Source: Anaeromyxobacter sp.
GTDB lineage: Bacteria; Myxococcota; Myxococcia; Myxococcales; Anaeromyxobacteraceae
Direction: 5' to 3'
NCBI GenBank assembly: GCA_025360965.1
Contig: JANYBC010000214.1
Location: 1-64,000, forward strand
DNA length: 64,000 nt
Shown here: positions 1-64,000 of the stretch, one piece after another
How positions within the stretch are numbered: position 1 is the first letter of the stretch
How the letters are laid out: every line of letters starts with the position of its first letter
Notes under the pieces: generated by a model
The model's input: only the letters and a program-made list of their open reading frames with translations
Told to the model about the DNA's origin: nothing
The model's database searches: none
Made by a program: the position numbers and the translations under genes

Positions 1-381
1 CGCCCCAGCACGAGGCCGTTCTCGCGCATGGCGCGGGCCATCCCCGACATGATCAGCCCGCAGAGCATGGGGCAGTCGTAGTAGACCAGCGTCCGCCCAC
101 GCCCAGTTCTGGAAGTCGAAGGGGGCCGACTCGACCACCGCCGTCGACGTCGCGCCGGCGATCCTCGAGGAGGTGCGCGTCGACGAGCAGCTCGGCGCCC
201 AGCTCCCGCTCGACGCCACCTTCACCGACTCCGCCGGCCAGCCGGTCCGGCTCGGCTCGGTCTTCGCGCAGGGCAAGCCGGTGGTGCTGGCGCTGGTCTA
301 CTACGACTGCCCCATGCTCTGCGGGCTGATCATGTCGGGGATGGCCCGCGCCATGCGCGAGAACGGCCTCGTGCTGGGGCG
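1..381. repeat. 91-bp perfect inverted duplication at the contig edge
   Basis: Bases 1-91 are the exact reverse complement of bases 291-381, which lie inside the SCO gene. The match stops abruptly at position 92, from where the sequence reads in frame into the SCO protein. A perfect copy in opposite orientation 200 bp away at the very start of the sequence is typical of a fold-back library or assembly artefact. A real inversion-duplication is possible but less likely. Confidence 0.9.
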
Positions 382-889
382 TGACTTCACGGCGCTCTCC
401 ATCTCCTTCGCTCCGGAGGAGAAGCCGGCGCTGGCCCGCGAGCGGCAGCGCGGCTACCTGCAGTCGATTGGCCTCACCGAGGACTCGGGCGGCTGGCGCT
501 TCTGGGTCGACCGGGCCGGGGCCGCCAGGCGGGTCGCCGACGCCGTCGGCTTCCACTACGCCAAGGACGGCGCCACCGGCGAGTGGGCCCACATGGCCTC
601 GATCTTCGTCCTCACGCCCGATGGCAAGGTCTCCCGCTACCTCTACGGCATCGAGTTCCCGGAGAAGGACTTCCGGCTCTCGCTCGTCGAGGCGGCCGGC
701 GGCCGGGTCGGCACCAGCTTCGACAAGCTCATCCTCACCTGCTTCCGCTACGACCCCGCCTCGCGCAAGTACCAGCCCTTCGCCTTCGGCATGCTGCGCC
801 TGGGCGGCGTCGCCGCGCTGCTGGCGCTGGGCGGGCTGATCGCCGGGCTGGTCTGGCGCGAGCGCAGGAAGGCGAGGCCGACGGCATGA
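92..889 (+). CDS. SCO1/SenC-family copper chaperone, 5' end missing
   Basis: Thioredoxin-fold protein expected to deliver copper to the CuA site of the oxidase encoded directly downstream. The SCO copper motif CPMLC (CxxxC) is at 308-322. A single C-terminal membrane helix precedes a basic tail, as in SCO proteins of myxobacterial cox operons. The frame is open from 92, where the sequence resembles the region after a signal peptide. The first internal GTG is at 173, but the family normally begins further upstream. The true start and signal peptide appear to have been replaced by the inverted duplication at 1-91. The stop codon overlaps the coxB start by four bases (ATGA), indicating translational coupling. 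Confidence 0.85.
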   Translation, partial: SAHAQFWKSKGADSTTAVDVAPAILEEVRVDEQLGAQLPLDATFTDSAGQPVRLGSVFAQGKPVVLALVYYDCPMLCGLIMSGMARAMRENGLVLGRDFTALSISFAPEEKPALARERQRGYLQSIGLTEDSGGWRFWVDRAGAARRVADAVGFHYAKDGATGEWAHMASIFVLTPDGKVSRYLYGIEFPEKDFRLSLVEAAGGRVGTSFDKLILTCFRYDPASRKYQPFAFGMLRLGGVAALLALGGLIAGLVWRERRKARPTA

Positions 890-1915
890 ACGAGTTCCTC
901 CGCAAGCTGCTCTTCCTCCCGCCGCAGCTCTCCCAGCACGCGCGCGACGTCGACGGGCTCCACTTCTTCGTCATCATCACCACCATGGTGGCCGGCCTGC
1001 TCATCTTCGCCACCGCGCTGGTCTTCATGATCCGCTACCGGCGTCGGCAGGAGGGGGAGTCGACCCCCGAGGTCCAGCCCAAGCACTGGCACGAGGCGGT
1101 CTTCGTGGGCGTGCCGCTGGCCTTCTTCCTGCTCTGGTTCGCCATCGGCTATCCCCAGTACGTCGAGACCACCCAGCCGCCCCCCGGCGCCATGGACGTC
1201 TTCGTGCAGGGCAAGAAGTGGATGTGGAAGTTCGCCTACCAGGGCGGCCCCTCCTCGCTCGACGTGCTGCGGGTGCCGGTGGGCCGGCCGGTCCGGCTGC
1301 TCATCACCTCGCGCGACGTCATCCACTCCTTCTACGTGCCGGAGCTGCGGCTCAAGCAGGACGCGCTCCCCGGCCGCTACACCCAGACCTGGTTCCAGGC
1401 CGAGCAACCCGGGCGCTACCAGGTCTTCTGCGCCGAGTACTGCGGCCTCTCCCACTCCGGCATGCTGGCCGAGCTGGTGGTGCTGCCGGCCGCCGAGTTC
1501 GACGCCTGGATCGCCGACCAGCGGCGCGGCGAGGCCCGCGCCCAGGACGCCGCGCTCAGCGCCGGCGAGCAGGCCCTGCCCGGCTCCTCGATCCTCGAGC
1601 AGGGGCGCCGCGTCGCCGCCGACCAGGGTTGCCTGAAGTGCCATTCGGTGGACGGTACGCGCCACATCGGGCCGACCTTCATCGACCTCTACGGCCGGCA
1701 GGAGAAGCTCACCACCGGCGAGGTGATCACCGCCGACGAGGCCTACCTGACCCGGTCGATGATGGATCCGGCGGCCCAGCTGGTCGCCGGCTACCAGAAC
1801 GTCATGCCCAGCTTCCAGGGGCGGATGACGCCCCCCGAGGTCGCCGCCGTCGTCGAGTACATCAAGTCGCTCAAGACCCCGGCCGTCGCAGCCGGGCCGT
1901 CGGAGGGCCCGGTCT

Positions 1916-1938
<23 letters not shown>
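886..1938 (+). CDS. coxB: cytochrome c oxidase subunit II fused to cytochrome c (caa3 type)
   Basis: Subunit II accepts electrons and passes them through CuA to subunit I at the cytoplasmic membrane. The 350-residue protein has two N-terminal membrane helices, then a periplasmic cupredoxin domain. CuA ligands are visible as H147, C182, C186, H190 and M193. A class I cytochrome c domain follows, with haem motif CLKCH at 249-253 and probable axial M307. The fusion defines a caa3-type oxidase and removes the need for a separate soluble cytochrome at the last step. The start at 886 overlaps the SCO stop. A longer open frame upstream only shadows SCO. The end overlaps coxA by 23 bp. Confidence 0.96.
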
Positions 1939-3569
<1,631 letters not shown>

Positions 3570-3577
<8 letters not shown>

Positions 3578-4193
3578 CGCCGTCGCCCACCATTTCGAGA
3601 GCCTGGAGAAGCAGGGGCAGGCGCAGCGGCTCGGCATGTGGCTCTTCCTGGCCACCGAGGTGCTGCTCTTCACGGCGCTCTTCGCCGCCTATGGCGTCTA
3701 CCGCTACCTCTACACCGGCGCCTTCTCGCAGGCCTCGCGCGGTCTCGAGACCTGGATGGGCGGCGTCAACACCTTCGTGCTGGTGACCAGCTCCTTCACG
3801 GTGGCCATGGGGCTGGACGCCATCGTCAAGGGGAAGAACAAGCGGACCGGCCTGCTCTTCGGCCTCTCCATCCTGCTCGGCTGCACCTTCATGGTGCTCA
3901 AGGGGTTCGAGTACCGGCACCACTTCCTGCACGCCGAGCTGCCGGGCCCGTTCTACGGCGGCCCCATCGCCGGTTCGGGCGGCTCGATGTTCTTCGCCCT
4001 CTACTTCCTCATCACCGGCCTGCACGCCTTCCACGTGCTGATCGGCATGACCGTGCTGGGGGTGATCGGCGCCCGCACCTGGCTCGGCAAGTACGACGCC
4101 GAGCACCACGTGCCGGTCGAGCTGGCGGGGCTCTACTGGCACCTCGTCGACCTGATCTGGATCTTCGTCTTCCCGCTCCTCTACCTGATCTGA
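3570..4193 (+). CDS. coxC: cytochrome c oxidase subunit III
   Basis: Integral membrane subunit that stabilises the catalytic core and supports proton uptake. The 207-residue protein has five predicted membrane helices, the short form common in A2/caa3 oxidases, and lacks the first two helices of the mitochondrial type. Family features include the early segment GMWLFLATE and the late segment LYWHLVDLIWIF. The start codon overlaps the end of coxA by eight bases. Confidence 0.95.
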
Positions 4194-4205
4194 CCCGGAG
4201 CCCCC

Positions 4206-4613
4206 ATGTCCGACCACACCAGCGCCGCCGCCACCGCCGCCCACTCGCACGCCGGCCGCTACCTGGTGGTCTGGGCCGCGCTCATGGCGCTGACCGCGCT
4301 CACCTGGGGCCTCTCCACCATCCACATCCCCGGCCTCGCCGGCGTGGCGGTGGCGCTCGCCATCGCCATGGTGAAGGGGACGCTGGTGGCCCTCTTCTTC
4401 ATGCACCTCTGGGATCAGCCGGGACCCAACCGGCTGGTGCTGGTCACCTCGCTGGTCTTCGTGGCGGTGCTGGTGACGCTGCCGCTGCTCGACAACGCCA
4501 CCCGCTTCCCGCTGGCCAACCCGCCGGACGCCGAGACCGCGCCGCAGCGGATCCGCGACGCCATCCTCAACGAGGGTCCCCCAGCGCCGGCCCACGCCCC
4601 GGCCCACCCGTAG
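4206..4613 (+). CDS. cytochrome c oxidase subunit IV-type small membrane protein
   Basis: Small subunit of the bacterial oxidase, belonging to the prokaryotic subunit IV family. The 135-residue protein has three hydrophobic segments. A polar N-terminus with several histidines precedes the first helix, the typical MKGTLVALFFMHL stretch lies in the second, and the C-terminus is Pro/Ala-rich. It starts 12 bp after coxC and closes the SCO-coxB-coxA-coxC operon. The family is assigned by position and topology as much as by sequence. Confidence 0.88.
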   Translation: MSDHTSAAATAAHSHAGRYLVVWAALMALTALTWGLSTIHIPGLAGVAVALAIAMVKGTLVALFFMHLWDQPGPNRLVLVTSLVFVAVLVTLPLLDNATRFPLANPPDAETAPQRIRDAILNEGPPAPAHAPAHP

Positions 4614-4751
4614 CCGGAGCGCAGCCGGGGATACGGCCGTCGGCCAGCGTCGAGGGTAGCGCACCCAGAGGAGGGAGAGGCAACGGATGCGTCTGAATTG
4701 CGCGATCCGCAAAAGCTGCGCTGAATCCTGCTAGGATGGGCCTGAACTGAC

Positions 4752-4767
4752 CGGTATGCGGCTTGCT
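4752..4767 (+). promoter_or_regulatory. possible sigma-54 (-24/-12) promoter
   Basis: The sequence has GG at 4753-4754 and TTGCT at 4763-4767 with correct spacing, matching the consensus TGGCAYR-N4-TTGCW except for two positions in the -24 box. It lies 28 bp before the start of the NtrC-like gene. The rest of the 4614-4794 gap contains a short inverted repeat at 4776-4787 (TGACT-GA-AGTCA), a possible operator, and no clear terminator. Confidence 0.4.
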
Positions 4768-4794
4768 TAGCGCAGTGACTGAAGTCAGCGGCCC

Positions 4795-6201
4795 ATGACC
4801 CCCTTTCGAGTCCTCATCGTCGGCGCCAACCAGCAGGATGGGACCGTCCTTCGTTCCCATCTCCGCGAGCTCGGCTTCGAGACGGCCGAGACCGGGACGG
4901 TCGAAGGGGCACAGGCGCTGGCTGCCACCTTCAAGCCGTCGGTGGTGCTGCTCGCTGCTGCGGCTCCGGACGGCCCGGCGACCTCCCTCTGCAGCGCCCT
5001 GAGAGCCGCCGGGAGCCAGGCCGCGGTGGTGGTGGTCGCCGGCGAGGCCGATACGCCGGTGGCCCTGGCCGCACTCTCGTCCGGGGCCGACGGGTACTTG
5101 TTCCGTCCGTTCCAGCTCGATGGGCTCCGGGCGACGGTGGAGCGGGCCGGAGAGCGCCGAGCCTTGCGCCACGAGATCAGCGGGCTGCGCGAGCGCATCC
5201 GCGGGCGGCTGGCGCTGGTCGGCACCTCGCCCGACCTCGCCTCGGTCTTCGAGTTGATGCGGCGCGTGGCCCCCACCAAGGCCACCGTCCTCATTCACGG
5301 TGAGTCGGGGGTCGGCAAGCACCACCTGGCGCAGCTGGTCCACGAGCTGTCGCCGCGGCGGGACCGGCCGTTCGTGGAGGTCAACTGCGCCGCCATCTCC
5401 GAGCCACTCATCGACTCCCTGCTCTTCGGCCACGGGCCCGGGGTCTTCGAGGGAGACGTCCACCGGCGCGCCGGGCAGGTCGAGGCGGCGCGCGGCGGGA
5501 CGCTCTACCTGCACGAGGTCGGGCAGCTGCCGCAGCCCATCCAGATCAAGCTGCTGCGGGTGCTGCAGGAAGGGCTCTTCGAACGGCTCGGCGGCCGTGA
5601 GCTGGTGGAGACCGACGTGCGGGTGGTGGCCGGCTCGAGCCGCGACCTGGCCGAGGAGGTGCGCGGTGGCCGCTTCCGCGACGATCTCTACTACCGGCTC
5701 AGCGTCGTGTCGGCGGCGCTGCCGGCGCTGCGCGACCGAAAGGCCGACATCCCGGCGCTGGTGGCCCACCAGCTGGCCGAGCGCTCCCGCGCCGCAGGGA
5801 CGCCGCCGCTCATGGCCAGCGCCGGGCTGCTGTCGGCCTTCTTCGCCTACTCGTGGCCGGGCAACCTGCGGGAGCTGTCGGCGGTGGTCGAGCAGGCCGC
5901 CGCCCGGGCCGTCGGCGGTGAGCTGCGCACCGAGGATCTTCCGCCGGTGCTGCTGGGCGGCACCGCCGAGCTGGGGGGCGGGAGCGGCCTGATCCCTGGG
6001 GCCACGCTCTTCGAGATCGAGCGCGAGGCGATCCTGCGGACGCTGGAGCAGGCCGGTGGCTCAACGGCGCGGGCCGCGGAGGTGCTCGGCATCTCGGTCC
6101 GGAAGATCCAGTACCGGCTCAAGGAGTACCGGGCCGGGCAGCCGGGCCGGCGCGATCCGGCCACGGTGGTCGCCTTCGGCGGCGCGGCGCGGCTGCGCTG
6201 A
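4795..6201 (+). CDS. NtrC-family regulator with degenerate receiver and AAA+ motifs
   Basis: Layout is that of a sigma-54 activator: receiver-like domain (about 1-120), AAA+ domain (about 140-375) and Fis-type helix-turn-helix at the C-terminus. Key residues are changed. The receiver lacks the acidic pair, has Ala where the phosphorylated Asp should be (VVLLAAAAPDG) and Arg for the conserved Lys (YLFRPF). Walker A reads GESGVGKH (169-176). The sigma-54 contact loop reads GVFEGD (216-221) instead of GAFTGA. Walker B has His240 for Asp (YLHE). The arginine-finger region FRDDLYYRL and WPGNLREL remain. It is therefore unlikely to be phosphorylated or to remodel sigma-54 in the usual way and may act as a plain DNA-binding regulator. 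It sits between the cox operon and the cytochrome maturation genes, whose expression it could affect. Confidence 0.85.
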   Translation: MTPFRVLIVGANQQDGTVLRSHLRELGFETAETGTVEGAQALAATFKPSVVLLAAAAPDGPATSLCSALRAAGSQAAVVVVAGEADTPVALAALSSGADGYLFRPFQLDGLRATVERAGERRALRHEISGLRERIRGRLALVGTSPDLASVFELMRRVAPTKATVLIHGESGVGKHHLAQLVHELSPRRDRPFVEVNCAAISEPLIDSLLFGHGPGVFEGDVHRRAGQVEAARGGTLYLHEVGQLPQPIQIKLLRVLQEGLFERLGGRELVETDVRVVAGSSRDLAEEVRGGRFRDDLYYRLSVVSAALPALRDRKADIPALVAHQLAERSRAAGTPPLMASAGLLSAFFAYSWPGNLRELSAVVEQAAARAVGGELRTEDLPPVLLGGTAELGGGSGLIPGATLFEIEREAILRTLEQAGGSTARAAEVLGISVRKIQYRLKEYRAGQPGRRDPATVVAFGGAARLR

Positions 6202-6242
6202 TCATCCCCTGCCGTCGCGGCACGAGTGCCTGGGTCGCGGCA

Positions 6243-7103
6243 CTAGGTCCCGGTGTAGACGTGCGCGCTCTCCTCGGCGGTGGGCAGCATGCTGATGCCG
6301 AGGTAGGTGAACATCACCACCGCGAAGCCGATGATGGCGACCCAGGCCGCCCGGTCGCCGCGCCAGCCACGCACCTTGCGCAGGTGCAGGTAGGCTCCGT
6401 AGATCAGCCACGTTACCAGCGACCAGTTCTCCTTCGGGTCCCAGACCCAGAAGTCGCCCCAGGCGCTCTTGGCCCAGACCGAGCCGACCAGCAGGCCGAC
6501 GGTCAGCAGCACGAAGCCGAAGCGGACCGCGTCGTAGGAGATGCGGTCCAGGTCGAGCGGCTCGCCCGAGAGCACCGAGCCGGCCTTCATGGTGGTGAGC
6601 CGGTGCACGAAGGGGATGCGGCTGGAGAGCAGCTGCACCACCGCCACGCCGGTGGCGATGGCCACCGCGGCGTAGCCGACGAAGTAGACCATCACGTGCG
6701 GCACGAACCAGCCCGACTGCAGGGCGGGCGGCAGCTTGACGATCTCGGCGTCCCACTTGGTGAGGGCGTAGGCCATCGAGCCGAAGGTCATGAGCCCGGC
6801 GGCGACGCCGAAGAGGCGCGTCTTGTAGAGCCGCTCGAAGACCACGTAGAGCAGGGCGATGCAGAAGGCGAAGAAGACCAGCGACTCGAAGAGCGACTTG
6901 AAAGGCGCCCGGCCGGCCTCGACCCAGCGGCCGGCTATCACGGCGGTGTTGAGCGCCACGCCAGCGACCATGAGCGCGGTCCCGGCCCGCCCCGGCAGGC
7001 GGCTGGGTGAGACCCATGCCAGCCCGTAGGCGATGGTGGAGGCCAGGTAGAGCAGGCTGGTGAGGGCGAAGAAGGGGTGCTCGACGAAGACGTACTGGAG
7101 CAT
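6243..7103 (-). CDS. ccsA: cytochrome c maturation protein CcsA/ResC (haem handling)
   Basis: Membrane component of System II cytochrome c biogenesis that, with ResB, carries haem across the membrane and attaches it to CXXCH motifs. The 286-residue protein has about eight hydrophobic segments. The tryptophan-rich WWD signature is clear (WGDFWVWDPKENWSLVTW), and conserved histidines flank it, including the one in FVPHVMVYF. It lies 15 bp downstream of resB in one operon. The neighbourhood contains two clients, CoxB and the 28-haem protein. Confidence 0.95.
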   Translation of the reverse strand: MLQYVFVEHPFFALTSLLYLASTIAYGLAWVSPSRLPGRAGTALMVAGVALNTAVIAGRWVEAGRAPFKSLFESLVFFAFCIALLYVVFERLYKTRLFGVAAGLMTFGSMAYALTKWDAEIVKLPPALQSGWFVPHVMVYFVGYAAVAIATGVAVVQLLSSRIPFVHRLTTMKAGSVLSGEPLDLDRISYDAVRFGFVLLTVGLLVGSVWAKSAWGDFWVWDPKENWSLVTWLIYGAYLHLRKVRGWRGDRAAWVAIIGFAVVMFTYLGISMLPTAEESAHVYTGT

Positions 7104-7118
7104 CTGGTCTCTCCCGGG

Positions 7119-8783
7119 TTACGAGTCGGCCGGCGCGACCGGCGCCTGGCGGTCGATGCCGCCGCCACGGAAGCGCGGCTCGACGTAGAGCATGTAGAAG
7201 ACGCCGACGCAGATGAGCGCGAAGCCGACGAAGACCCAGAGCACGCCCGGGTCCCGCACCGCCTCGAGCCCGGAGTAGGTCGGGTCCTCGGGGTTGTAGT
7301 TGACCTGGTAGAGCGTCCACCCGCCGAAGTCGAAGGGGTCGTTCACCGAGATGACCGCCCTGGCGAAGGTGGGCCCCTGGCCCGCCGTGACGTGGGAGAG
7401 GAAGGCCTTGACCTCCTTGTCCCGCTTCTCGAAGACCAGCGCGGACTGCCCGTCGCGCAGGAAGACGCCCCGCGGCTGGGCGGCCGTGGCCAGGGTCTCG
7501 CTGACCAGGCCGTGGACGCTGGTCTCGATGACCACCGCCGGGTTGCGGGGCTCGCGGCTCCGGGTCTGGTAGAAGGCGCCGCGGGCCGAGTGGGCCAGCA
7601 GTCGGTCGATGCGGACCACTCCGCCGAGGAGCGAGAGCCCCTCGGCGAGCGGCTGGGCTCCGTCGCCGTCGGCCCGGTGGACCACCGCCTGCCGGTCGGA
7701 CATCGAGACCAGCACCGAGGTGCTGACGCCTGGAGGCGGGGCGGGCCGCTGCTGGCCGAAGGCGACCGCCAGCGTGCCGTCGGGCGTCGACACCACCTCA
7801 CCGGCCTGCAGCCAGGTGGACCGGCCGGCCAGCGTCACCAGCAATGCCGGCGGCCCCTCGGAAGCCGGGGTGGTGCGCGTCGCCACCTCGAAGTCGGGGT
7901 AGAACGCCTTGACCCGGAAGGAGTCCCCGCCCGGCAGGCGGTGCCGGTCGAGGTCGGGGATGGGCTCGGCCCGGGAGTTGAAGACGTCGACCCGGTAGGC
8001 GTCGAAGCTGGTCTTGAGCTTGAAGTCGTCCATGACGACGCCTTCCCGGACGATGCGAACCTTCTCGTAGTAGCCGATCCGGTACTCGGTCTCGTAGTTG
8101 ACGAGGTCGAACTGGTCGAGCCTGAGCTGGAAGGGGAGCTTCTCGAAGGCTCCGGTGGCCACGCCGCCGCGGGTGACGCGGACCTGGTGGGCCACGTCGC
8201 CGCCGGCGAAGAGGTCGATGCGCCCGCGCACCGAGAGCATGCTGGAGGCGGCGGCCCCGGCGCCCGAGACCAGCAGGCCGACGTGAGCGATGAAGAAGCC
8301 GGCCCGGCGCGCCGAGAGGGGCAGGCGCAGCGAGGCCGAGGCCAGGATGGCGGCGCCGAAGAGGGCCATCAGGCCGGCGTAGGGCAGGCCGTGGAAGATG
8401 TCGTCGAAGCGAAGCGCCAGGATCAGGCCGGCCACCGCCGGGTACTTGGCCCGGTAGAGCTCGGCTGGCTTGCCCTGCAGGATCAGCGTCCCGAGGATGG
8501 CGAAGATGGCCAGGGCGATCAGCAGGGAGGAGGTGAAGCGGAACCCCGAGAGGGTCGACCGCAGCCGCCCCGGCACCACGAAGGAGAGGCCGAGCACCAC
8601 CAGGCTGGCACCTCCGGTGGCCGCCACCAGCGTGGTCGGTCCGGGCGGGATCCAGATCTGGAGGATTGCGCCGATGGCCATGGCGCCGAAGACCAGCAGC
8701 GTGGTCAGGCGGGCCTCGCGCGCACCGGCGCTGACCGAGGCCGCCGGCGAGGGGCCGGCGGGAGTAGGAGACGTGCTCACCAT
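7119..8783 (-). CDS. resB: cytochrome c biogenesis protein ResB/Ccs1
   Basis: Partner of CcsA in System II cytochrome c maturation. The 554-residue protein has N-terminal helices (about 25-45, 55-75, 85-105, 130-155), a further segment near 160-185, then a large periplasmic domain. It ends with a membrane helix near 520-540, the usual ResB topology. The family segment FGGWTLYQVNYNPED lies just before the last helix. The ATG at 8783 is preceded by a strong GGAGG. The 8784-8935 stretch upstream should hold its promoter, but no convincing -35/-10 pair was seen. Confidence 0.92.
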   Translation of the reverse strand: MVSTSPTPAGPSPAASVSAGAREARLTTLLVFGAMAIGAILQIWIPPGPTTLVAATGGASLVVLGLSFVVPGRLRSTLSGFRFTSSLLIALAIFAILGTLILQGKPAELYRAKYPAVAGLILALRFDDIFHGLPYAGLMALFGAAILASASLRLPLSARRAGFFIAHVGLLVSGAGAAASSMLSVRGRIDLFAGGDVAHQVRVTRGGVATGAFEKLPFQLRLDQFDLVNYETEYRIGYYEKVRIVREGVVMDDFKLKTSFDAYRVDVFNSRAEPIPDLDRHRLPGGDSFRVKAFYPDFEVATRTTPASEGPPALLVTLAGRSTWLQAGEVVSTPDGTLAVAFGQQRPAPPPGVSTSVLVSMSDRQAVVHRADGDGAQPLAEGLSLLGGVVRIDRLLAHSARGAFYQTRSREPRNPAVVIETSVHGLVSETLATAAQPRGVFLRDGQSALVFEKRDKEVKAFLSHVTAGQGPTFARAVISVNDPFDFGGWTLYQVNYNPEDPTYSGLEAVRDPGVLWVFVGFALICVGVFYMLYVEPRFRGGGIDRQAPVAPADS

Positions 8784-8935
8784 GAACCTCCAAGAACCTT
8801 CGGCCCGATTCTCCCGGACCGGGAGGTGAGCGAGGGCGGGAACATGTCACAACCGGCGCCTCATCGGAAGCGGAACAGGCGGGATCCTGCGCATTCCCGG
8901 TGCGACGATGTGGCACCCCAACTGTCGACTCTCAG

Positions 8936-8982
8936 TAAAAAAGAACGGAGCGAGGGCCAGCCGCGTGCGCGACTGGCCCTCC
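8936..8982 (-). terminator. rho-independent terminator for the 9008-10318 gene
   Basis: The inverted repeat GAGGGCCAG (8952-8960) with CTGGCCCTC (8973-8981) forms a perfect 9-bp stem. On the minus strand it is followed after about ten bases by a run of six T (8937-8942). It lies just past the stop of the minus-strand lipoprotein gene and separates it from resB. Confidence 0.7.
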
Positions 8983-9007
8983 GGGGTGCTGCGCCGCCGA
9001 CTCCGCC

Positions 9008-10318
9008 CTACATCATGGGGGTCATCCCCGGGGCGCCGGCCGGCGGCGGCGTGGTGTCGTCCGGCGTGGCCGGTGCCGTCGGCGGGGACTGCATCCCGGG
9101 GCCGCCCATGCCCGGCTCGTCGCTGTCGTGCTCCGGGGTCTCGCCGGAGTCGCCCGGGTCGCTCAGCTCGGGCTGCTCGACGGCCAGCGTGCAGTTGTCG
9201 GCCCAGGTGCCGGCGCCGGTGACCACCGTGCCCACGCGACCCTGGCGGACCACGCAGGCGGCCGGGGCCTCGGGCCGGTCGCAGAGGTACCACTCCTTGA
9301 ACTTCATGGTGAGCGGGGCCCCGGTGGTGGCCGGCGCGTAGCAGGCCCGGCCGAGGTAGTAGCTGGCGTTCCACGGCGTCCCCGGCACGTCACCGTGCGG
9401 CGCGGCCAGGGGGTTGATCATCGGCGGCGTCGAGGTGCGGTCGAGCGGCTTCCAGTTGGTGACGATGGCGAAGGTGCGGCCCGCCACGCCAGGGACCCAT
9501 GCGGCTCGCGCCAGCAGCAGCTCGTCGCCGCCCGGCCCGGAGAGCAGCTCCTGCGGGGAGGCCACCCGGACGCGGCGGATGCCGGCGCCGTTCTTCATGC
9601 CGACGTAGGCGGCGGTGCGCGGGTTGGTCCCATCGGTCGTGAACTGGAGCAGCCGGTAGTGGACCGACTTGGCGCCCTGGCCGTTGGCGAAGCCGGCCAG
9701 CAGGAAGCCGTCGCCGCTGTAGAGGGGCTGGACCGCCTTGAGGTTGCGCAGGTTGATGGCCAGCCTGCCGACGCCGCGGTGCATGTGCCCGCCGCGCGCC
9801 AGCCAGCCGCCGGCCACCGGCTTGAAGTCCGACTGGACGTTTGAGCCGACCGGGCGGGCCTCCAGCAGCCAGCTGAAGAGGTGCTTGCGCTCCATCTTCA
9901 CGCCCAGCACGAAGTTGGCGGAGGCGGTGCAGGCCCCGCCCGCGTCACGGACCACGCAGCGGTCGGCAGGGCCATAGATCATCCGGTCCCCGACGGCTGG
10001 CGTCCCCTCGGACTGGACCGCCTCCTCGACCCGCTCCATGACCCGGCGCAGCTCGAGGTTGAGCGCCTTCAGGTCGGCGCGGATGGTGGCCAGCTCATCA
10101 CCGTCGGCCGGGGTGGTGGCGAGCAGAGCCTCGGGCGGCTGGCCGGGCTCGGCGGCCAGGGCGGCCACCGGCAGTCCCTCGCTGGCGCCTCCCTCGATCT
10201 CGAGAGTCAGGCCGGCCACGTCGGGCGTGGCGCCCGAGAAGTCGTTGCTCTTCTGGCCGCAGGCGGTCAGGGCCAGCGCCAGCGCAGCGGCGAAAAGCAG
10301 GTGGGTGGTGGTCCTCAT
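9008..10318 (-). CDS. lipoprotein of unknown function
   Basis: The 436-residue protein begins with a signal peptide and lipobox LTAC (Cys20), so it is probably lipid-anchored. No family is recognised. Visible features are a short helical heptad-like stretch near residues 75-95, a central mixed alpha/beta region with several cysteines (possible disulfides), and a low-complexity C-terminal tail rich in Pro, Gly, Asp and Met ending in PGMTPMM. It is transcribed alone, with a terminator downstream and the gltB promoter divergent upstream. Codon use looks like its neighbours. An extracellular structural or binding role is possible, but nothing in the sequence specifies it. Confidence 0.75.
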   Translation of the reverse strand: MRTTTHLLFAAALALALTACGQKSNDFSGATPDVAGLTLEIEGGASEGLPVAALAAEPGQPPEALLATTPADGDELATIRADLKALNLELRRVMERVEEAVQSEGTPAVGDRMIYGPADRCVVRDAGGACTASANFVLGVKMERKHLFSWLLEARPVGSNVQSDFKPVAGGWLARGGHMHRGVGRLAINLRNLKAVQPLYSGDGFLLAGFANGQGAKSVHYRLLQFTTDGTNPRTAAYVGMKNGAGIRRVRVASPQELLSGPGGDELLLARAAWVPGVAGRTFAIVTNWKPLDRTSTPPMINPLAAPHGDVPGTPWNASYYLGRACYAPATTGAPLTMKFKEWYLCDRPEAPAACVVRQGRVGTVVTGAGTWADNCTLAVEQPELSDPGDSGETPEHDSDEPGMGGPGMQSPPTAPATPDDTTPPPAGAPGMTPMM

Positions 10319-10485
10319 GGTCGGTCTCTCCCGGAGCGGCGGCGGGGTCGTTCCCGCGTGACCGCACCCTCACCTCAACACGGCGGCGCGGTCCAGGTTG
10401 CGCCGATATCTCCAGCCCCGTCCGGGAGTCGCGACGGCTGCCTGCATTCCGGGCAGTTGCATGAAATCCATCAGTCGTGGCGGCC

Positions 10486-10515
10486 TTGACGGTCCTTCCC
10501 CGCTTGGGTCAAAAT
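10486..10515 (+). promoter_or_regulatory. candidate sigma-70 promoter for gltBD
   Basis: TTGACG (10486-10491) and CAAAAT (10510-10515) are separated by 18 bp and lie 33 bp before the gltB start. The -35 is a good match and the -10 matches four of six. The rest of the 10319-10547 gap, shared with the divergent lipoprotein gene, shows no other feature. Confidence 0.4.
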
Positions 10516-10547
10516 CACCGGTCCATTTCAGCGCGGACAGGGAGAAG

Positions 10548-15158
<4,611 letters not shown>

Positions 15159-15160
15159 TC

Positions 15161-16648
15161 ATGGGAAAGCCGACCGGATTCCTCGAGTACCGCCGCGAGC
15201 CGAAGCACGACCGCCCGCCGCTGGAGCGGGTCAAGGACTGGAGCGAGGCCCACCCGGCCTACTCCGAGGAGACGCTGCGCCAGCAAGGGGCACGCTGCAT
15301 GGACTGCGGCATCCCCTTCTGCCACACCGGCAAGCTCATCGCCGGGATGGCCTCGGGCTGTCCCATCAACAACCTGATCCCGGAGTGGAACGACCTGGTC
15401 TACCGGGGCCAGTGGCGCGAGGCCTACATCCGCCTGGCCAAGACCAACAACTTCCCCGAGTTCACCGGGCGGGTCTGCCCGGCCCCCTGCGAGGGGAGCT
15501 GCACCTGCGGCATCAACGATCCGCCGGTGGCCATCAAGACCATCGAGGTCGAGATCATCGACCGGGCCTTCGCCGAGGGCTGGGTGGTGGCCGAGCCGCC
15601 TCCGGTCCGGACCGGGAAGCGCGTGGCGGTGGTCGGCTCCGGCCCGGCCGGGCTCAGCTGCGCCGCCCAGCTCAACAAGGCCGGCCACCTGGTCACGGTC
15701 TTCGAGCGGGCCGACCGCATCGGTGGGCTGCTCATGTACGGCATCCCCAACATGAAGCTCGACAAGGGCGTGGTGGAGCGCCGGGTCAAGCTGATGGCCG
15801 ACGAGGGGGTCCGCTTCGTCACCTCGACCGAGATCGGGAACCACATCGCCGCCGACCGGCTCGTCAAGGACTACGAGGCGGTGGTGCTCTGCGGCGGCGC
15901 CACCGCGGCGCGCGACCTGCAGGTGGAGGGGCGCTCACTCCAGGGCATCCACCTGGCCATGGAGTTCCTGCACAAGAACACCAAGAGCCTGCTCGACTCG
16001 AGCCTGGCCGACGGCCAGTACCTCTCCGCCAAGGGGAAGCACGTGGTGGTGATCGGCGGCGGTGACACCGGCACCGACTGCGTCGGCACCTCGCTGCGCC
16101 ACGGCGCCGCGAGCGTGACCCAGCTCGAGATCCTGCCGCGCCCGCCCGACCAGCGCGCCGCCGACAACCCTTGGCCGCAGTGGCCCAAGGTCTACAAGCT
16201 CGACTACGGCCAGGAGGAGGCCAAGGCGCTGCAGGGCGCCGACCCGCGCCAGTACGCCGTGCTGACCAGGAAGCTGTCCGGCGACGCCGCCGGCCGGGTC
16301 CAGTCGCTGGAGCTGGTCTCGGTGGAGTGGCGGAAGGGGGCCGACGGCCGCTTCGGGCCGCAGGAGATCGCCGGCAGCGAGCGGGTCATCCCCGCCGAGC
16401 TGGTGCTGCTCGCGCTCGGCTTCACCGGGCCGGAGAAGACGCTGCCGGTCCAACTCGGGTGCAAGCTCGACGAGCGGAGCAACATCTGGACCGACCAGGA
16501 CAAGATGACCAGCGTGCCCGGGGTCTTCGCCGCCGGTGACATGGCGCGCGGACAGTCGCTGGTGGTCTGGGCCATCCGCGAGGGGCGGCAGGCGGCCCAG
16601 TCGGTCGATCGCTACCTCTCGCACGGCGAGACGGTGCTGCCGGCGTAG
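15161..16648 (+). CDS. gltD: glutamate synthase small (beta) subunit
   Basis: FAD- and iron-sulfur-containing subunit that takes electrons from NADPH and passes them to GltB. The 495-residue protein has an N-terminal double 4Fe-4S domain (C46, C49, C54 and a second set in [11 protein letters not shown] near 104-114). A FAD-binding Rossmann motif [13 protein letters not shown] lies near 164, and a second nucleotide-binding motif GGGDTGTD near 305. It begins 2 bp after gltB stops, so the two are co-translated in fixed ratio. It could be mistaken for a related family member such as the dihydropyrimidine dehydrogenase subunit, but the adjacent gltB settles it. Confidence 0.96.
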
Positions 16649-16673
16649 GGCGGGCCTCCACCGCCGGAGCCCG

Positions 16674-18830
16674 CTACTTGCTGGCCGGCGCGTGGGGCGG
16701 GTGGCACTCCACGCAGGTGTTGGTCACCTTCACGGCCCGGTGCGCGGCGGCTTGCCGCGGTGAGTCAGCCGCGTGGCAGCCGGCGCAGAGCGCGGCGCCG
16801 GTCCGCTCGAGGAGGTGCTTGCCGGAGGCGGCGTGAGGCGCGTGGCACCCGAAGCAGGCCTCGCGCTGGACCGGCGCGTGCGCCCGAGGCGCCACCACCA
16901 GGCCGGCAAAGTCGTGGCAGTCGGCGCACGGCCCGATCCCGCGCCCCTTCAGTTCGGCCGGCACCGGCTTCGGCCCCGGCGGCGCGTGGCAGGCCTCGCA
17001 GCTCCTCTCCTCGAAGGGCGGGTGGAGCTCCGGGCGCAGCAGCTTCTTGGCCCGGCTGACGTGAGGCACGTGGCAGCCGCTGCAGTCCGAGGCGCCGACG
17101 TCGAAGCCACCGTGGCGGGCCGCCAGGGCGCCGCTCCCGAGGTCGTGGCAGCCGGCGCAGAGCTCCGGGATGGCCTGGCGCAGGAGCCTCCGCACCGCCG
17201 AGCCGTGGCCCTGGTGGCAGGCGAGGCAGCCCGCGGCCACCGGCCGGTGGACGGTGGCGCCCGGCTTCTCCAGCTCCCCCTTCAGGTCACCGTGGCAGTC
17301 GAGGCAGAGGGTGCGGTGGGGCCTGGCCAGCAGCCGCGGCTCCGCCGAGCCGTGAGGATCGTGGCAGTCGGCGCAGGGGCCGTCGGCGAACGGGGGATGG
17401 ATCGAGGTGGCTCGGGCGTAGGTCTTGCGCGTGCCGACGTGGCAGCCGACGCAGACGGCCGCGCCGTCGGACACCAGGGTGGCCCGGCCACCGGCGTGGG
17501 GCTGGTGGCAGGTTCGGCAGTCACCGCCGCGGAACGGGCTGTGCAACCGCTGGCCGGGGCGCATGGCCTCGGGCGCGCCGTGGCAGCGGACGCAGAGCGG
17601 CCATTCCTCCCCGGTCAGGAGCCGCCGCCGGTCGGAGACGTGAGGGGCGTGGCAGGTGAGGCAGGCTCCCTTCGGCTGCGGCCTGTGGACGTAGCTGGCC
17701 GGGCGCCAGGCCGCCTGTCCGGCGCCGTGGCACTGCAGGCAGAGCGGCTCGACCGCCTGCCTGACGAGGTGCGTGCCGCCACCGTGGGGATCGTGGCAGG
17801 CCTCGCAGCGGCCCTCGCGGACCGGGGCGTGGGCATCGGCGCGCCGGCCCCACTCGGCCACCTGCTGGTGGCATTCGCCGCAGCGCTTGCCGGGCGGGAG
17901 CTTGAGCAGGCCGGCCTGGTCGCTGGAGTGCGGGACGTGGCAGCCGGTGCACTGGCCGAGGGCGGCCGGCCGGTGCGTCGAGCCCTTGAGCTTCTCGACG
18001 ATGGCCGGGTGGCATCCGAGGCAGAGCGGCCGCTCGCCCTGAAGGAGCAGCGCCGGGCGATTGCCGGCGTGGGGAGTGTGGCAGGTGGTGCAGCGGCCCT
18101 CGCGGACCGGGGCGTGGACCACCGTCGCCCCAAGCTCCTTCGCGAGGCCGTCATGGCAGTCGAGGCAGAGCGCCGGCGGCGGCTTCTGCCGCTCGAAGGG
18201 CCGGGCCGAGGCGGGATCGGCGTGACAGCTGGAGCAGTCTGCGACCACCGGGTGGGCGGCGCTGCGGAGCAGGTGAGGCGCGCCGACGTGGACGCGGTGG
18301 CAGTCGCCGCAGCGGGCCTGGTCAACCGGGTAGCCGCCGTGGAGCTTCGCCAGGTCGACGTGGCAGCCGCGGCAGAGCGCGGGGACGGGGGCGACGAGGA
18401 GCTGCCTCTCGCGGGAGCCGTGCGGTGAGTGGCAGGAGGTGCAGCGGACCTGGGAGGCCAGGGCCTTCCCATGTACCACCTCGAAGGCCCGGTCGGCGTG
18501 GCAGGTCTGGCAGGCGATCGCCCGTTGGGGGAGGCCGGCGGAACCGATGGGGCCGCCCTGGGCCGGCGTGCGGCCCCCGTCGCCGCGGCCGTGAGGCTGG
18601 TGACAGGCCAGACAGGGCTTGTCGGCCTGGTACGGGGCGTGGACCGTCGCCAGCCCCCGATTCGCCTGGACGGCGGGGGCATGGCAGGCCAGGCAGGGGT
18701 TGCGTTCGACCTCGGCCGGATCGATGGCCACCTTCGACAGTCGGGGCTGGCCGGGGAGGACGCAGCCGGCGACCAGCAGCGCCAGGGTGGCGGCCAGAGA
18801 GGCGAGGGGTTCGCGGGATCGGGCGGGCAC
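16674..18830 (-). CDS. 28-haem c-type cytochrome lipoprotein
   Basis: The chain contains 28 CXXCH haem-attachment motifs, one per about 26 residues. Many are followed by xPH, as in the doubled-CXXCH cytochrome family, where the extra histidine is the likely distal ligand. Motifs run from CLACH near residue 46 of the mature-like region to CVECH ten residues before the end, so nearly the whole protein is haem-bearing. The GTG at 18830 gives a compact signal peptide with lipobox LVAGC at its end, hence a predicted lipid-anchored periplasmic or surface protein of 718 residues. The frame stays open to a TTG at 18896. Its role is probably electron storage or conduction across the envelope. No porin or oxidase partner lies beside it. 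Maturation would depend on the ResB/CcsA system encoded at 6.2-8.8 kb. Confidence 0.9.
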   Translation of the reverse strand: MPARSREPLASLAATLALLVAGCVLPGQPRLSKVAIDPAEVERNPCLACHAPAVQANRGLATVHAPYQADKPCLACHQPHGRGDGGRTPAQGGPIGSAGLPQRAIACQTCHADRAFEVVHGKALASQVRCTSCHSPHGSRERQLLVAPVPALCRGCHVDLAKLHGGYPVDQARCGDCHRVHVGAPHLLRSAAHPVVADCSSCHADPASARPFERQKPPPALCLDCHDGLAKELGATVVHAPVREGRCTTCHTPHAGNRPALLLQGERPLCLGCHPAIVEKLKGSTHRPAALGQCTGCHVPHSSDQAGLLKLPPGKRCGECHQQVAEWGRRADAHAPVREGRCEACHDPHGGGTHLVRQAVEPLCLQCHGAGQAAWRPASYVHRPQPKGACLTCHAPHVSDRRRLLTGEEWPLCVRCHGAPEAMRPGQRLHSPFRGGDCRTCHQPHAGGRATLVSDGAAVCVGCHVGTRKTYARATSIHPPFADGPCADCHDPHGSAEPRLLARPHRTLCLDCHGDLKGELEKPGATVHRPVAAGCLACHQGHGSAVRRLLRQAIPELCAGCHDLGSGALAARHGGFDVGASDCSGCHVPHVSRAKKLLRPELHPPFEERSCEACHAPPGPKPVPAELKGRGIGPCADCHDFAGLVVAPRAHAPVQREACFGCHAPHAASGKHLLERTGAALCAGCHAADSPRQAAAHRAVKVTNTCVECHPPHAPASK

Positions 18831-18936
18831 GGTGGCTGGCCGGCGCGCGCGGGGCCGGAGGGGTCGGAGATTGCCAAGGGACTGGCGACGAGTCAACGCG
18901 ACACCGCACCTCAGGGGGGGGCTGCCGGCCCGGCCC

Positions 18937-19869
18937 TCAACGCCCCTTCAGCTTCGCCAGCCTGACCAGGAACCGGTCCCGCGCCGCCAGCCGCTCGGCC
19001 ACCGGGCGAGCCGTCCAGTCGATCAGGCCGCGGCCGCTCTTGGCCCCCAGCTGGCCGCTGGCCACCAGTTCTCGGAGCACCGCTGGCGCCTGCTCGGCCT
19101 TCGACAGCTCCGACCCCAGGTTGTCGAGGAGGCGCAGCCAGGTGTCGAGCCCACCCAGGTCGGCGGTCTCGATGGGGCCCGCGAAGGGCCAGCGGAGGCC
19201 CGGGCCCTCGGTCACCACCGCATCGATCTCCTCGGCGCTGGCCACGCCCAGCTCGACGAGGTGGAAGGCCTCGCGCAGCAGGGCCGCCTGCAGCCGGTTG
19301 GCGACGAAGCCGGGCACCTCCCGGCGCAGCAGCACCGGGTGCTTGCCGAGCCGCCGCAGCATCGCCAGCACCTCTGCCACCGCCGCCTGGGGCATGGAAG
19401 GGTGCGGCACCACCTCGACCAGCGGGATCAGCTGGGCCGGGTTGAAGAAGTGCGCGACGACCATCCGCTCCGGCCGCCGGGCCCGGGCCGCCAGCCGGCT
19501 GATGGGGAGCGTCGAGGTGGTGGAGGCGATGAGGGTGTCGTCCCCGACCACCCTCTCGATGCGCTCGAAGAGCGCCTGCTTCTCCTCGAGGAGCTCCGGG
19601 ATGGCCTCCACGACAACGCCGGCCCCGGCCAGCGCCGCCTCGAGCCGGGTGGCGGGGCGGATCCGGGAGCGGGCCGCCGCCGCCTCGGCCGGGGAGAGCA
19701 CCTCCTCCTCGACCAGCAGCGCCAGCGAGGTCTCCACGGCGGCGAGTCCTGGGGCCAGCCTGGCCTCGTCGAGGTCGTGGAGCCTGACCCGGGCGCCGGC
19801 CTGCGCGAAGAGCTGGGCGATCCCGTGCCCCATCACCCCCGCCCCGATCACCACCACGCCCCGGTCCAT
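18937..19869 (-). CDS. 3-hydroxyacyl-CoA dehydrogenase family protein
   Basis: NAD-dependent oxidation of a 3-hydroxyacyl substrate, as in fatty-acid beta-oxidation or 3-hydroxybutyryl-CoA metabolism. The 310-residue protein has the Rossmann motif GAGVMGHGIAQ at its N-terminus. It also has the substrate-domain signature with catalytic His in AHFFNP, and the FVANRLQAALLREAF segment before the C-terminal helical domain. The single-domain length is that of stand-alone dehydrogenases. The related L-gulonate dehydrogenase/lambda-crystallin group is an alternative. The ATG at 19869 is preferred because GTGGAG lies seven bases upstream; a GTG at 19881 is also possible. It follows the acyltransferase gene closely on the same strand. 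Confidence 0.85.
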   Translation of the reverse strand: MDRGVVVIGAGVMGHGIAQLFAQAGARVRLHDLDEARLAPGLAAVETSLALLVEEEVLSPAEAAAARSRIRPATRLEAALAGAGVVVEAIPELLEEKQALFERIERVVGDDTLIASTTSTLPISRLAARARRPERMVVAHFFNPAQLIPLVEVVPHPSMPQAAVAEVLAMLRRLGKHPVLLRREVPGFVANRLQAALLREAFHLVELGVASAEEIDAVVTEGPGLRWPFAGPIETADLGGLDTWLRLLDNLGSELSKAEQAPAVLRELVASGQLGAKSGRGLIDWTARPVAERLAARDRFLVRLAKLKGR

Positions 19870-19885
19870 GGTCGGCTCCACGTGG

Positions 19886-21313
19886 TCAGGCGGCGGTCTG
19901 GATCGTGGTGAGCAGCGGCGAGATGGCCGCGGCGTAGTACCGGAGCAGCGGCCCCTCGCCGGGCACCGTCACCCAGCCGCCGTCCCGCTCCTGCAGCACC
20001 CGCCGCTGCACCAGCGTCCGCAGCCCGACCTCGATGGCGTAGGCCTCGTCCTCGCGGGGCAGGTAGACGTGGGCACCGCTGGCGGTGAGCCGGCGCATCA
20101 GCGCCTGGGTGCGGGCGTGCAGGTCGATGGTGGAGACCGGGACCGCGGCGTCTCCCTCCAGCAGCGCCGTGGCCAGCAGCGAGACCGGCAGCGCGGGGAT
20201 GACCTTGCCGACCGCCGACATGAGCGCGGCGCCGAACTCGGCGACGCGGGCGGTGCGCGCCTCCTTGTCGAGGGTGCGCCAGTCGAGGCCCCGAGCCGCC
20301 GACCACTCCCGCATGGAGAGCGGCGTGCCGAAGTTGACGCAGGCGTAGCCGAAGCGGTGCCACCTCCCCAGCCCCCAGAGGACCGCCTGGCGCAGGCCGA
20401 AGCGGGTGGCCGAGGCGGTGGTGGCGATGAAGCCGCGCGGTGACGCACCGGCCGCCTGAGCCAGCAAGGCCCGGTCCTCCAGCACCCGGTCGTAGTTTAT
20501 GCCGACCGGCACGAAGCAGAGGTCGCGCGGTCCCCTGGGATCGAAGGAGCGCAGCATGTAGTCGATGAGGCCGAGCTTGGGGGGGCGCAGCGCCCCGTCG
20601 CGGGTCAGGCCACCCTCGGGGAAGACCGCCTGCACCACGCCGGCCTCGGTGGCCATCTGGACGTAGCGCTCCAGCACGCGCCGGTAGATCGGGTCCTTGG
20701 AGTTGCGGCGGATGAAGTAGGCCCCCATGGAGCGGATCAGGGTCTGCAGCGGCCAGACCTGGGCCCACTCCCCGACCGCGTAGGAGAGGGCGGTCTGCTC
20801 GGCCGCCAGGTAGGCGACCAGCACGTAGTCCATGTTGGAGCGGTGGTTGACGACGAAGACCACGCTGGCGTTCGGGTCGACGCGGGAGAGCCCCTCGTCG
20901 TCCTGGTAGCCGATGCGGACGCGGTAGAGCAGGCGGGCCACGGTGCGGGCGATCCGGTACCCGACCTGGAAGTAGGCGTAGGGCTTGAAGGCCGGGACGA
21001 TCTCTCCGGCGTAGCGCGCCACCCGGGCCTGGACGGCGGCCCGCGGCTCGCCCGACTCGCGGGCCAAGGCCTCGACGGCCTCGAGCACCTTCGGGTCGAA
21101 GGTGAGCCTATCGACCAGCACCTCGCGGCGGGTCAGCTTGAAGGGCTGGATGTGGAGCCGAAGGCGGGAGTTGAGCCGCGCGATGACCACGTTGACCCGC
21201 CGGCGCAGGTACCAGCGCAGGCCGGGGACCAGGAGCCGATCGAGGAGCGCCACCACCGCGAGCGCCAGCAGCAGCAGCGCGCCCCAGAGCGGCAAGGTCA
21301 CGGTCCGGTCCAT
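19886..21313 (-). CDS. PlsB-like glycerol-3-phosphate acyltransferase
   Basis: Likely adds an acyl group to glycerol-3-phosphate or a related acceptor at the inner membrane, the first step of phospholipid synthesis. The 475-residue protein has an N-terminal membrane helix (about 8-27). Acyltransferase block I is NHRSNMD (HX4D) near residue 155, and block III is FPEGGLTRDG near 232. The C-terminal region resembles PlsB rather than the short PlsC enzymes, although it is shorter than E. coli PlsB. ATG at 21313 is chosen over the adjacent TTG. It is probably co-transcribed with the dehydrogenase downstream. The exact acceptor is not determined by the sequence. Confidence 0.82.
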   Translation of the reverse strand: MDRTVTLPLWGALLLLALAVVALLDRLLVPGLRWYLRRRVNVVIARLNSRLRLHIQPFKLTRREVLVDRLTFDPKVLEAVEALARESGEPRAAVQARVARYAGEIVPAFKPYAYFQVGYRIARTVARLLYRVRIGYQDDEGLSRVDPNASVVFVVNHRSNMDYVLVAYLAAEQTALSYAVGEWAQVWPLQTLIRSMGAYFIRRNSKDPIYRRVLERYVQMATEAGVVQAVFPEGGLTRDGALRPPKLGLIDYMLRSFDPRGPRDLCFVPVGINYDRVLEDRALLAQAAGASPRGFIATTASATRFGLRQAVLWGLGRWHRFGYACVNFGTPLSMREWSAARGLDWRTLDKEARTARVAEFGAALMSAVGKVIPALPVSLLATALLEGDAAVPVSTIDLHARTQALMRRLTASGAHVYLPREDEAYAIEVGLRTLVQRRVLQERDGGWVTVPGEGPLLRYYAAAISPLLTTIQTAA

Positions 21314-21363
21314 CAAGGGACCATAACCAGGATCCTCCTGGAGGAACCGGCTATCTGACGCAG

Positions 21364-21391
21364 AAACCGCCGGGCGTGCCTGCCCCGGCGG
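21364..21391 (-). terminator. terminator-like hairpin after the hyb operon
   Basis: CCGCCGGG (21367-21374) and CCCGGCGG (21384-21391) form a perfect 8-bp GC stem. On the minus strand the stem is followed by TTTCTG, giving a weak U-tract. It lies between hybC and the acyltransferase gene. Confidence 0.6.
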
Positions 21392-21411
21392 TCCCTGCTC
21401 GAGCTGCCGGA

Positions 21412-21442
21412 GGACCGGGTCCGCGAGCGAGCGGCCCGGTCC
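21412..21442 (-). terminator. second hairpin just downstream of hybC
   Basis: GGACCGGG (21412-21419) pairs perfectly with CCCGGTCC (21435-21442), giving an 8-bp stem that begins 8 bp past the hybC stop codon. It has no T-run of its own and may act in tandem with the hairpin at 21364-21391 or protect the mRNA 3' end. Confidence 0.45.
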
Positions 21443-21449
21443 GTCGGCA

Positions 21450-23168
21450 TCAGCTGACCTTGACCACCCCGGTCTCGGTCCCGTCGGCGTCGTGGGTGTG
21501 GATTGCGCAGGCCAGGCAGGGATCGAACGAGTGGATGGTGCGCAGCGCCTCGAGCGGCAGCTTGGGGTCGGCGATGGGGTTGCCGACCAGCGAGGCCTCG
21601 TAGGGACCGGGCTGCTCCTTGCCGTCCCGCGGGCCGGCGTTCCAGGTCGAGGGGACCACGCACTGGTAGTTCTTGATCTTGCCGTTCTCGATGACGCACC
21701 AGTGCGAGAGCGTGCCGCGCGGCGCCTCGTGGAAGCCGACGCCGTGGTAGGTGCCGGAGGCCATCTTGGGGAGGGGGTCGACGAAGATGCTGGTGTCGCC
21801 CTTGCCGATGTTGGCCACCAGCAGGTTCCAGTGCTTGAGCGTCAACTCGGACATCATGGCGCAGCGGATGGCCCGCGCCGCGTGCCGGCCCAGGGTGGAG
21901 TGGAGCATGGCCGGGGTCACGTCGATCTTGTGGATGGTCTTGACGGTCGAGATGGCCGCCCCCACCCACTTCACGGTGAGCGGGTGGTTGGTGAGGAAGC
22001 CGACCAGCACCTGGGCCAGCGGGCCCACCTGCATGGGCTTCCCCTCGAGCCGCGGCGCCTTGACCCAGCTGTACTTCTGCGGGGGCGCCGTCTCGGCCTT
22101 CCACTCGCCGCTGAACTTGGGGACGGTCTCCTCCTCCCACGGGCCGCGCTGCCAGTCGCCGTCGTAGTGCGAGTGGGCGATCGACTCGGTGACGTTCTTC
22201 TTGAGGTAGTCGTCGTTCCAGTTCTCGATCTTCCGCACGCCGGCCTGGCCGGCCATGATGACGCCGCCGGGGAGATCGAACTGGGTCATCTTGGCGTCGG
22301 TCGGCAGGTCGGGCACGGCCAGGTAGTTGGTGACGCCGGCGCCGTACTTGAACCACTCCGGGTAGAAGCCGGCCACCGCGGCCACGTCGACCAGGTAGCA
22401 CTGGGTGACGAAGCCGCTGACCTCGTCGAGCAGCGCCTTCACCTGGTAGAGCTTCGACATGTTGAGGGTGGAGGGGCTGTCGAGGTTGATGGCGTTGGCC
22501 ACGCCGCCCACCGCCAGGTTCTGGATGTGCGGCGTCTTGCTGCCGAGGATGGCCACGATCTGGTTGGCCTTGCGCTGGATCTCCAGGGCCTGCAGGTAGT
22601 GGGCGACCGCCAGGAGGTTGACCTCGGGCGGCAGCTTCATGGCCGGGTGGCCCCAGTAGCCGTTCTGGAACGGCCCCAGCTGGCCGGCGGCGACGAAGCC
22701 CGCCAGCTTCGACTTCACGGCGGTGAGCTCTTTGACCGAGTTTCCGGGCCAGTTGGAGATCGACTCGGCCAGCGCCGAGGCCTTGGCGGGATCGGCCTTG
22801 AGCGCCGAGACCACGTCGACCCAGTCGAGCGCCGAGAGGTGGTAGAAGTGGACGATGTGGTCGTGAAGCGAGTGCGCCGAGATGATGATGTTGCGGATCA
22901 GCTGGGCGTTGAGCGGCACCTCGAGCCCGAGCGCGTTCTCCACGCTGCGCACCGAGGTGATGGCGTGCACGGTGGTGCAGACGCCGCAGATGCGCTGGGT
23001 GAAGGCCCAGGCGTCGCGCGGGTCGCGGCCCTGAAGGATGGTCTCGATGCCGCGCCACATGGTGCCGCTCGACCAGGCGTTCTTGATCTGGCCGCCGTCG
23101 ACCTCGACGTCGATCCGCAGGTGCCCCTCGATGCGGGTGATGGGGTCGATGGTGATGCGCTGGCTCAT
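21450..23168 (-). CDS. hybC: [NiFe] hydrogenase large subunit, HybC type
   Basis: Carries the Ni-Fe active site that oxidises H2. The 572-residue protein has the N-terminal metal motif RICGVCTTVH (C61, C64) and the C-terminal motif DPCLACAIH (C551, C554). A specific protease normally cleaves after that last His; the tail to be removed here would be 15 residues. Membership in the membrane-bound uptake group 1, Hyb/Hyd-2 type, follows from the hybO-A-B-C gene order. It overlaps hybB by four bases. No maturation genes (hypA-F, endopeptidase) occur in the window, so they must lie elsewhere. Confidence 0.96.
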   Translation of the reverse strand: MSQRITIDPITRIEGHLRIDVEVDGGQIKNAWSSGTMWRGIETILQGRDPRDAWAFTQRICGVCTTVHAITSVRSVENALGLEVPLNAQLIRNIIISAHSLHDHIVHFYHLSALDWVDVVSALKADPAKASALAESISNWPGNSVKELTAVKSKLAGFVAAGQLGPFQNGYWGHPAMKLPPEVNLLAVAHYLQALEIQRKANQIVAILGSKTPHIQNLAVGGVANAINLDSPSTLNMSKLYQVKALLDEVSGFVTQCYLVDVAAVAGFYPEWFKYGAGVTNYLAVPDLPTDAKMTQFDLPGGVIMAGQAGVRKIENWNDDYLKKNVTESIAHSHYDGDWQRGPWEEETVPKFSGEWKAETAPPQKYSWVKAPRLEGKPMQVGPLAQVLVGFLTNHPLTVKWVGAAISTVKTIHKIDVTPAMLHSTLGRHAARAIRCAMMSELTLKHWNLLVANIGKGDTSIFVDPLPKMASGTYHGVGFHEAPRGTLSHWCVIENGKIKNYQCVVPSTWNAGPRDGKEQPGPYEASLVGNPIADPKLPLEALRTIHSFDPCLACAIHTHDADGTETGVVKVS

Positions 23169-24385
23169 GACGCCGTCCCTTCAGTGAGGCCGGCCGGAAC
23201 GTCACGCCCAGGAGGGGTGGAGACGCCGGCGAGGATGGGGAACTTCCGGACTACCAGGACGTAGATGACCGTCTCGGTGGCAATCAGCCCGAGTGTGACG
23301 AGGATCTCCGAGACGCTGGGGAAGTAGACCCAGCCGTTGCCCGGGTCGTAGGCGATCAGGAACACGTCGACGCGGTAGAGCGCGCCGCCCAGCATGGCCA
23401 GCAGCGCCGCCTGGAGCTGCTGGTGAGGGCGCCCGAGCTGCCCCTGGCGCAGGAAGATGACGGCCGAGGCCAGGAAGATCACGATCTCGGCCCAGAAGAA
23501 GAAGGCCATCCGGCCCGCCGAGTAGACCAGGCCGAGCTTCCCCTCCAGGCCGAGCACCACGAAGCGGAGCGCCAGGAAGGCCAGGATGGCGCCGGCCACG
23601 TACCTGCCCAGGGTGGCCAGCAGCCGGTTCTCCAGCGGCCGCATGAAGGCGGCGCTGGAGAAGATCGACTCGAAGTAGAGCACCCCGAAGCCCATGGCGA
23701 AGGCGGTGAACAGGAAGTAGAGGGGCAGGAAGCCGCTGTGCCACAAGGGGTGCAGCTTCAGGCCGGCCATCATCATCAGGCCGCCCAGGCTCGACTGGTG
23801 CATGGTCGGGAGCAGGAGCCCGAAGGCGATGAGGAAGGGCAGGGCCTTCTCGGCGCGCGGCAGCCAGCGGGCGGCGAAGCGCGCCCGGCCAGGAACCATG
23901 CCGGCCGCAAGCCCCTCCAGCCAGGCCGGGGAGAGCTCGAGGAAGATGACCACGGTGTAGGCCATCATGCAGAGCGCCACCTCGAGGAGGACCGAGGTGC
24001 TGCTCCAGTATTGGGGCGAGACCGGGATGCGCCACATGGTCCAGTAGCGGCCCAGGTCGAAGGCCACCGCCACGCCGGCCACGCCGTAGCCGAGCAGGCT
24101 GGTGAGCAGCGCCGGGCGGACCAGCGGGTGGTACTTCCCCTTGTTGAGGATGAAGACCAGGAAGGCCAGGACGTAGCCGCCGCTGGCCAGGCCGGTACCG
24201 ACCACCACGTCGATGGCGATCCAGATGCCCCAGGGATAGCCGTCGTTCATGGAGGTGGCGGCCCCCAGCCCCATGATGAAGCGATAGAGGCCGGCGATGG
24301 TGCCGAGCCCCCAGAGCAGGAGGAGGAACGTGACGCCGGGGGTGAGGAGCTTCCCGTGGACCGGGCGCGGCGGGGCGCTGCTCAT
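23165..24385 (-). CDS. hybB: HybB, NrfD-family membrane subunit of hydrogenase 2
   Basis: Integral membrane quinone-interacting subunit that connects the hydrogenase to the quinone pool and, in E. coli Hyd-2, supports reversible energy-coupled turnover. The 406-residue protein has about ten hydrophobic helices and the NrfD/PsrC-type segment NDGYPWGIWIAIDVVVGTGL near residue 47. It contains no haem or cluster motif. It overlaps hybA upstream and hybC downstream by four bases each, typical of tight translational coupling. Confidence 0.93.
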   Translation of the reverse strand: MSSAPPRPVHGKLLTPGVTFLLLLWGLGTIAGLYRFIMGLGAATSMNDGYPWGIWIAIDVVVGTGLASGGYVLAFLVFILNKGKYHPLVRPALLTSLLGYGVAGVAVAFDLGRYWTMWRIPVSPQYWSSTSVLLEVALCMMAYTVVIFLELSPAWLEGLAAGMVPGRARFAARWLPRAEKALPFLIAFGLLLPTMHQSSLGGLMMMAGLKLHPLWHSGFLPLYFLFTAFAMGFGVLYFESIFSSAAFMRPLENRLLATLGRYVAGAILAFLALRFVVLGLEGKLGLVYSAGRMAFFFWAEIVIFLASAVIFLRQGQLGRPHQQLQAALLAMLGGALYRVDVFLIAYDPGNGWVYFPSVSEILVTLGLIATETVIYVLVVRKFPILAGVSTPPGRDVPAGLTEGTAS

Positions 24386-25260
24386 GAGTCGTTCTCCTCG
24401 GCAGCGGTGACGGCATGGCGGTTCTTCCAGGCCACGATGGCGAAGGTCCCGAAGAGCACCATGGGGGCGAAGGCGCCCTGGTAGATGGCGTGCTGGACCG
24501 TCTCCACCAGCGCCGGCGCCGGCTCGTTGCCGAGGGCCGGCAGCCCGAACGGCGCGAAGCCGACCGGGGAGAGGTAGAGGCAGGCCGTGCCGCCACCCTG
24601 GGTCTCACCGTAGATGCCGCCCTGGTAGGCGGCCGGCTTCGCCGCCAGGCGGCGCTTGGCCTCGGCCAGCAGCTCGGGCCGGCTGCCCGACACCACCGCG
24701 CCGCGCGGACAGACCTCGGCGCAGGCTGGGCCCTTGCCCTGGTCCCACCGATGGCGGCAGAGCTCGCACTTGATGATCTTCGGCGAGGCCGAGGCCCACT
24801 GGAACTTCGGCACGTTGAAGGGGCAGGCGATCTGGCAGTTGCGGCAGCCGACGCACCGATCGACGTCGTACTGAACCACCCCGCGCTTCCCCTTGTGCAG
24901 CGCGCCCATCATGCAGACCGAGGAGCAGGCCGGGTCGGCGCAGTGCATGCATTGCGCCTTGAGGTAGCCGGTCTCGCTCTCGGTGCTCCACTGCCGGATG
25001 ACGCTGAGCGTGCTGCCGTTCAGGTCGGCCGGGGCATCGTAGGGCGCCCCGCCGATCATGGCGACGTCGGGCGCCAGGCCGTTGGCGTCGCGGCAGGCGA
25101 TCGAGCAGGCCCGGCACCCGACGCAGCGGGTGGCGTCGAAGAGCAGGCCCAGGTCGTCGGGGCCGCTTGGCTTGGGCGTGCGCGCCTCGGCCGTGGTGAC
25201 CGCGGCGGCGCCGGCGGCGGCGCCGAGGACCTTGAGCGCACCGCGACGGGTCATGGTCAT
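24382..25260 (-). CDS. hybA: HybA, Tat-exported iron-sulfur subunit of hydrogenase 2
   Basis: Ferredoxin-like electron carrier between HybO and HybB on the periplasmic side. The 292-residue protein begins with a Tat signal (MTMTRRGALKVLG). It has four cysteine clusters for 4Fe-4S binding: CVGCRACSIAC near 45, CMHCADPACSSVC, CVGCRNCQIAC, and CELCRHRW to CAEVC. A C-terminal membrane helix (about 263-285) matches HybA. ATG 25260 is preceded by GAGGAGAAG and overlaps the hybO stop (ATGA). The longer open frame to 26409 on this strand is a shadow of hybO. Confidence 0.94.
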   Translation of the reverse strand: MTMTRRGALKVLGAAAGAAAVTTAEARTPKPSGPDDLGLLFDATRCVGCRACSIACRDANGLAPDVAMIGGAPYDAPADLNGSTLSVIRQWSTESETGYLKAQCMHCADPACSSVCMMGALHKGKRGVVQYDVDRCVGCRNCQIACPFNVPKFQWASASPKIIKCELCRHRWDQGKGPACAEVCPRGAVVSGSRPELLAEAKRRLAAKPAAYQGGIYGETQGGGTACLYLSPVGFAPFGLPALGNEPAPALVETVQHAIYQGAFAPMVLFGTFAIVAWKNRHAVTAAEENDS

Positions 25261-26369
25261 GGCTTCTTCTCCTCGCCTTCGGCCCTCTTGACCTGGACAT
25301 TCAGCTTGCGGGAGGCGACGTAGCTGGCGCCGGCCGCCGCGCCGACCACCAGGCCACCGAGGCCGGCAGCGATGGCGCCCACCTCGCCCTTGCCGCCGCC
25401 GACGTTCGGGTAGGCCATGGGAGCGGTCGGCCTGTCGATCGGCATGTTCTGGTGGATCGGCACCGTGAAGGCGATCCCCTGCTCGGTGCAGCCGATGCAC
25501 GGGTGGCCGATGCCGATGGGCCAGGCCCCCGGCACCTCGCAGAAGTGGAGCAGCGAGCAGTTGGCGTGGGTCTGCGGCCCCTTGCAGCCGAGCTTGTAGA
25601 GACACCAGCCCTCGCGGTGGCCGGCGTCGCCGAAGGCCTGAGCGAAGCGGCCGTTGTCGAAGTGGGCGCGGCGCGGGCAGTCGTCGTGGATGACGCGGGC
25701 GTAGGCGAACTTGGGCCGGCCCTTGTCGTCGAGCGCCGGCAGCGTCCCGAAGGTGGCGAACTGCAGCACGGTGCCGAGCAGGTTGTAGGGGTTGGCCGGG
25801 CAGCCCGGGAGAGTGACCACGGTCTTGCCGGGGAGCGCCTGCGCCACCCCGACCGCGCCGGTCGGGTTGGGCGACGAGGAGGGGATGCCGCCCCACGAGG
25901 CGCAGGAGCCGATGGCGATGACCGCGGCCGCCTTCTCCGCCACGCGCCTGACCGTGTCGATGGCCTTGTGGCCGCCGACGTAGCAGTAGATGCCGTCGTC
26001 CTTGAGCGGGATCGAGCCCTCGACGATCAGCACGTACTTGCCGGCGTTCTCCTTCATGGTCTTCTCGAGCACGGCCTCGAACTGGTAGCCGGCGGCCGCC
26101 GCCAGCGTCTCGTGGTAGTCGAGCGAGATCAGGTCGAGGATCAGCTCGCCGAGGTCGGGCGCGCTGGAGCGCAGCAGCGACTCGGTGCAGCCGGTGCACT
26201 CCTGGAAGTGCAGCCAGATGACCGAGGGCTTCTTCCCCTTGGCCACGTTCTCCGCCATCTTCTCGCCGGCCCACGCCGGCATCCCGACCGAGGCGGCCGC
26301 CGCGGTGCAGATCTTGACGAAGTCTCGGCGGGTGACGGCGGAGGGTTCGGCTACCTCTGGGTGCGGCAT
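25257..26369 (-). CDS. hybO: [NiFe] hydrogenase small subunit, HybO type
   Basis: Relays electrons from the NiFe site through three iron-sulfur clusters. The 370-residue protein starts with the Tat motif TRRDFVKI, which would export the folded pair. Cluster cysteines occur in ECTGCTES, GSCASWGG and LPGCPANP (proximal), and in CLYKLGCKGPQT and HFCEVPGAWP to CIGC for the others. The position that is an extra Cys in O2-tolerant Hyd-1 enzymes is Gly here (ECTGC), suggesting a standard O2-sensitive enzyme. A C-terminal membrane helix (about 325-345) follows. ATG 26369 has a strong GGGAGG; it is the first gene of the operon. Confidence 0.95.
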   Translation of the reverse strand: MPHPEVAEPSAVTRRDFVKICTAAAASVGMPAWAGEKMAENVAKGKKPSVIWLHFQECTGCTESLLRSSAPDLGELILDLISLDYHETLAAAAGYQFEAVLEKTMKENAGKYVLIVEGSIPLKDDGIYCYVGGHKAIDTVRRVAEKAAAVIAIGSCASWGGIPSSSPNPTGAVGVAQALPGKTVVTLPGCPANPYNLLGTVLQFATFGTLPALDDKGRPKFAYARVIHDDCPRRAHFDNGRFAQAFGDAGHREGWCLYKLGCKGPQTHANCSLLHFCEVPGAWPIGIGHPCIGCTEQGIAFTVPIHQNMPIDRPTAPMAYPNVGGGKGEVGAIAAGLGGLVVGAAAGASYVASRKLNVQVKRAEGEEKKP

Positions 26370-26451
26370 CTTGAACCTCCCTGGGGCAGGCCCTGGAATA
26401 GGCCGCCAAACTGTTCCGGGAGATTTCGCCCTATCGGGGTATGACTTGGCG

Positions 26452-26465
26452 TTGACACAAATCAA
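26452..26465. promoter_or_regulatory. FNR/CRP-type operator upstream of hybO
   Basis: TTGAC-ACAA-ATCAA matches the FNR consensus TTGAT-N4-ATCAA in nine of ten positions. It is centred about 90 bp before the hybO start. It lies in a conspicuously AT-richer stretch (about 26440-26540) that also serves as upstream region for the divergent DUF5666 locus. Anaerobic activation of the hydrogenase fits the O2-sensitive enzyme type, but the actual regulator is inferred. Confidence 0.6.
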
Positions 26466-26582
26466 TTGACGTAAAATCAGCGCGCAATGGCTGCGGCAGT
26501 CAATAAAATCAATATGTTCGTAAATGCACCTGGATGGGTATGCGGCCAAAGTGACCAGGCCCTTCTGAACGTTTTCTGCGAC

Positions 26583-26702
26583 GGAGCCCCGAAAGGAGGG
26601 GCTCCCCGGGTTGCAGCGGGAGCGGTCGAGGTGGCGACGGCGGCGCCCGTGAAGCGGCCGCCAGGTGTCAACGGAGGAGACACCTTCACCACCTCGAAAG
26701 GA
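26583..26702 (+). promoter_or_regulatory. structured leader upstream of the DUF5666 locus
   Basis: Two perfect hairpins lie here: GGAGCCCC (26583-26590) with GGGGCTCC (26598-26605), loop of seven, and AGGTGTC (26663-26669) with GACACCT (26679-26685). The nine-base loop of the second contains GGAGGA. A separate ribosome site, AAAGGA (26697-26702), precedes the ATG at 26710. No known riboswitch class was recognised. The remaining 26466-26582 stretch is AT-rich and probably carries the promoter; no protein was accepted there. Confidence 0.4.
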
Positions 26703-26709
26703 TCCTCAC

Positions 26710-27221
26710 ATGAAGAGCACCGCCACCCCCAACCGCTTCCTGCAGGGCGCCATCGCCAGCTGATCGACCGGTCAACTGGTGGTGAACGGCGTCACCCTCA
26801 GCACGCCGGCCACCGTCAGGATCGAGGGGGTCGAGCGGCCGGAGAGCGAGCTGCGCGAGGGGATGGAGGTGCGGGTCAAGCTCCACGCCGACGCCAGCGG
26901 CCGGCACGGCGAGGGGCTCGAGATCCAGGCCGAGGACGCCGTGAACGGCGCCGGGCTCGGCACCTTCACGGTCAACGGCGTCACGGTCCGGATCGACGCC
27001 CTCACCGAGCAGCGCGACGCCGCAGCCGCCCTGATCAGCGGTGACCTCGTCGAGGTCCGTGGCGCCCCGGGCCGCGACGGCACCTCGCTGGTGGCCACCC
27101 GGCTGCAGCGGTCCAGCGACGCCCGGCCCGTCATCCGCGGCCTGTCTCGGCCAAGGACGCCGCCGCCTGGGCCGAGCCGGTGCTGACCGCCAAGGAGGTC
27201 GAGCTGGAGGGCGACGACTAA
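26710..27221 (+). pseudogene. DUF5666-type protein, broken by a stop codon and a frameshift
   Basis: From ATG 26710 the frame reads 17 residues ending FLQGAIAS, hits TGA at 26761-26763, then continues in the same frame as STGQLVVNGVTL, the conserved DUF5666 beginning. Two DUF5666-like repeats follow (the second starts TFTVNGVTVRID). Near 27142-27145 the frame is lost. Restoring one base gives VIRGPVSAKD and then AAWAEPVLTAKEVELEGDD with a stop at 27219-27221. The remaining open stretch, 26779-27186, could still make a 135-residue fragment. Either the gene is decaying or both defects are sequencing errors. The family's function is unknown. Confidence 0.65.
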
Positions 27222-27364
27222 CCCCCTCCCGCGAAGGGGCGGCCGGGAGATGGCGTCCGGGTTAGGCTGGGAGGCGGCGTCCCGGGGCTCCCAGGCCGGG
27301 ATCCTTGGAGAGGCTGGCACGTCCAACCCGGCTCCGGTGTCACTTCGAGAGGAGGCTGTTCAAC

Positions 27365-27853
27365 TTGAGCGAGCACCGCAGCAAGGCGGCGGAGCTGTAC
27401 CGGACCTGGGGTCCGGCCGTCTACCGCCGCTGCCTCCGCATCCTGAAGGACCAGGAGGCGGCCAAGGACGCCACGCAGGAGGTCTTCGTGAAGCTGATCC
27501 GCGACATGTCGAAGCTCGAAGACCGCGAGACCGTGCTCCCCTGGATCTACCGGGTGGCCACCAACCACTGCCTCAACCAGCGGCGCAACGGCTCGCGCCG
27601 GGGCGAGGACTTCGAGGCGCCGCCGCTGGAACTGGTCGCGTCGGCCGACCACGACACCCTGCCGGACCGGCTGCTGGTCCAGAGCATCCTCTCCAGGTTC
27701 GACGCCACCACCCAGACCGTCGCCGTTGGGGTGCTGGTCGACGGCATGGAGCAGGAGGAGGTGGCCGTGGTGCTCGGCCTCTCACGCCGCACGGTGGCCC
27801 GCAAGCTGGCTCGCTTCCTGGACCTCGCCCGACACCACGTCGACCGGAGCTGA
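27365..27853 (+). CDS. ECF-family RNA polymerase sigma factor
   Basis: Small sigma-70 family factor of 162 residues with region 2 (YRRCLRILKDQEAAKDATQEVFVKL to WIYRVATNHCLN, about 17-73). A linker follows, then the region 4 helix-turn-helix (EEVAVVLGLSRRTVARKLARFL) at the C-terminus. TTG at 27365 is chosen because GAGAGGAGG precedes it by nine bases and upstream codons add nothing. The next gene, a zinc-finger anti-sigma, follows after two bases, so the pair forms a signalling switch. It is expected to direct transcription of its own operon, which includes a caspase-like protease. The 27222-27364 upstream stretch contains a short GC hairpin but no recognisable ECF promoter. Confidence 0.88.
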   Translation: MSEHRSKAAELYRTWGPAVYRRCLRILKDQEAAKDATQEVFVKLIRDMSKLEDRETVLPWIYRVATNHCLNQRRNGSRRGEDFEAPPLELVASADHDTLPDRLLVQSILSRFDATTQTVAVGVLVDGMEQEEVAVVLGLSRRTVARKLARFLDLARHHVDRS

Positions 27854-27855
27854 CG

Positions 27856-28608
27856 ATGACCGCCCGCTGCCCTTCCGATCTCGCGCTGGAACGCCACCTG
27901 CTCTCTCCGGAGGGCACCGCGCTCATCGGCCACCTGGCGGCCTGCCAGGACTGTGCGGCCCGCCTCGCCACCATGCAGCGGCAGGGCGACGACTTCCTCC
28001 GCTTCGTCTACCCGGCCACCGTCGAGGCGGTCGAGGCGGCCGCCGCGCGCCCCTCCCTGGCGCTGGCCTGGCGCCGCTGGTTCGCGCTGGTCCCGGCCCT
28101 CGGTGGCGCCGCGGCGCTCCTCTTCTTCCTGGCCCGCCCGCAGGCCCCGCCCGACGACTACCTCGGCACCAAGGGCGGGGGACCGCTCGGCCTCGCCGTC
28201 TTCGTCCAGGATGGGCCGAGCCCTCGCCTGGCCCGCGACGGCGAGCCGGTGCCGGCCGCCGCCGCGCTGCGCTTCCGCGTTCGCATCGCCCGGCCGTGCC
28301 ACCTCTGGCTGCTCTCGGTCGACGCCCGCGGCCAGGTCTCGCGCCTCTACCCGACGGCGGGTGAGGGCGGGGCCTCGGTGGAGCAGAGCGCCGACCTGCC
28401 CGGCGGCGCGGTGCTCGACGGCCAGCCCGGTCCGGAGCGGATCGTCGCGCTCTGCGCGCCTGCGCCGCTCGGCTGGGCCGCGGCCGAGTCGGCGGTGCGC
28501 GCCTCGCTCGGTGCGCCCGGCCCGGATTCGGTGCGGCGCGCGGCCTCGATCGGCGGGCTTCCGGCCGGCACCGCCCAGGACTCGCTGCTGCTCGAGAAGA
28601 AGCCCTAG
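27856..28608 (+). CDS. membrane anti-sigma factor with DUF4384-like domain
   Basis: The 250-residue protein starts with a zinc-finger-type anti-sigma domain (H26, C30, C33 in HLAACQDC). It crosses the membrane once (about 75-95), then exposes a periplasmic domain containing HLWLLSVDARGQVSRLYP, characteristic of DUF4384 domains often attached to caspase-like or kinase proteins. The zinc finger would hold the adjacent ECF sigma inactive; the outer domain could sense envelope signals. It lies 2 bp after the sigma gene and 3 bp before the caspase gene. The assignment as anti-sigma rests on domain order and position. Confidence 0.82.
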   Translation: MTARCPSDLALERHLLSPEGTALIGHLAACQDCAARLATMQRQGDDFLRFVYPATVEAVEAAAARPSLALAWRRWFALVPALGGAAALLFFLARPQAPPDDYLGTKGGGPLGLAVFVQDGPSPRLARDGEPVPAAAALRFRVRIARPCHLWLLSVDARGQVSRLYPTAGEGGASVEQSADLPGGAVLDGQPGPERIVALCAPAPLGWAAAESAVRASLGAPGPDSVRRAASIGGLPAGTAQDSLLLEKKP

Positions 28609-28611
28609 ACC

Positions 28612-30111
28612 ATGCGCCGCCTGCTCGCCACCCTCGCGCTCACCCTGCCGCTCAGCGCCGCCGCCCTGTCCGGGCGCGTGGCGGTGGTGGCGGGCATGAA
28701 CCAGGGGGCCGCCGGCCGGCCCAAGCTCTGGTTCGCAGAGAAGGACGCCGAACGGTTCGAGCGGGCGCTGGTCGAGCTGGGCGACTTTCCGCCCGATGGC
28801 GTCGAGCTTCTGCGCGGCCCGACCGCGGCCACCTTCCGCGAGGCGCTGGTCCGCGCCGAGGCCCGCGTCCAGGCTGCTCGCGCCAGCGGCGAACGGACCC
28901 TGCTGCTGGTATTCTACTCCGGCCACGCCGGCGCAGGCGGCCTGGAGTTCGGCGCCGACCGCGTCGGCTACGACGAGCTCAGGGCGGCGGCGGCCAACTC
29001 CAGCGCCGAGGCCAAGGTGGTGGTGGTCGACGCCTGCGAGGCCGGCGCGCTCACCCAGGTGAAGGGGGCGCGGGCCGAGGCGCGGCTCGACTTCGCCCTG
29101 CCGGTCGACGAGGTGCGCGGCACCGCCTTCATCGCGTCGACCGCGGTGGGCGAGGCGGCCCAGGAGTCGGCCGCCATCGGCGGCAGCTTCTTCACCCACC
29201 ACCTCGAGGTGGCGATCCGCGGCGCCGGGGACGCCAACGGAGACGGCCAGGTCACGCTGGCCGAGGCCTTCCGCTACACCTCGCAGGCGACCGTCTCCGA
29301 CACCTCGGCGACGCGCACCGGGGCCCAGCACCCGACCTACGACTTCCGCATGTCCGGCCGCGGCGACGTGGTGCTGGCCGACCTGCGCCGCGCCGAGGCC
29401 AGGCTGCTGGTGCCGGTCGACCCGGGGGCCCTCTACGTGCTGCGCGGTCCGCGCGGCCTGACCGCCGAGGTGCCGGCCGGCGCCACCGAGCTGGCGCTGG
29501 CGCTCCCGGCCGGCGAGTACGCCGTGGAGCGGCGCGCCCGCAACGGCCGCGCCCTCGGGCAGGTCACGCTCGGCCGCGGCGAGACCCGCGCGCTGCCGCA
29601 GCTGATCCCGACCCGCTACGAGGTGGCCCGCTCCAAGGGCGGCCCGCTGCCGACCGAGATCTGGGTCGGCGCCGGCCTGCAGACCACCGGCCTGCCCGGC
29701 AGCCTGGCGCTCCCGGGCTTCCGGCTCGGCCTGCGACGCGAGGTCGGACCGCTGGCGCTGGTGGTCCACGCCGACTACGCCGTCGGTGACGTCACCGAGC
29801 GGGCCCTCACCTACGGCTACACCCGCGCCGGCGGCGGTCTCAGTGCGCTGGTTCCGGTGGCCGGCGGCCGGGCGCTGCTGGAGGGCGGCCTCGACCTCGG
29901 CGGCGGCTGGAACAGCCAGTCGCTCCCCGACGGACGCCACTTCGAGACCGGCGACCTGACCGCCGGCCTGGCGCTGCGAGGCTCGATGCCGCTCGGGCCG
30001 CTCCGCGCGGCGCTCGATCTGACCGGGGGCGCCAAGATCTTCAGCCTCGACGGCGGCCGGGTGGTCCGACCTGTCGCCAACCTCTCGCTCCTCCTGCTCT
30101 ACGGGCTCTGA
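28612..30111 (+). CDS. secreted caspase-like (peptidase C14) protein
   Basis: The 499-residue protein has a signal peptide (cleavage after about residue 18), then a caspase-fold domain with the catalytic pair visible: His105 in FYSGHAG and Cys142 in VDACEAG. The late caspase segment contains a perfect 12-residue EF-hand loop, D207-x-N209-x-D211-G-x-V-x-x-x-E218, a feature seen in many bacterial C14 proteins and suggesting calcium binding. From about residue 270 a beta-rich region, then repeated amphipathic strands ending in LLLLYGL, resemble an outer-membrane barrel or beta-sandwich. It probably cleaves after basic or acidic residues in the periplasm or at the surface; substrates are unknown. 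It is the third gene of the ECF operon. Confidence 0.85.
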   Translation: MRRLLATLALTLPLSAAALSGRVAVVAGMNQGAAGRPKLWFAEKDAERFERALVELGDFPPDGVELLRGPTAATFREALVRAEARVQAARASGERTLLLVFYSGHAGAGGLEFGADRVGYDELRAAAANSSAEAKVVVVDACEAGALTQVKGARAEARLDFALPVDEVRGTAFIASTAVGEAAQESAAIGGSFFTHHLEVAIRGAGDANGDGQVTLAEAFRYTSQATVSDTSATRTGAQHPTYDFRMSGRGDVVLADLRRAEARLLVPVDPGALYVLRGPRGLTAEVPAGATELALALPAGEYAVERRARNGRALGQVTLGRGETRALPQLIPTRYEVARSKGGPLPTEIWVGAGLQTTGLPGSLALPGFRLGLRREVGPLALVVHADYAVGDVTERALTYGYTRAGGGLSALVPVAGGRALLEGGLDLGGGWNSQSLPDGRHFETGDLTAGLALRGSMPLGPLRAALDLTGGAKIFSLDGGRVVRPVANLSLLLLYGL

Positions 30112-30113
30112 CC

Positions 30114-31550
30114 ATGCGCCGTCGCTCCCAGCCGGGTGCTGCTCACCTCCTCGTCTTCCTGCTGGCCGGGCTGCTGCTCGGCGCCTGCGGCGGGACGCTC
30201 TACGACGCCGCCGGTGTCCCGCCGCTGATCGGCGGGGGTGGCCCGGCCTGCGATGCGCCGCAGCACGTCTGCAGCGGGGCCTGCGTGGCCCAGTCGGTGG
30301 CCGCCTGCGGCCTCTCCTGCGCTGCCTGCAGCGCCAGCGATCCAAACGCCACCGCGGTCTGCGAGCCGGGGGTGAGCGGGGCCTTCGCCTGCGGGGAGGT
30401 CTGCCAGCCCGGCTGGTTCAGCTGCACGGCCGGCTGCTGCCGGGCCACCGTGGTCGCGGCCGGCGACGACCACGCCTGCGCCGTCACCAGCGACGGGGCG
30501 CTGCTCTGCTGGGGCAAGAACGACGCCGGCCAGCTTGGGCCGGGCGCCGCGGGGCTGCTCCGGTCGGTCCGCCCGGTCACCGTGCCGCTCTCCGGCGTCA
30601 CCGCGGTGGCGGCCGGCGGACGCCACACCTGCGCGGTGGCGGGCGGGGTGGTCCAGTGCTGGGGGGCGAACGAGTCCGGGCAGCTCGGCGGCGGTGGCAC
30701 CGCGGCCACCTCGACCATCGTCTCCGGCGTGCTGACCGGCGCCACGGCGCTGGCGCTCGGGTCCCGCCACACCTGCGCCGTCGTCGGCAGTGGCCTGGCC
30801 GCCTCGGTCCAGTGCTGGGGGGCCAACGACAAGGGCCAGCTCGGCACCGGAACCCTCGTTGGCCAGGCCTCGCCGGTCGCTTCGCTGGTCTCGCCCGGGG
30901 CGACCTCGCTCTCGGCGGCCGGGGACAACACCTGCGTGGTGACCGGCGGGCAGGCGAAGTGCTGGGGACTTGACCTCGAAGGGCAGACCGGCTTCGGCGC
31001 CTCCGCGCCATCCCGTGCGACTCCGGTCAACGTCCCCCTCCCTCCCGCGCTCCCGGGTCCCTTCATCAAGATCGCCGCTGGCCGGAAGCACGCCTGCGCC
31101 AACGTCACTTCGAGTGGCGTGACGCCGCTCTTCTGTTGGGGCTCAGGAGGGGAGGGCGAGATGGGGACCCGCTCGACCACACCCAATCCCCAATACGTGC
31201 CGGTCCAGGCCTCGCGGATTGACGCTGGCCAACTGGCTGGCGCCTTCGCTGCTGGCGAGGCCTTCACCTGCACAGCCAAGGCCGGTGATCTCACCATGAA
31301 GTGCGCCGGCCGGAACGACCAAGCGCAGTGCGGCGGACCGCCCTCCGGACCCGCCGTCCTCGAGCTCGAGGTGACGTTCGGCGGCGGAACCGCGCTTGCC
31401 GCCTCGGCCGGGCGCGCCTTCACCTGCGCGCTCGTCAACCTGGCTGGCCAGCATGTGGTCATGTGCTGGGGCAGCAACGCCGAGGGCCAGCTCGGCCGAG
31501 CCACCTCGGCCTCGGCCCCGTCCCAGACGCCCGAGCTGGTCGGGAACTGA
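30114..31550 (+). CDS. RCC1-repeat lipoprotein
   Basis: The 478-residue protein has a signal peptide with lipobox LLGAC (Cys25) and a cysteine-rich stretch (about 45-100). About six to seven RCC1-type beta-propeller blades follow, each recognisable by HTCAV and CWGxNxxGQLG. The propeller is expected to bind a protein partner outside the cytoplasm. It begins 2 bp after the caspase gene, so the protease and the propeller are co-expressed and may interact. Cysteine pairs within blades suggest disulfides, fitting an extracytoplasmic location. Confidence 0.85.
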   Translation: MRRRSQPGAAHLLVFLLAGLLLGACGGTLYDAAGVPPLIGGGGPACDAPQHVCSGACVAQSVAACGLSCAACSASDPNATAVCEPGVSGAFACGEVCQPGWFSCTAGCCRATVVAAGDDHACAVTSDGALLCWGKNDAGQLGPGAAGLLRSVRPVTVPLSGVTAVAAGGRHTCAVAGGVVQCWGANESGQLGGGGTAATSTIVSGVLTGATALALGSRHTCAVVGSGLAASVQCWGANDKGQLGTGTLVGQASPVASLVSPGATSLSAAGDNTCVVTGGQAKCWGLDLEGQTGFGASAPSRATPVNVPLPPALPGPFIKIAAGRKHACANVTSSGVTPLFCWGSGGEGEMGTRSTTPNPQYVPVQASRIDAGQLAGAFAAGEAFTCTAKAGDLTMKCAGRNDQAQCGGPPSGPAVLELEVTFGGGTALAASAGRAFTCALVNLAGQHVVMCWGSNAEGQLGRATSASAPSQTPELVGN

Positions 31551-31638
31551 GCCGGCCGGTCGGCCCACTCCGACCGCCCCAACAGGGCTGTCCCGCCGAA
31601 TCGAGACTGAGTGTCATCCAGCTGAAAGGGGACACACC

Positions 31639-32172
31639 ATGACTCGAAACCTCCGGAACGCCTTCCTCATCCTCACCACCGCCACCCTCGCCGCCTGCGG
31701 CAACGCCAGCTCAAAGGGGACCATCGGTCCCCAGGGCGGCACGCTCCGCTCGCCGAGCGGCGTCACCCTCGCCGTCGCGGCAGGCGCCGTCGCCACCGAG
31801 ACGCAGTTCGAGATCATCGACGCGGCACCCCGCCACGGCGAGCACCGCCGCATCCAGCTCGAGCCGCGCGGCCTCAAGCTCACCGCCAAGGCGACCGTCA
31901 CCGTGGTGGTGGACGACTCGAAGGGGCCGGTCAAGCTGGTCGAGGTCGAGACCGAGCACGGCGCCGAGGGGGAGGTCGAGGTCGAGCACGCCATCGAGGC
32001 CGAGCACGGCGTCGAGGTGGAGACCGAGCACGGCCGCGAGGCCGAGATCGACCATCTCGGCGAGCTCGAGGTCCGCGACGCCGCGCCCTGCGACCCGGCC
32101 TGCGACACCGGCCTCGAGTGCGACGACGGCGTCTGCAAGGCGCACGGCGGTGGCGGCCACTCGGGTCCGTAG
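31639..32172 (+). CDS. Glu/His-rich lipoprotein
   Basis: The 177-residue protein has a lipobox LAAC (Cys20). A ZU5-like beta segment (GGTLRSPSGVTLAVAAGAV, about 33-51) follows, then a low-complexity tract from 102 to 145 built of VEVE, TEHG and AEHG units. It ends with a four-cysteine tail (C151, C155, C161, C166) and HGGGGH. The acidic/histidine tract could bind metal or calcium ions. ATG at 31639 is used; the gene starts 88 bp after the RCC1 gene and might still belong to the ECF operon. No family is confidently recognised. Confidence 0.75.
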   Translation: MTRNLRNAFLILTTATLAACGNASSKGTIGPQGGTLRSPSGVTLAVAAGAVATETQFEIIDAAPRHGEHRRIQLEPRGLKLTAKATVTVVVDDSKGPVKLVEVETEHGAEGEVEVEHAIEAEHGVEVETEHGREAEIDHLGELEVRDAAPCDPACDTGLECDDGVCKAHGGGGHSGP

Positions 32173-32280
32173 CCCGAGCAGGCGCCGAAGCGCAGCGGAG
32201 CGCCGCGGAGGGGCCACCAGCCCACCGCGGCGTTGGCGCGTTCGAGGACTGCTCATGTAGAGTCCGGCTCGAGGAGGTCC

Positions 32281-33432
32281 ATGCACCTGCGCCAGCCGGC
32301 GGCCGCCGCCACGTTCCTCCTGCTGCTCAGCTCGTGCGCACTGGTGCGCCCGGTCCGGGTCTCGCCAGATGGGCGAGAGCTGGAGGTCGATGGGGAGCGC
32401 TGGCGTGCCCAGGACGGCCTCACCCTCTTCGAGCGGGATGGCCGGGTCCACGTGGTCTCGGTCGGCCCCGACAGCGGCTTCGACGTGGCGGTCCCGTTCG
32501 GTCCCGACGGCCGCCCGGCCTGGCCGGCCCGGGCGCCCTTCGAGGTCACGGGTGGCACGATCCGGCTCCTCGACAAGGGCGGGAGCGTGGCGGCGCTGGT
32601 CGAGTCGCGGCAGCTCCACACCCACGCCGAGCACTTCCACCTCACCAGCCGCTATGCCAACGCCGACTGGCAGGCGCTCTACGCGCTGCGTGCCGAGGGG
32701 TCGGCGCTCGACCCGGTGCGGCGGCAGCTGGCCGCCAGCGTGCTGGCCGAGCTGCTCGATGAGAGGCTGCCGGGGAAGTCGGAGCAGGCCACCTTGGCGG
32801 CGCTGCGCCGCCTCGACTCGGTGATGGCCAAGGCGCACCGGGCGGTGCTGTCCGGCCAGTCAGGCCAGGAGGTCCTCGGCATCCTCGGCCACGACCTCGA
32901 GATCTCGGAGGGAGGCCGGAAGCTGGAGATCGAGGGGCAACGCTTCCGCGCCGCAGAGGGGGTCCGCTTCGTATACGACGCCGGCCACTTCCACGTGGAG
33001 TCGACGGCCGGCACCTGGGTGCAGGTGGTCCAGCTCGACGCCGTGGATCCCGGCAGCTTCGAGCTGCCGCCCTCGATCTTCTACGAGCTGAAGGACGGCG
33101 TCATCGAGGCCCGGCCGACGCTCGGGCTCTGGCAGACCCTGGCCGAGTCGCATCAGCTCCGGTTCACCAACGACCACTGGCACCTGACCGAGGCCTACCG
33201 GCCGGTCCGGCCGCTGCTGATCGCGGCCGAGGACAAGAAGCTGTCCGAGGGGCAGCGTGATCGGGCCCGGGGCAGGGCGCTGGAGGTGCTGCGGGTCCGC
33301 CTCGACCTCACCAGCGAGCAGGAGCTCCAGTCGCAGCTGGCGGCGCTCGACCAGCTCATCGCGCGGCTGATCGCGGAGACCGAACGGGAACGGCGCAGTC
33401 CTCCTGCCCCCCCGGGGCCGAAGAGGCGCTAA
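32281..33432 (+). CDS. lipoprotein with an internal domain duplication
   Basis: The 383-residue protein carries a lipobox LSSC (Cys19). Two homologous units are visible, at about 25-125 and 215-320: compare ELEVDGERWRAQDGLTLF with KLEIEGQRFRAAEGVRFV, and LVESRQLHTHAEHFHLTSRY with LAESHQLRFTNDHWHLTEAY. Each unit is followed by a helical Arg/Leu/Glu-rich spacer. ATG 32281 is preceded by GAGGAGG. No known family was recognised; the repeated His-x-His motifs could bind a metal. Its stop overlaps the stop of the convergent gene by four bases. Confidence 0.75.
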   Translation: MHLRQPAAAATFLLLLSSCALVRPVRVSPDGRELEVDGERWRAQDGLTLFERDGRVHVVSVGPDSGFDVAVPFGPDGRPAWPARAPFEVTGGTIRLLDKGGSVAALVESRQLHTHAEHFHLTSRYANADWQALYALRAEGSALDPVRRQLAASVLAELLDERLPGKSEQATLAALRRLDSVMAKAHRAVLSGQSGQEVLGILGHDLEISEGGRKLEIEGQRFRAAEGVRFVYDAGHFHVESTAGTWVQVVQLDAVDPGSFELPPSIFYELKDGVIEARPTLGLWQTLAESHQLRFTNDHWHLTEAYRPVRPLLIAAEDKKLSEGQRDRARGRALEVLRVRLDLTSEQELQSQLAALDQLIARLIAETERERRSPPAPPGPKRR

Positions 33433-33953
33433 CGAGAGAGGGCGGTGAGCCGCGCCTGCCACTCCGGCGAGAGACCGGCCTGACGCGCCCCTTTCACCAT
33501 CACTTCGAGGTAGGCCGGCGAGGGCGGGGCCTCGGCCGTCAGGCGCCGGCCGGCGGCGGCACGGAAGGCGACCGCCGGCAGCGGCGCGCTCCCGTCGAGC
33601 GGCTGCAGCGACACCTCCAGGGCGGTGTAGAGGCCGGAGACCGCCCCCTCCTTGTGCTCGACGAGGCCGCGGGCCGACCCCGGAACGGGGACCGCGAGCC
33701 CTTCCACGAACTGCCCGGGCGCCTCGGCGAGGCTGGCCACCGCCCCGCCCCAGTGCTTCGAGACCACGTCGAAGGCGAGCCGCCAGCCCGGCAGGCGCGC
33801 CGGCCGGGCCTTGGTGAAGTCGGGGACCACGTAGCCGTGGCTCCCGGCCCAGGTGGCGAAGGCGACCCGGTCGAGCGAGGAGCCATAGACGAACCAGGTG
33901 AAGTCGGCGCCGGCCTGGGCCTCGTGGGCCTTGCCGAAGATGGGGATGGACAT
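33429..33953 (-). CDS. gamma-glutamylcyclotransferase-like protein
   Basis: The 174-residue protein shows the cyclotransferase signature FVYGSSLD near residue 20 (family YGSNL) and a likely catalytic Glu in VEHKEGAVSGLY. Proteins of this fold release 5-oxoproline from gamma-glutamyl peptides, though many bacterial members have unproven substrates. It is followed at 33964 upstream on the same strand by an MFS carrier gene with only 10 bp between them, so they are probably co-transcribed; the carrier may move a related amino or organic acid. Confidence 0.7.
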   Translation of the reverse strand: MSIPIFGKAHEAQAGADFTWFVYGSSLDRVAFATWAGSHGYVVPDFTKARPARLPGWRLAFDVVSKHWGGAVASLAEAPGQFVEGLAVPVPGSARGLVEHKEGAVSGLYTALEVSLQPLDGSAPLPAVAFRAAAGRRLTAEAPPSPAYLEVMVKGARQAGLSPEWQARLTALSR

Positions 33954-33963
33954 GCCCCACCAT

Positions 33964-35163
33964 CTAACCGGCCGGTGGCCTCGCCACCACCGGCAGCACG
34001 ATCGCCAGCGCCAGCACCCCGGCCATCACCGGCAGGGCCCCCAGATAGGAGCCGGTCAGGTCCTTCACCGCCGCCACGAAGATCGGCCCGGCCACGCCGG
34101 CCAGCCCCCAGGCCGAGAGGATCCAGCCGTAGGTGACGCCGAGGTGTCGGGTGCCGAACCAGTCGGCGCAGAGCGAGGGCATGGTGCCGAAGCCGCCGCC
34201 GTAGCAGAGCAGCACCAGCGCGAAGAGGGCAGCCACGGCCGGCAGGGCGTGGACGCCCCCCACCAGGGCGAAGACCGCCGCCTGCAGCCCGTAGATGAGG
34301 CCAAAGGCGAGCCGCCGGCCGAGCCGGTCGGAGAGGGCGCCCCAGAAGAAGCGCCCCAGCCCGTTGGCGACCGCGATGGCCCCGTAGACCGCCACCGCCC
34401 GGTCGGCAGGGATGCCGGTCAGCTCCTGGAGCAGCGGCACGGCGCTGGAGATGAAGAGGATGCCGGCGGTGACGTTGAGGAAGAGCATGGCCCAGAGGGC
34501 CCAGAACTGCGGCGTGCGCAGCGCCAGCGAGGGGGGCCAGCCATCGGCGGCCGGGGCGGCGGCGGTCGGACCGGCGCTGGCCGTGCCGCTGGCGCCGGCC
34601 GGCGGGTCTCGCAGCAGCGCGGCGGCGCCCAGCCCGACGACGCCGAAGACCAGCCCGGAGCCGGCGAAGCGCGCCCCGATCGCCTCGACGCCGACCATGG
34701 GCCCGAGCGCCCGCATCGCCAGGCTATAGAGAAAGGCGCCGAGCCCGAAGCCCATCACCACCAGCCCGGTGCCGAGGCCGCGCTGCGTTCGGAACCACTT
34801 GGCCACCGCCACCACCGGCGTCACGTAGCCGAGACCGAGCCCGAGGCCGCCCACCACGCCGTAGCTCAGGTAGAGCCAGGGGGCACCGAGGCGGGCCGTC
34901 CCGAGCCCGGCCGCCAGGTTGCCGAGCGCCCAGAGCGCGGCGCCGGCCAGCGCCACCGGCCGCGGGCCGTGCCGGTCCTGCAGCCTCCCCCCGGTGATGG
35001 CCCCGACGCCGAGGAAGAAGATGGCGGTGGAGAAGGCCCCGGTGGTGGTCCTGGCCGACCAGCCGTGTGCTGCCGCCAGGGGCTGGGCGAAGAGGCTCCA
35101 ACTGTAGACGGCGCCGAGGACCGCCATCAGGGCGGTGCCGGCGGCAGCGACGATCCAGCGCAT
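33964..35163 (-). CDS. MFS transporter, oxalate/formate antiporter (OFA)-like
   Basis: The 399-residue protein has 12 predicted membrane helices and the MFS motif in the first cytoplasmic loop (GGRLQDRHGPRP) with a related motif in the second half (LSDRLGRR). Early segments such as GAVYSWSLFAQPLAAAHGW resemble OFA-family carriers of oxalate, formate, lactate or related monocarboxylates. Substrate cannot be read from the sequence. The central loop (about 200-225) is Ala/Pro-rich and variable. It precedes the cyclotransferase gene in a two-gene operon. Confidence 0.82.
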   Translation of the reverse strand: MRWIVAAAGTALMAVLGAVYSWSLFAQPLAAAHGWSARTTTGAFSTAIFFLGVGAITGGRLQDRHGPRPVALAGAALWALGNLAAGLGTARLGAPWLYLSYGVVGGLGLGLGYVTPVVAVAKWFRTQRGLGTGLVVMGFGLGAFLYSLAMRALGPMVGVEAIGARFAGSGLVFGVVGLGAAALLRDPPAGASGTASAGPTAAAPAADGWPPSLALRTPQFWALWAMLFLNVTAGILFISSAVPLLQELTGIPADRAVAVYGAIAVANGLGRFFWGALSDRLGRRLAFGLIYGLQAAVFALVGGVHALPAVAALFALVLLCYGGGFGTMPSLCADWFGTRHLGVTYGWILSAWGLAGVAGPIFVAAVKDLTGSYLGALPVMAGVLALAIVLPVVARPPAG

Positions 35164-35264
35164 GCGCTTGTCGTGACACGGCCGGGTGGCCCCGTCGAGG
35201 GAGAAGCCCGCAGGAAGCAGGTCTCGAGTGCGCCGCGGCCGCGCCCGGCTTACACTGGCGGACC

Positions 35265-37373
35265 TTGCCGACGCGCAGACCGCCCGCCGACGCGCCCCCC
35301 GAGGCCCTCACCCCGGCCGAGCGGAAGCTCGTCGCCGAGGAGGAGGCGCTGCTGGCCGCGGTGCTGGCGGCGCTCTCCAGCCGCCGCACCGGGCGCGACG
35401 ACGGGGCCGAACTGGAGGGGCGGCTCCGAGAGCTGCGCGAGGAGGCGCAGGAGTTGACCGCCAAGGACCTACCGACCGTCTTCCAGGAGATGGGGCTGGT
35501 GCGGGCGGTGATGGAGCGGAGCCGCGGCGGCGCCCTCCCGGATCCGGCAGCCCCCTACTTCGCCCACCTGCGGCTGCGCGAGGGGAAGGAGGTGCGCGAC
35601 TACTGTCTGGGCCGCGCCACGTTTTATGACCGCGAGGCTGAGGTGCGGGTGGTCGACTGGCGGGCCGCGCCGGTGGCAGGGCTCTTCTACCGTTACCGCG
35701 ACGGCGAGGAGTACGAGGAGCCGTTCCCGGGGCGGGTGGCGCGCGGCGTCGTCGAGGCGCGACGGGTGGTGGTGATCGACCGCGGCCGGCTGGTCCGGAT
35801 CACCGCCGGCTCGACGGCGCTGCTGCGCGCCCCGGACGGCTGGCGGCGGGCCACGGTCTCCGGGGCCCGGCTCGGTGGCGGGGCCGGCACCGCGGCGCGG
35901 GCCGGCCTGCTCGGCGTCGGGGTCGGGGCCAGGGACCGGGCCGCCGACCCCGAGGTGACGGCGCTGCTCGACCGCGAGCAGTGGGAGGCGGTCAGCGCCC
36001 CGGCTTCGGAGCCGCTGCTGGTGCTCGGCAGCGCCGGCAGCGGCAAGACCACCGTGGCCCTGCACCGGCTCGCCCGGATCGCCGCCGCCGACCCGCGCCG
36101 CTACCCGGCTTCGCGCATCCAGGTGGTGGTGCCCGAGCCGGGGCTGGCGCGGCTGGCGCAGCGGCTGCTGGCGCCGCTCGGCCTCGACAAGGTGGCGGTC
36201 CGCACCCTCGACGACTGGGCCCGGGCGGCGTTCCAGTCGGCCTTCGCCACCCCGCCCCCGCGGCTCTGCGCCGAGCCTCCGGCGTTGGTCTCTCGCCTGA
36301 AGCGCCACCCGGCCCTCCACGCCGCGCTGGTCGCCCAGCCTCACCCGGCCGGCGCCGCGACCCTGCGCGGGCTGCGGCGTGATCTCGGCGACCTGCTGGT
36401 CGACCCGAAGTTCGTGGCCGGGGTGGTGGCGCGGGCCGAGGGCGATCTCCCCACCACCGCCATCGAGGAGGTGGTGCGCCACACCCGGCTGCAGCTGGCC
36501 GACCCGGCGGCGCAGGCGCTGGCCGGCATCGACCCGGAGCGGCTCGCCACCATCGACGGCCTCCCGGTCGACGAGGACACGCCCGAGGCGCTGGGCGGCA
36601 CGCTCGACGCCGAGGACCTGCCGCTGCTGATCTTCCTGGCCGCCCTGCGCGGCGGCAGCGGGGCGCGCCGGCTCTCGCATCTGGTGGTCGACGAGGCGGA
36701 GGACGTCTCGCTGGTGGAGCTGGCGGTGCTCGGCAGCTCGCTGGAGGGGGAGCGGAGCGTCACCATCGCCGGCGACGAGGCCCAGCAGACCTTCAGCTCC
36801 TACGCCGGCTGGCCCCAGGCGCTCGAGGCGGTCGGGGCGCCGCGGGCGGCCACGGTCCGGCTCGCCACCACCTACCGCTGCCCGGCCCCGGTGGCGGCGC
36901 TGGCCCACCATATCCTCGGTCCGCTCGCCCCGCCCGAGGCGCCGCGCGCCGGCAAGCAGGGCTCGCCGGTGGTCCGCTTCGACTTCCCCGGCGAGGCCCA
37001 CGCCCAGCTCTTCCTCTCCGGCGCCATCCGCGAGCTGCTGGAGCGCGAGCCGGAGGCCTCTGTGGCGGTGGTCGCCTCCTCGGCCGAGACGGCCCGCGGC
37101 TTCCACAAGCTGCTCGCCGACCTGCCCGAGGCCCGGCTGGCGCTCGACGGCGCCTTCGCCTTCAAGCCGGGGGTCGACGTCACCGACGTGGCCAGCGTCA
37201 AGGGGCTGGAGTTCGACTACGTGATCATCCCCGATGCCTCGGCCCGGGCCTACCCGGACGAGCCGGAGGCCCGCCGCCGCCTCCACGTGGCGGTGACGCG
37301 CACCGCCCACCAGCTCTGGATCGCCGCCACCGGGACACCGTCGCCGCTGCTGGCGTCGCTTCGGCCCGCTTGA
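35265..37373 (+). CDS. HelD-like UvrD/Rep-family ATPase
   Basis: Superfamily 1 ATPase of 702 residues with a charged, helical N-terminal extension (about 15-75) like that of HelD, which clears stalled RNA polymerase. Walker A is GSAGSGKTT near residue 252. The Walker B-type segment VVDEAEDVS has Glu where helicases have Gln (DEAQD). Motif IV-VI elements TYRCP, SVKGLEFDYVI and HVAVTRTAHQLW are present, so the ATPase core is complete. The TTG at 35265 is tentative: no clear ribosome site precedes it, and a GTG or downstream codon may be used. It may act on transcription complexes rather than on free DNA. Confidence 0.78.
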   Translation: MPTRRPPADAPPEALTPAERKLVAEEEALLAAVLAALSSRRTGRDDGAELEGRLRELREEAQELTAKDLPTVFQEMGLVRAVMERSRGGALPDPAAPYFAHLRLREGKEVRDYCLGRATFYDREAEVRVVDWRAAPVAGLFYRYRDGEEYEEPFPGRVARGVVEARRVVVIDRGRLVRITAGSTALLRAPDGWRRATVSGARLGGGAGTAARAGLLGVGVGARDRAADPEVTALLDREQWEAVSAPASEPLLVLGSAGSGKTTVALHRLARIAAADPRRYPASRIQVVVPEPGLARLAQRLLAPLGLDKVAVRTLDDWARAAFQSAFATPPPRLCAEPPALVSRLKRHPALHAALVAQPHPAGAATLRGLRRDLGDLLVDPKFVAGVVARAEGDLPTTAIEEVVRHTRLQLADPAAQALAGIDPERLATIDGLPVDEDTPEALGGTLDAEDLPLLIFLAALRGGSGARRLSHLVVDEAEDVSLVELAVLGSSLEGERSVTIAGDEAQQTFSSYAGWPQALEAVGAPRAATVRLATTYRCPAPVAALAHHILGPLAPPEAPRAGKQGSPVVRFDFPGEAHAQLFLSGAIRELLEREPEASVAVVASSAETARGFHKLLADLPEARLALDGAFAFKPGVDVTDVASVKGLEFDYVIIPDASARAYPDEPEARRRLHVAVTRTAHQLWIAATGTPSPLLASLRPA

Positions 37374-37444
37374 ACGCTGCGTGACCTAGCGTGACAATGG
37401 GTGGCGCGGCGGGTGCTCCGTCGGTATGTACCCGGGTGGGCTCT

Positions 37445-37462
37445 CGATCGGCGTGCCGATCG
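37445..37462. promoter_or_regulatory. 18-bp palindrome upstream of tpx
   Basis: CGATCGGC-GT-GCCGATCG is a perfect inverted repeat with a 2-bp centre, 62 bp before the tpx start. It is a good size for a dimeric regulator. The rest of the 37374-37524 stretch also holds two GCGTGAC direct repeats near the end of the upstream gene. Confidence 0.45.
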
Positions 37463-37524
37463 GCACAAGACTCGGCCCCCAGACCAACCCTTCTTACGAC
37501 CACCTGAACCAGGAGAGACGGCAC

Positions 37525-38022
37525 ATGGCCAACATCACCCTCGGCGGCAACCCCATCCACACCAGCGGCAACCTGCCGGCGGTCGGCGCCAAGGCGCCCG
37601 ACTTCAAGCTCACCGCCGGTGACCTGAAGGACCTCTCCCTCGCCGACTTCAAGGGCAAGAAGAAGGTGCTCAACATCGTGCCGTCGCTCGACACGCCGGT
37701 CTGCGCCACCTCGACCCGCAAGTTCAACGCCGACGCCGGCAAGCTCCCCAACGTGGTGGTGCTGGTGATCTCGGCCGACCTGCCCTTCGCCGCCAAGCGC
37801 TTCTGCACCACCGAGGGGCTGGCCAACGTCACCCCGCTCTCGACCTTCCGCTCCAGCTTCGCCAAGGACTACGGCATCGCGCTGGTCGACGGCGCGATGG
37901 CCGGCGTCACCGGCCGGGCCGTCATGGTCCTCGACGAGAACGACAAGGTGGTCTACGAGGAGCTGGTCCCGGAGATCAGGCAGGAGCCGAACTACGAGAA
38001 GGCGCTGGCCGCGCTCAAGTAG
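37525..38022 (+). CDS. tpx: thiol peroxidase (atypical 2-Cys peroxiredoxin)
   Basis: Reduces hydrogen peroxide and small organic peroxides using thioredoxin. The 165-residue protein is the normal Tpx length. The peroxidatic Cys60 lies in the motif TPVCATSTR and the resolving Cys94 in KRFCTTEGL, the pair defining Tpx. ATG 37525 follows AGGAGAG by ten bases; the longer open frame to 37426 lacks support. It stands alone between the HelD-like gene and the convergent ABC-F gene. Confidence 0.96.
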
Positions 38023-38047
38023 GGCGCCACCGAACCGCGCACCACCG

Positions 38048-38082
38048 CGCCGCCGCTCCACCTCGCGTGGACGGCGGCGTCT
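38048..38082 (+). terminator. hairpin between tpx and the convergent ABC-F gene
   Basis: CGCCGCCG (38048-38055) pairs with CGGCGGCG (38072-38079), and TCCA with TGGA extends the stem above a one-base bulge. On the plus strand TCTT follows, so it could terminate tpx. Confidence 0.45.
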
Positions 38083-40062
<1,980 letters not shown>

Positions 40063-40129
40063 CGGCAGCGGTCAGTATCGCGTCCCGGCGCGGGCGGCAA
40101 GCCGCGCGCCGGGCTCATCGGGCAGGCTG

Positions 40130-40762
40130 CTACATGTAGTAGCGGAGGAAGGCCAGGCCGTTGGTGCCGAAGTCGACGGCGGTGCTGCCGCCGCCGGTGC
40201 GGATGATCAGGCCGAGCTGACCTTCGATGCCGACCGAGAAGTGCGGGTCGGGCAGGTACTCCAGGCCGGCCGCCGGCAGCAGGCCGATGTCGACGCCGGT
40301 GTCGGAGGTGGAGGCGTTGGTGAGCGGGTCGGTGCGGCTCACCGTGGTGATGCCGAGGCCGAGACGGGCGCCCAGGTAGGCGTTGATCCGGTTGACCGGC
40401 TTCATGAGCATGAAGCCGCCGGCGCCGAACTCGATGCCGAAGGCGCTGTTGCCGCCGGTGCCGCGGGCGCCGGAGCGGCCCACGCCGAACCAGGGCTCGA
40501 TGCGGAACTTCCCGCCCAGGTCGATGGGGACGTAGAAGGCGACCAGGCCGCCGCCGGCGCCGGCGGAGGGGACCAGCGTGCTGCCCATGACGGCCAGGCC
40601 AACGCCGAGCTTCATGCCGTCATTGCTGGGCGGCGGGGGCGGCGGCTCGTCGTAGGTCTTCCTGGGGGGCGGGGGAGCGGCAGGGGCCGGAGCAGCGAAG
40701 GCCGGGGTGGCGCAAGCGAGCGCGGCGAGCAGCGTGAGGCGGTTCAGGGTGAGGAAGCTCAT
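40130..40762 (-). CDS. outer-membrane beta-barrel-like protein
   Basis: The 210-residue protein has a signal peptide ending AFAAPAPA, a short proline-rich spacer (PPPPRKTYDEPPPPPP), then alternating strands rich in glycine and aromatics and a terminal FLRYYM ending, as in small outer-membrane barrels. ATG 40762 is preceded by GAGG; the open frame extends to 40930 without support. It is a single-gene unit downstream of nothing obvious. Function is unknown. Confidence 0.72.
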   Translation of the reverse strand: MSFLTLNRLTLLAALACATPAFAAPAPAAPPPPRKTYDEPPPPPPSNDGMKLGVGLAVMGSTLVPSAGAGGGLVAFYVPIDLGGKFRIEPWFGVGRSGARGTGGNSAFGIEFGAGGFMLMKPVNRINAYLGARLGLGITTVSRTDPLTNASTSDTGVDIGLLPAAGLEYLPDPHFSVGIEGQLGLIIRTGGGSTAVDFGTNGLAFLRYYM

Positions 40763-40934
40763 GAATGATGACCTCGCATCAAGGGGAGGAGCAGGTTCGG
40801 CGCGGCAAGTCGCCACCATAGCCGACCGGCACCCCGGCGGCTCGCAGGAAAACAGGCTCCAAGAGGAGGCGTCACATCTGGCCGGCCCGGACCACGTGAC
40901 ACCGGCCTGCGGTCCCTGGCTCGCTGGCACCCCT

Positions 40935-42566
40935 TCAACCCTCGCGCTGGTGGGGGTAGGGCACCGAGCGCGGCGGATCGAAGTTCTCCTTGAGGCTCCG
41001 GATCGAGGTCCAGCGGATCAGGTTGGCGAGGCTGCCGGCCTTGTCGTTGGTGCCGGAGGCCCGGGCGCCGCCGAAGGGCTGCTGGCCCACCACGGCGCCG
41101 GTCGGCTTGTCGTTCAAGTAGAAGTTTCCGGCCGCGTCGGCCAGCTGGCCGGTGAGCCGGGCCAGCGCCCCGCGGTCGCGGGCGAAGACCGCGCCGGTCA
41201 ACGCGTAAGGCGAGGTCGAGTCGCAGAGCGCCACCGCCTCCTCGAGCCTGGCGTCGTCGTAGACCCAGAGGGTGAGCACCGGGCCGAAGATCTCCTCCTG
41301 CATCAGCTTCGAGCGCGGGTCGGTCGTCTCCACCACGGTGGGGGCCACGAACCAGCCGGTCGAGTCGTCGCAGGTGCCGCCGCAGTGGATGGTGTGGCCC
41401 GGGGTGGCCCGGGCATGGTCGAGGTAGCCCTTGATGCGCGTGAAGGCGTTCTTGTCGATGACCGCCGAGAAGAAGCTGCGGAAGTCCTCGACCGGGCCGA
41501 CGGCCAGCGCCGCCACCTCGGCCAGCAGCCGCTCCTTCAAGGCCGGCCAGAGCGAGCGGGGCACGTAGGCGCGCGAGGCGGCCGAGCACTTCTGCCCCTG
41601 GTACTCGAAGGCGCCGCGGCAGAGCGCCACCGCTGCCGCCTCCACGTCGGCCGAGGGATGGAGGAAGACGAAGTCCTTGCCGCCGGTCTCACCGACGATG
41701 CGCGGGTAGCCGCGGTACTTCTCGAGGTTGGCGGCGATGGTGCGCCACATCCCGTTGAAGACCGCGGTCGAGCCGGTGAAGTGGAGGCCGCCCAGCGCCG
41801 GGTGGGCCAGCGCCGCGTCGCCTACCGTGGCGCCCGGGCCGGGGACGAAGTTGATGACGCCGGGCGGCAGGCCGGCCTCCTCCAGCACCTTGAGGAGGTA
41901 CCAGTTGGAGAGGACCGCCGTGGAGGCCGGCTTCCAGACCACGCCGTTGCCCATCAGCGCAGGCGCGGTGGGGAGGTTGGCGGCGATGGCGGTGAAGTTG
42001 AAGGGGGTGAGGGCGAAGACGAACCCCTCCAGCGGCCGGTACTCGGTCCGGTTCCAGAGTCCGGGGGAGGAGACGGGCTGGTCGGCCAGGAGCTGCGCCA
42101 TGAAGTGCGGGTTCCAGCGCCAGAAGTCGATCACCTCGCAGGCCGCGTCGATCTCGGCCTGCTGCACCGTCTTTCCCTGGCCGAGCATGGTGGCGGCGTT
42201 GAGCGTGGCCCGCCACGGCCCCGCCGCAAGATCGGCCGCCTTGAGCAGGACGGCGGCGCGGTCGTGCGGTCCGAGCGCCGACCAGTCCTTGCGGGCCTTG
42301 ACGGCGGCCTCGGCGGCTGCGGCCACCTCGGCCGGGCCGGCCTGGTGGAAGCGGGCCAGCACCTGCTGGTGCCGGTGCGGGGCGCGCACCTCGGCGAGCC
42401 GGCCGGTCCGGACCTCCTTGCCGCCGATCACCAGCGGGATCTCGATCGGGTCGGCCGCCAGCGCCTTGAGCTTCGCCTGCAGCGACGCGCGCTCGGGCGT
42501 GCCGGGGGCGTGGGTCAGGTTCGGCTCGTTGCGGGGGGCGGGGATGCGGAAGCTGGCGTTGGACAT
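40935..42566 (-). CDS. pruA: L-glutamate gamma-semialdehyde dehydrogenase (P5C dehydrogenase)
   Basis: Oxidises glutamate semialdehyde (from proline or arginine breakdown) to glutamate with NAD+. The 543-residue length equals that of the stand-alone P5C dehydrogenases. The catalytic Cys is in YQGQKCSAASR, the general-base Glu in VGETGGKDF, and the NAD motif FTGSTAVFNGMW is present. ATG 42566 gives the conserved N-terminus; the frame to 42662 is extra. No proline dehydrogenase gene is adjacent, so the first step is encoded elsewhere. Confidence 0.95.
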   Translation of the reverse strand: MSNASFRIPAPRNEPNLTHAPGTPERASLQAKLKALAADPIEIPLVIGGKEVRTGRLAEVRAPHRHQQVLARFHQAGPAEVAAAAEAAVKARKDWSALGPHDRAAVLLKAADLAAGPWRATLNAATMLGQGKTVQQAEIDAACEVIDFWRWNPHFMAQLLADQPVSSPGLWNRTEYRPLEGFVFALTPFNFTAIAANLPTAPALMGNGVVWKPASTAVLSNWYLLKVLEEAGLPPGVINFVPGPGATVGDAALAHPALGGLHFTGSTAVFNGMWRTIAANLEKYRGYPRIVGETGGKDFVFLHPSADVEAAAVALCRGAFEYQGQKCSAASRAYVPRSLWPALKERLLAEVAALAVGPVEDFRSFFSAVIDKNAFTRIKGYLDHARATPGHTIHCGGTCDDSTGWFVAPTVVETTDPRSKLMQEEIFGPVLTLWVYDDARLEEAVALCDSTSPYALTGAVFARDRGALARLTGQLADAAGNFYLNDKPTGAVVGQQPFGGARASGTNDKAGSLANLIRWTSIRSLKENFDPPRSVPYPHQREG

Positions 42567-42682
42567 GCGGGCCTCGCGTGGGCGGGTGGCGGCGGGGAAG
42601 ATACTCCAGATCGCGGCAGGTCTTCGGCGCGTCATGCGTGGAGCGGTAGGCGGGCAAGTCACGGTAGGCTGCGCCTGTCACC

Positions 42683-42909
42683 TTGGTCCTCCTCATCCAG
42701 CTCCTCCTCTTCGCCGCCGTCTTCGCCGTTCGCTGGTGGCGGCTGGCCGGGCGCCACCTCGCTCCGGCGAGGTGGAGGTCGGCGACGCCGCGCTCGACGC
42801 CAGGTGGTTCGTGGTGGCCGGCCGCCCCGATCACCTGCGCTGGGCGCTCCACTCGGCCCCGCTTCGGGCTTCGCTGAAGCGGCTGCTGGCGCTGCCGATC
42901 AGCTGGTAA
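42683..42909 (+). pseudogene. remnant of a membrane-anchored protein, frameshifted
   Basis: Beginning at a TTG, frame 2 encodes a membrane helix (LVLLIQLLLFAAVFAVRWW). Near 42765 it breaks, and the neighbouring frame continues with GEVEVGDAALDARWFVVAGR and PDHLRWALHSAPLRASLKRL to TAA at 42907-42909. One missing base would join them. The N-terminal part and a ribosome site are absent. The stop overlaps the next ATG (TAATG), suggesting a former operon. Gene identity is unknown. Confidence 0.45.
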
Positions 42910-43237
42910 TGGGCGTCGCGGGCTTGGTGGTCCCCTTCCCGGATCGCGAGACGCTGATCGCCGATAAGGCCGGTCTCTGGACCCGCTCCGCCCTCCTCGG
43001 GGCCCTGGTGGCCGCGGCCTGGTTCCTGGCGCTCCGCCTGCGCTTCGCCGGGACCGGCTGGCTCACCTGGCTCACCGCCGACTTCGTCTTCGTCGGCCTG
43101 GCCGGCATCCTCCTCTGCACCTCCCACGTCGCCCGCGCCCCCAACCTGGGACTCGGCTCGTACCACTCGACCCCGAGGGCGCCGGTGTGGACCGGGAGGT
43201 CACGCGGGGGCTGGCGCCGACGAGCGCTCCCCGGTAG
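42909..43237 (+). pseudogene. remnant of a two-helix membrane protein, frameshifted
   Basis: ATG 42909 opens a frame with two hydrophobic helices (ALLGALVAAAWFLALRL and WLTADFVFVGLAGILLC). At the run of five C near 43138-43142 the frame appears to shift. The neighbouring frame then gives LVPLDPEGAGVDREVTRGLA and a stop at 43235-43237. Without the shift the frame would run to 43703, through the well-supported lipoprotein gene, which is implausible. The function is unknown. Confidence 0.4.
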
Positions 43238-43269
43238 CGTTCCCTCTCCACGCTCCGCAGGGGGTTCAC

Positions 43270-43644
43270 ATGGTGAAGAGGCTCGGTGCCGTGCTCGTGC
43301 TGGTCGCGCTCTCCGGCTGCGGCGACGTCATCAAGGAGCTGCTCACCCAGGCCTCCTGCAACATCGCCACGGCCGGCATCTGCCTGGACTACAGCGGCCC
43401 CGCCGGCACCTCCCTCACCCGGTTCGAGACCACCTGCGCCACCTCGCTCGGGACCAACAGCTCGGCGGCCTGCCCGGGCGCCAACCGGATCGGCAGCTGC
43501 TCGCTCTCTCCCTTCACCGGGGTCACCGAGGCCATCCGCTACTACTCGGGGGCCCCGATGCCCTGGACGGTCCCCCTGGCGATCACCGACTGCGCCACCG
43601 CCGGGACCAAAGCCGGCGTCAGCGCCACCTTCACGCCCGGTTAG
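43270..43644 (+). CDS. small cysteine-rich lipoprotein
   Basis: The 124-residue protein begins with a short signal peptide and lipobox LSGC (Cys17). At least seven further cysteines occur, with spacing suggesting disulfides (SCNIATAGIC, TTCATSL, AACPG, GSCSLS, TDCATAG). AGGGGG precedes ATG 43270. No family recognised. It is short, but the lipobox, even codon use and ribosome site support it as real. Confidence 0.72.
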   Translation: MVKRLGAVLVLVALSGCGDVIKELLTQASCNIATAGICLDYSGPAGTSLTRFETTCATSLGTNSSAACPGANRIGSCSLSPFTGVTEAIRYYSGAPMPWTVPLAITDCATAGTKAGVSATFTPG

Positions 43645-43686
43645 TGTCACACCCCTCGTCACGGAACACGCCCGCCGCCCGCGACA

Positions 43687-43705
43687 TGTCACGCCGCATG
43701 TGACA
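43687..43705. promoter_or_regulatory. candidate activator binding site (UAS) for the aldehyde dehydrogenase promoter
   Basis: TGTCAC (43687-43692) and GTGACA (43700-43705) form an inverted repeat with a 7-bp centre, about 100 bp upstream of the predicted start point of the -24/-12 promoter. A further TGTCAC lies at 43645-43650. The distance is normal for a sigma-54 enhancer-binding protein, and the AcoR-like gene at 45767-47743 is the obvious candidate regulator. Confidence 0.5.
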
Positions 43706-43770
43706 GCGCGGCGATGACGCACCCGCCCTACGATCGAGCAAGTCCGACCGGTTGAGCGCCCGTGCGCGGA

Positions 43771-43786
43771 TGGCCCGCCCGTTGCT
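43771..43786 (+). promoter_or_regulatory. sigma-54 (-24/-12) promoter for the aldehyde dehydrogenase operon
   Basis: TGGCCCG-CCCG-TTGCT matches TGGCAYR-N4-TTGCW with one mismatch (C for A in the -24 box) and exact spacing. It lies 52 bp before the ATG at 43839; transcription would begin near 43797. An AcoR-like sigma-54 activator lies convergently 0.4 kb past the operon, supporting a dedicated circuit. Confidence 0.75.
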
Positions 43787-43838
43787 CTCCCTCCGTGCAG
43801 ACCCCCGCGCCGCGGTCTGGCGCTCACACGGAGCCACC

Positions 43839-45359
<1,521 letters not shown>

Positions 45360-45364
45360 CCTTC

Positions 45365-45757
45365 ATGGAGCTCCCGCCCCGCGTCGTCGCCACCGAGGCC
45401 GCCCTGGCGCTCATCGAGCGCCTGGCGGCCAAGCACGGGGAACTGCTCTTCCACCAGTCGGGAGGTTGCTGCGACGGGAGCGCGCCCATGTGCTTCCAGC
45501 GCGGCGAGCTGCTGGTCGGCGACTCCGACAAGCTGCTCGGTGAGATCGGGGGCCAGCCCTTCTACATGGGGCTGGCCCAGTTCGCCGCCTGGCGCCACAC
45601 CCAGCTGATCATCGACGTGGTTCCCGGTCGCGGCGGCATGTTCTCGCTGGAGGGGGTCGAGGGGGTCCGCTTCCTCACCCGCTCCCGCGTCTTCACCGAC
45701 GAGGAGCACGCCGCGCTGGTCGCCGCCGAGGGGCCGGAGCGGCTGCGGTACGGCTGA
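45365..45757 (+). CDS. DUF779 family protein
   Basis: The 130-residue protein has the conserved cysteine motif GGCCDGSAPMC near residue 34, and a C-terminal acidic helix. Members are commonly encoded next to AldB/AcoD-type aldehyde dehydrogenases, and a role with that enzyme is assumed, but the biochemical function is unproven. ATG 45365 lies 5 bp after the dehydrogenase gene. A perfect hairpin covers the stop codon. Confidence 0.85.
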   Translation: MELPPRVVATEAALALIERLAAKHGELLFHQSGGCCDGSAPMCFQRGELLVGDSDKLLGEIGGQPFYMGLAQFAAWRHTQLIIDVVPGRGGMFSLEGVEGVRFLTRSRVFTDEEHAALVAAEGPERLRYG

Positions 45758-45771
45758 GCCGCCGGCTCAGC
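45753..45771. terminator. bidirectional hairpin over two convergent stop codons
   Basis: GCTGAGCC (45753-45760), loop GCC, GGCTCAGC (45764-45771) is a perfect 8-bp stem with a 3-base loop. It contains the stop codons of both convergent genes (TGA at 45755-45757 and, on the minus strand, at 45769-45767). No T-runs flank it, so it may be a pause or roadblock rather than a full intrinsic terminator. Confidence 0.45.
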
Positions 45772-47743
45772 GCGGCGGCCGGACCAGGCTGTGGCGCTGC
45801 AGCCGGCGGTAGAGGGTCATCCGCGAGACCCCCAGCTCGGCGGCGGCGCGGGCCACGTTCCACTCGCAGGTGGTGAGCAGGTGGGCGAGCGCCTGGGCGT
45901 CGGTCTCACCGGGCGCCGGCGCGGCGGCTGGCGTCGGCGGCGGCTGTGCCCGCGGCGCGAGCAGCTCGGCCGGGAGGTGGCAGGCGTCGATCTGCTGGCG
46001 CGGAGCGGTGGCGGCGGCGCGCAGCACCACGTTGCGGAGCTGCCGGACGTTGCCGGGCCAGGAGAAGGCCTGCAGCGCCGCGATGGCCTCGTCGGAGAGG
46101 GTGAGGCCGCTGCGCCCGACCTCGGCCTCGGCCTGCTCGAGGAAGGCCTGGGCCAACCCCGGGATGTCCTCGACGCGCTGGCGCAGCGGCGGGACGGTGA
46201 TGGAGAGGACGTCGAGCCGGTAGTAGAGGTCCTCGCGGAAGCGCCCCTCCGCCACCGCGACCCGGAGCTCCTTGTTGGTGGCGGAGATGACCCGCACGTC
46301 GATGCGGCGCCGGGCCCCACCGCCGAGCCGCACCACCTCGCTCTCCTGCAGGACCCGCAGCAGCGCCGTCTGGCCGGTCGGCGAGAGCTCGCTCACCTCG
46401 TCGAGGAACAGGGTCCCGCCGCTGGCCTGCTCGAACTTGCCGGCGCTGCCGTCGCGGCGCCCGCCGGTGAAGGTGCCGGCCTCGTAGCCCAGCAGCTCGG
46501 CCTCGACCAGCGACTCGGGGAGGGAGCCGCAGTTGACGGCCACGAACGGCGCCCCGGCCCGCGGCCCGGCGCCGTGGATGGCCTGGGCATAGAGCTCCTT
46601 GCCGGTGCCCGACTCGCCGAAGAGGACCACCGGCAGGGCGTTGCGCGTCGCCACCCGGGCCAGCTCGACCGTGGCGCGCATGGCCTCAGACTCGAAGAGG
46701 ATCTGGTCGAAGCCCCAGCGCAGCGCCGGCGCGGCGGGCGCGGCCGGGTGACCCGGGGCGCGGGGCCGGTGGGTGACCAGCGAGGGCTCGCCCACCGCGC
46801 GCAGCACCGCCCCGACCGGGCAGCCCTGGTGGAGCACCGGCTGGACCACCAGCCGCAGGTCGCGCCAGGCCACCTCGCCATCGGACAGGCCGTCACCGGT
46901 CACCAGCCGCTCCACCTCCAGCCGCAGGTCGGGCGGGAGCCTACCGGCGGTCTGCCCGACGCGCGACGCGCCAGTGCCGTTGGTGGCCAGGATGCGCCCC
47001 GACTCGTCGACCGCCAGGAGCGCCTCGTCCCTGCCACGGGCGGCGCGGAAGGCGAAGCGGATCACCTCGTCGCGCACGCTGGCGGCCACCGCCAGCCGCT
47101 CCTCGATGGCGCGGGCGATCGCCTTGGCGATGACCAGCGCCTGCGGGTGGTGGGCCTCCCACGGGCCGGTGATGTCGACCAGCCCGACCGGGGTCTCCTC
47201 GCCGGGCCGGAAGACCGGGGCGCCGGCGCAGGACCAGGGCTGCCAGGCCTCGACGAAGTGCTCGGAGGCGAAGACCTCCACCGGCTTCCCCTCGGCGATG
47301 GCCGTGCCCGGGCCGTTGGTCCCGGCCGACTCCTCCGACCAGCAGGCCCCCGGGGCGAAGTTGATCTCGGCGACCCCCTCGACCGCCGGCTGGTGGCCCT
47401 GCAGCGAGAGCATCCACCCGGCCGCGTCGAAGTAGGCGAGGACGTGCTGGATGGAGCCGAGGCGGCGCGCGAACTCCTCGAGGATGGGCTGGGCCAGGCG
47501 GTAGGCCGGGTCGCGGCGGCAGCGCTCCTCCAGCTCCCCGGCGCGGAGGGTGCGGAGCGGGCGGCGCAGCGTCGGATCGACGCTGTAGTCCTCGCGGGCG
47601 CGGTGCCAGGAGCGGGCGATCTCGGGAGGCAGCCCCGGGGCCTCCTCGCCGTCCTCGACGAAGCGGAGCCAGGCGCGGTCGAGGAAGCGCCGCCGCTGGA
47701 GCGGCATCGAGTGCGGTGGAATCAGGACGGCGCGGTCGGTCAT
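45767..47743 (-). CDS. AcoR-like sigma-54 activator (GAF-AAA-Fis)
   Basis: Activates sigma-54 promoters on sensing a small molecule. The 658-residue protein has an N-terminal GAF-type sensing region (about 30-330), including the AcoR-family stretch [13 protein letters not shown]. The AAA+ domain (about 340-575) has GESGTGKE, and the contact loop reads GTFTGG, a variant of GAFTGA. Walker B (LFLDEVSEL) is intact. A Fis-type helix-turn-helix ([16 protein letters not shown]) ends the protein. ATG 47743 gives the family start; a small palindrome, GGTCA-TG-TGACC, overlaps it. Likely target: the sigma-54 promoter at 43771. Confidence 0.9.
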
Positions 47744-47875
47744 GTGACCCTCGCAGCTCCCCCCGGCGATCGACGTGATGCCGGGAAATCTAACCCGAAC
47801 CCGAGCTGCATGTCGCACCCACCAAAGGACCAGTCCCGCCGAGGCCGGTTCGCCCGGTCCGGGGGGGCCGGAGGC

Positions 47876-49236
<1,361 letters not shown>

Positions 49237-49240
<4 letters not shown>

Positions 49241-50535
49241 CCGCCCACCTTCCCGGCGCAGTCGCCGGGGGCGGGCTGGGCCGTCTCGGGGCCGGGGAGC
49301 AGCAGGACCGCCTCGGTGCCGCCCCCGGGTCGCGACGCGAGCGAGAGGTCCCCGCCGTGCTGGCGCGCCAGCGCCCGGGCGATGGTCAGGCCCAGGCCGC
49401 TCCCCTGCGCCTTGGTGGTGACCCCCGGCTCGAAGACCTGCCGCCCCAGCGAGGGATCGAGCCCGGGCCCGCGGTCGGCCACCAGCACGCGGGCTCCGCC
49501 CCCCGGCTCCGAGGTGATGCGCAGCAGCACCTTCGACTCGGGCGGCGAGGCGTCGAGGGCGTTCTGCACCAGGTTGATGAGCACCTGCTTCACCTTGCGC
49601 GGGTCGCAGCGGGCCGGGGCCGGCGCCGGGGCGTCGACCTCGAGCTCGACGCCGCGCTCGTGGGCCAGCCCCTCGTGGAGCGCCGCCACCTCCCGGCAGA
49701 GCTCGCCGGCGTCGTGGTCGCCGAGCGCCAGCGGGACCAGCGGGCGCGAGAAGTTGAGGAACTCGTCGAGGATGGCCTGCATCCGGTCGACCTCGTGGCG
49801 CAGCACCGCCAGCCGCTCGGCCCCCTTGCCTGCCGCCAGCGCCGGGGCCAGCAGCCCGGCCAGCCCCTTCACCGAGGCCAGTGGGTTCTTCAGCTCGTGG
49901 GCGATCTCGGCGGAGAGGGCGGTCAGCTCCTCGGCCCGCTCGGCGTGGGCGCGCAGCGACTCGGTCTGGGCTCGAACCGTCCGCCGCAGCATGGCGTCGA
50001 AGGCCCGGCGCACGAAGCGCCCCAGCTGCCGGCTCAGCCCCAGCAGCACTGTGAAGGTGACGGCCACCGTGAGCGTCCGGGAGGTCGGGATCCGCCCGGG
50101 GTCGGTGAGCAGCGGGAGGCGGAGCCAGAGGTCGCCGCGCGTCAGCTGCAGGACCGTGAAGGTGAAGACCGCGAACATCTCCAGGGCCATCAGGTAGGTG
50201 GCCACCGCCGGCGAGCCGAAGAGGCCGATGGCGACCGTCACCAGCACCATGACCGGCAGGAACGGGCTCTCCAGCCCGCCGCTCACCACGCTGAAGGTGA
50301 CGATGGAGGCCACCGCCACCACCAGGTTGCGGTCGATGGCGTGCCGCGACAGCCCGCGCCGCTGCCAGCGCCGGAACTCGATGACGAAGATGGCGGCCAG
50401 CAGCGGGACCGCCACCGCCAGGATGATGATGCGCCAGCCGGTCGGATCGACCCACCAGGTCCAGGCGAAGAGGACCACCAGCGCCGGGATCAGCGAGAGC
50501 CGGGCGCGGGTGAAGAGCCCGAAGAGCCGGGACAT
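49237..50535 (-). CDS. membrane histidine kinase (NtrB-like)
   Basis: The 432-residue protein has about five to six N-terminal membrane helices (residues 10-185), and no large sensor domain. A coiled linker leads to the dimerisation domain with H-box HELKNPLASVKG, then the ATPase domain with NLVQNALDAS, ADRGPGLD and GSGLGLTIA. A membrane-intrinsic signal is therefore expected. ATG 50535 is directly preceded by AGGAG with no spacer; TTG at 50577 is an alternative start giving 14 more residues. It is paired with the NtrC-type regulator. Confidence 0.88.
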
Positions 50536-50671
50536 CTCCTGCCGCTGGATCTCCTCGAAGCCGTCCCTGGGGGTCAATCGCCGATCCTCGCGCGGCGCTG
50601 GCCGCAGCAGGAGGATACGACGGGGCGGGCGATCGCGCACCTCGTCCGTCCGTTCGCGTTTCCGTACCGCC

Positions 50672-50687
50672 TGTCGGAATCCCGACG
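50672..50687. promoter_or_regulatory. candidate activator site upstream of the exporter promoter
   Basis: TGTCGG (50672-50677) and CCGACG (50682-50687) form an imperfect inverted repeat, one mismatch, about 95 bp upstream of the predicted start point of the sigma-54 promoter at 50749. The location suits the divergently encoded NtrC-type regulator. Confidence 0.4.
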
Positions 50688-50748
50688 GCCGGGCGCGGCT
50701 CCAACACCGGGAAGGCGCGCCGCAGGCCCTTGGGGCCTCTCGCGACGC

Positions 50749-50764
50749 CGGCACGCCGCTTGCC
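50749..50764 (+). promoter_or_regulatory. sigma-54 (-24/-12) promoter for the exporter operon
   Basis: CGGCACG-CCGC-TTGCC retains the invariant GG and GC at correct spacing and differs from the consensus only at the first and last positions. It lies 49 bp before the ATG at 50813 and next to the divergent kinase/NtrC-type pair. Confidence 0.65.
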
Positions 50765-50812
50765 CTTGTGCCGGTGGCGCGGTCCAATGCGCCACCTTCA
50801 GGAGATCCAGAC

Positions 50813-51853
50813 ATGCGCCGCGTCGTCATCGCCCTCGCCAGCTTCACGCTCCTGCTCGCCGCCCTCATCTCGCTCAAGGTCTGGTCCCAGGCGCGCGCCC
50901 TGGCGGCGCCGGCCGGCGGGTCGGGCCAGATCGAGGCGGTGGTGATCGACCTGGCCTCGCGGGTCGGCGCCCGCGTTCTGGAGGTGAAGGTGCGCGAGGG
51001 GCAGGCGGTCAAGGCCGGCGACCTGCTGGTGCGGCTCGACTGCGCCGACCCGGACGCGGCGCTGGCCGAGGCCGAGGCCCGGCTGGCCACGGCCCGGGCC
51101 CAGGCGGTGGCGGCGGCGGCGCAGCGGCAGTCGGCGGTCGGCTCCACGGCGGCGGCGCGCGCCGGACAGTCTGCGGCCGGGGCCCAGGCCGCCTCGCTGG
51201 CCGCCCTGCGGGACGTGGCCGAGCGGCAGGCGAAGCGGACCTCCTCCATGGGCGAGGCGGTCTCGGAGGCCAGCCTCGATCAGACCCGGGCGGCAGCCGA
51301 CGGGCTGCGCCACCAGGCCGAGGCGGCCGCGGCGCAGGCGGTGGCCAGCGAGGCGCAGGCCCGGGCGGCCAACGCCGGGGTCGGCGCCGCCGAGGCCCAG
51401 GCCCGGGCGGCCGAGGCCCAGGTCAAGGCGGCGGAGGCGGCGGTCTCCCGCACCCGGCTGCTGTCAGGGGAGTGCGAGCTCAAGGCGCCGCGCGACGCCG
51501 AGGTCTCGAAGCTGCCGCACCAGGCGGGCGAGCTGGTCGGCCCCGGGGCGGTGCTGGTCCGGCTGGTCGACCTCTCCGAGCCGAAGGCGACCTTCTACCT
51601 GCCCAACGCCGAGGTCGGCGCCGTGAAGGCCGGGGCGGCGGCCGCGGTGGTGGCCGACGCCTGGCCCGGGAGGACCTTTGAGGGGACGGTGCGGACCGTC
51701 TCGCTGGAGGCCGAGTTCACGCCGCGAAACATCCAGACCCGCACCGACCGCGATCGGCTGGTCTACCCGGTCGAGGTGACCGTGAAGGACCCGGAGCACC
51801 GGCTGCGCGCCGGGATGCCGGTCCAGGTCACCATCCCGGGCACGGGCCGGTAG
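50813..51853 (+). CDS. HlyD/EmrA-family membrane fusion protein
   Basis: Periplasmic adaptor that links an inner-membrane exporter with an outer-membrane channel. The 346-residue protein has one N-terminal membrane anchor (about 5-22) and a biotinyl/lipoyl-like half (AVVIDLASRVGARVLEV). A long Ala/Glu/Gln-rich coiled-coil hairpin (about 80-215) follows, then the second lipoyl half and beta-barrel (ELKAPRDAEVSKL onward). ATG 50813 is preceded by AGGAG. It starts the five-gene exporter operon; no TolC-like gene is in the window. Confidence 0.9.
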   Translation: MRRVVIALASFTLLLAALISLKVWSQARALAAPAGGSGQIEAVVIDLASRVGARVLEVKVREGQAVKAGDLLVRLDCADPDAALAEAEARLATARAQAVAAAAQRQSAVGSTAAARAGQSAAGAQAASLAALRDVAERQAKRTSSMGEAVSEASLDQTRAAADGLRHQAEAAAAQAVASEAQARAANAGVGAAEAQARAAEAQVKAAEAAVSRTRLLSGECELKAPRDAEVSKLPHQAGELVGPGAVLVRLVDLSEPKATFYLPNAEVGAVKAGAAAAVVADAWPGRTFEGTVRTVSLEAEFTPRNIQTRTDRDRLVYPVEVTVKDPEHRLRAGMPVQVTIPGTGR

Positions 51854-51855
51854 CC

Positions 51856-52623
51856 GTGCAGGAGCGGTCCAGCAGCGCAGCCGGCCAGCCGGCCATCGTC
51901 GCCCGCGACCTGCGGCGCCGCTTCGGCGCGGTGCAGGCGCTCGATGGGCTCGGCTTCACTGTGGCGCGCGGCGAACTCTACGGCCTGGTCGGCCCCGACG
52001 GCGCCGGCAAGACCACCGCCATCCGGGCGCTGGCCGGCCTCATCGATCTCGACGGCGGCGAGGCGCGCATCCTCGGGCTCGACCCGGCCCGCGACGGCGC
52101 GGTGCGGGAGCGGCTCGGGCTGATGCCGCAGCAGTACAGCCTCTACCGCGACCTGACCGTGGGCGAGAACCTGCGCTTCTTCGGACGGCTGGCGACGCTC
52201 CCGGCCGCGCGCTACCGCGAGCGCGCGGCGCGCCTGCTGGCGCTCACCCGGCTGGCCCCCTTCGTCGACCGGCGCGCCGACCAGCTCTCCGGCGGGATGT
52301 ACAAGAAGCTGGCGCTCTCCTGCGCGCTGCTCACCGAGCCGGAGGTGCTGCTGCTCGACGAGCCGACCAACGGGGTCGACCCGGTCTCGCGCCGAGAGCT
52401 CTGGGCCCTGCTCCACGAGTTCGTCGACGGCGGCATGGCGGTGGTGATCAGCACGCCCTACATGGACGAGGCCGAGCGCTGCCACCGGGTCGGGCTGGTC
52501 CACCACGGCCGGCTCCTGCTCGAGGGCCCGCCGGGCCGCCTGCTGGCCGACTTCGAGCGCGCCGGCCACGCCCGGCCGACCTTCGAGGAGCTCTTCATCG
52601 ACTCGATCGGGCGGGCCGCGTGA
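51856..52623 (+). CDS. ABC exporter ATPase, first of two
   Basis: ATP-binding subunit of an ABC-2 type exporter. The 255-residue protein has Walker A GPDGAGKTT, signature LSGGMYKKLAL and Walker B LLLDEPTNGVD. It starts with GTG at 51856, 2 bp after the fusion-protein gene, and its stop overlaps the next gene's GTG (GTGA). Separate ATPases in place of the fused YbhF protein suggest a split YbhF-like arrangement. Confidence 0.9.
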   Translation: MQERSSSAAGQPAIVARDLRRRFGAVQALDGLGFTVARGELYGLVGPDGAGKTTAIRALAGLIDLDGGEARILGLDPARDGAVRERLGLMPQQYSLYRDLTVGENLRFFGRLATLPAARYRERAARLLALTRLAPFVDRRADQLSGGMYKKLALSCALLTEPEVLLLDEPTNGVDPVSRRELWALLHEFVDGGMAVVISTPYMDEAERCHRVGLVHHGRLLLEGPPGRLLADFERAGHARPTFEELFIDSIGRAA

Positions 52624-53588
52624 CCGCCTCGGCCCCCGCGGGCGCCGCGGTCGACCACGCCATCGTGGTCAGCGACCTGACCCGCCGCTTCGGCGAATTC
52701 ACCGCCGTCGACCGGGTCTCCTTCGAGGTCGAGCAGGGGGAGATCTTCGGCTACCTCGGCGCCAACGGCGCCGGGAAGAGCACCACCATCCGCATGTTGA
52801 TCGGGCTGCTGGCGCCCAGCGGCGGGAAGGCCACCGTGGCCGGCCACGACGTGGCCACGGCGCCGAACCGGGTCAAGGAGTCGATCGGCTACATGTCGCA
52901 GAAGTTCTCGCTCTACCTCGACCTGCCGGTGGAGGAGAACCTGCTCTTCTTCGGCGCCGCCTACGGCCTGGAGGGCAAGGCGCTGCGGCTCCGCTCGGCC
53001 GAGTTGCTGGAGCGGGTCGGGCTCGACGCCCAGCACGAGGCCACCACCGGCGACCTGCCGGGCGGGCAGCGGCAGCGGCTGGCGCTGGCCTGCGCGCTGC
53101 TCCACCGCCCCGGCATCGTCTTCCTCGACGAGCCGACCGCTGGGGTCGACCCGGTGGCGCGGCGGGCCTTCTGGGAGCTGATCCGCGAGTTGGCCCGGGG
53201 CGGCACCACGGTCTTCGTCACCACCCACTACCTCGACGAGGCCGAGTACTGCCGGCGCATCGGGCTGATGGTGGACGGCAAGCTGGTGGCGCTCGACACC
53301 CCGGCCGGCCTGAAGCGGACCTGGGTGCCGGACCGGGTGCTGGTGGCGCGTGGCCGCGGCCTGGCGGCGGCCGGCAGCAGGCTGCAGGGCGCGGCCGGGG
53401 TGCGGGCGGTGGCCCCCTTCGGCGCCGGGCTGCACCTGCGCGTCGACCCGGCCAGGCTCGACGGCGCGGCGGTGGCGCAGGCGCTGCGCGAGGCGGGCGC
53501 CGAGGCGGTCGAGGTGGAGGAGGCGTCCCCCTCGCTGGAGGACGTCTTCCTGGCGGTCGTCGACCGCAGCGCGGAGCGCAGGCCATGA
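52620..53588 (+). CDS. ABC exporter ATPase, second of two
   Basis: ATPase of the same exporter, 322 residues, with Walker A GANGAGKST and Walker B VFLDEPTAGVD. The signature reads LPGGQRQR instead of LSGGQ, a change also known in the second half of YbhF-type proteins. An extra C-terminal domain of about 80 residues ends the protein. It overlaps the preceding ATPase and the following permease by four bases, so the subunits are made together. Confidence 0.9.
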   Translation: MTASAPAGAAVDHAIVVSDLTRRFGEFTAVDRVSFEVEQGEIFGYLGANGAGKSTTIRMLIGLLAPSGGKATVAGHDVATAPNRVKESIGYMSQKFSLYLDLPVEENLLFFGAAYGLEGKALRLRSAELLERVGLDAQHEATTGDLPGGQRQRLALACALLHRPGIVFLDEPTAGVDPVARRAFWELIRELARGGTTVFVTTHYLDEAEYCRRIGLMVDGKLVALDTPAGLKRTWVPDRVLVARGRGLAAAGSRLQGAAGVRAVAPFGAGLHLRVDPARLDGAAVAQALREAGAEAVEVEEASPSLEDVFLAVVDRSAERRP

Positions 53589-54721
53589 CCGGCTCCCGGC
53601 TGCTCCGCTCGCTGCTCCGCATCGGCGCCATGGCCGGCAAGGAAGCCATCCACGTCCGGCGCGACCCGCGCACCCTGGGGTTGGCGCTGGTCATGCCGGT
53701 GGTGATGCTCTTCCTCTTCGGCTACGGCGTCTCCTCCGACCTCGATCACATCCCGCTGGTCTTCGCGGACCAGGACCAGAGCGAGGCCTCGCGGGCGCTG
53801 GCGCGGGCCTTCGACGGCTCGGGCGAGTTCACGGTGGTGGGGCGCCCGGCGCCGGAGGGCGTCGAGGCGCTCTTCCGCGGCGGCGTGGCGGTGGCGGCGC
53901 TGGTGGTGCCGCGGGGCTACCAGCGGGACCTCCTGCTCGGCAAGCGGGCCGAGGTCCAGCTCATGCTCGACGGCGCCGATCCGGTGGTCGGCAACCAGGT
54001 GCTGGCCAAGGCCGACGCCATCGCCCGCGTCGAGAGCCAACGGCTGGCCGGCGCCGCCTTCGCCCGGCTGCAGCCGCCGCTGCAGGTCAAGGTCTGGACC
54101 CGCTACAACCCGGAGGGGCGCTCGGCGCTCTACATGGTGCCGGGGCTCTCGGCCTTCCTGCTGGCCATCACCGCGGTGATGCTGACCGCCCTGGCCATCG
54201 CCGGCGAGTGGGAGCGAGGTTCGATGGAGCAGCTCTTCGCCTCGCCGGTGGGGCGCCTGGAGATCGTGCTCGGCAAGCTGCTCCCCTACCTGGTGCTCGG
54301 CCTGCTCGAGCTCCTGCTGGTGGTCGCCTTCGGCGCGCTGGTGTTCGACGTCCCCATCCGCGGGAGCCTGCCGCTGATCATGCTCTTCGGGCTGGTCTTC
54401 ATGGCCGGCATGCTCGGGCAGGGGCTCTTCATCTCGGTGGTGGCCAAGAACCAGCTGGTGGCCACCCAGGCCGGGGCGCTCTCGGCCATGCTCCCCGCCA
54501 TCATCCTCTCCGGCATGATCTTCCCCATCGAGAACATGCCGCTGCCGCTGCGGACCATCTCGCGCCTCATCCCGTCGCGCTACCTGGTCCACGGGCTGCG
54601 CGGCATCCTGCTCAAGGGGAACGGGCTCGACGTGCTCTGGCCGGACCTGCTGGCCATGGCGCTCTTCGCCGTGGCCATCCTCGGGCTGGCCACAGCCCGC
54701 TTCAAGCGGAGGGTGGCGTGA
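53585..54721 (+). CDS. ABC-2 type permease, first of two
   Basis: Membrane subunit of the exporter. The 378-residue protein has one N-terminal helix, a large periplasmic loop (about 50-170) and five C-terminal helices, the YhhJ/YbhS architecture. Family segments include EWERGSMEQLFASPV and the late LIPSRYLVHGLRGILLKG. Start ATG overlaps the ATPase stop. It probably forms a heterodimer with the next permease. Confidence 0.9.
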   Translation: MTGSRLLRSLLRIGAMAGKEAIHVRRDPRTLGLALVMPVVMLFLFGYGVSSDLDHIPLVFADQDQSEASRALARAFDGSGEFTVVGRPAPEGVEALFRGGVAVAALVVPRGYQRDLLLGKRAEVQLMLDGADPVVGNQVLAKADAIARVESQRLAGAAFARLQPPLQVKVWTRYNPEGRSALYMVPGLSAFLLAITAVMLTALAIAGEWERGSMEQLFASPVGRLEIVLGKLLPYLVLGLLELLLVVAFGALVFDVPIRGSLPLIMLFGLVFMAGMLGQGLFISVVAKNQLVATQAGALSAMLPAIILSGMIFPIENMPLPLRTISRLIPSRYLVHGLRGILLKGNGLDVLWPDLLAMALFAVAILGLATARFKRRVA

Positions 54722-54749
54722 GCGCCCTCCGGGCCCGGCGAGGTGCACC

Positions 54750-55895
54750 ATGAGCGGCTTCTGGCACACCGGCCGCCTGCAGCTCGGCGCGGTCTTCCGC
54801 AAGGAGGTCCGCCAGACCATCCGCGACCGGCGGGTGATGTTCCTGCTGGTGGTGGCGCCGCTGATCCAGACGGTCATCTTCGGCTTCGCCGTCGACTTCG
54901 ACGTCGACCGGGTGCCGGCGGTGCTGGTCGACCAGGACCGGAGCGACGAGAGCCGGCTCCACGCCCGGCGCGTGCTGGCCGACCAGACCCTGCGTCACGC
55001 CGGCGAGGTGGCCGGGGTGGCCGAGGCCGACCAGGCCCTCGACGACGGCCGCGCCGCGGTCGCGCTGGTCTTTCCACCCAGCCTGGCCCGCGACCTCGCC
55101 AGCCAGCGGCCCGCCGAGGTGCAGCTGCTGCTCGACGGGACCGACCCGAACCGGGCGCTGGTGGCCAGCGGCGCCGTCTCCCGCTACTTCGGCGAGGTGG
55201 GGGAGCGGCTCATCCGCGAGCGGCTCGAGGCGGCCGGGCGCCCGGCGCCGGCGCAGGTGGTGCTGGTGCCGCGCATCCTCTACAACCCGCGGCTCAAGAC
55301 CGCCCCGTACATCGTCCCGGGCATCGCCGGGACCCTGCTGGTGATCGTCACCACGCTGGTCACCGCCATGGGGCTCTCCCGGGAGCGGGAGATGGGGACC
55401 ATGGAGCAGGTGCTGGTGACCCCCATCAGGCCGATCTGGCTGCTGGTGGGGAAGCTGCTCCCCTTCCTGGTGATCGGCATCTTCGACGTCCTGCTGCTGG
55501 TGGCGGTGGGGAGCTGGGTGTTCGAGGTGCCACTGCGCGGCAACCTGCTGGTGGGCGCCGCCGGCGTGCTGCTCTACGTCTTCACGACGCTCGGCGTCGG
55601 GCTGCTCATCTCGACGGCCTCGCAGAACCAGCAGCAGGCCTTCCTCGGAGGGTTCATCTTCACGATGCCCGCCATCCTGCTCTCCGGGGTGATGACGCCC
55701 ATCCGCGGCATGCCGGGCTGGCTCCAGGTGATCACCTGGTTCAACCCGACCCGCCATTTCGCCGAGGTGATGCGGGGGGTCCTGATGCGCGGCGCCGGTT
55801 TCGGCGACCTCTGGTTCCAGCTCGCCTTCCTTGCCGCCCTCGGACTCGGGGTGATGGCGCTGGCCGTCTCCCGCTTCCGCACCCAGCTCGGCTGA
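54750..55895 (+). CDS. ABC-2 type permease, second of two
   Basis: The 381-residue protein has the same plan as the preceding permease: one helix, a periplasmic domain, then five helices with EREMGTMEQVLVTPI and FNPTRHFAEVMRGVLMRG. It starts 28 bp after it and ends the operon, converging with the kinase-TPR gene. The complete set (fusion protein, two ATPases, two permeases) resembles YbhG-YbhF-YbhS-YbhR, a drug or cation exporter, but the substrate is unknown. Confidence 0.9.
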   Translation: MSGFWHTGRLQLGAVFRKEVRQTIRDRRVMFLLVVAPLIQTVIFGFAVDFDVDRVPAVLVDQDRSDESRLHARRVLADQTLRHAGEVAGVAEADQALDDGRAAVALVFPPSLARDLASQRPAEVQLLLDGTDPNRALVASGAVSRYFGEVGERLIRERLEAAGRPAPAQVVLVPRILYNPRLKTAPYIVPGIAGTLLVIVTTLVTAMGLSREREMGTMEQVLVTPIRPIWLLVGKLLPFLVIGIFDVLLLVAVGSWVFEVPLRGNLLVGAAGVLLYVFTTLGVGLLISTASQNQQQAFLGGFIFTMPAILLSGVMTPIRGMPGWLQVITWFNPTRHFAEVMRGVLMRGAGFGDLWFQLAFLAALGLGVMALAVSRFRTQLG

Positions 55896-55922
55896 GGGCC
55901 CCCGGCCCTTCGCCGCCGCGCC

Positions 55923-58358
55923 TCAGTCGGTCGGGAGGTGGAGCCGGCTGAGGATGTCCGCGAAGCGCGGGTCGGTGGTCAGCCCGCGCATCAGCGGGTC
56001 GAGCCTCAGGTCCATGACGCCGCCGTCGTGCGCGGCCATGGCCCGCTCCAGCCAGGCGAAGGCCTGGTCCTTGTCGCCTCGCCAGGCGTAGACGGTGGCG
56101 ATCTGGAACGGCCCTTCGTCCTGGCGGGTACGCAGCATCTGGTCGAGCACGGCCTGCGACTCGGCCTTGCGCCCCATGGAGTGGAGCGCCACCGCCTGGA
56201 CCTGCAGCTTGAAGACCCCCGGCTCGCACTGATCGGCCGCCGCCAGCGCCGCCTCGGGGTGTCCATCGACCAGTTCGGCCATGGCGAGGTAGGTGGCGGC
56301 GAAGTTCTGTTTCGGCTGAAGCTCGATCGACCGTGCGGCGGCCCGGCGCGTCGCGTCGAGGTCGCCCGCGGCAAGGTGGATGGCGGCCAGCGAGGACCAG
56401 GCGCTGTTGGAGAGCGGATCGAGGCGCGTCGCCAGCAGCGCTGCTGACCGGGCCTCGTCGAGCAGGCCCAGGGGCGCGAGGACGTCGCGGGCGTAGCGCT
56501 GCCGGATCTCGGCGCTGCCCGGCTCCAGCTCGACGGCGCGCTCCAGATCGGAGCGGGCCCCGATCCAGTCGGTCTGCAGGCAGGCGCGCAGGAAGCCGCG
56601 AGAGGCGTACCCCTCGGCGAGCTCGGGGGCCAGCGAGACCGCCTGCTCGGCCGCCGCCATGGCATCCTTCCCCGCCCGCGCCAGCGCCTCCGCGGTCCCA
56701 TCGACATTGGCGAAGCCCCAGAAGAGGGCCTGGGAGAGGCCGGCCCAGGCCGGGGCGTAGGTCGGATCGAGGTCGAGGGCGCGCCGGAAGGCCGTCACCG
56801 CGTCGCGGAAGGCCCGGGTATGGTCCTCCCGGGTCAGCTGGCGACCGAGCAGGTACTGCGCATAGGCCTCGGAGTTGGCGGTGCGGTGGAGCTGCGAGGT
56901 GGGCATCCGCCCCCCCAGCAGCTGGACCTTGAGGGCCTGCACCACGGCCCCGGCGATCTCGTCCTGCACCGCGAAGAGGTCGGCCATGGGCCGGTCGAAG
57001 GTCCGCGACCAGAGGTGGTTGCCGTCGGTCGCCTGGACGAGCTGCGCGGTCACCCGCAGCCGGTCGCCGTCGCGCCGCACGCTCCCCTCGAGCACGGTCG
57101 CCACGCCGAGGTCGCGGCCGACCTTACGCAAGTCGGGGGACGGTTCCCTGAACCGGACCGACGAGCGCTGTCCGGTGACGCGGAGCCCCTCGATGCGAGT
57201 GAGCGCCGTGACGATCTCCTCGGCCAGCCCATCCGAGAGGAAGTGATGGTCGTGGGCCTCGCTGAGATCGACGAAGGGGAGGACGGCCACCGAAGGGGAC
57301 CGGTCCGGGCCCCCGGCGCCGCGCTGGCGCCAAGCCTGCCACCCCGAGGCCAGCCCCGCCACCAGGGCCAGCGCCGCGACCCCGGCCAGGGCCGGCCGGA
57401 CCCAGCGCCGCCAGGCGGGCAGGATGCGGACCGAGCCGGCCGCCGGGCCGCCGGCTTCGGGCGGCGGCAGCTCGGCCTGCACCAGCAGCAGCTCGGAGAG
57501 CGCCGCGGCGCCGTCGCGCAGCCGCCGCACCGGGTCCTTCTCCAGCATGCGCGCCACCAGCCGGTCGAGCCCGGGGTGGCCGGGGACCTGGAGGCGCGGC
57601 GCCGGCTTCGGGCCGAGCACCGAGCGCCCCCCGTCGTCGGGGAAGGGGAGCTGACCGGTGAGCATGCGGTAGAGCACGACACCGAGCGCGAAGACGTCGG
57701 TCCGCTCGTCCTCCGGCGCCTCGCGCCACTGCTCGGGCGCCATGCAGTTGGGTGTGCCCCCGCCCATGCGCCGCCGGCCGAAGGCCTGCGCCAGCCCGAA
57801 GTCGAGCACCTTGGCGCCGCCGCCTTCGACCAGGAAGATGTTGGAGGGCTTGAGGTCGCGGTGGACCACGCCGTGGGCGTGGGTCCAGGCCAGGCCGCGG
57901 GCCACGTCGACGGCGATGACCACCGCCGCGGCGGGCGTCAGCGGGCCGCGCCCCAGCCGCGCCGAGAGGGTCTGGCCTCGAAGCAGCTCCAGCACCAGGT
58001 AGGGACCGTGCGCGCAGGTGCCGAAGTCGTAGAGGGTCACCAGGTTGGGGTGGGCGAGGCGGGCGATGGTCTCGGCCTCGCGCCGCAGCTGGTCCTCGGC
58101 CACGCCGGAGAGGCCGGCCCGGACCACCTTGAAGGCCACGGTGCGGCCCAGCGTCGTGTCGAGGGCTTCGAAGACCACGCCGAAGGCGCCGCGCCCCAGC
58201 TCGCGCACCAGCTCGAAGCGGTCGACGTGGGCCCCGGGCCGCAGCTCAGGTGACCAGGCGACGCCGGCCGCCACCGCCGGGGTGCTGGCGAGATCGGCCA
58301 GCAGCGCCGAGATGGAGCCTGGCTCGGGCAGGTCCCGGTCGGAGGGTATGGGCGGCAC
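55923..58358 (-). CDS. Ser/Thr protein kinase with periplasmic TPR domain
   Basis: The kinase domain (about 45-300) has GRGAFGVVF, the catalytic loop [13 protein letters not shown] and MAPEQ. A single membrane helix (about 318-340) follows. Outside lie a FlgO/TolB-like domain ([13 protein letters not shown] onward, ending in [13 protein letters not shown]) and about seven TPR units to the C-terminus. This architecture is typical of myxobacterial-type receptor kinases. GTG 58358 is chosen; the frame stays open to a TTG at 58397, and neither has a clear ribosome site. The TPR part may bind envelope partners and gate the kinase. Confidence 0.86.
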
Positions 58359-58448
58359 GGTCAGCGAACGTTGGCACGCCCAGAGATCCGCCGGCAAGTC
58401 AGGGGTTGGAGGGACGGATTGCCCCCACCCGGGTTAAGTTCCCCGCCC

Positions 58449-59185
<737 letters not shown>

Positions 59186-59189
<4 letters not shown>

Positions 59190-59947
59190 GCTCGCTCGGC
59201 TTCCGCACCCTGCTGGTGAAGGAGATCCGGCGCTTCCTGCGCGTGCCCGGTCAGACCCTGGCCACGCCGCTCCTGACCACCACGCTCTACTTCGTGGTCT
59301 TCGGCGTCTCCATCGGCCACCAGCTCCGCGAGGTGGGCGGTGTCCCCTACGCCCGCTTCATCGTTCCCGGGCTGATGCTGATGGGCGTGATCCAGAACGC
59401 CTACCTCAACAGCGCCTCCTCGCTCTTCGTCATGAAGCTGCAGGGGACCATCGTCGACGTGCTGGTCTCGCCGCTCTCCTACGCGGAGATCCTCGGCGCC
59501 TTCGTGCTGGCGGCGGTGGTGCGCGGCCTGCTGGTCGGCGGCATCACCTTCGCGGTGGCAGCTGCCTTCACCGGCTTCGAGGTGGCCCACCCGCTACTGG
59601 CCGTGGCGGTCGTGACGCTGGCGGCGGTAGCCTTCGCGGCGGGGGGCGTGGCCAGCGCCATCTGGGCGGAGACCTTCGAGCAGGTGAACTTCTTCCCCAC
59701 CTTCTTCATCCTGCCGCTCACCTTCCTCGGCGGGGTCTTCTTCTCGGTGCGGATGCTGCCGCCCGGGCTCTCGACGGTGGCCCATGCCAATCCGGTTTTT
59801 TACCTGGTGGACGTCCTGCGCTTCGCCATGCTGGGGGCGGGCGACGCCTCGCCCTGGGCTGGATTCGGGCTGGTCACGCTGCTGGCGGCCGGGGCGCTCA
59901 CCGGGGCCTACATGCTCCTCAGGTCCGGCTGGCGGCTCCGCAGCTAA
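59186..59947 (+). CDS. ABC-2 type permease
   Basis: The 253-residue protein has six predicted membrane helices and the ABC-2 motifs RFIVPGLMLMGVIQNAY and FLGGVFFSV, followed by HANPVFYLVDVLRFAMLG. This is the YadH/NodJ/DrrB plan. It forms a two-gene exporter with the preceding ATPase. Members move lipids, polysaccharides or drugs; the substrate cannot be inferred. Confidence 0.92.
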
Positions 59948-60075
59948 AGGTGGTAGACGGAGCCCCTCCGCGACTTCTTGTCCGAATCCCGGAATCCGCG
60001 CCGGGGTCGAATTGGTTTAGTGTACGGCCCCTCACCGGGCACCAACCGTTTCCCGACATCATGGAGGTTTCACCG

Positions 60076-60867
60076 ATGCGTCGTCTGAGTGCCGTCCTGT
60101 TCGTCGCCGTCGCCCTGGCGGGCTGCAAGAAGAGCGAGCCGGCCATGCCGCCGCCGCCGCCGGCCGCCGCCCCCAACGCCATGGAGGCCGCCCAGGCCGC
60201 CCCCCCGTCGGCCAGCATCAAGGGCAAGGTACTGGAGCGCCTCGACGCCCCGCCATACAGCTACCTCAAGATCCAGTCGGGCAAGGAGGAGGTCTGGGCC
60301 GCCGTCCCCAAGGCCGAGGTCGCCAAGGGGGCCGAGGTCACCGTCCTCAACGCCATGCCCATGGCCGACTTCGAGTCGAAGACGCTGAAGCGGAAGTTCG
60401 CCGTGGTCTTCTTCGGTACGCTGGAGGGAGCTCCCGGGAGCGCCCCGGCCGCGGGCGCAGCAGCGGGCGTCCTCGACAACTCCCCGGCCGGCATGGCCCA
60501 GCAGCACGCCAAGGCCGCCCAGGGTCCGGGCAACGTCGGTGACGTCAAGGTCTCCAAGGCGGCCGGGGCCGACGCCCGCACCGTCTCCGAGGTCTACGCC
60601 CAGAAGGGCGCGCTCAAGGAGAAGCCGGTCAGCATCCGCGGCAAGGTCGTCAAGTTCAACCCCGGCATCATGGGCAAGAACTGGGTCCACCTTCAGGACG
60701 GCAGCGGCAAGGCCGACAAGGGCGACAACGACATCACCGTCACCACCCAGGACATGACCTCGGTCGGCGACACGGTGCTGGTCCAGGGCGTGGTCCGGAT
60801 CGACAAGGACTTCGGCGCCGGCTACGCCTACCCGGTCATCGTCGAGGACGCCAAGCTGTCGAAGTGA
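60076..60867 (+). CDS. lipoprotein with two OB-fold-like domains
   Basis: The 263-residue protein has a lipobox LAGC (Cys17), a Pro/Ala-rich spacer, and two similar beta-domains: ASIKGKVLERLDAPPYSYLKI (about 50) and VSIRGKVVKFNPGIMGKNWVHL (about 190). The second is of the OB-fold type found in NrfJ-like and tRNA_anti-like proteins. ATG 60076 is chosen because GGAGG lies eight bases upstream. It may assist a redox or metal-handling step in the envelope; this is inferred from the related family only. No partner gene is adjacent. Confidence 0.75.
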   Translation: MRRLSAVLFVAVALAGCKKSEPAMPPPPPAAAPNAMEAAQAAPPSASIKGKVLERLDAPPYSYLKIQSGKEEVWAAVPKAEVAKGAEVTVLNAMPMADFESKTLKRKFAVVFFGTLEGAPGSAPAAGAAAGVLDNSPAGMAQQHAKAAQGPGNVGDVKVSKAAGADARTVSEVYAQKGALKEKPVSIRGKVVKFNPGIMGKNWVHLQDGSGKADKGDNDITVTTQDMTSVGDTVLVQGVVRIDKDFGAGYAYPVIVEDAKLSK

Positions 60868-60933
60868 CGGCCCGGCTCCCGGCTTCGCCATGGGCGCTGA
60901 CCTCGCGGTCGGCGCCCGTCGCATGTCGGGGAA

Positions 60934-60962
60934 CGCGCCTCCACCGGCGCGTGGGAGGCGCG
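60934..60962. other. hairpin between the OB-fold lipoprotein and recQ-like gene
   Basis: CGCGCCTCC (60934-60942) pairs perfectly with GGAGGCGCG (60954-60962), giving a 9-bp stem with an 11-base loop. There is no T-tract, but the sequence TATAAG follows at 60964. The hairpin might terminate the preceding gene or bind a regulator. Confidence 0.35.
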
Positions 60963-60978
60963 GTATAAGGTGGCTCGA

Positions 60979-62499
60979 ATGAAGGGCGGCGCGCGGGTGG
61001 CGGTGATCGAGGACGAGGTGGCGGCCGTGGCCCGCGCCGTCGAGGTCCCCGCTGGCGCAGGCCGCGGCGAGGCAGCGGCACGGCTCACCGAGCTGCGCGC
61101 CCGCTACCGGGCCCGCCCCGGCGACTTCTCCACGGACCTGGTCGACCGGCTGCGGCTGCTGGCCGAGTCGCTGCGCCGCCCGCCGCCGCGGGCCGTCCCC
61201 ACCCTCGACGCCGCCCGCGCGGTGCTGCGCGAGCTCTTCGGTCACCGGGACTTCCGCCCAGGGCAGGCGCAGATCGTCGAGGCGGTCCTCTCCGGGCGCG
61301 ACTGCGTCGGCGTGATGCCGACCGGCGCCGGCAAGTCGCTCACCTACCAGCTCCCGGCCCGCCTGCTGGGCGGCACCACCCTGGTCATCTCGCCGCTGAT
61401 CGCGCTCATGAAGGACCAGGTCGACGCCATGGCCAGGGCCGGGCTGCGCGCCACCTTCCTCAACTCGACGCTCGCTCCCGAGGAGCGCCGCGCCCGGGTG
61501 GCGGCGCTGCGGCGTGGCGAGGTGGAGCTGCTCTACGCGGCCCCCGAAGGGCTGGAGGCCTCGGTGGGGAGCGCGCTCTCCGGCCTCGGACTCTCGCTGC
61601 TGGCCGTCGACGAGGCCCACTGCATCAGCGCCTGGGGGCACGACTTTCGCCCCGCCTACCGGAACCTGGCCGGCCTGAAGGACCGCTTCGGCGCGCCGGT
61701 GCTGGCGCTCACCGCCACCGCCACCCGCGAGGTGACCCGGGACATCGCCGGCCAGCTCGGCATGGTGGCGCCGCTGCTGGTGACCGGCTCCTTCCTGCGC
61801 ACCAACCTGAAGCTCCACGCCGTCAAGAAGGGGGGCGACGGCCCCTCCTCGCGCGACGCCATCCTCAAGCTCATCAAGGCGCGGCGGAAGCAGAGCGGCA
61901 TCGTCTACGCGCTGGGGCGCAAGACCGTCGAGGGGCTGGCCGAGTTCCTCGCCAGCCACGGGGTGCGGGCCGCCGCCTACCACGCCGGGCTCGAGGCCGT
62001 GGAGCGGGAGCGGGTGCAAGACGCCTTCGCCGCCGGGGCCGTCGAGGTGGTGGTGGCCACCATCGCCTTCGGCATGGGGATCGACAAGGCCAACATCCGC
62101 TACGTGATCCATCGCGACATGCCGCGCTCGCTGGAGGCCTACTACCAGGAGATCGGGCGGGCCGGCCGCGACGGCAAGGACTCCGACTGCGTCCTCTTCT
62201 ACTCCTGGGCCGACGTGGCGGCGCTCGACCGGATGGCCGGCGACGACGAGCAGTTCGCCACCCTGCAGCGGCGCCAGTCGCGGGCCATGTTCCGCTTCGC
62301 CGACGAGCCGGGCTGCCGCCACGAGCGGCTGGTGGGCCACTTCGGCGAGGTGGCCAGCGCCTGCGGCGAGGCCTGCGACGCCTGCGGCCTGGAGCCGGCC
62401 GTGGCCGCTACTTCATCGCCTTCAGGTAGTCGGCGTGCACCTTCAGGTAGAAGCCCGCGCCGACGTCGGCCTTCCACTCGGGGATGGCCCCGCCCGTAG
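60979..62499 (+). CDS. recQ: RecQ-like DNA helicase lacking RQC and HRDC domains
   Basis: ATP-dependent 3'-5' DNA helicase core of 506 residues. An N-terminal extension (1-75) precedes the helicase motifs: [11 protein letters not shown], Walker [54 protein letters not shown] and EIGRAGRDG. The zinc-binding motif is CRHE to CGEACDAC. The winged-helix and HRDC domains of E. coli RecQ are missing. The last 30 or so residues are Ser/Arg/Pro-rich and overlap the convergent gene by 92 bp, so they look like read-through rather than protein. ATG 60979 follows AGGTGG; a GTG at 60970 is possible. Confidence 0.85.
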
Positions 62500-62971
62500 C
62501 CGAGATCGCCTTGAACTGGAGCCTCAGGTCGCCGCCCAGGATGTAGGGGGCGAGGTCGAGGTTGGACATGCCGGCCACCTCGATGCTGCTCGGGTTCTGG
62601 GCGGCCGGCGGCGGCGGCTTGACGTAGGAGGCGATGATCGCCTCCTCGGGCAGGGTCTGGGTCGGCGGGGGCAGCACCGAGACCGTCACCGACTCGATGT
62701 CGCCGAAGTCGCCCACGCCCGAGGTGGCCGCCATGGCCACCCCCAGCCGCGTCAGCTTGAGCTGGAAGGTGACCCCCTTCTCGGTGATGACGGTCAGGTC
62801 CTTGCCGATGGGGAAGGTGACGAGCTGGACGAGCGGCACGCCGACGGCCGTGGCCGGGAAGACCTGGCCCTTGAGCGTGATGGTGGTGCTCGGGATCTCC
62901 AGCTCGGCGTAGAGCATGCCGCAGGCGGCGAGGGAGAGGAGGGCGGGGAGGGCGATCAGGAGTTTGCGCAT
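62408..62971 (-). CDS. small lipoprotein of unknown function
   Basis: The 187-residue protein has a signal peptide with lipobox LAAC (Cys17). The mature part is beta-rich with a central Pro-rich turn ([11 protein letters not shown]). The 3' end overlaps the recQ-like frame. It starts 10 bp after the stop of the outer-membrane protein gene on the same strand, so the two are probably co-transcribed. No family recognised. Confidence 0.75.
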
Positions 62972-62981
62972 GGTCGCCTCG

Positions 62982-63767
62982 CTAGAAGTAATAGAGCATG
63001 CCGAGCCGCAGCGACGGCAGCATGGCCTTGAAGGACGGGTCGGTGACGGTCACCGTCACCTCGTCGGGGGTGCCGGCGTTCTGGATGGTGGTGGCGGTGC
63101 CGTGGATGTTGGTCCAGAACCAGCTGAGGCCGACCCCGAGCGAGAAGGTGAAGCCGCGCGGCGAGCCGAACTCCAGGGCGAGCTGGCCGTTGAGGTAGTC
63201 GTAGCCGACGTCGGCGACCAGCGGCTTCAGCTCGGGTTCGATCGACTTGAAGGTCCTGTTCAGGTCGGTGCTGAAGAAGTGGCCGTAGCGCACCTCGATG
63301 ACCGGCGAGATGGCCCAGCGGATGGGCGTGAAGGCGACGCCGCCCTGAAAGCCCCAGGCGAGGTAGTTCCAGGCCGGGCCGGCCTGCAGGCGGAGCCAGC
63401 GCTGGGGGCGGTAGACGAAGTCGGCGGTGGCGCCGTCGGGGAACCCGGCGCCGAGACGGAGGCCGAAACGCGGCAGCGGCGCCTCGGCCGGTGGCGGGAG
63501 CGGCGGGGCCGGGACGTTCTCGGCCGGCGGCGGTGGCGGCGTCGCGGCGGCCGGTGCGACCGGGGCGGAGACCGGCGCCGCGGTGGGCGGAGGGGTCGCC
63601 TCGGGCGGTGGCTGGACCGGCGCAGGAGCAGCTGCGGCCGGAGGCGCCTCCACCACAACCACCGCGGGCGGCGCTGCCGGGGTGGTTGTGGCCGCGGGCG
63701 GCGCTGCCGGGTCGTCGGCGAGCGCTGGGGAGGCCAGCAGGAGCAGGAGCAGCGTGAGCTGGCGCAT
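62982..63767 (-). CDS. outer-membrane protein with Pro/Ala-rich linker
   Basis: The 261-residue protein has a signal peptide (to about residue 17), a 75-residue low-complexity Pro/Ala/Val linker, then a beta-barrel-like domain (about 100-261) that ends with LRLGMLYYF, a typical C-terminal strand ending in Phe. ATG 63767 follows GGAGG. It is paired with the lipoprotein gene 62408-62971; together they may form an envelope complex. The linker could cross peptidoglycan. Confidence 0.78.
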   Translation of the reverse strand: MRQLTLLLLLLASPALADDPAAPPAATTTPAAPPAVVVVEAPPAAAAPAPVQPPPEATPPPTAAPVSAPVAPAAATPPPPPAENVPAPPLPPPAEAPLPRFGLRLGAGFPDGATADFVYRPQRWLRLQAGPAWNYLAWGFQGGVAFTPIRWAISPVIEVRYGHFFSTDLNRTFKSIEPELKPLVADVGYDYLNGQLALEFGSPRGFTFSLGVGLSWFWTNIHGTATTIQNAGTPDEVTVTVTDPSFKAMLPSLRLGMLYYF

Positions 63768-63896
63768 CGAACCTCCAGGGCGAGGGGTCGCCCGGACCAC
63801 TGGCCTCTGATCCTAGGGCTCCTGCCACCCGACGCCAAGTCCCCTGAGTACGGCTAGGTGGTGAATCGAGCGCGCTTCTGCGATAGACGGTGGCCC

Positions 63897-64000
63897 ATGG
63901 CGCTCCCCTCCACGCTTCACCACTTCGACGTCGCCCTCTCCCACGTCGACCGCGGGCTCGACCTGCAGCTCGGGATCAAGGCGGCGCGCCACCCCTCCGA
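63897..64000 (+). CDS. YaeQ-family protein, 3' end beyond the window
   Basis: The first 34 residues (MALPSTLHHFDVALSHVDRG, then LDLQLGIKAARHPS) match the N-terminal pattern of YaeQ proteins, which begin with a short beta-strand and have the motif ARHPSE. YaeQ has a restriction-enzyme-like fold and an uncertain role in transcription. The gene is cut by the end of the window. Confidence 0.7.
   Translation, partial: MALPSTLHHFDVALSHVDRGLDLQLGIKAARHPS

Follow-up and report, generated by a model that had tools for sequence, protein, structure and literature searches.

A 28-haem cytochrome of Anaeromyxobacter sp., a predicted lipoprotein with an MtrA-like predicted fold and a possible periplasmic electron wire

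Whether electrons pass across the Gram-negative periplasm on small diffusing cytochromes or along one long bridge is an open question. A stretch of 64,000 nucleotides of Anaeromyxobacter sp. DNA (here called the window), part of a genome of 3.8 Mb in 259 contigs (G000), carries a gene that makes a good test object for the bridge question, encoding a compact, conserved 28-haem protein that is predicted to be lipid-tethered and MtrA-like in fold and that stands as an orphan in the genome. Does this protein act as such a bridge, and what else might it do? The features that bear on the answer are collected in Table 1.

Table 1. Features of the window, with positions counted from its first letter
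Feature	Positions	Strand	Basis or remark
28-haem c-type cytochrome gene	16674..18830	minus	GTG start, 718 aa; motif count, profile matches, start alignment with G003 and G001a
Lipoprotein signal peptide (predicted), ending in lipobox VAG/C	18765..18830	minus	Cys codon 18762-18764
Haem-binding region (predicted)	16701..18695	minus	28 CXXCH in doubled repeats of roughly 48 residues
Promoter-like block TGTCGCGTTGACT-N11-CCTTGGCAA	18871..18903	minus	5' of GTG start, conserved with G003
hybOABC-type [NiFe] hydrogenase cluster	21450..26369	minus	Profile matches; neighbour, not conserved partner
hybC	21450-23168	minus	
hybB (NrfD)	23165-24385	minus	
hybA	24382-25260	minus	
hybO	about 26369 to 25257	minus	
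System II cytochrome c maturation, CcsA-like	6243-7103	minus	PF01578, E 2.2e-46
System II cytochrome c maturation, ResB-like	7119-8681	minus	PF05140, E 1.1e-27

In the minus-strand frame 16677-18947 there are exactly 28 CXXCH motifs, the number that an earlier note on this DNA had given for the 718-residue protein. CX3-4CH, CXCH and unused CXXC are all absent from this frame, and every other frame of the 64-kb window has at most one CXXCH motif. Shuffling the protein 2000 times produced a mean of 0.37 motifs and a maximum of 4. Translation from GTG 18830 yields a protein with 60 His and 57 Cys, 56 of the latter lying in haem motifs and the remaining one being the lipobox Cys (residue 23 of the 718). 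The doubled motifs with xPH that the same note had described are present as CXXCH-x-PH followed by LCxxCH, and neighbouring motifs lie 21-28 residues apart, with a single gap of 34. With its motifs matched one-to-one in most of the nine aligned family members, the 28-haem gene is no freak open reading frame. Its mature product contains about 25 aa, or 2.6 kDa, for every haem; peptide-minimised cytochromes with less than 5 kDa per haem are electron-transfer proteins (PMC7096707), and the value computed here therefore places the cytochrome inside that class.

The mechanical open reading frame begins farther upstream, at TTG 18896, which would give 740 aa. We rejected this start because the TTG is that of a TTGACT belonging to an upstream block kept in the nearest relative, G003. 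Since GTG 18830 lines up with a GTG/Val in G003 and in one of the two homologues of genome G001 (G001a), and since the distal TTG falls inside the conserved block, we kept GTG 18830, as the earlier note had. Alignment of the upstream regions of G000 and G003 scored 27, where shuffled sequences averaged 11.6 (sd 2.1). By exact pattern search, TGTCGCGTTGACT-N11-CCTTGGCAA occurs once in G000 and once in G003 and is absent from five other genomes, and the idea of a regulon controlled through it was dropped on that distribution. A scan with the sigma-70 consensus found no promoter upstream of the cytochrome and did not pick up the block, so we treat it as a promoter-like element of the gene and call it promoter-like only.

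We aligned nine homologues, the window protein included. The identical 28 sites, with no extras, are present in the window protein, G003, the two G001 copies, G002 and G021; the G022 homologue has all 28 plus four more, and that of G023 has 27 of the 28 plus four more, with a contig end falling inside its first repeat. The G009 homologue (L109:14001-15695) ends after 24 sites, the last four missing, and the three frames just downstream of its end hold no haem motifs; the shortening seems to reflect either a true truncation or a gap in the assembly. Homologous contigs include those of Anaeromyxobacter sp. and of 'Myxococcales bacterium' SKS1.bin67. Among 20 relatives placed in a tree, the 28-haem proteins group in a single clade (support 99/98), which pairs with the 42-haem proteins G023_42 and G013_42 (98/98). 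The G003 cytochrome is 70% identical to the window protein, and the two 28-haem paralogues of G001 (L007 and L107) are 53% and 49% identical to it. Between G000 and G003, dN/dS for the cytochrome is about 0.55, compared with 0.12-0.34 for five other gene pairs from the same genomes, which suggests that the cytochrome evolves fast yet under constraint; in Geobacter and Shewanella, cytochromes of the outer-membrane, extracellular and Ppc kinds are fast-evolving too (PMC12977616). The protein belongs to the Paired_CXXCH_1 family (PF09699; E 4.6e-121, 394.7 bits over 11 stretches, cut-off 20.6) and scores below the threshold for the GSU2203 family (NF041028; 206 bits, cut-off 325). A distant relative on a Desulfuromonadales contig (L045:3587-7996) is a 1470-aa frame with 73 CXXCH motifs.

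Histidines outside the CXXCH motifs are kept too, with 29 of 32 conserved in most or all of the nine aligned rows. About 29 conserved extra His, together with the 28 proximal His, would be enough for bis-His ligation at every haem, which argues that the cytochrome is probably a conduit and not an enzyme, with no catalytic open site. A catalytic role of the nitrite-reductase type was dropped because PDB fold matches to such enzymes were not significant and the distal His would suffice for all haems.

The earlier note had read the protein as a long, wire-like haem chain and had proposed a structure prediction as a check. By sequence search, the top PDB chain is 6r2q_A (E 1.6e-16), which is annotated 'Cystathionine beta-synthase' in the sequence listing and carries the Foldseek title 'Structure of the Mtr complex'; we take chain A to be MtrA. 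We ran two template-free AlphaFold2 models of the peptide only, without haems, from alignments that held no PDB sequences. The whole mature chain gave a mean pLDDT of 70.7 and a pTM of 0.57, and a C-terminal 14-haem model (haems 15-28), built on a more even alignment, gave 86.5 and 0.78. Confidence in the full-length model tracked alignment depth. Low pLDDT at residues 403-453 was considered as disorder or a broken chain and that explanation was dropped, the values there being about 74-91 with a deeper alignment. For both models, 6r2q_A was the sole PDB fold match below 0.001 (full length: E 1.8e-5, prob 1.00, TM 0.52 by target length; haems 15-28: E 1.5e-7, prob 1.00, TM 0.55 by target length). 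The predicted fold is thus an MtrA-like haem stack, and the wire-like reading gains support from the two models, from the density of about 25 aa per haem and from the supply of distal His.

The surroundings of the gene offer little in the way of a fixed partner. According to the earlier note, no porin or reductase partner lies nearby. The first half of that claim stands, as no porin, quinol dehydrogenase or secretion gene is linked to the cytochrome gene; the second overlooked hybOABC, which lies upstream on the same strand at a distance of about 2.6 kb, though in a neighbourhood that is not conserved in G003. A search for the MtrB/PioB porin (PF11854) found none in G000 or in 24 relatives, and the control genomes likewise gave no match above the cut-off. 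Elsewhere in G000, NapC/NrfH-type tetrahaem proteins are candidates for quinol oxidation. Farther along the window, at 27365-30111, a sigma-factor-like gene (named from sequence only), a small gene and a caspase-domain (Peptidase_C14) gene stand in a row.

Does the neighbouring Hyb-type hydrogenase have the cytochrome as its dedicated electron acceptor? The arrangement in the window would permit it: between hybOABC and the cytochrome lie an acyltransferase gene and a 3-hydroxyacyl-CoA dehydrogenase (3HCDH) gene, all on the same strand, with small gaps (4 bp between the two genes and 106 bp separating the 3HCDH stop codon from the cytochrome GTG). In G003, whose HybC is 92% identical, however, contig C29 carries hyb and contig C9 the cytochrome, and we dropped the hydrogenase as a conserved link for that reason. 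The G003 cytochrome adjoins the same gltD as the window gene, and its upstream neighbour there is an unrelated, divergent gene. The promoter-like block also sits between 3HCDH and the cytochrome, and with HybA and HybB identified, a standard quinone-linked electron path is encoded within the cluster itself; we regard a dedicated hydrogenase link as very improbable. The cytochrome's neighbours differ again in G001, G002, G009, G021 and G022. Because hyb and the cytochrome lie on separate contigs in G003 while the block immediately 5' of the cytochrome gene is kept there, the gene looks like an orphan in a changing neighbourhood, without a conserved partner.

The reading that we tentatively favour, at somewhat less than an even chance, is that the cytochrome is a periplasmic electron wire tethered to the outer membrane. 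The pre-protein would be exported and then lipidated at Cys23, and 28 covalent bis-His haems would be attached, possibly by the CcsA/ResB-type machinery encoded 8 kb away. The mature chain would form an extended haem stack like that of MtrA but about 2.8 times as long. Most likely, the wire would relay electrons between donors that are quinol-linked in the inner membrane or soluble in the periplasm and acceptors in the outer membrane or outside the cell, and it would also store them along its length. We infer the haem attachment, the continuity and length of the chain, its location, the direction of electron flow and the partners.

As a general rule, lipoproteins without Asp at position +2 are sorted to the outer membrane, and the proposed placing of the cytochrome there follows this rule. 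The lipid anchor proposed in the earlier note is predicted for the window protein, G003 and G001a, which have a clear lipobox, and no lipobox was seen in G001b or G002; the anchor is therefore not, on present sequences, a fixed property of the family. The L107 paralogue of G001 has a predicted signal peptide without a lipobox, and anchored and soluble 28-haem forms may coexist in one G001 cell. Peptide-minimised cytochromes lengthen linearly with each added haem, and a periplasm of ~200 A would take about 27 haems to span (PMC7096707); MtrA, with 10 haems, measures 104 A by SAXS (quoted in PMC4245776). Set against the span of about 27 haems, 28 haems plus a lipid tether fit a periplasmic wire anchored in the outer membrane. 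The one-to-one match of the 28 sites in most family members also favours such a wire. Against it stand the anchor's absence from some relatives, the lack of a linked porin or quinol dehydrogenase gene, the dN/dS value, which suits both Ppc-type carriers in the periplasm and cytochromes on or outside the cell surface, and relatives with 24, 31 or 32 haems, which indicate that 28 is not strictly required. A stronger version, in which a single molecule crosses the whole periplasm as a direct link from an inner-membrane quinol dehydrogenase, held by its lipid at the outer membrane and replacing diffusible PpcA-type shuttles, with its haem number set by the width of the periplasm, seems to us unlikely.

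The rate of change and the predicted lipoprotein nature would also suit a wire exposed on the cell surface, the lipoprotein being flipped to the surface or released from it and passing electrons to minerals, humics or partner cells. The dN/dS of about 0.55 resembles that of outer-membrane and extracellular cytochromes of Geobacter and Shewanella (PMC12977616), and a related 17-haem protein of G000 is located in a PPIase/NHL cluster. That cluster is absent beside the 28-haem genes, however, and the cytochrome lacks a linked porin or secretion gene; moreover, the nearest fold, MtrA, sits inside a porin in the solved complex and reaches the periplasm. On balance, surface exposure is possible but rather improbable. 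Orphan status without conserved partners would also suit an electron capacitor, whose haems hold electrons against acceptor scarcity with no fixed vectorial path, a role proposed for large cytochromes of A. dehalogenans 2CP-C (PMC2330069). Storage alone, however, would not need a conserved linear MtrA-like architecture, and a storage role is compatible with the periplasmic wire that we favour; as a full account of the protein, the capacitor is doubtful. If its role turned out to be no more than that of a capacitor or a surface cytochrome, the protein would simply join the set of Anaeromyxobacter cytochromes as an ordinary member. What makes it interesting is the 28-site architecture common to most clade members, its orphan state and the coincidence of its length with the estimate of about 27 haems.

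Other multihaem genes of G000 were seen along the way. After the 17-haem relative (locus L121, contig C76) come genes for a PPIase, an NHL-repeat protein and a 4-motif cytochrome, where the contig ends. On contig C130 (L158:7347-10997), a frame of 1216 aa has 29 CXXCH, a lipobox-like N-terminus and weak family scores. On contig C3 (L156:10874-14914), a frame of 1346 aa joins a 4Fe-4S domain, a YpdA-like flavin pyridine-nucleotide reductase domain and about 20 CXXCH. After it, at 9987-10877, 8479-9990 and 6842-8476, come two proteins of 10 and 13 haems and one of 544 aa that has no family matches. If the 1346-aa fusion is one protein, it would connect NAD(P)H to a haem wire.

Among characterized systems, the closest likeness is to MtrA (6R2Q chain A), which shares the repeat of CXXCH-x-PH followed by LCxxCH and, by prediction, the bis-His haem chain, and from which the cytochrome differs in having 28 haems instead of 10 and a lipobox. 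Measured against the MtrAB/PioAB porin-cytochrome systems, it agrees in predicted fold and lacks a linked MtrB/PioB porin. The best functional family is that of the DmsE decahaems (TIGR03508), with a score above the cut-off (251.5 bits against 192.2, summed over repeats in five stretches); the window protein has 28 CXXCH where that family has about ten, and it has no DMSO-reductase or porin operon. Similarity to OmcS is slight (E 0.17). In OmcS and OmcE filaments, the next subunit supplies a His ligand to one haem. With about 29 conserved extra His for 28 haems, the cytochrome would have no missing ligand that demands a His from a neighbouring subunit, as a polymeric nanowire of the OmcS, OmcE or OmcZ type might. 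The PCC3 periplasmic cytochromes of iron oxidisers, a proposed bridge between the two membranes, have a median of 21 haems and about 26 aa per haem (PMC5566968); their genes cluster with those for a porin, an extracellular cytochrome and an inner-membrane protein, whereas the cytochrome gene is linked to none of these. The 40-haem cytochrome of A. dehalogenans 2CP-C, for which the capacitor role was suggested, is likewise a very large multihaem c-type protein, probably from the same bacterial family (PMC2330069); the sequence comparison covered 42-haem and 26 plus 16-haem relatives, from which the 28-haem clade is separate (99/98). With that protein of 40 haems (PMC2330069), one protein of 86 CXXCH (cited by PMC7096707) and PCC3 proteins with haem medians of 21 and 34 (PMC5566968), large repeat cytochromes are already known, and the 28-haem protein adds one to them.
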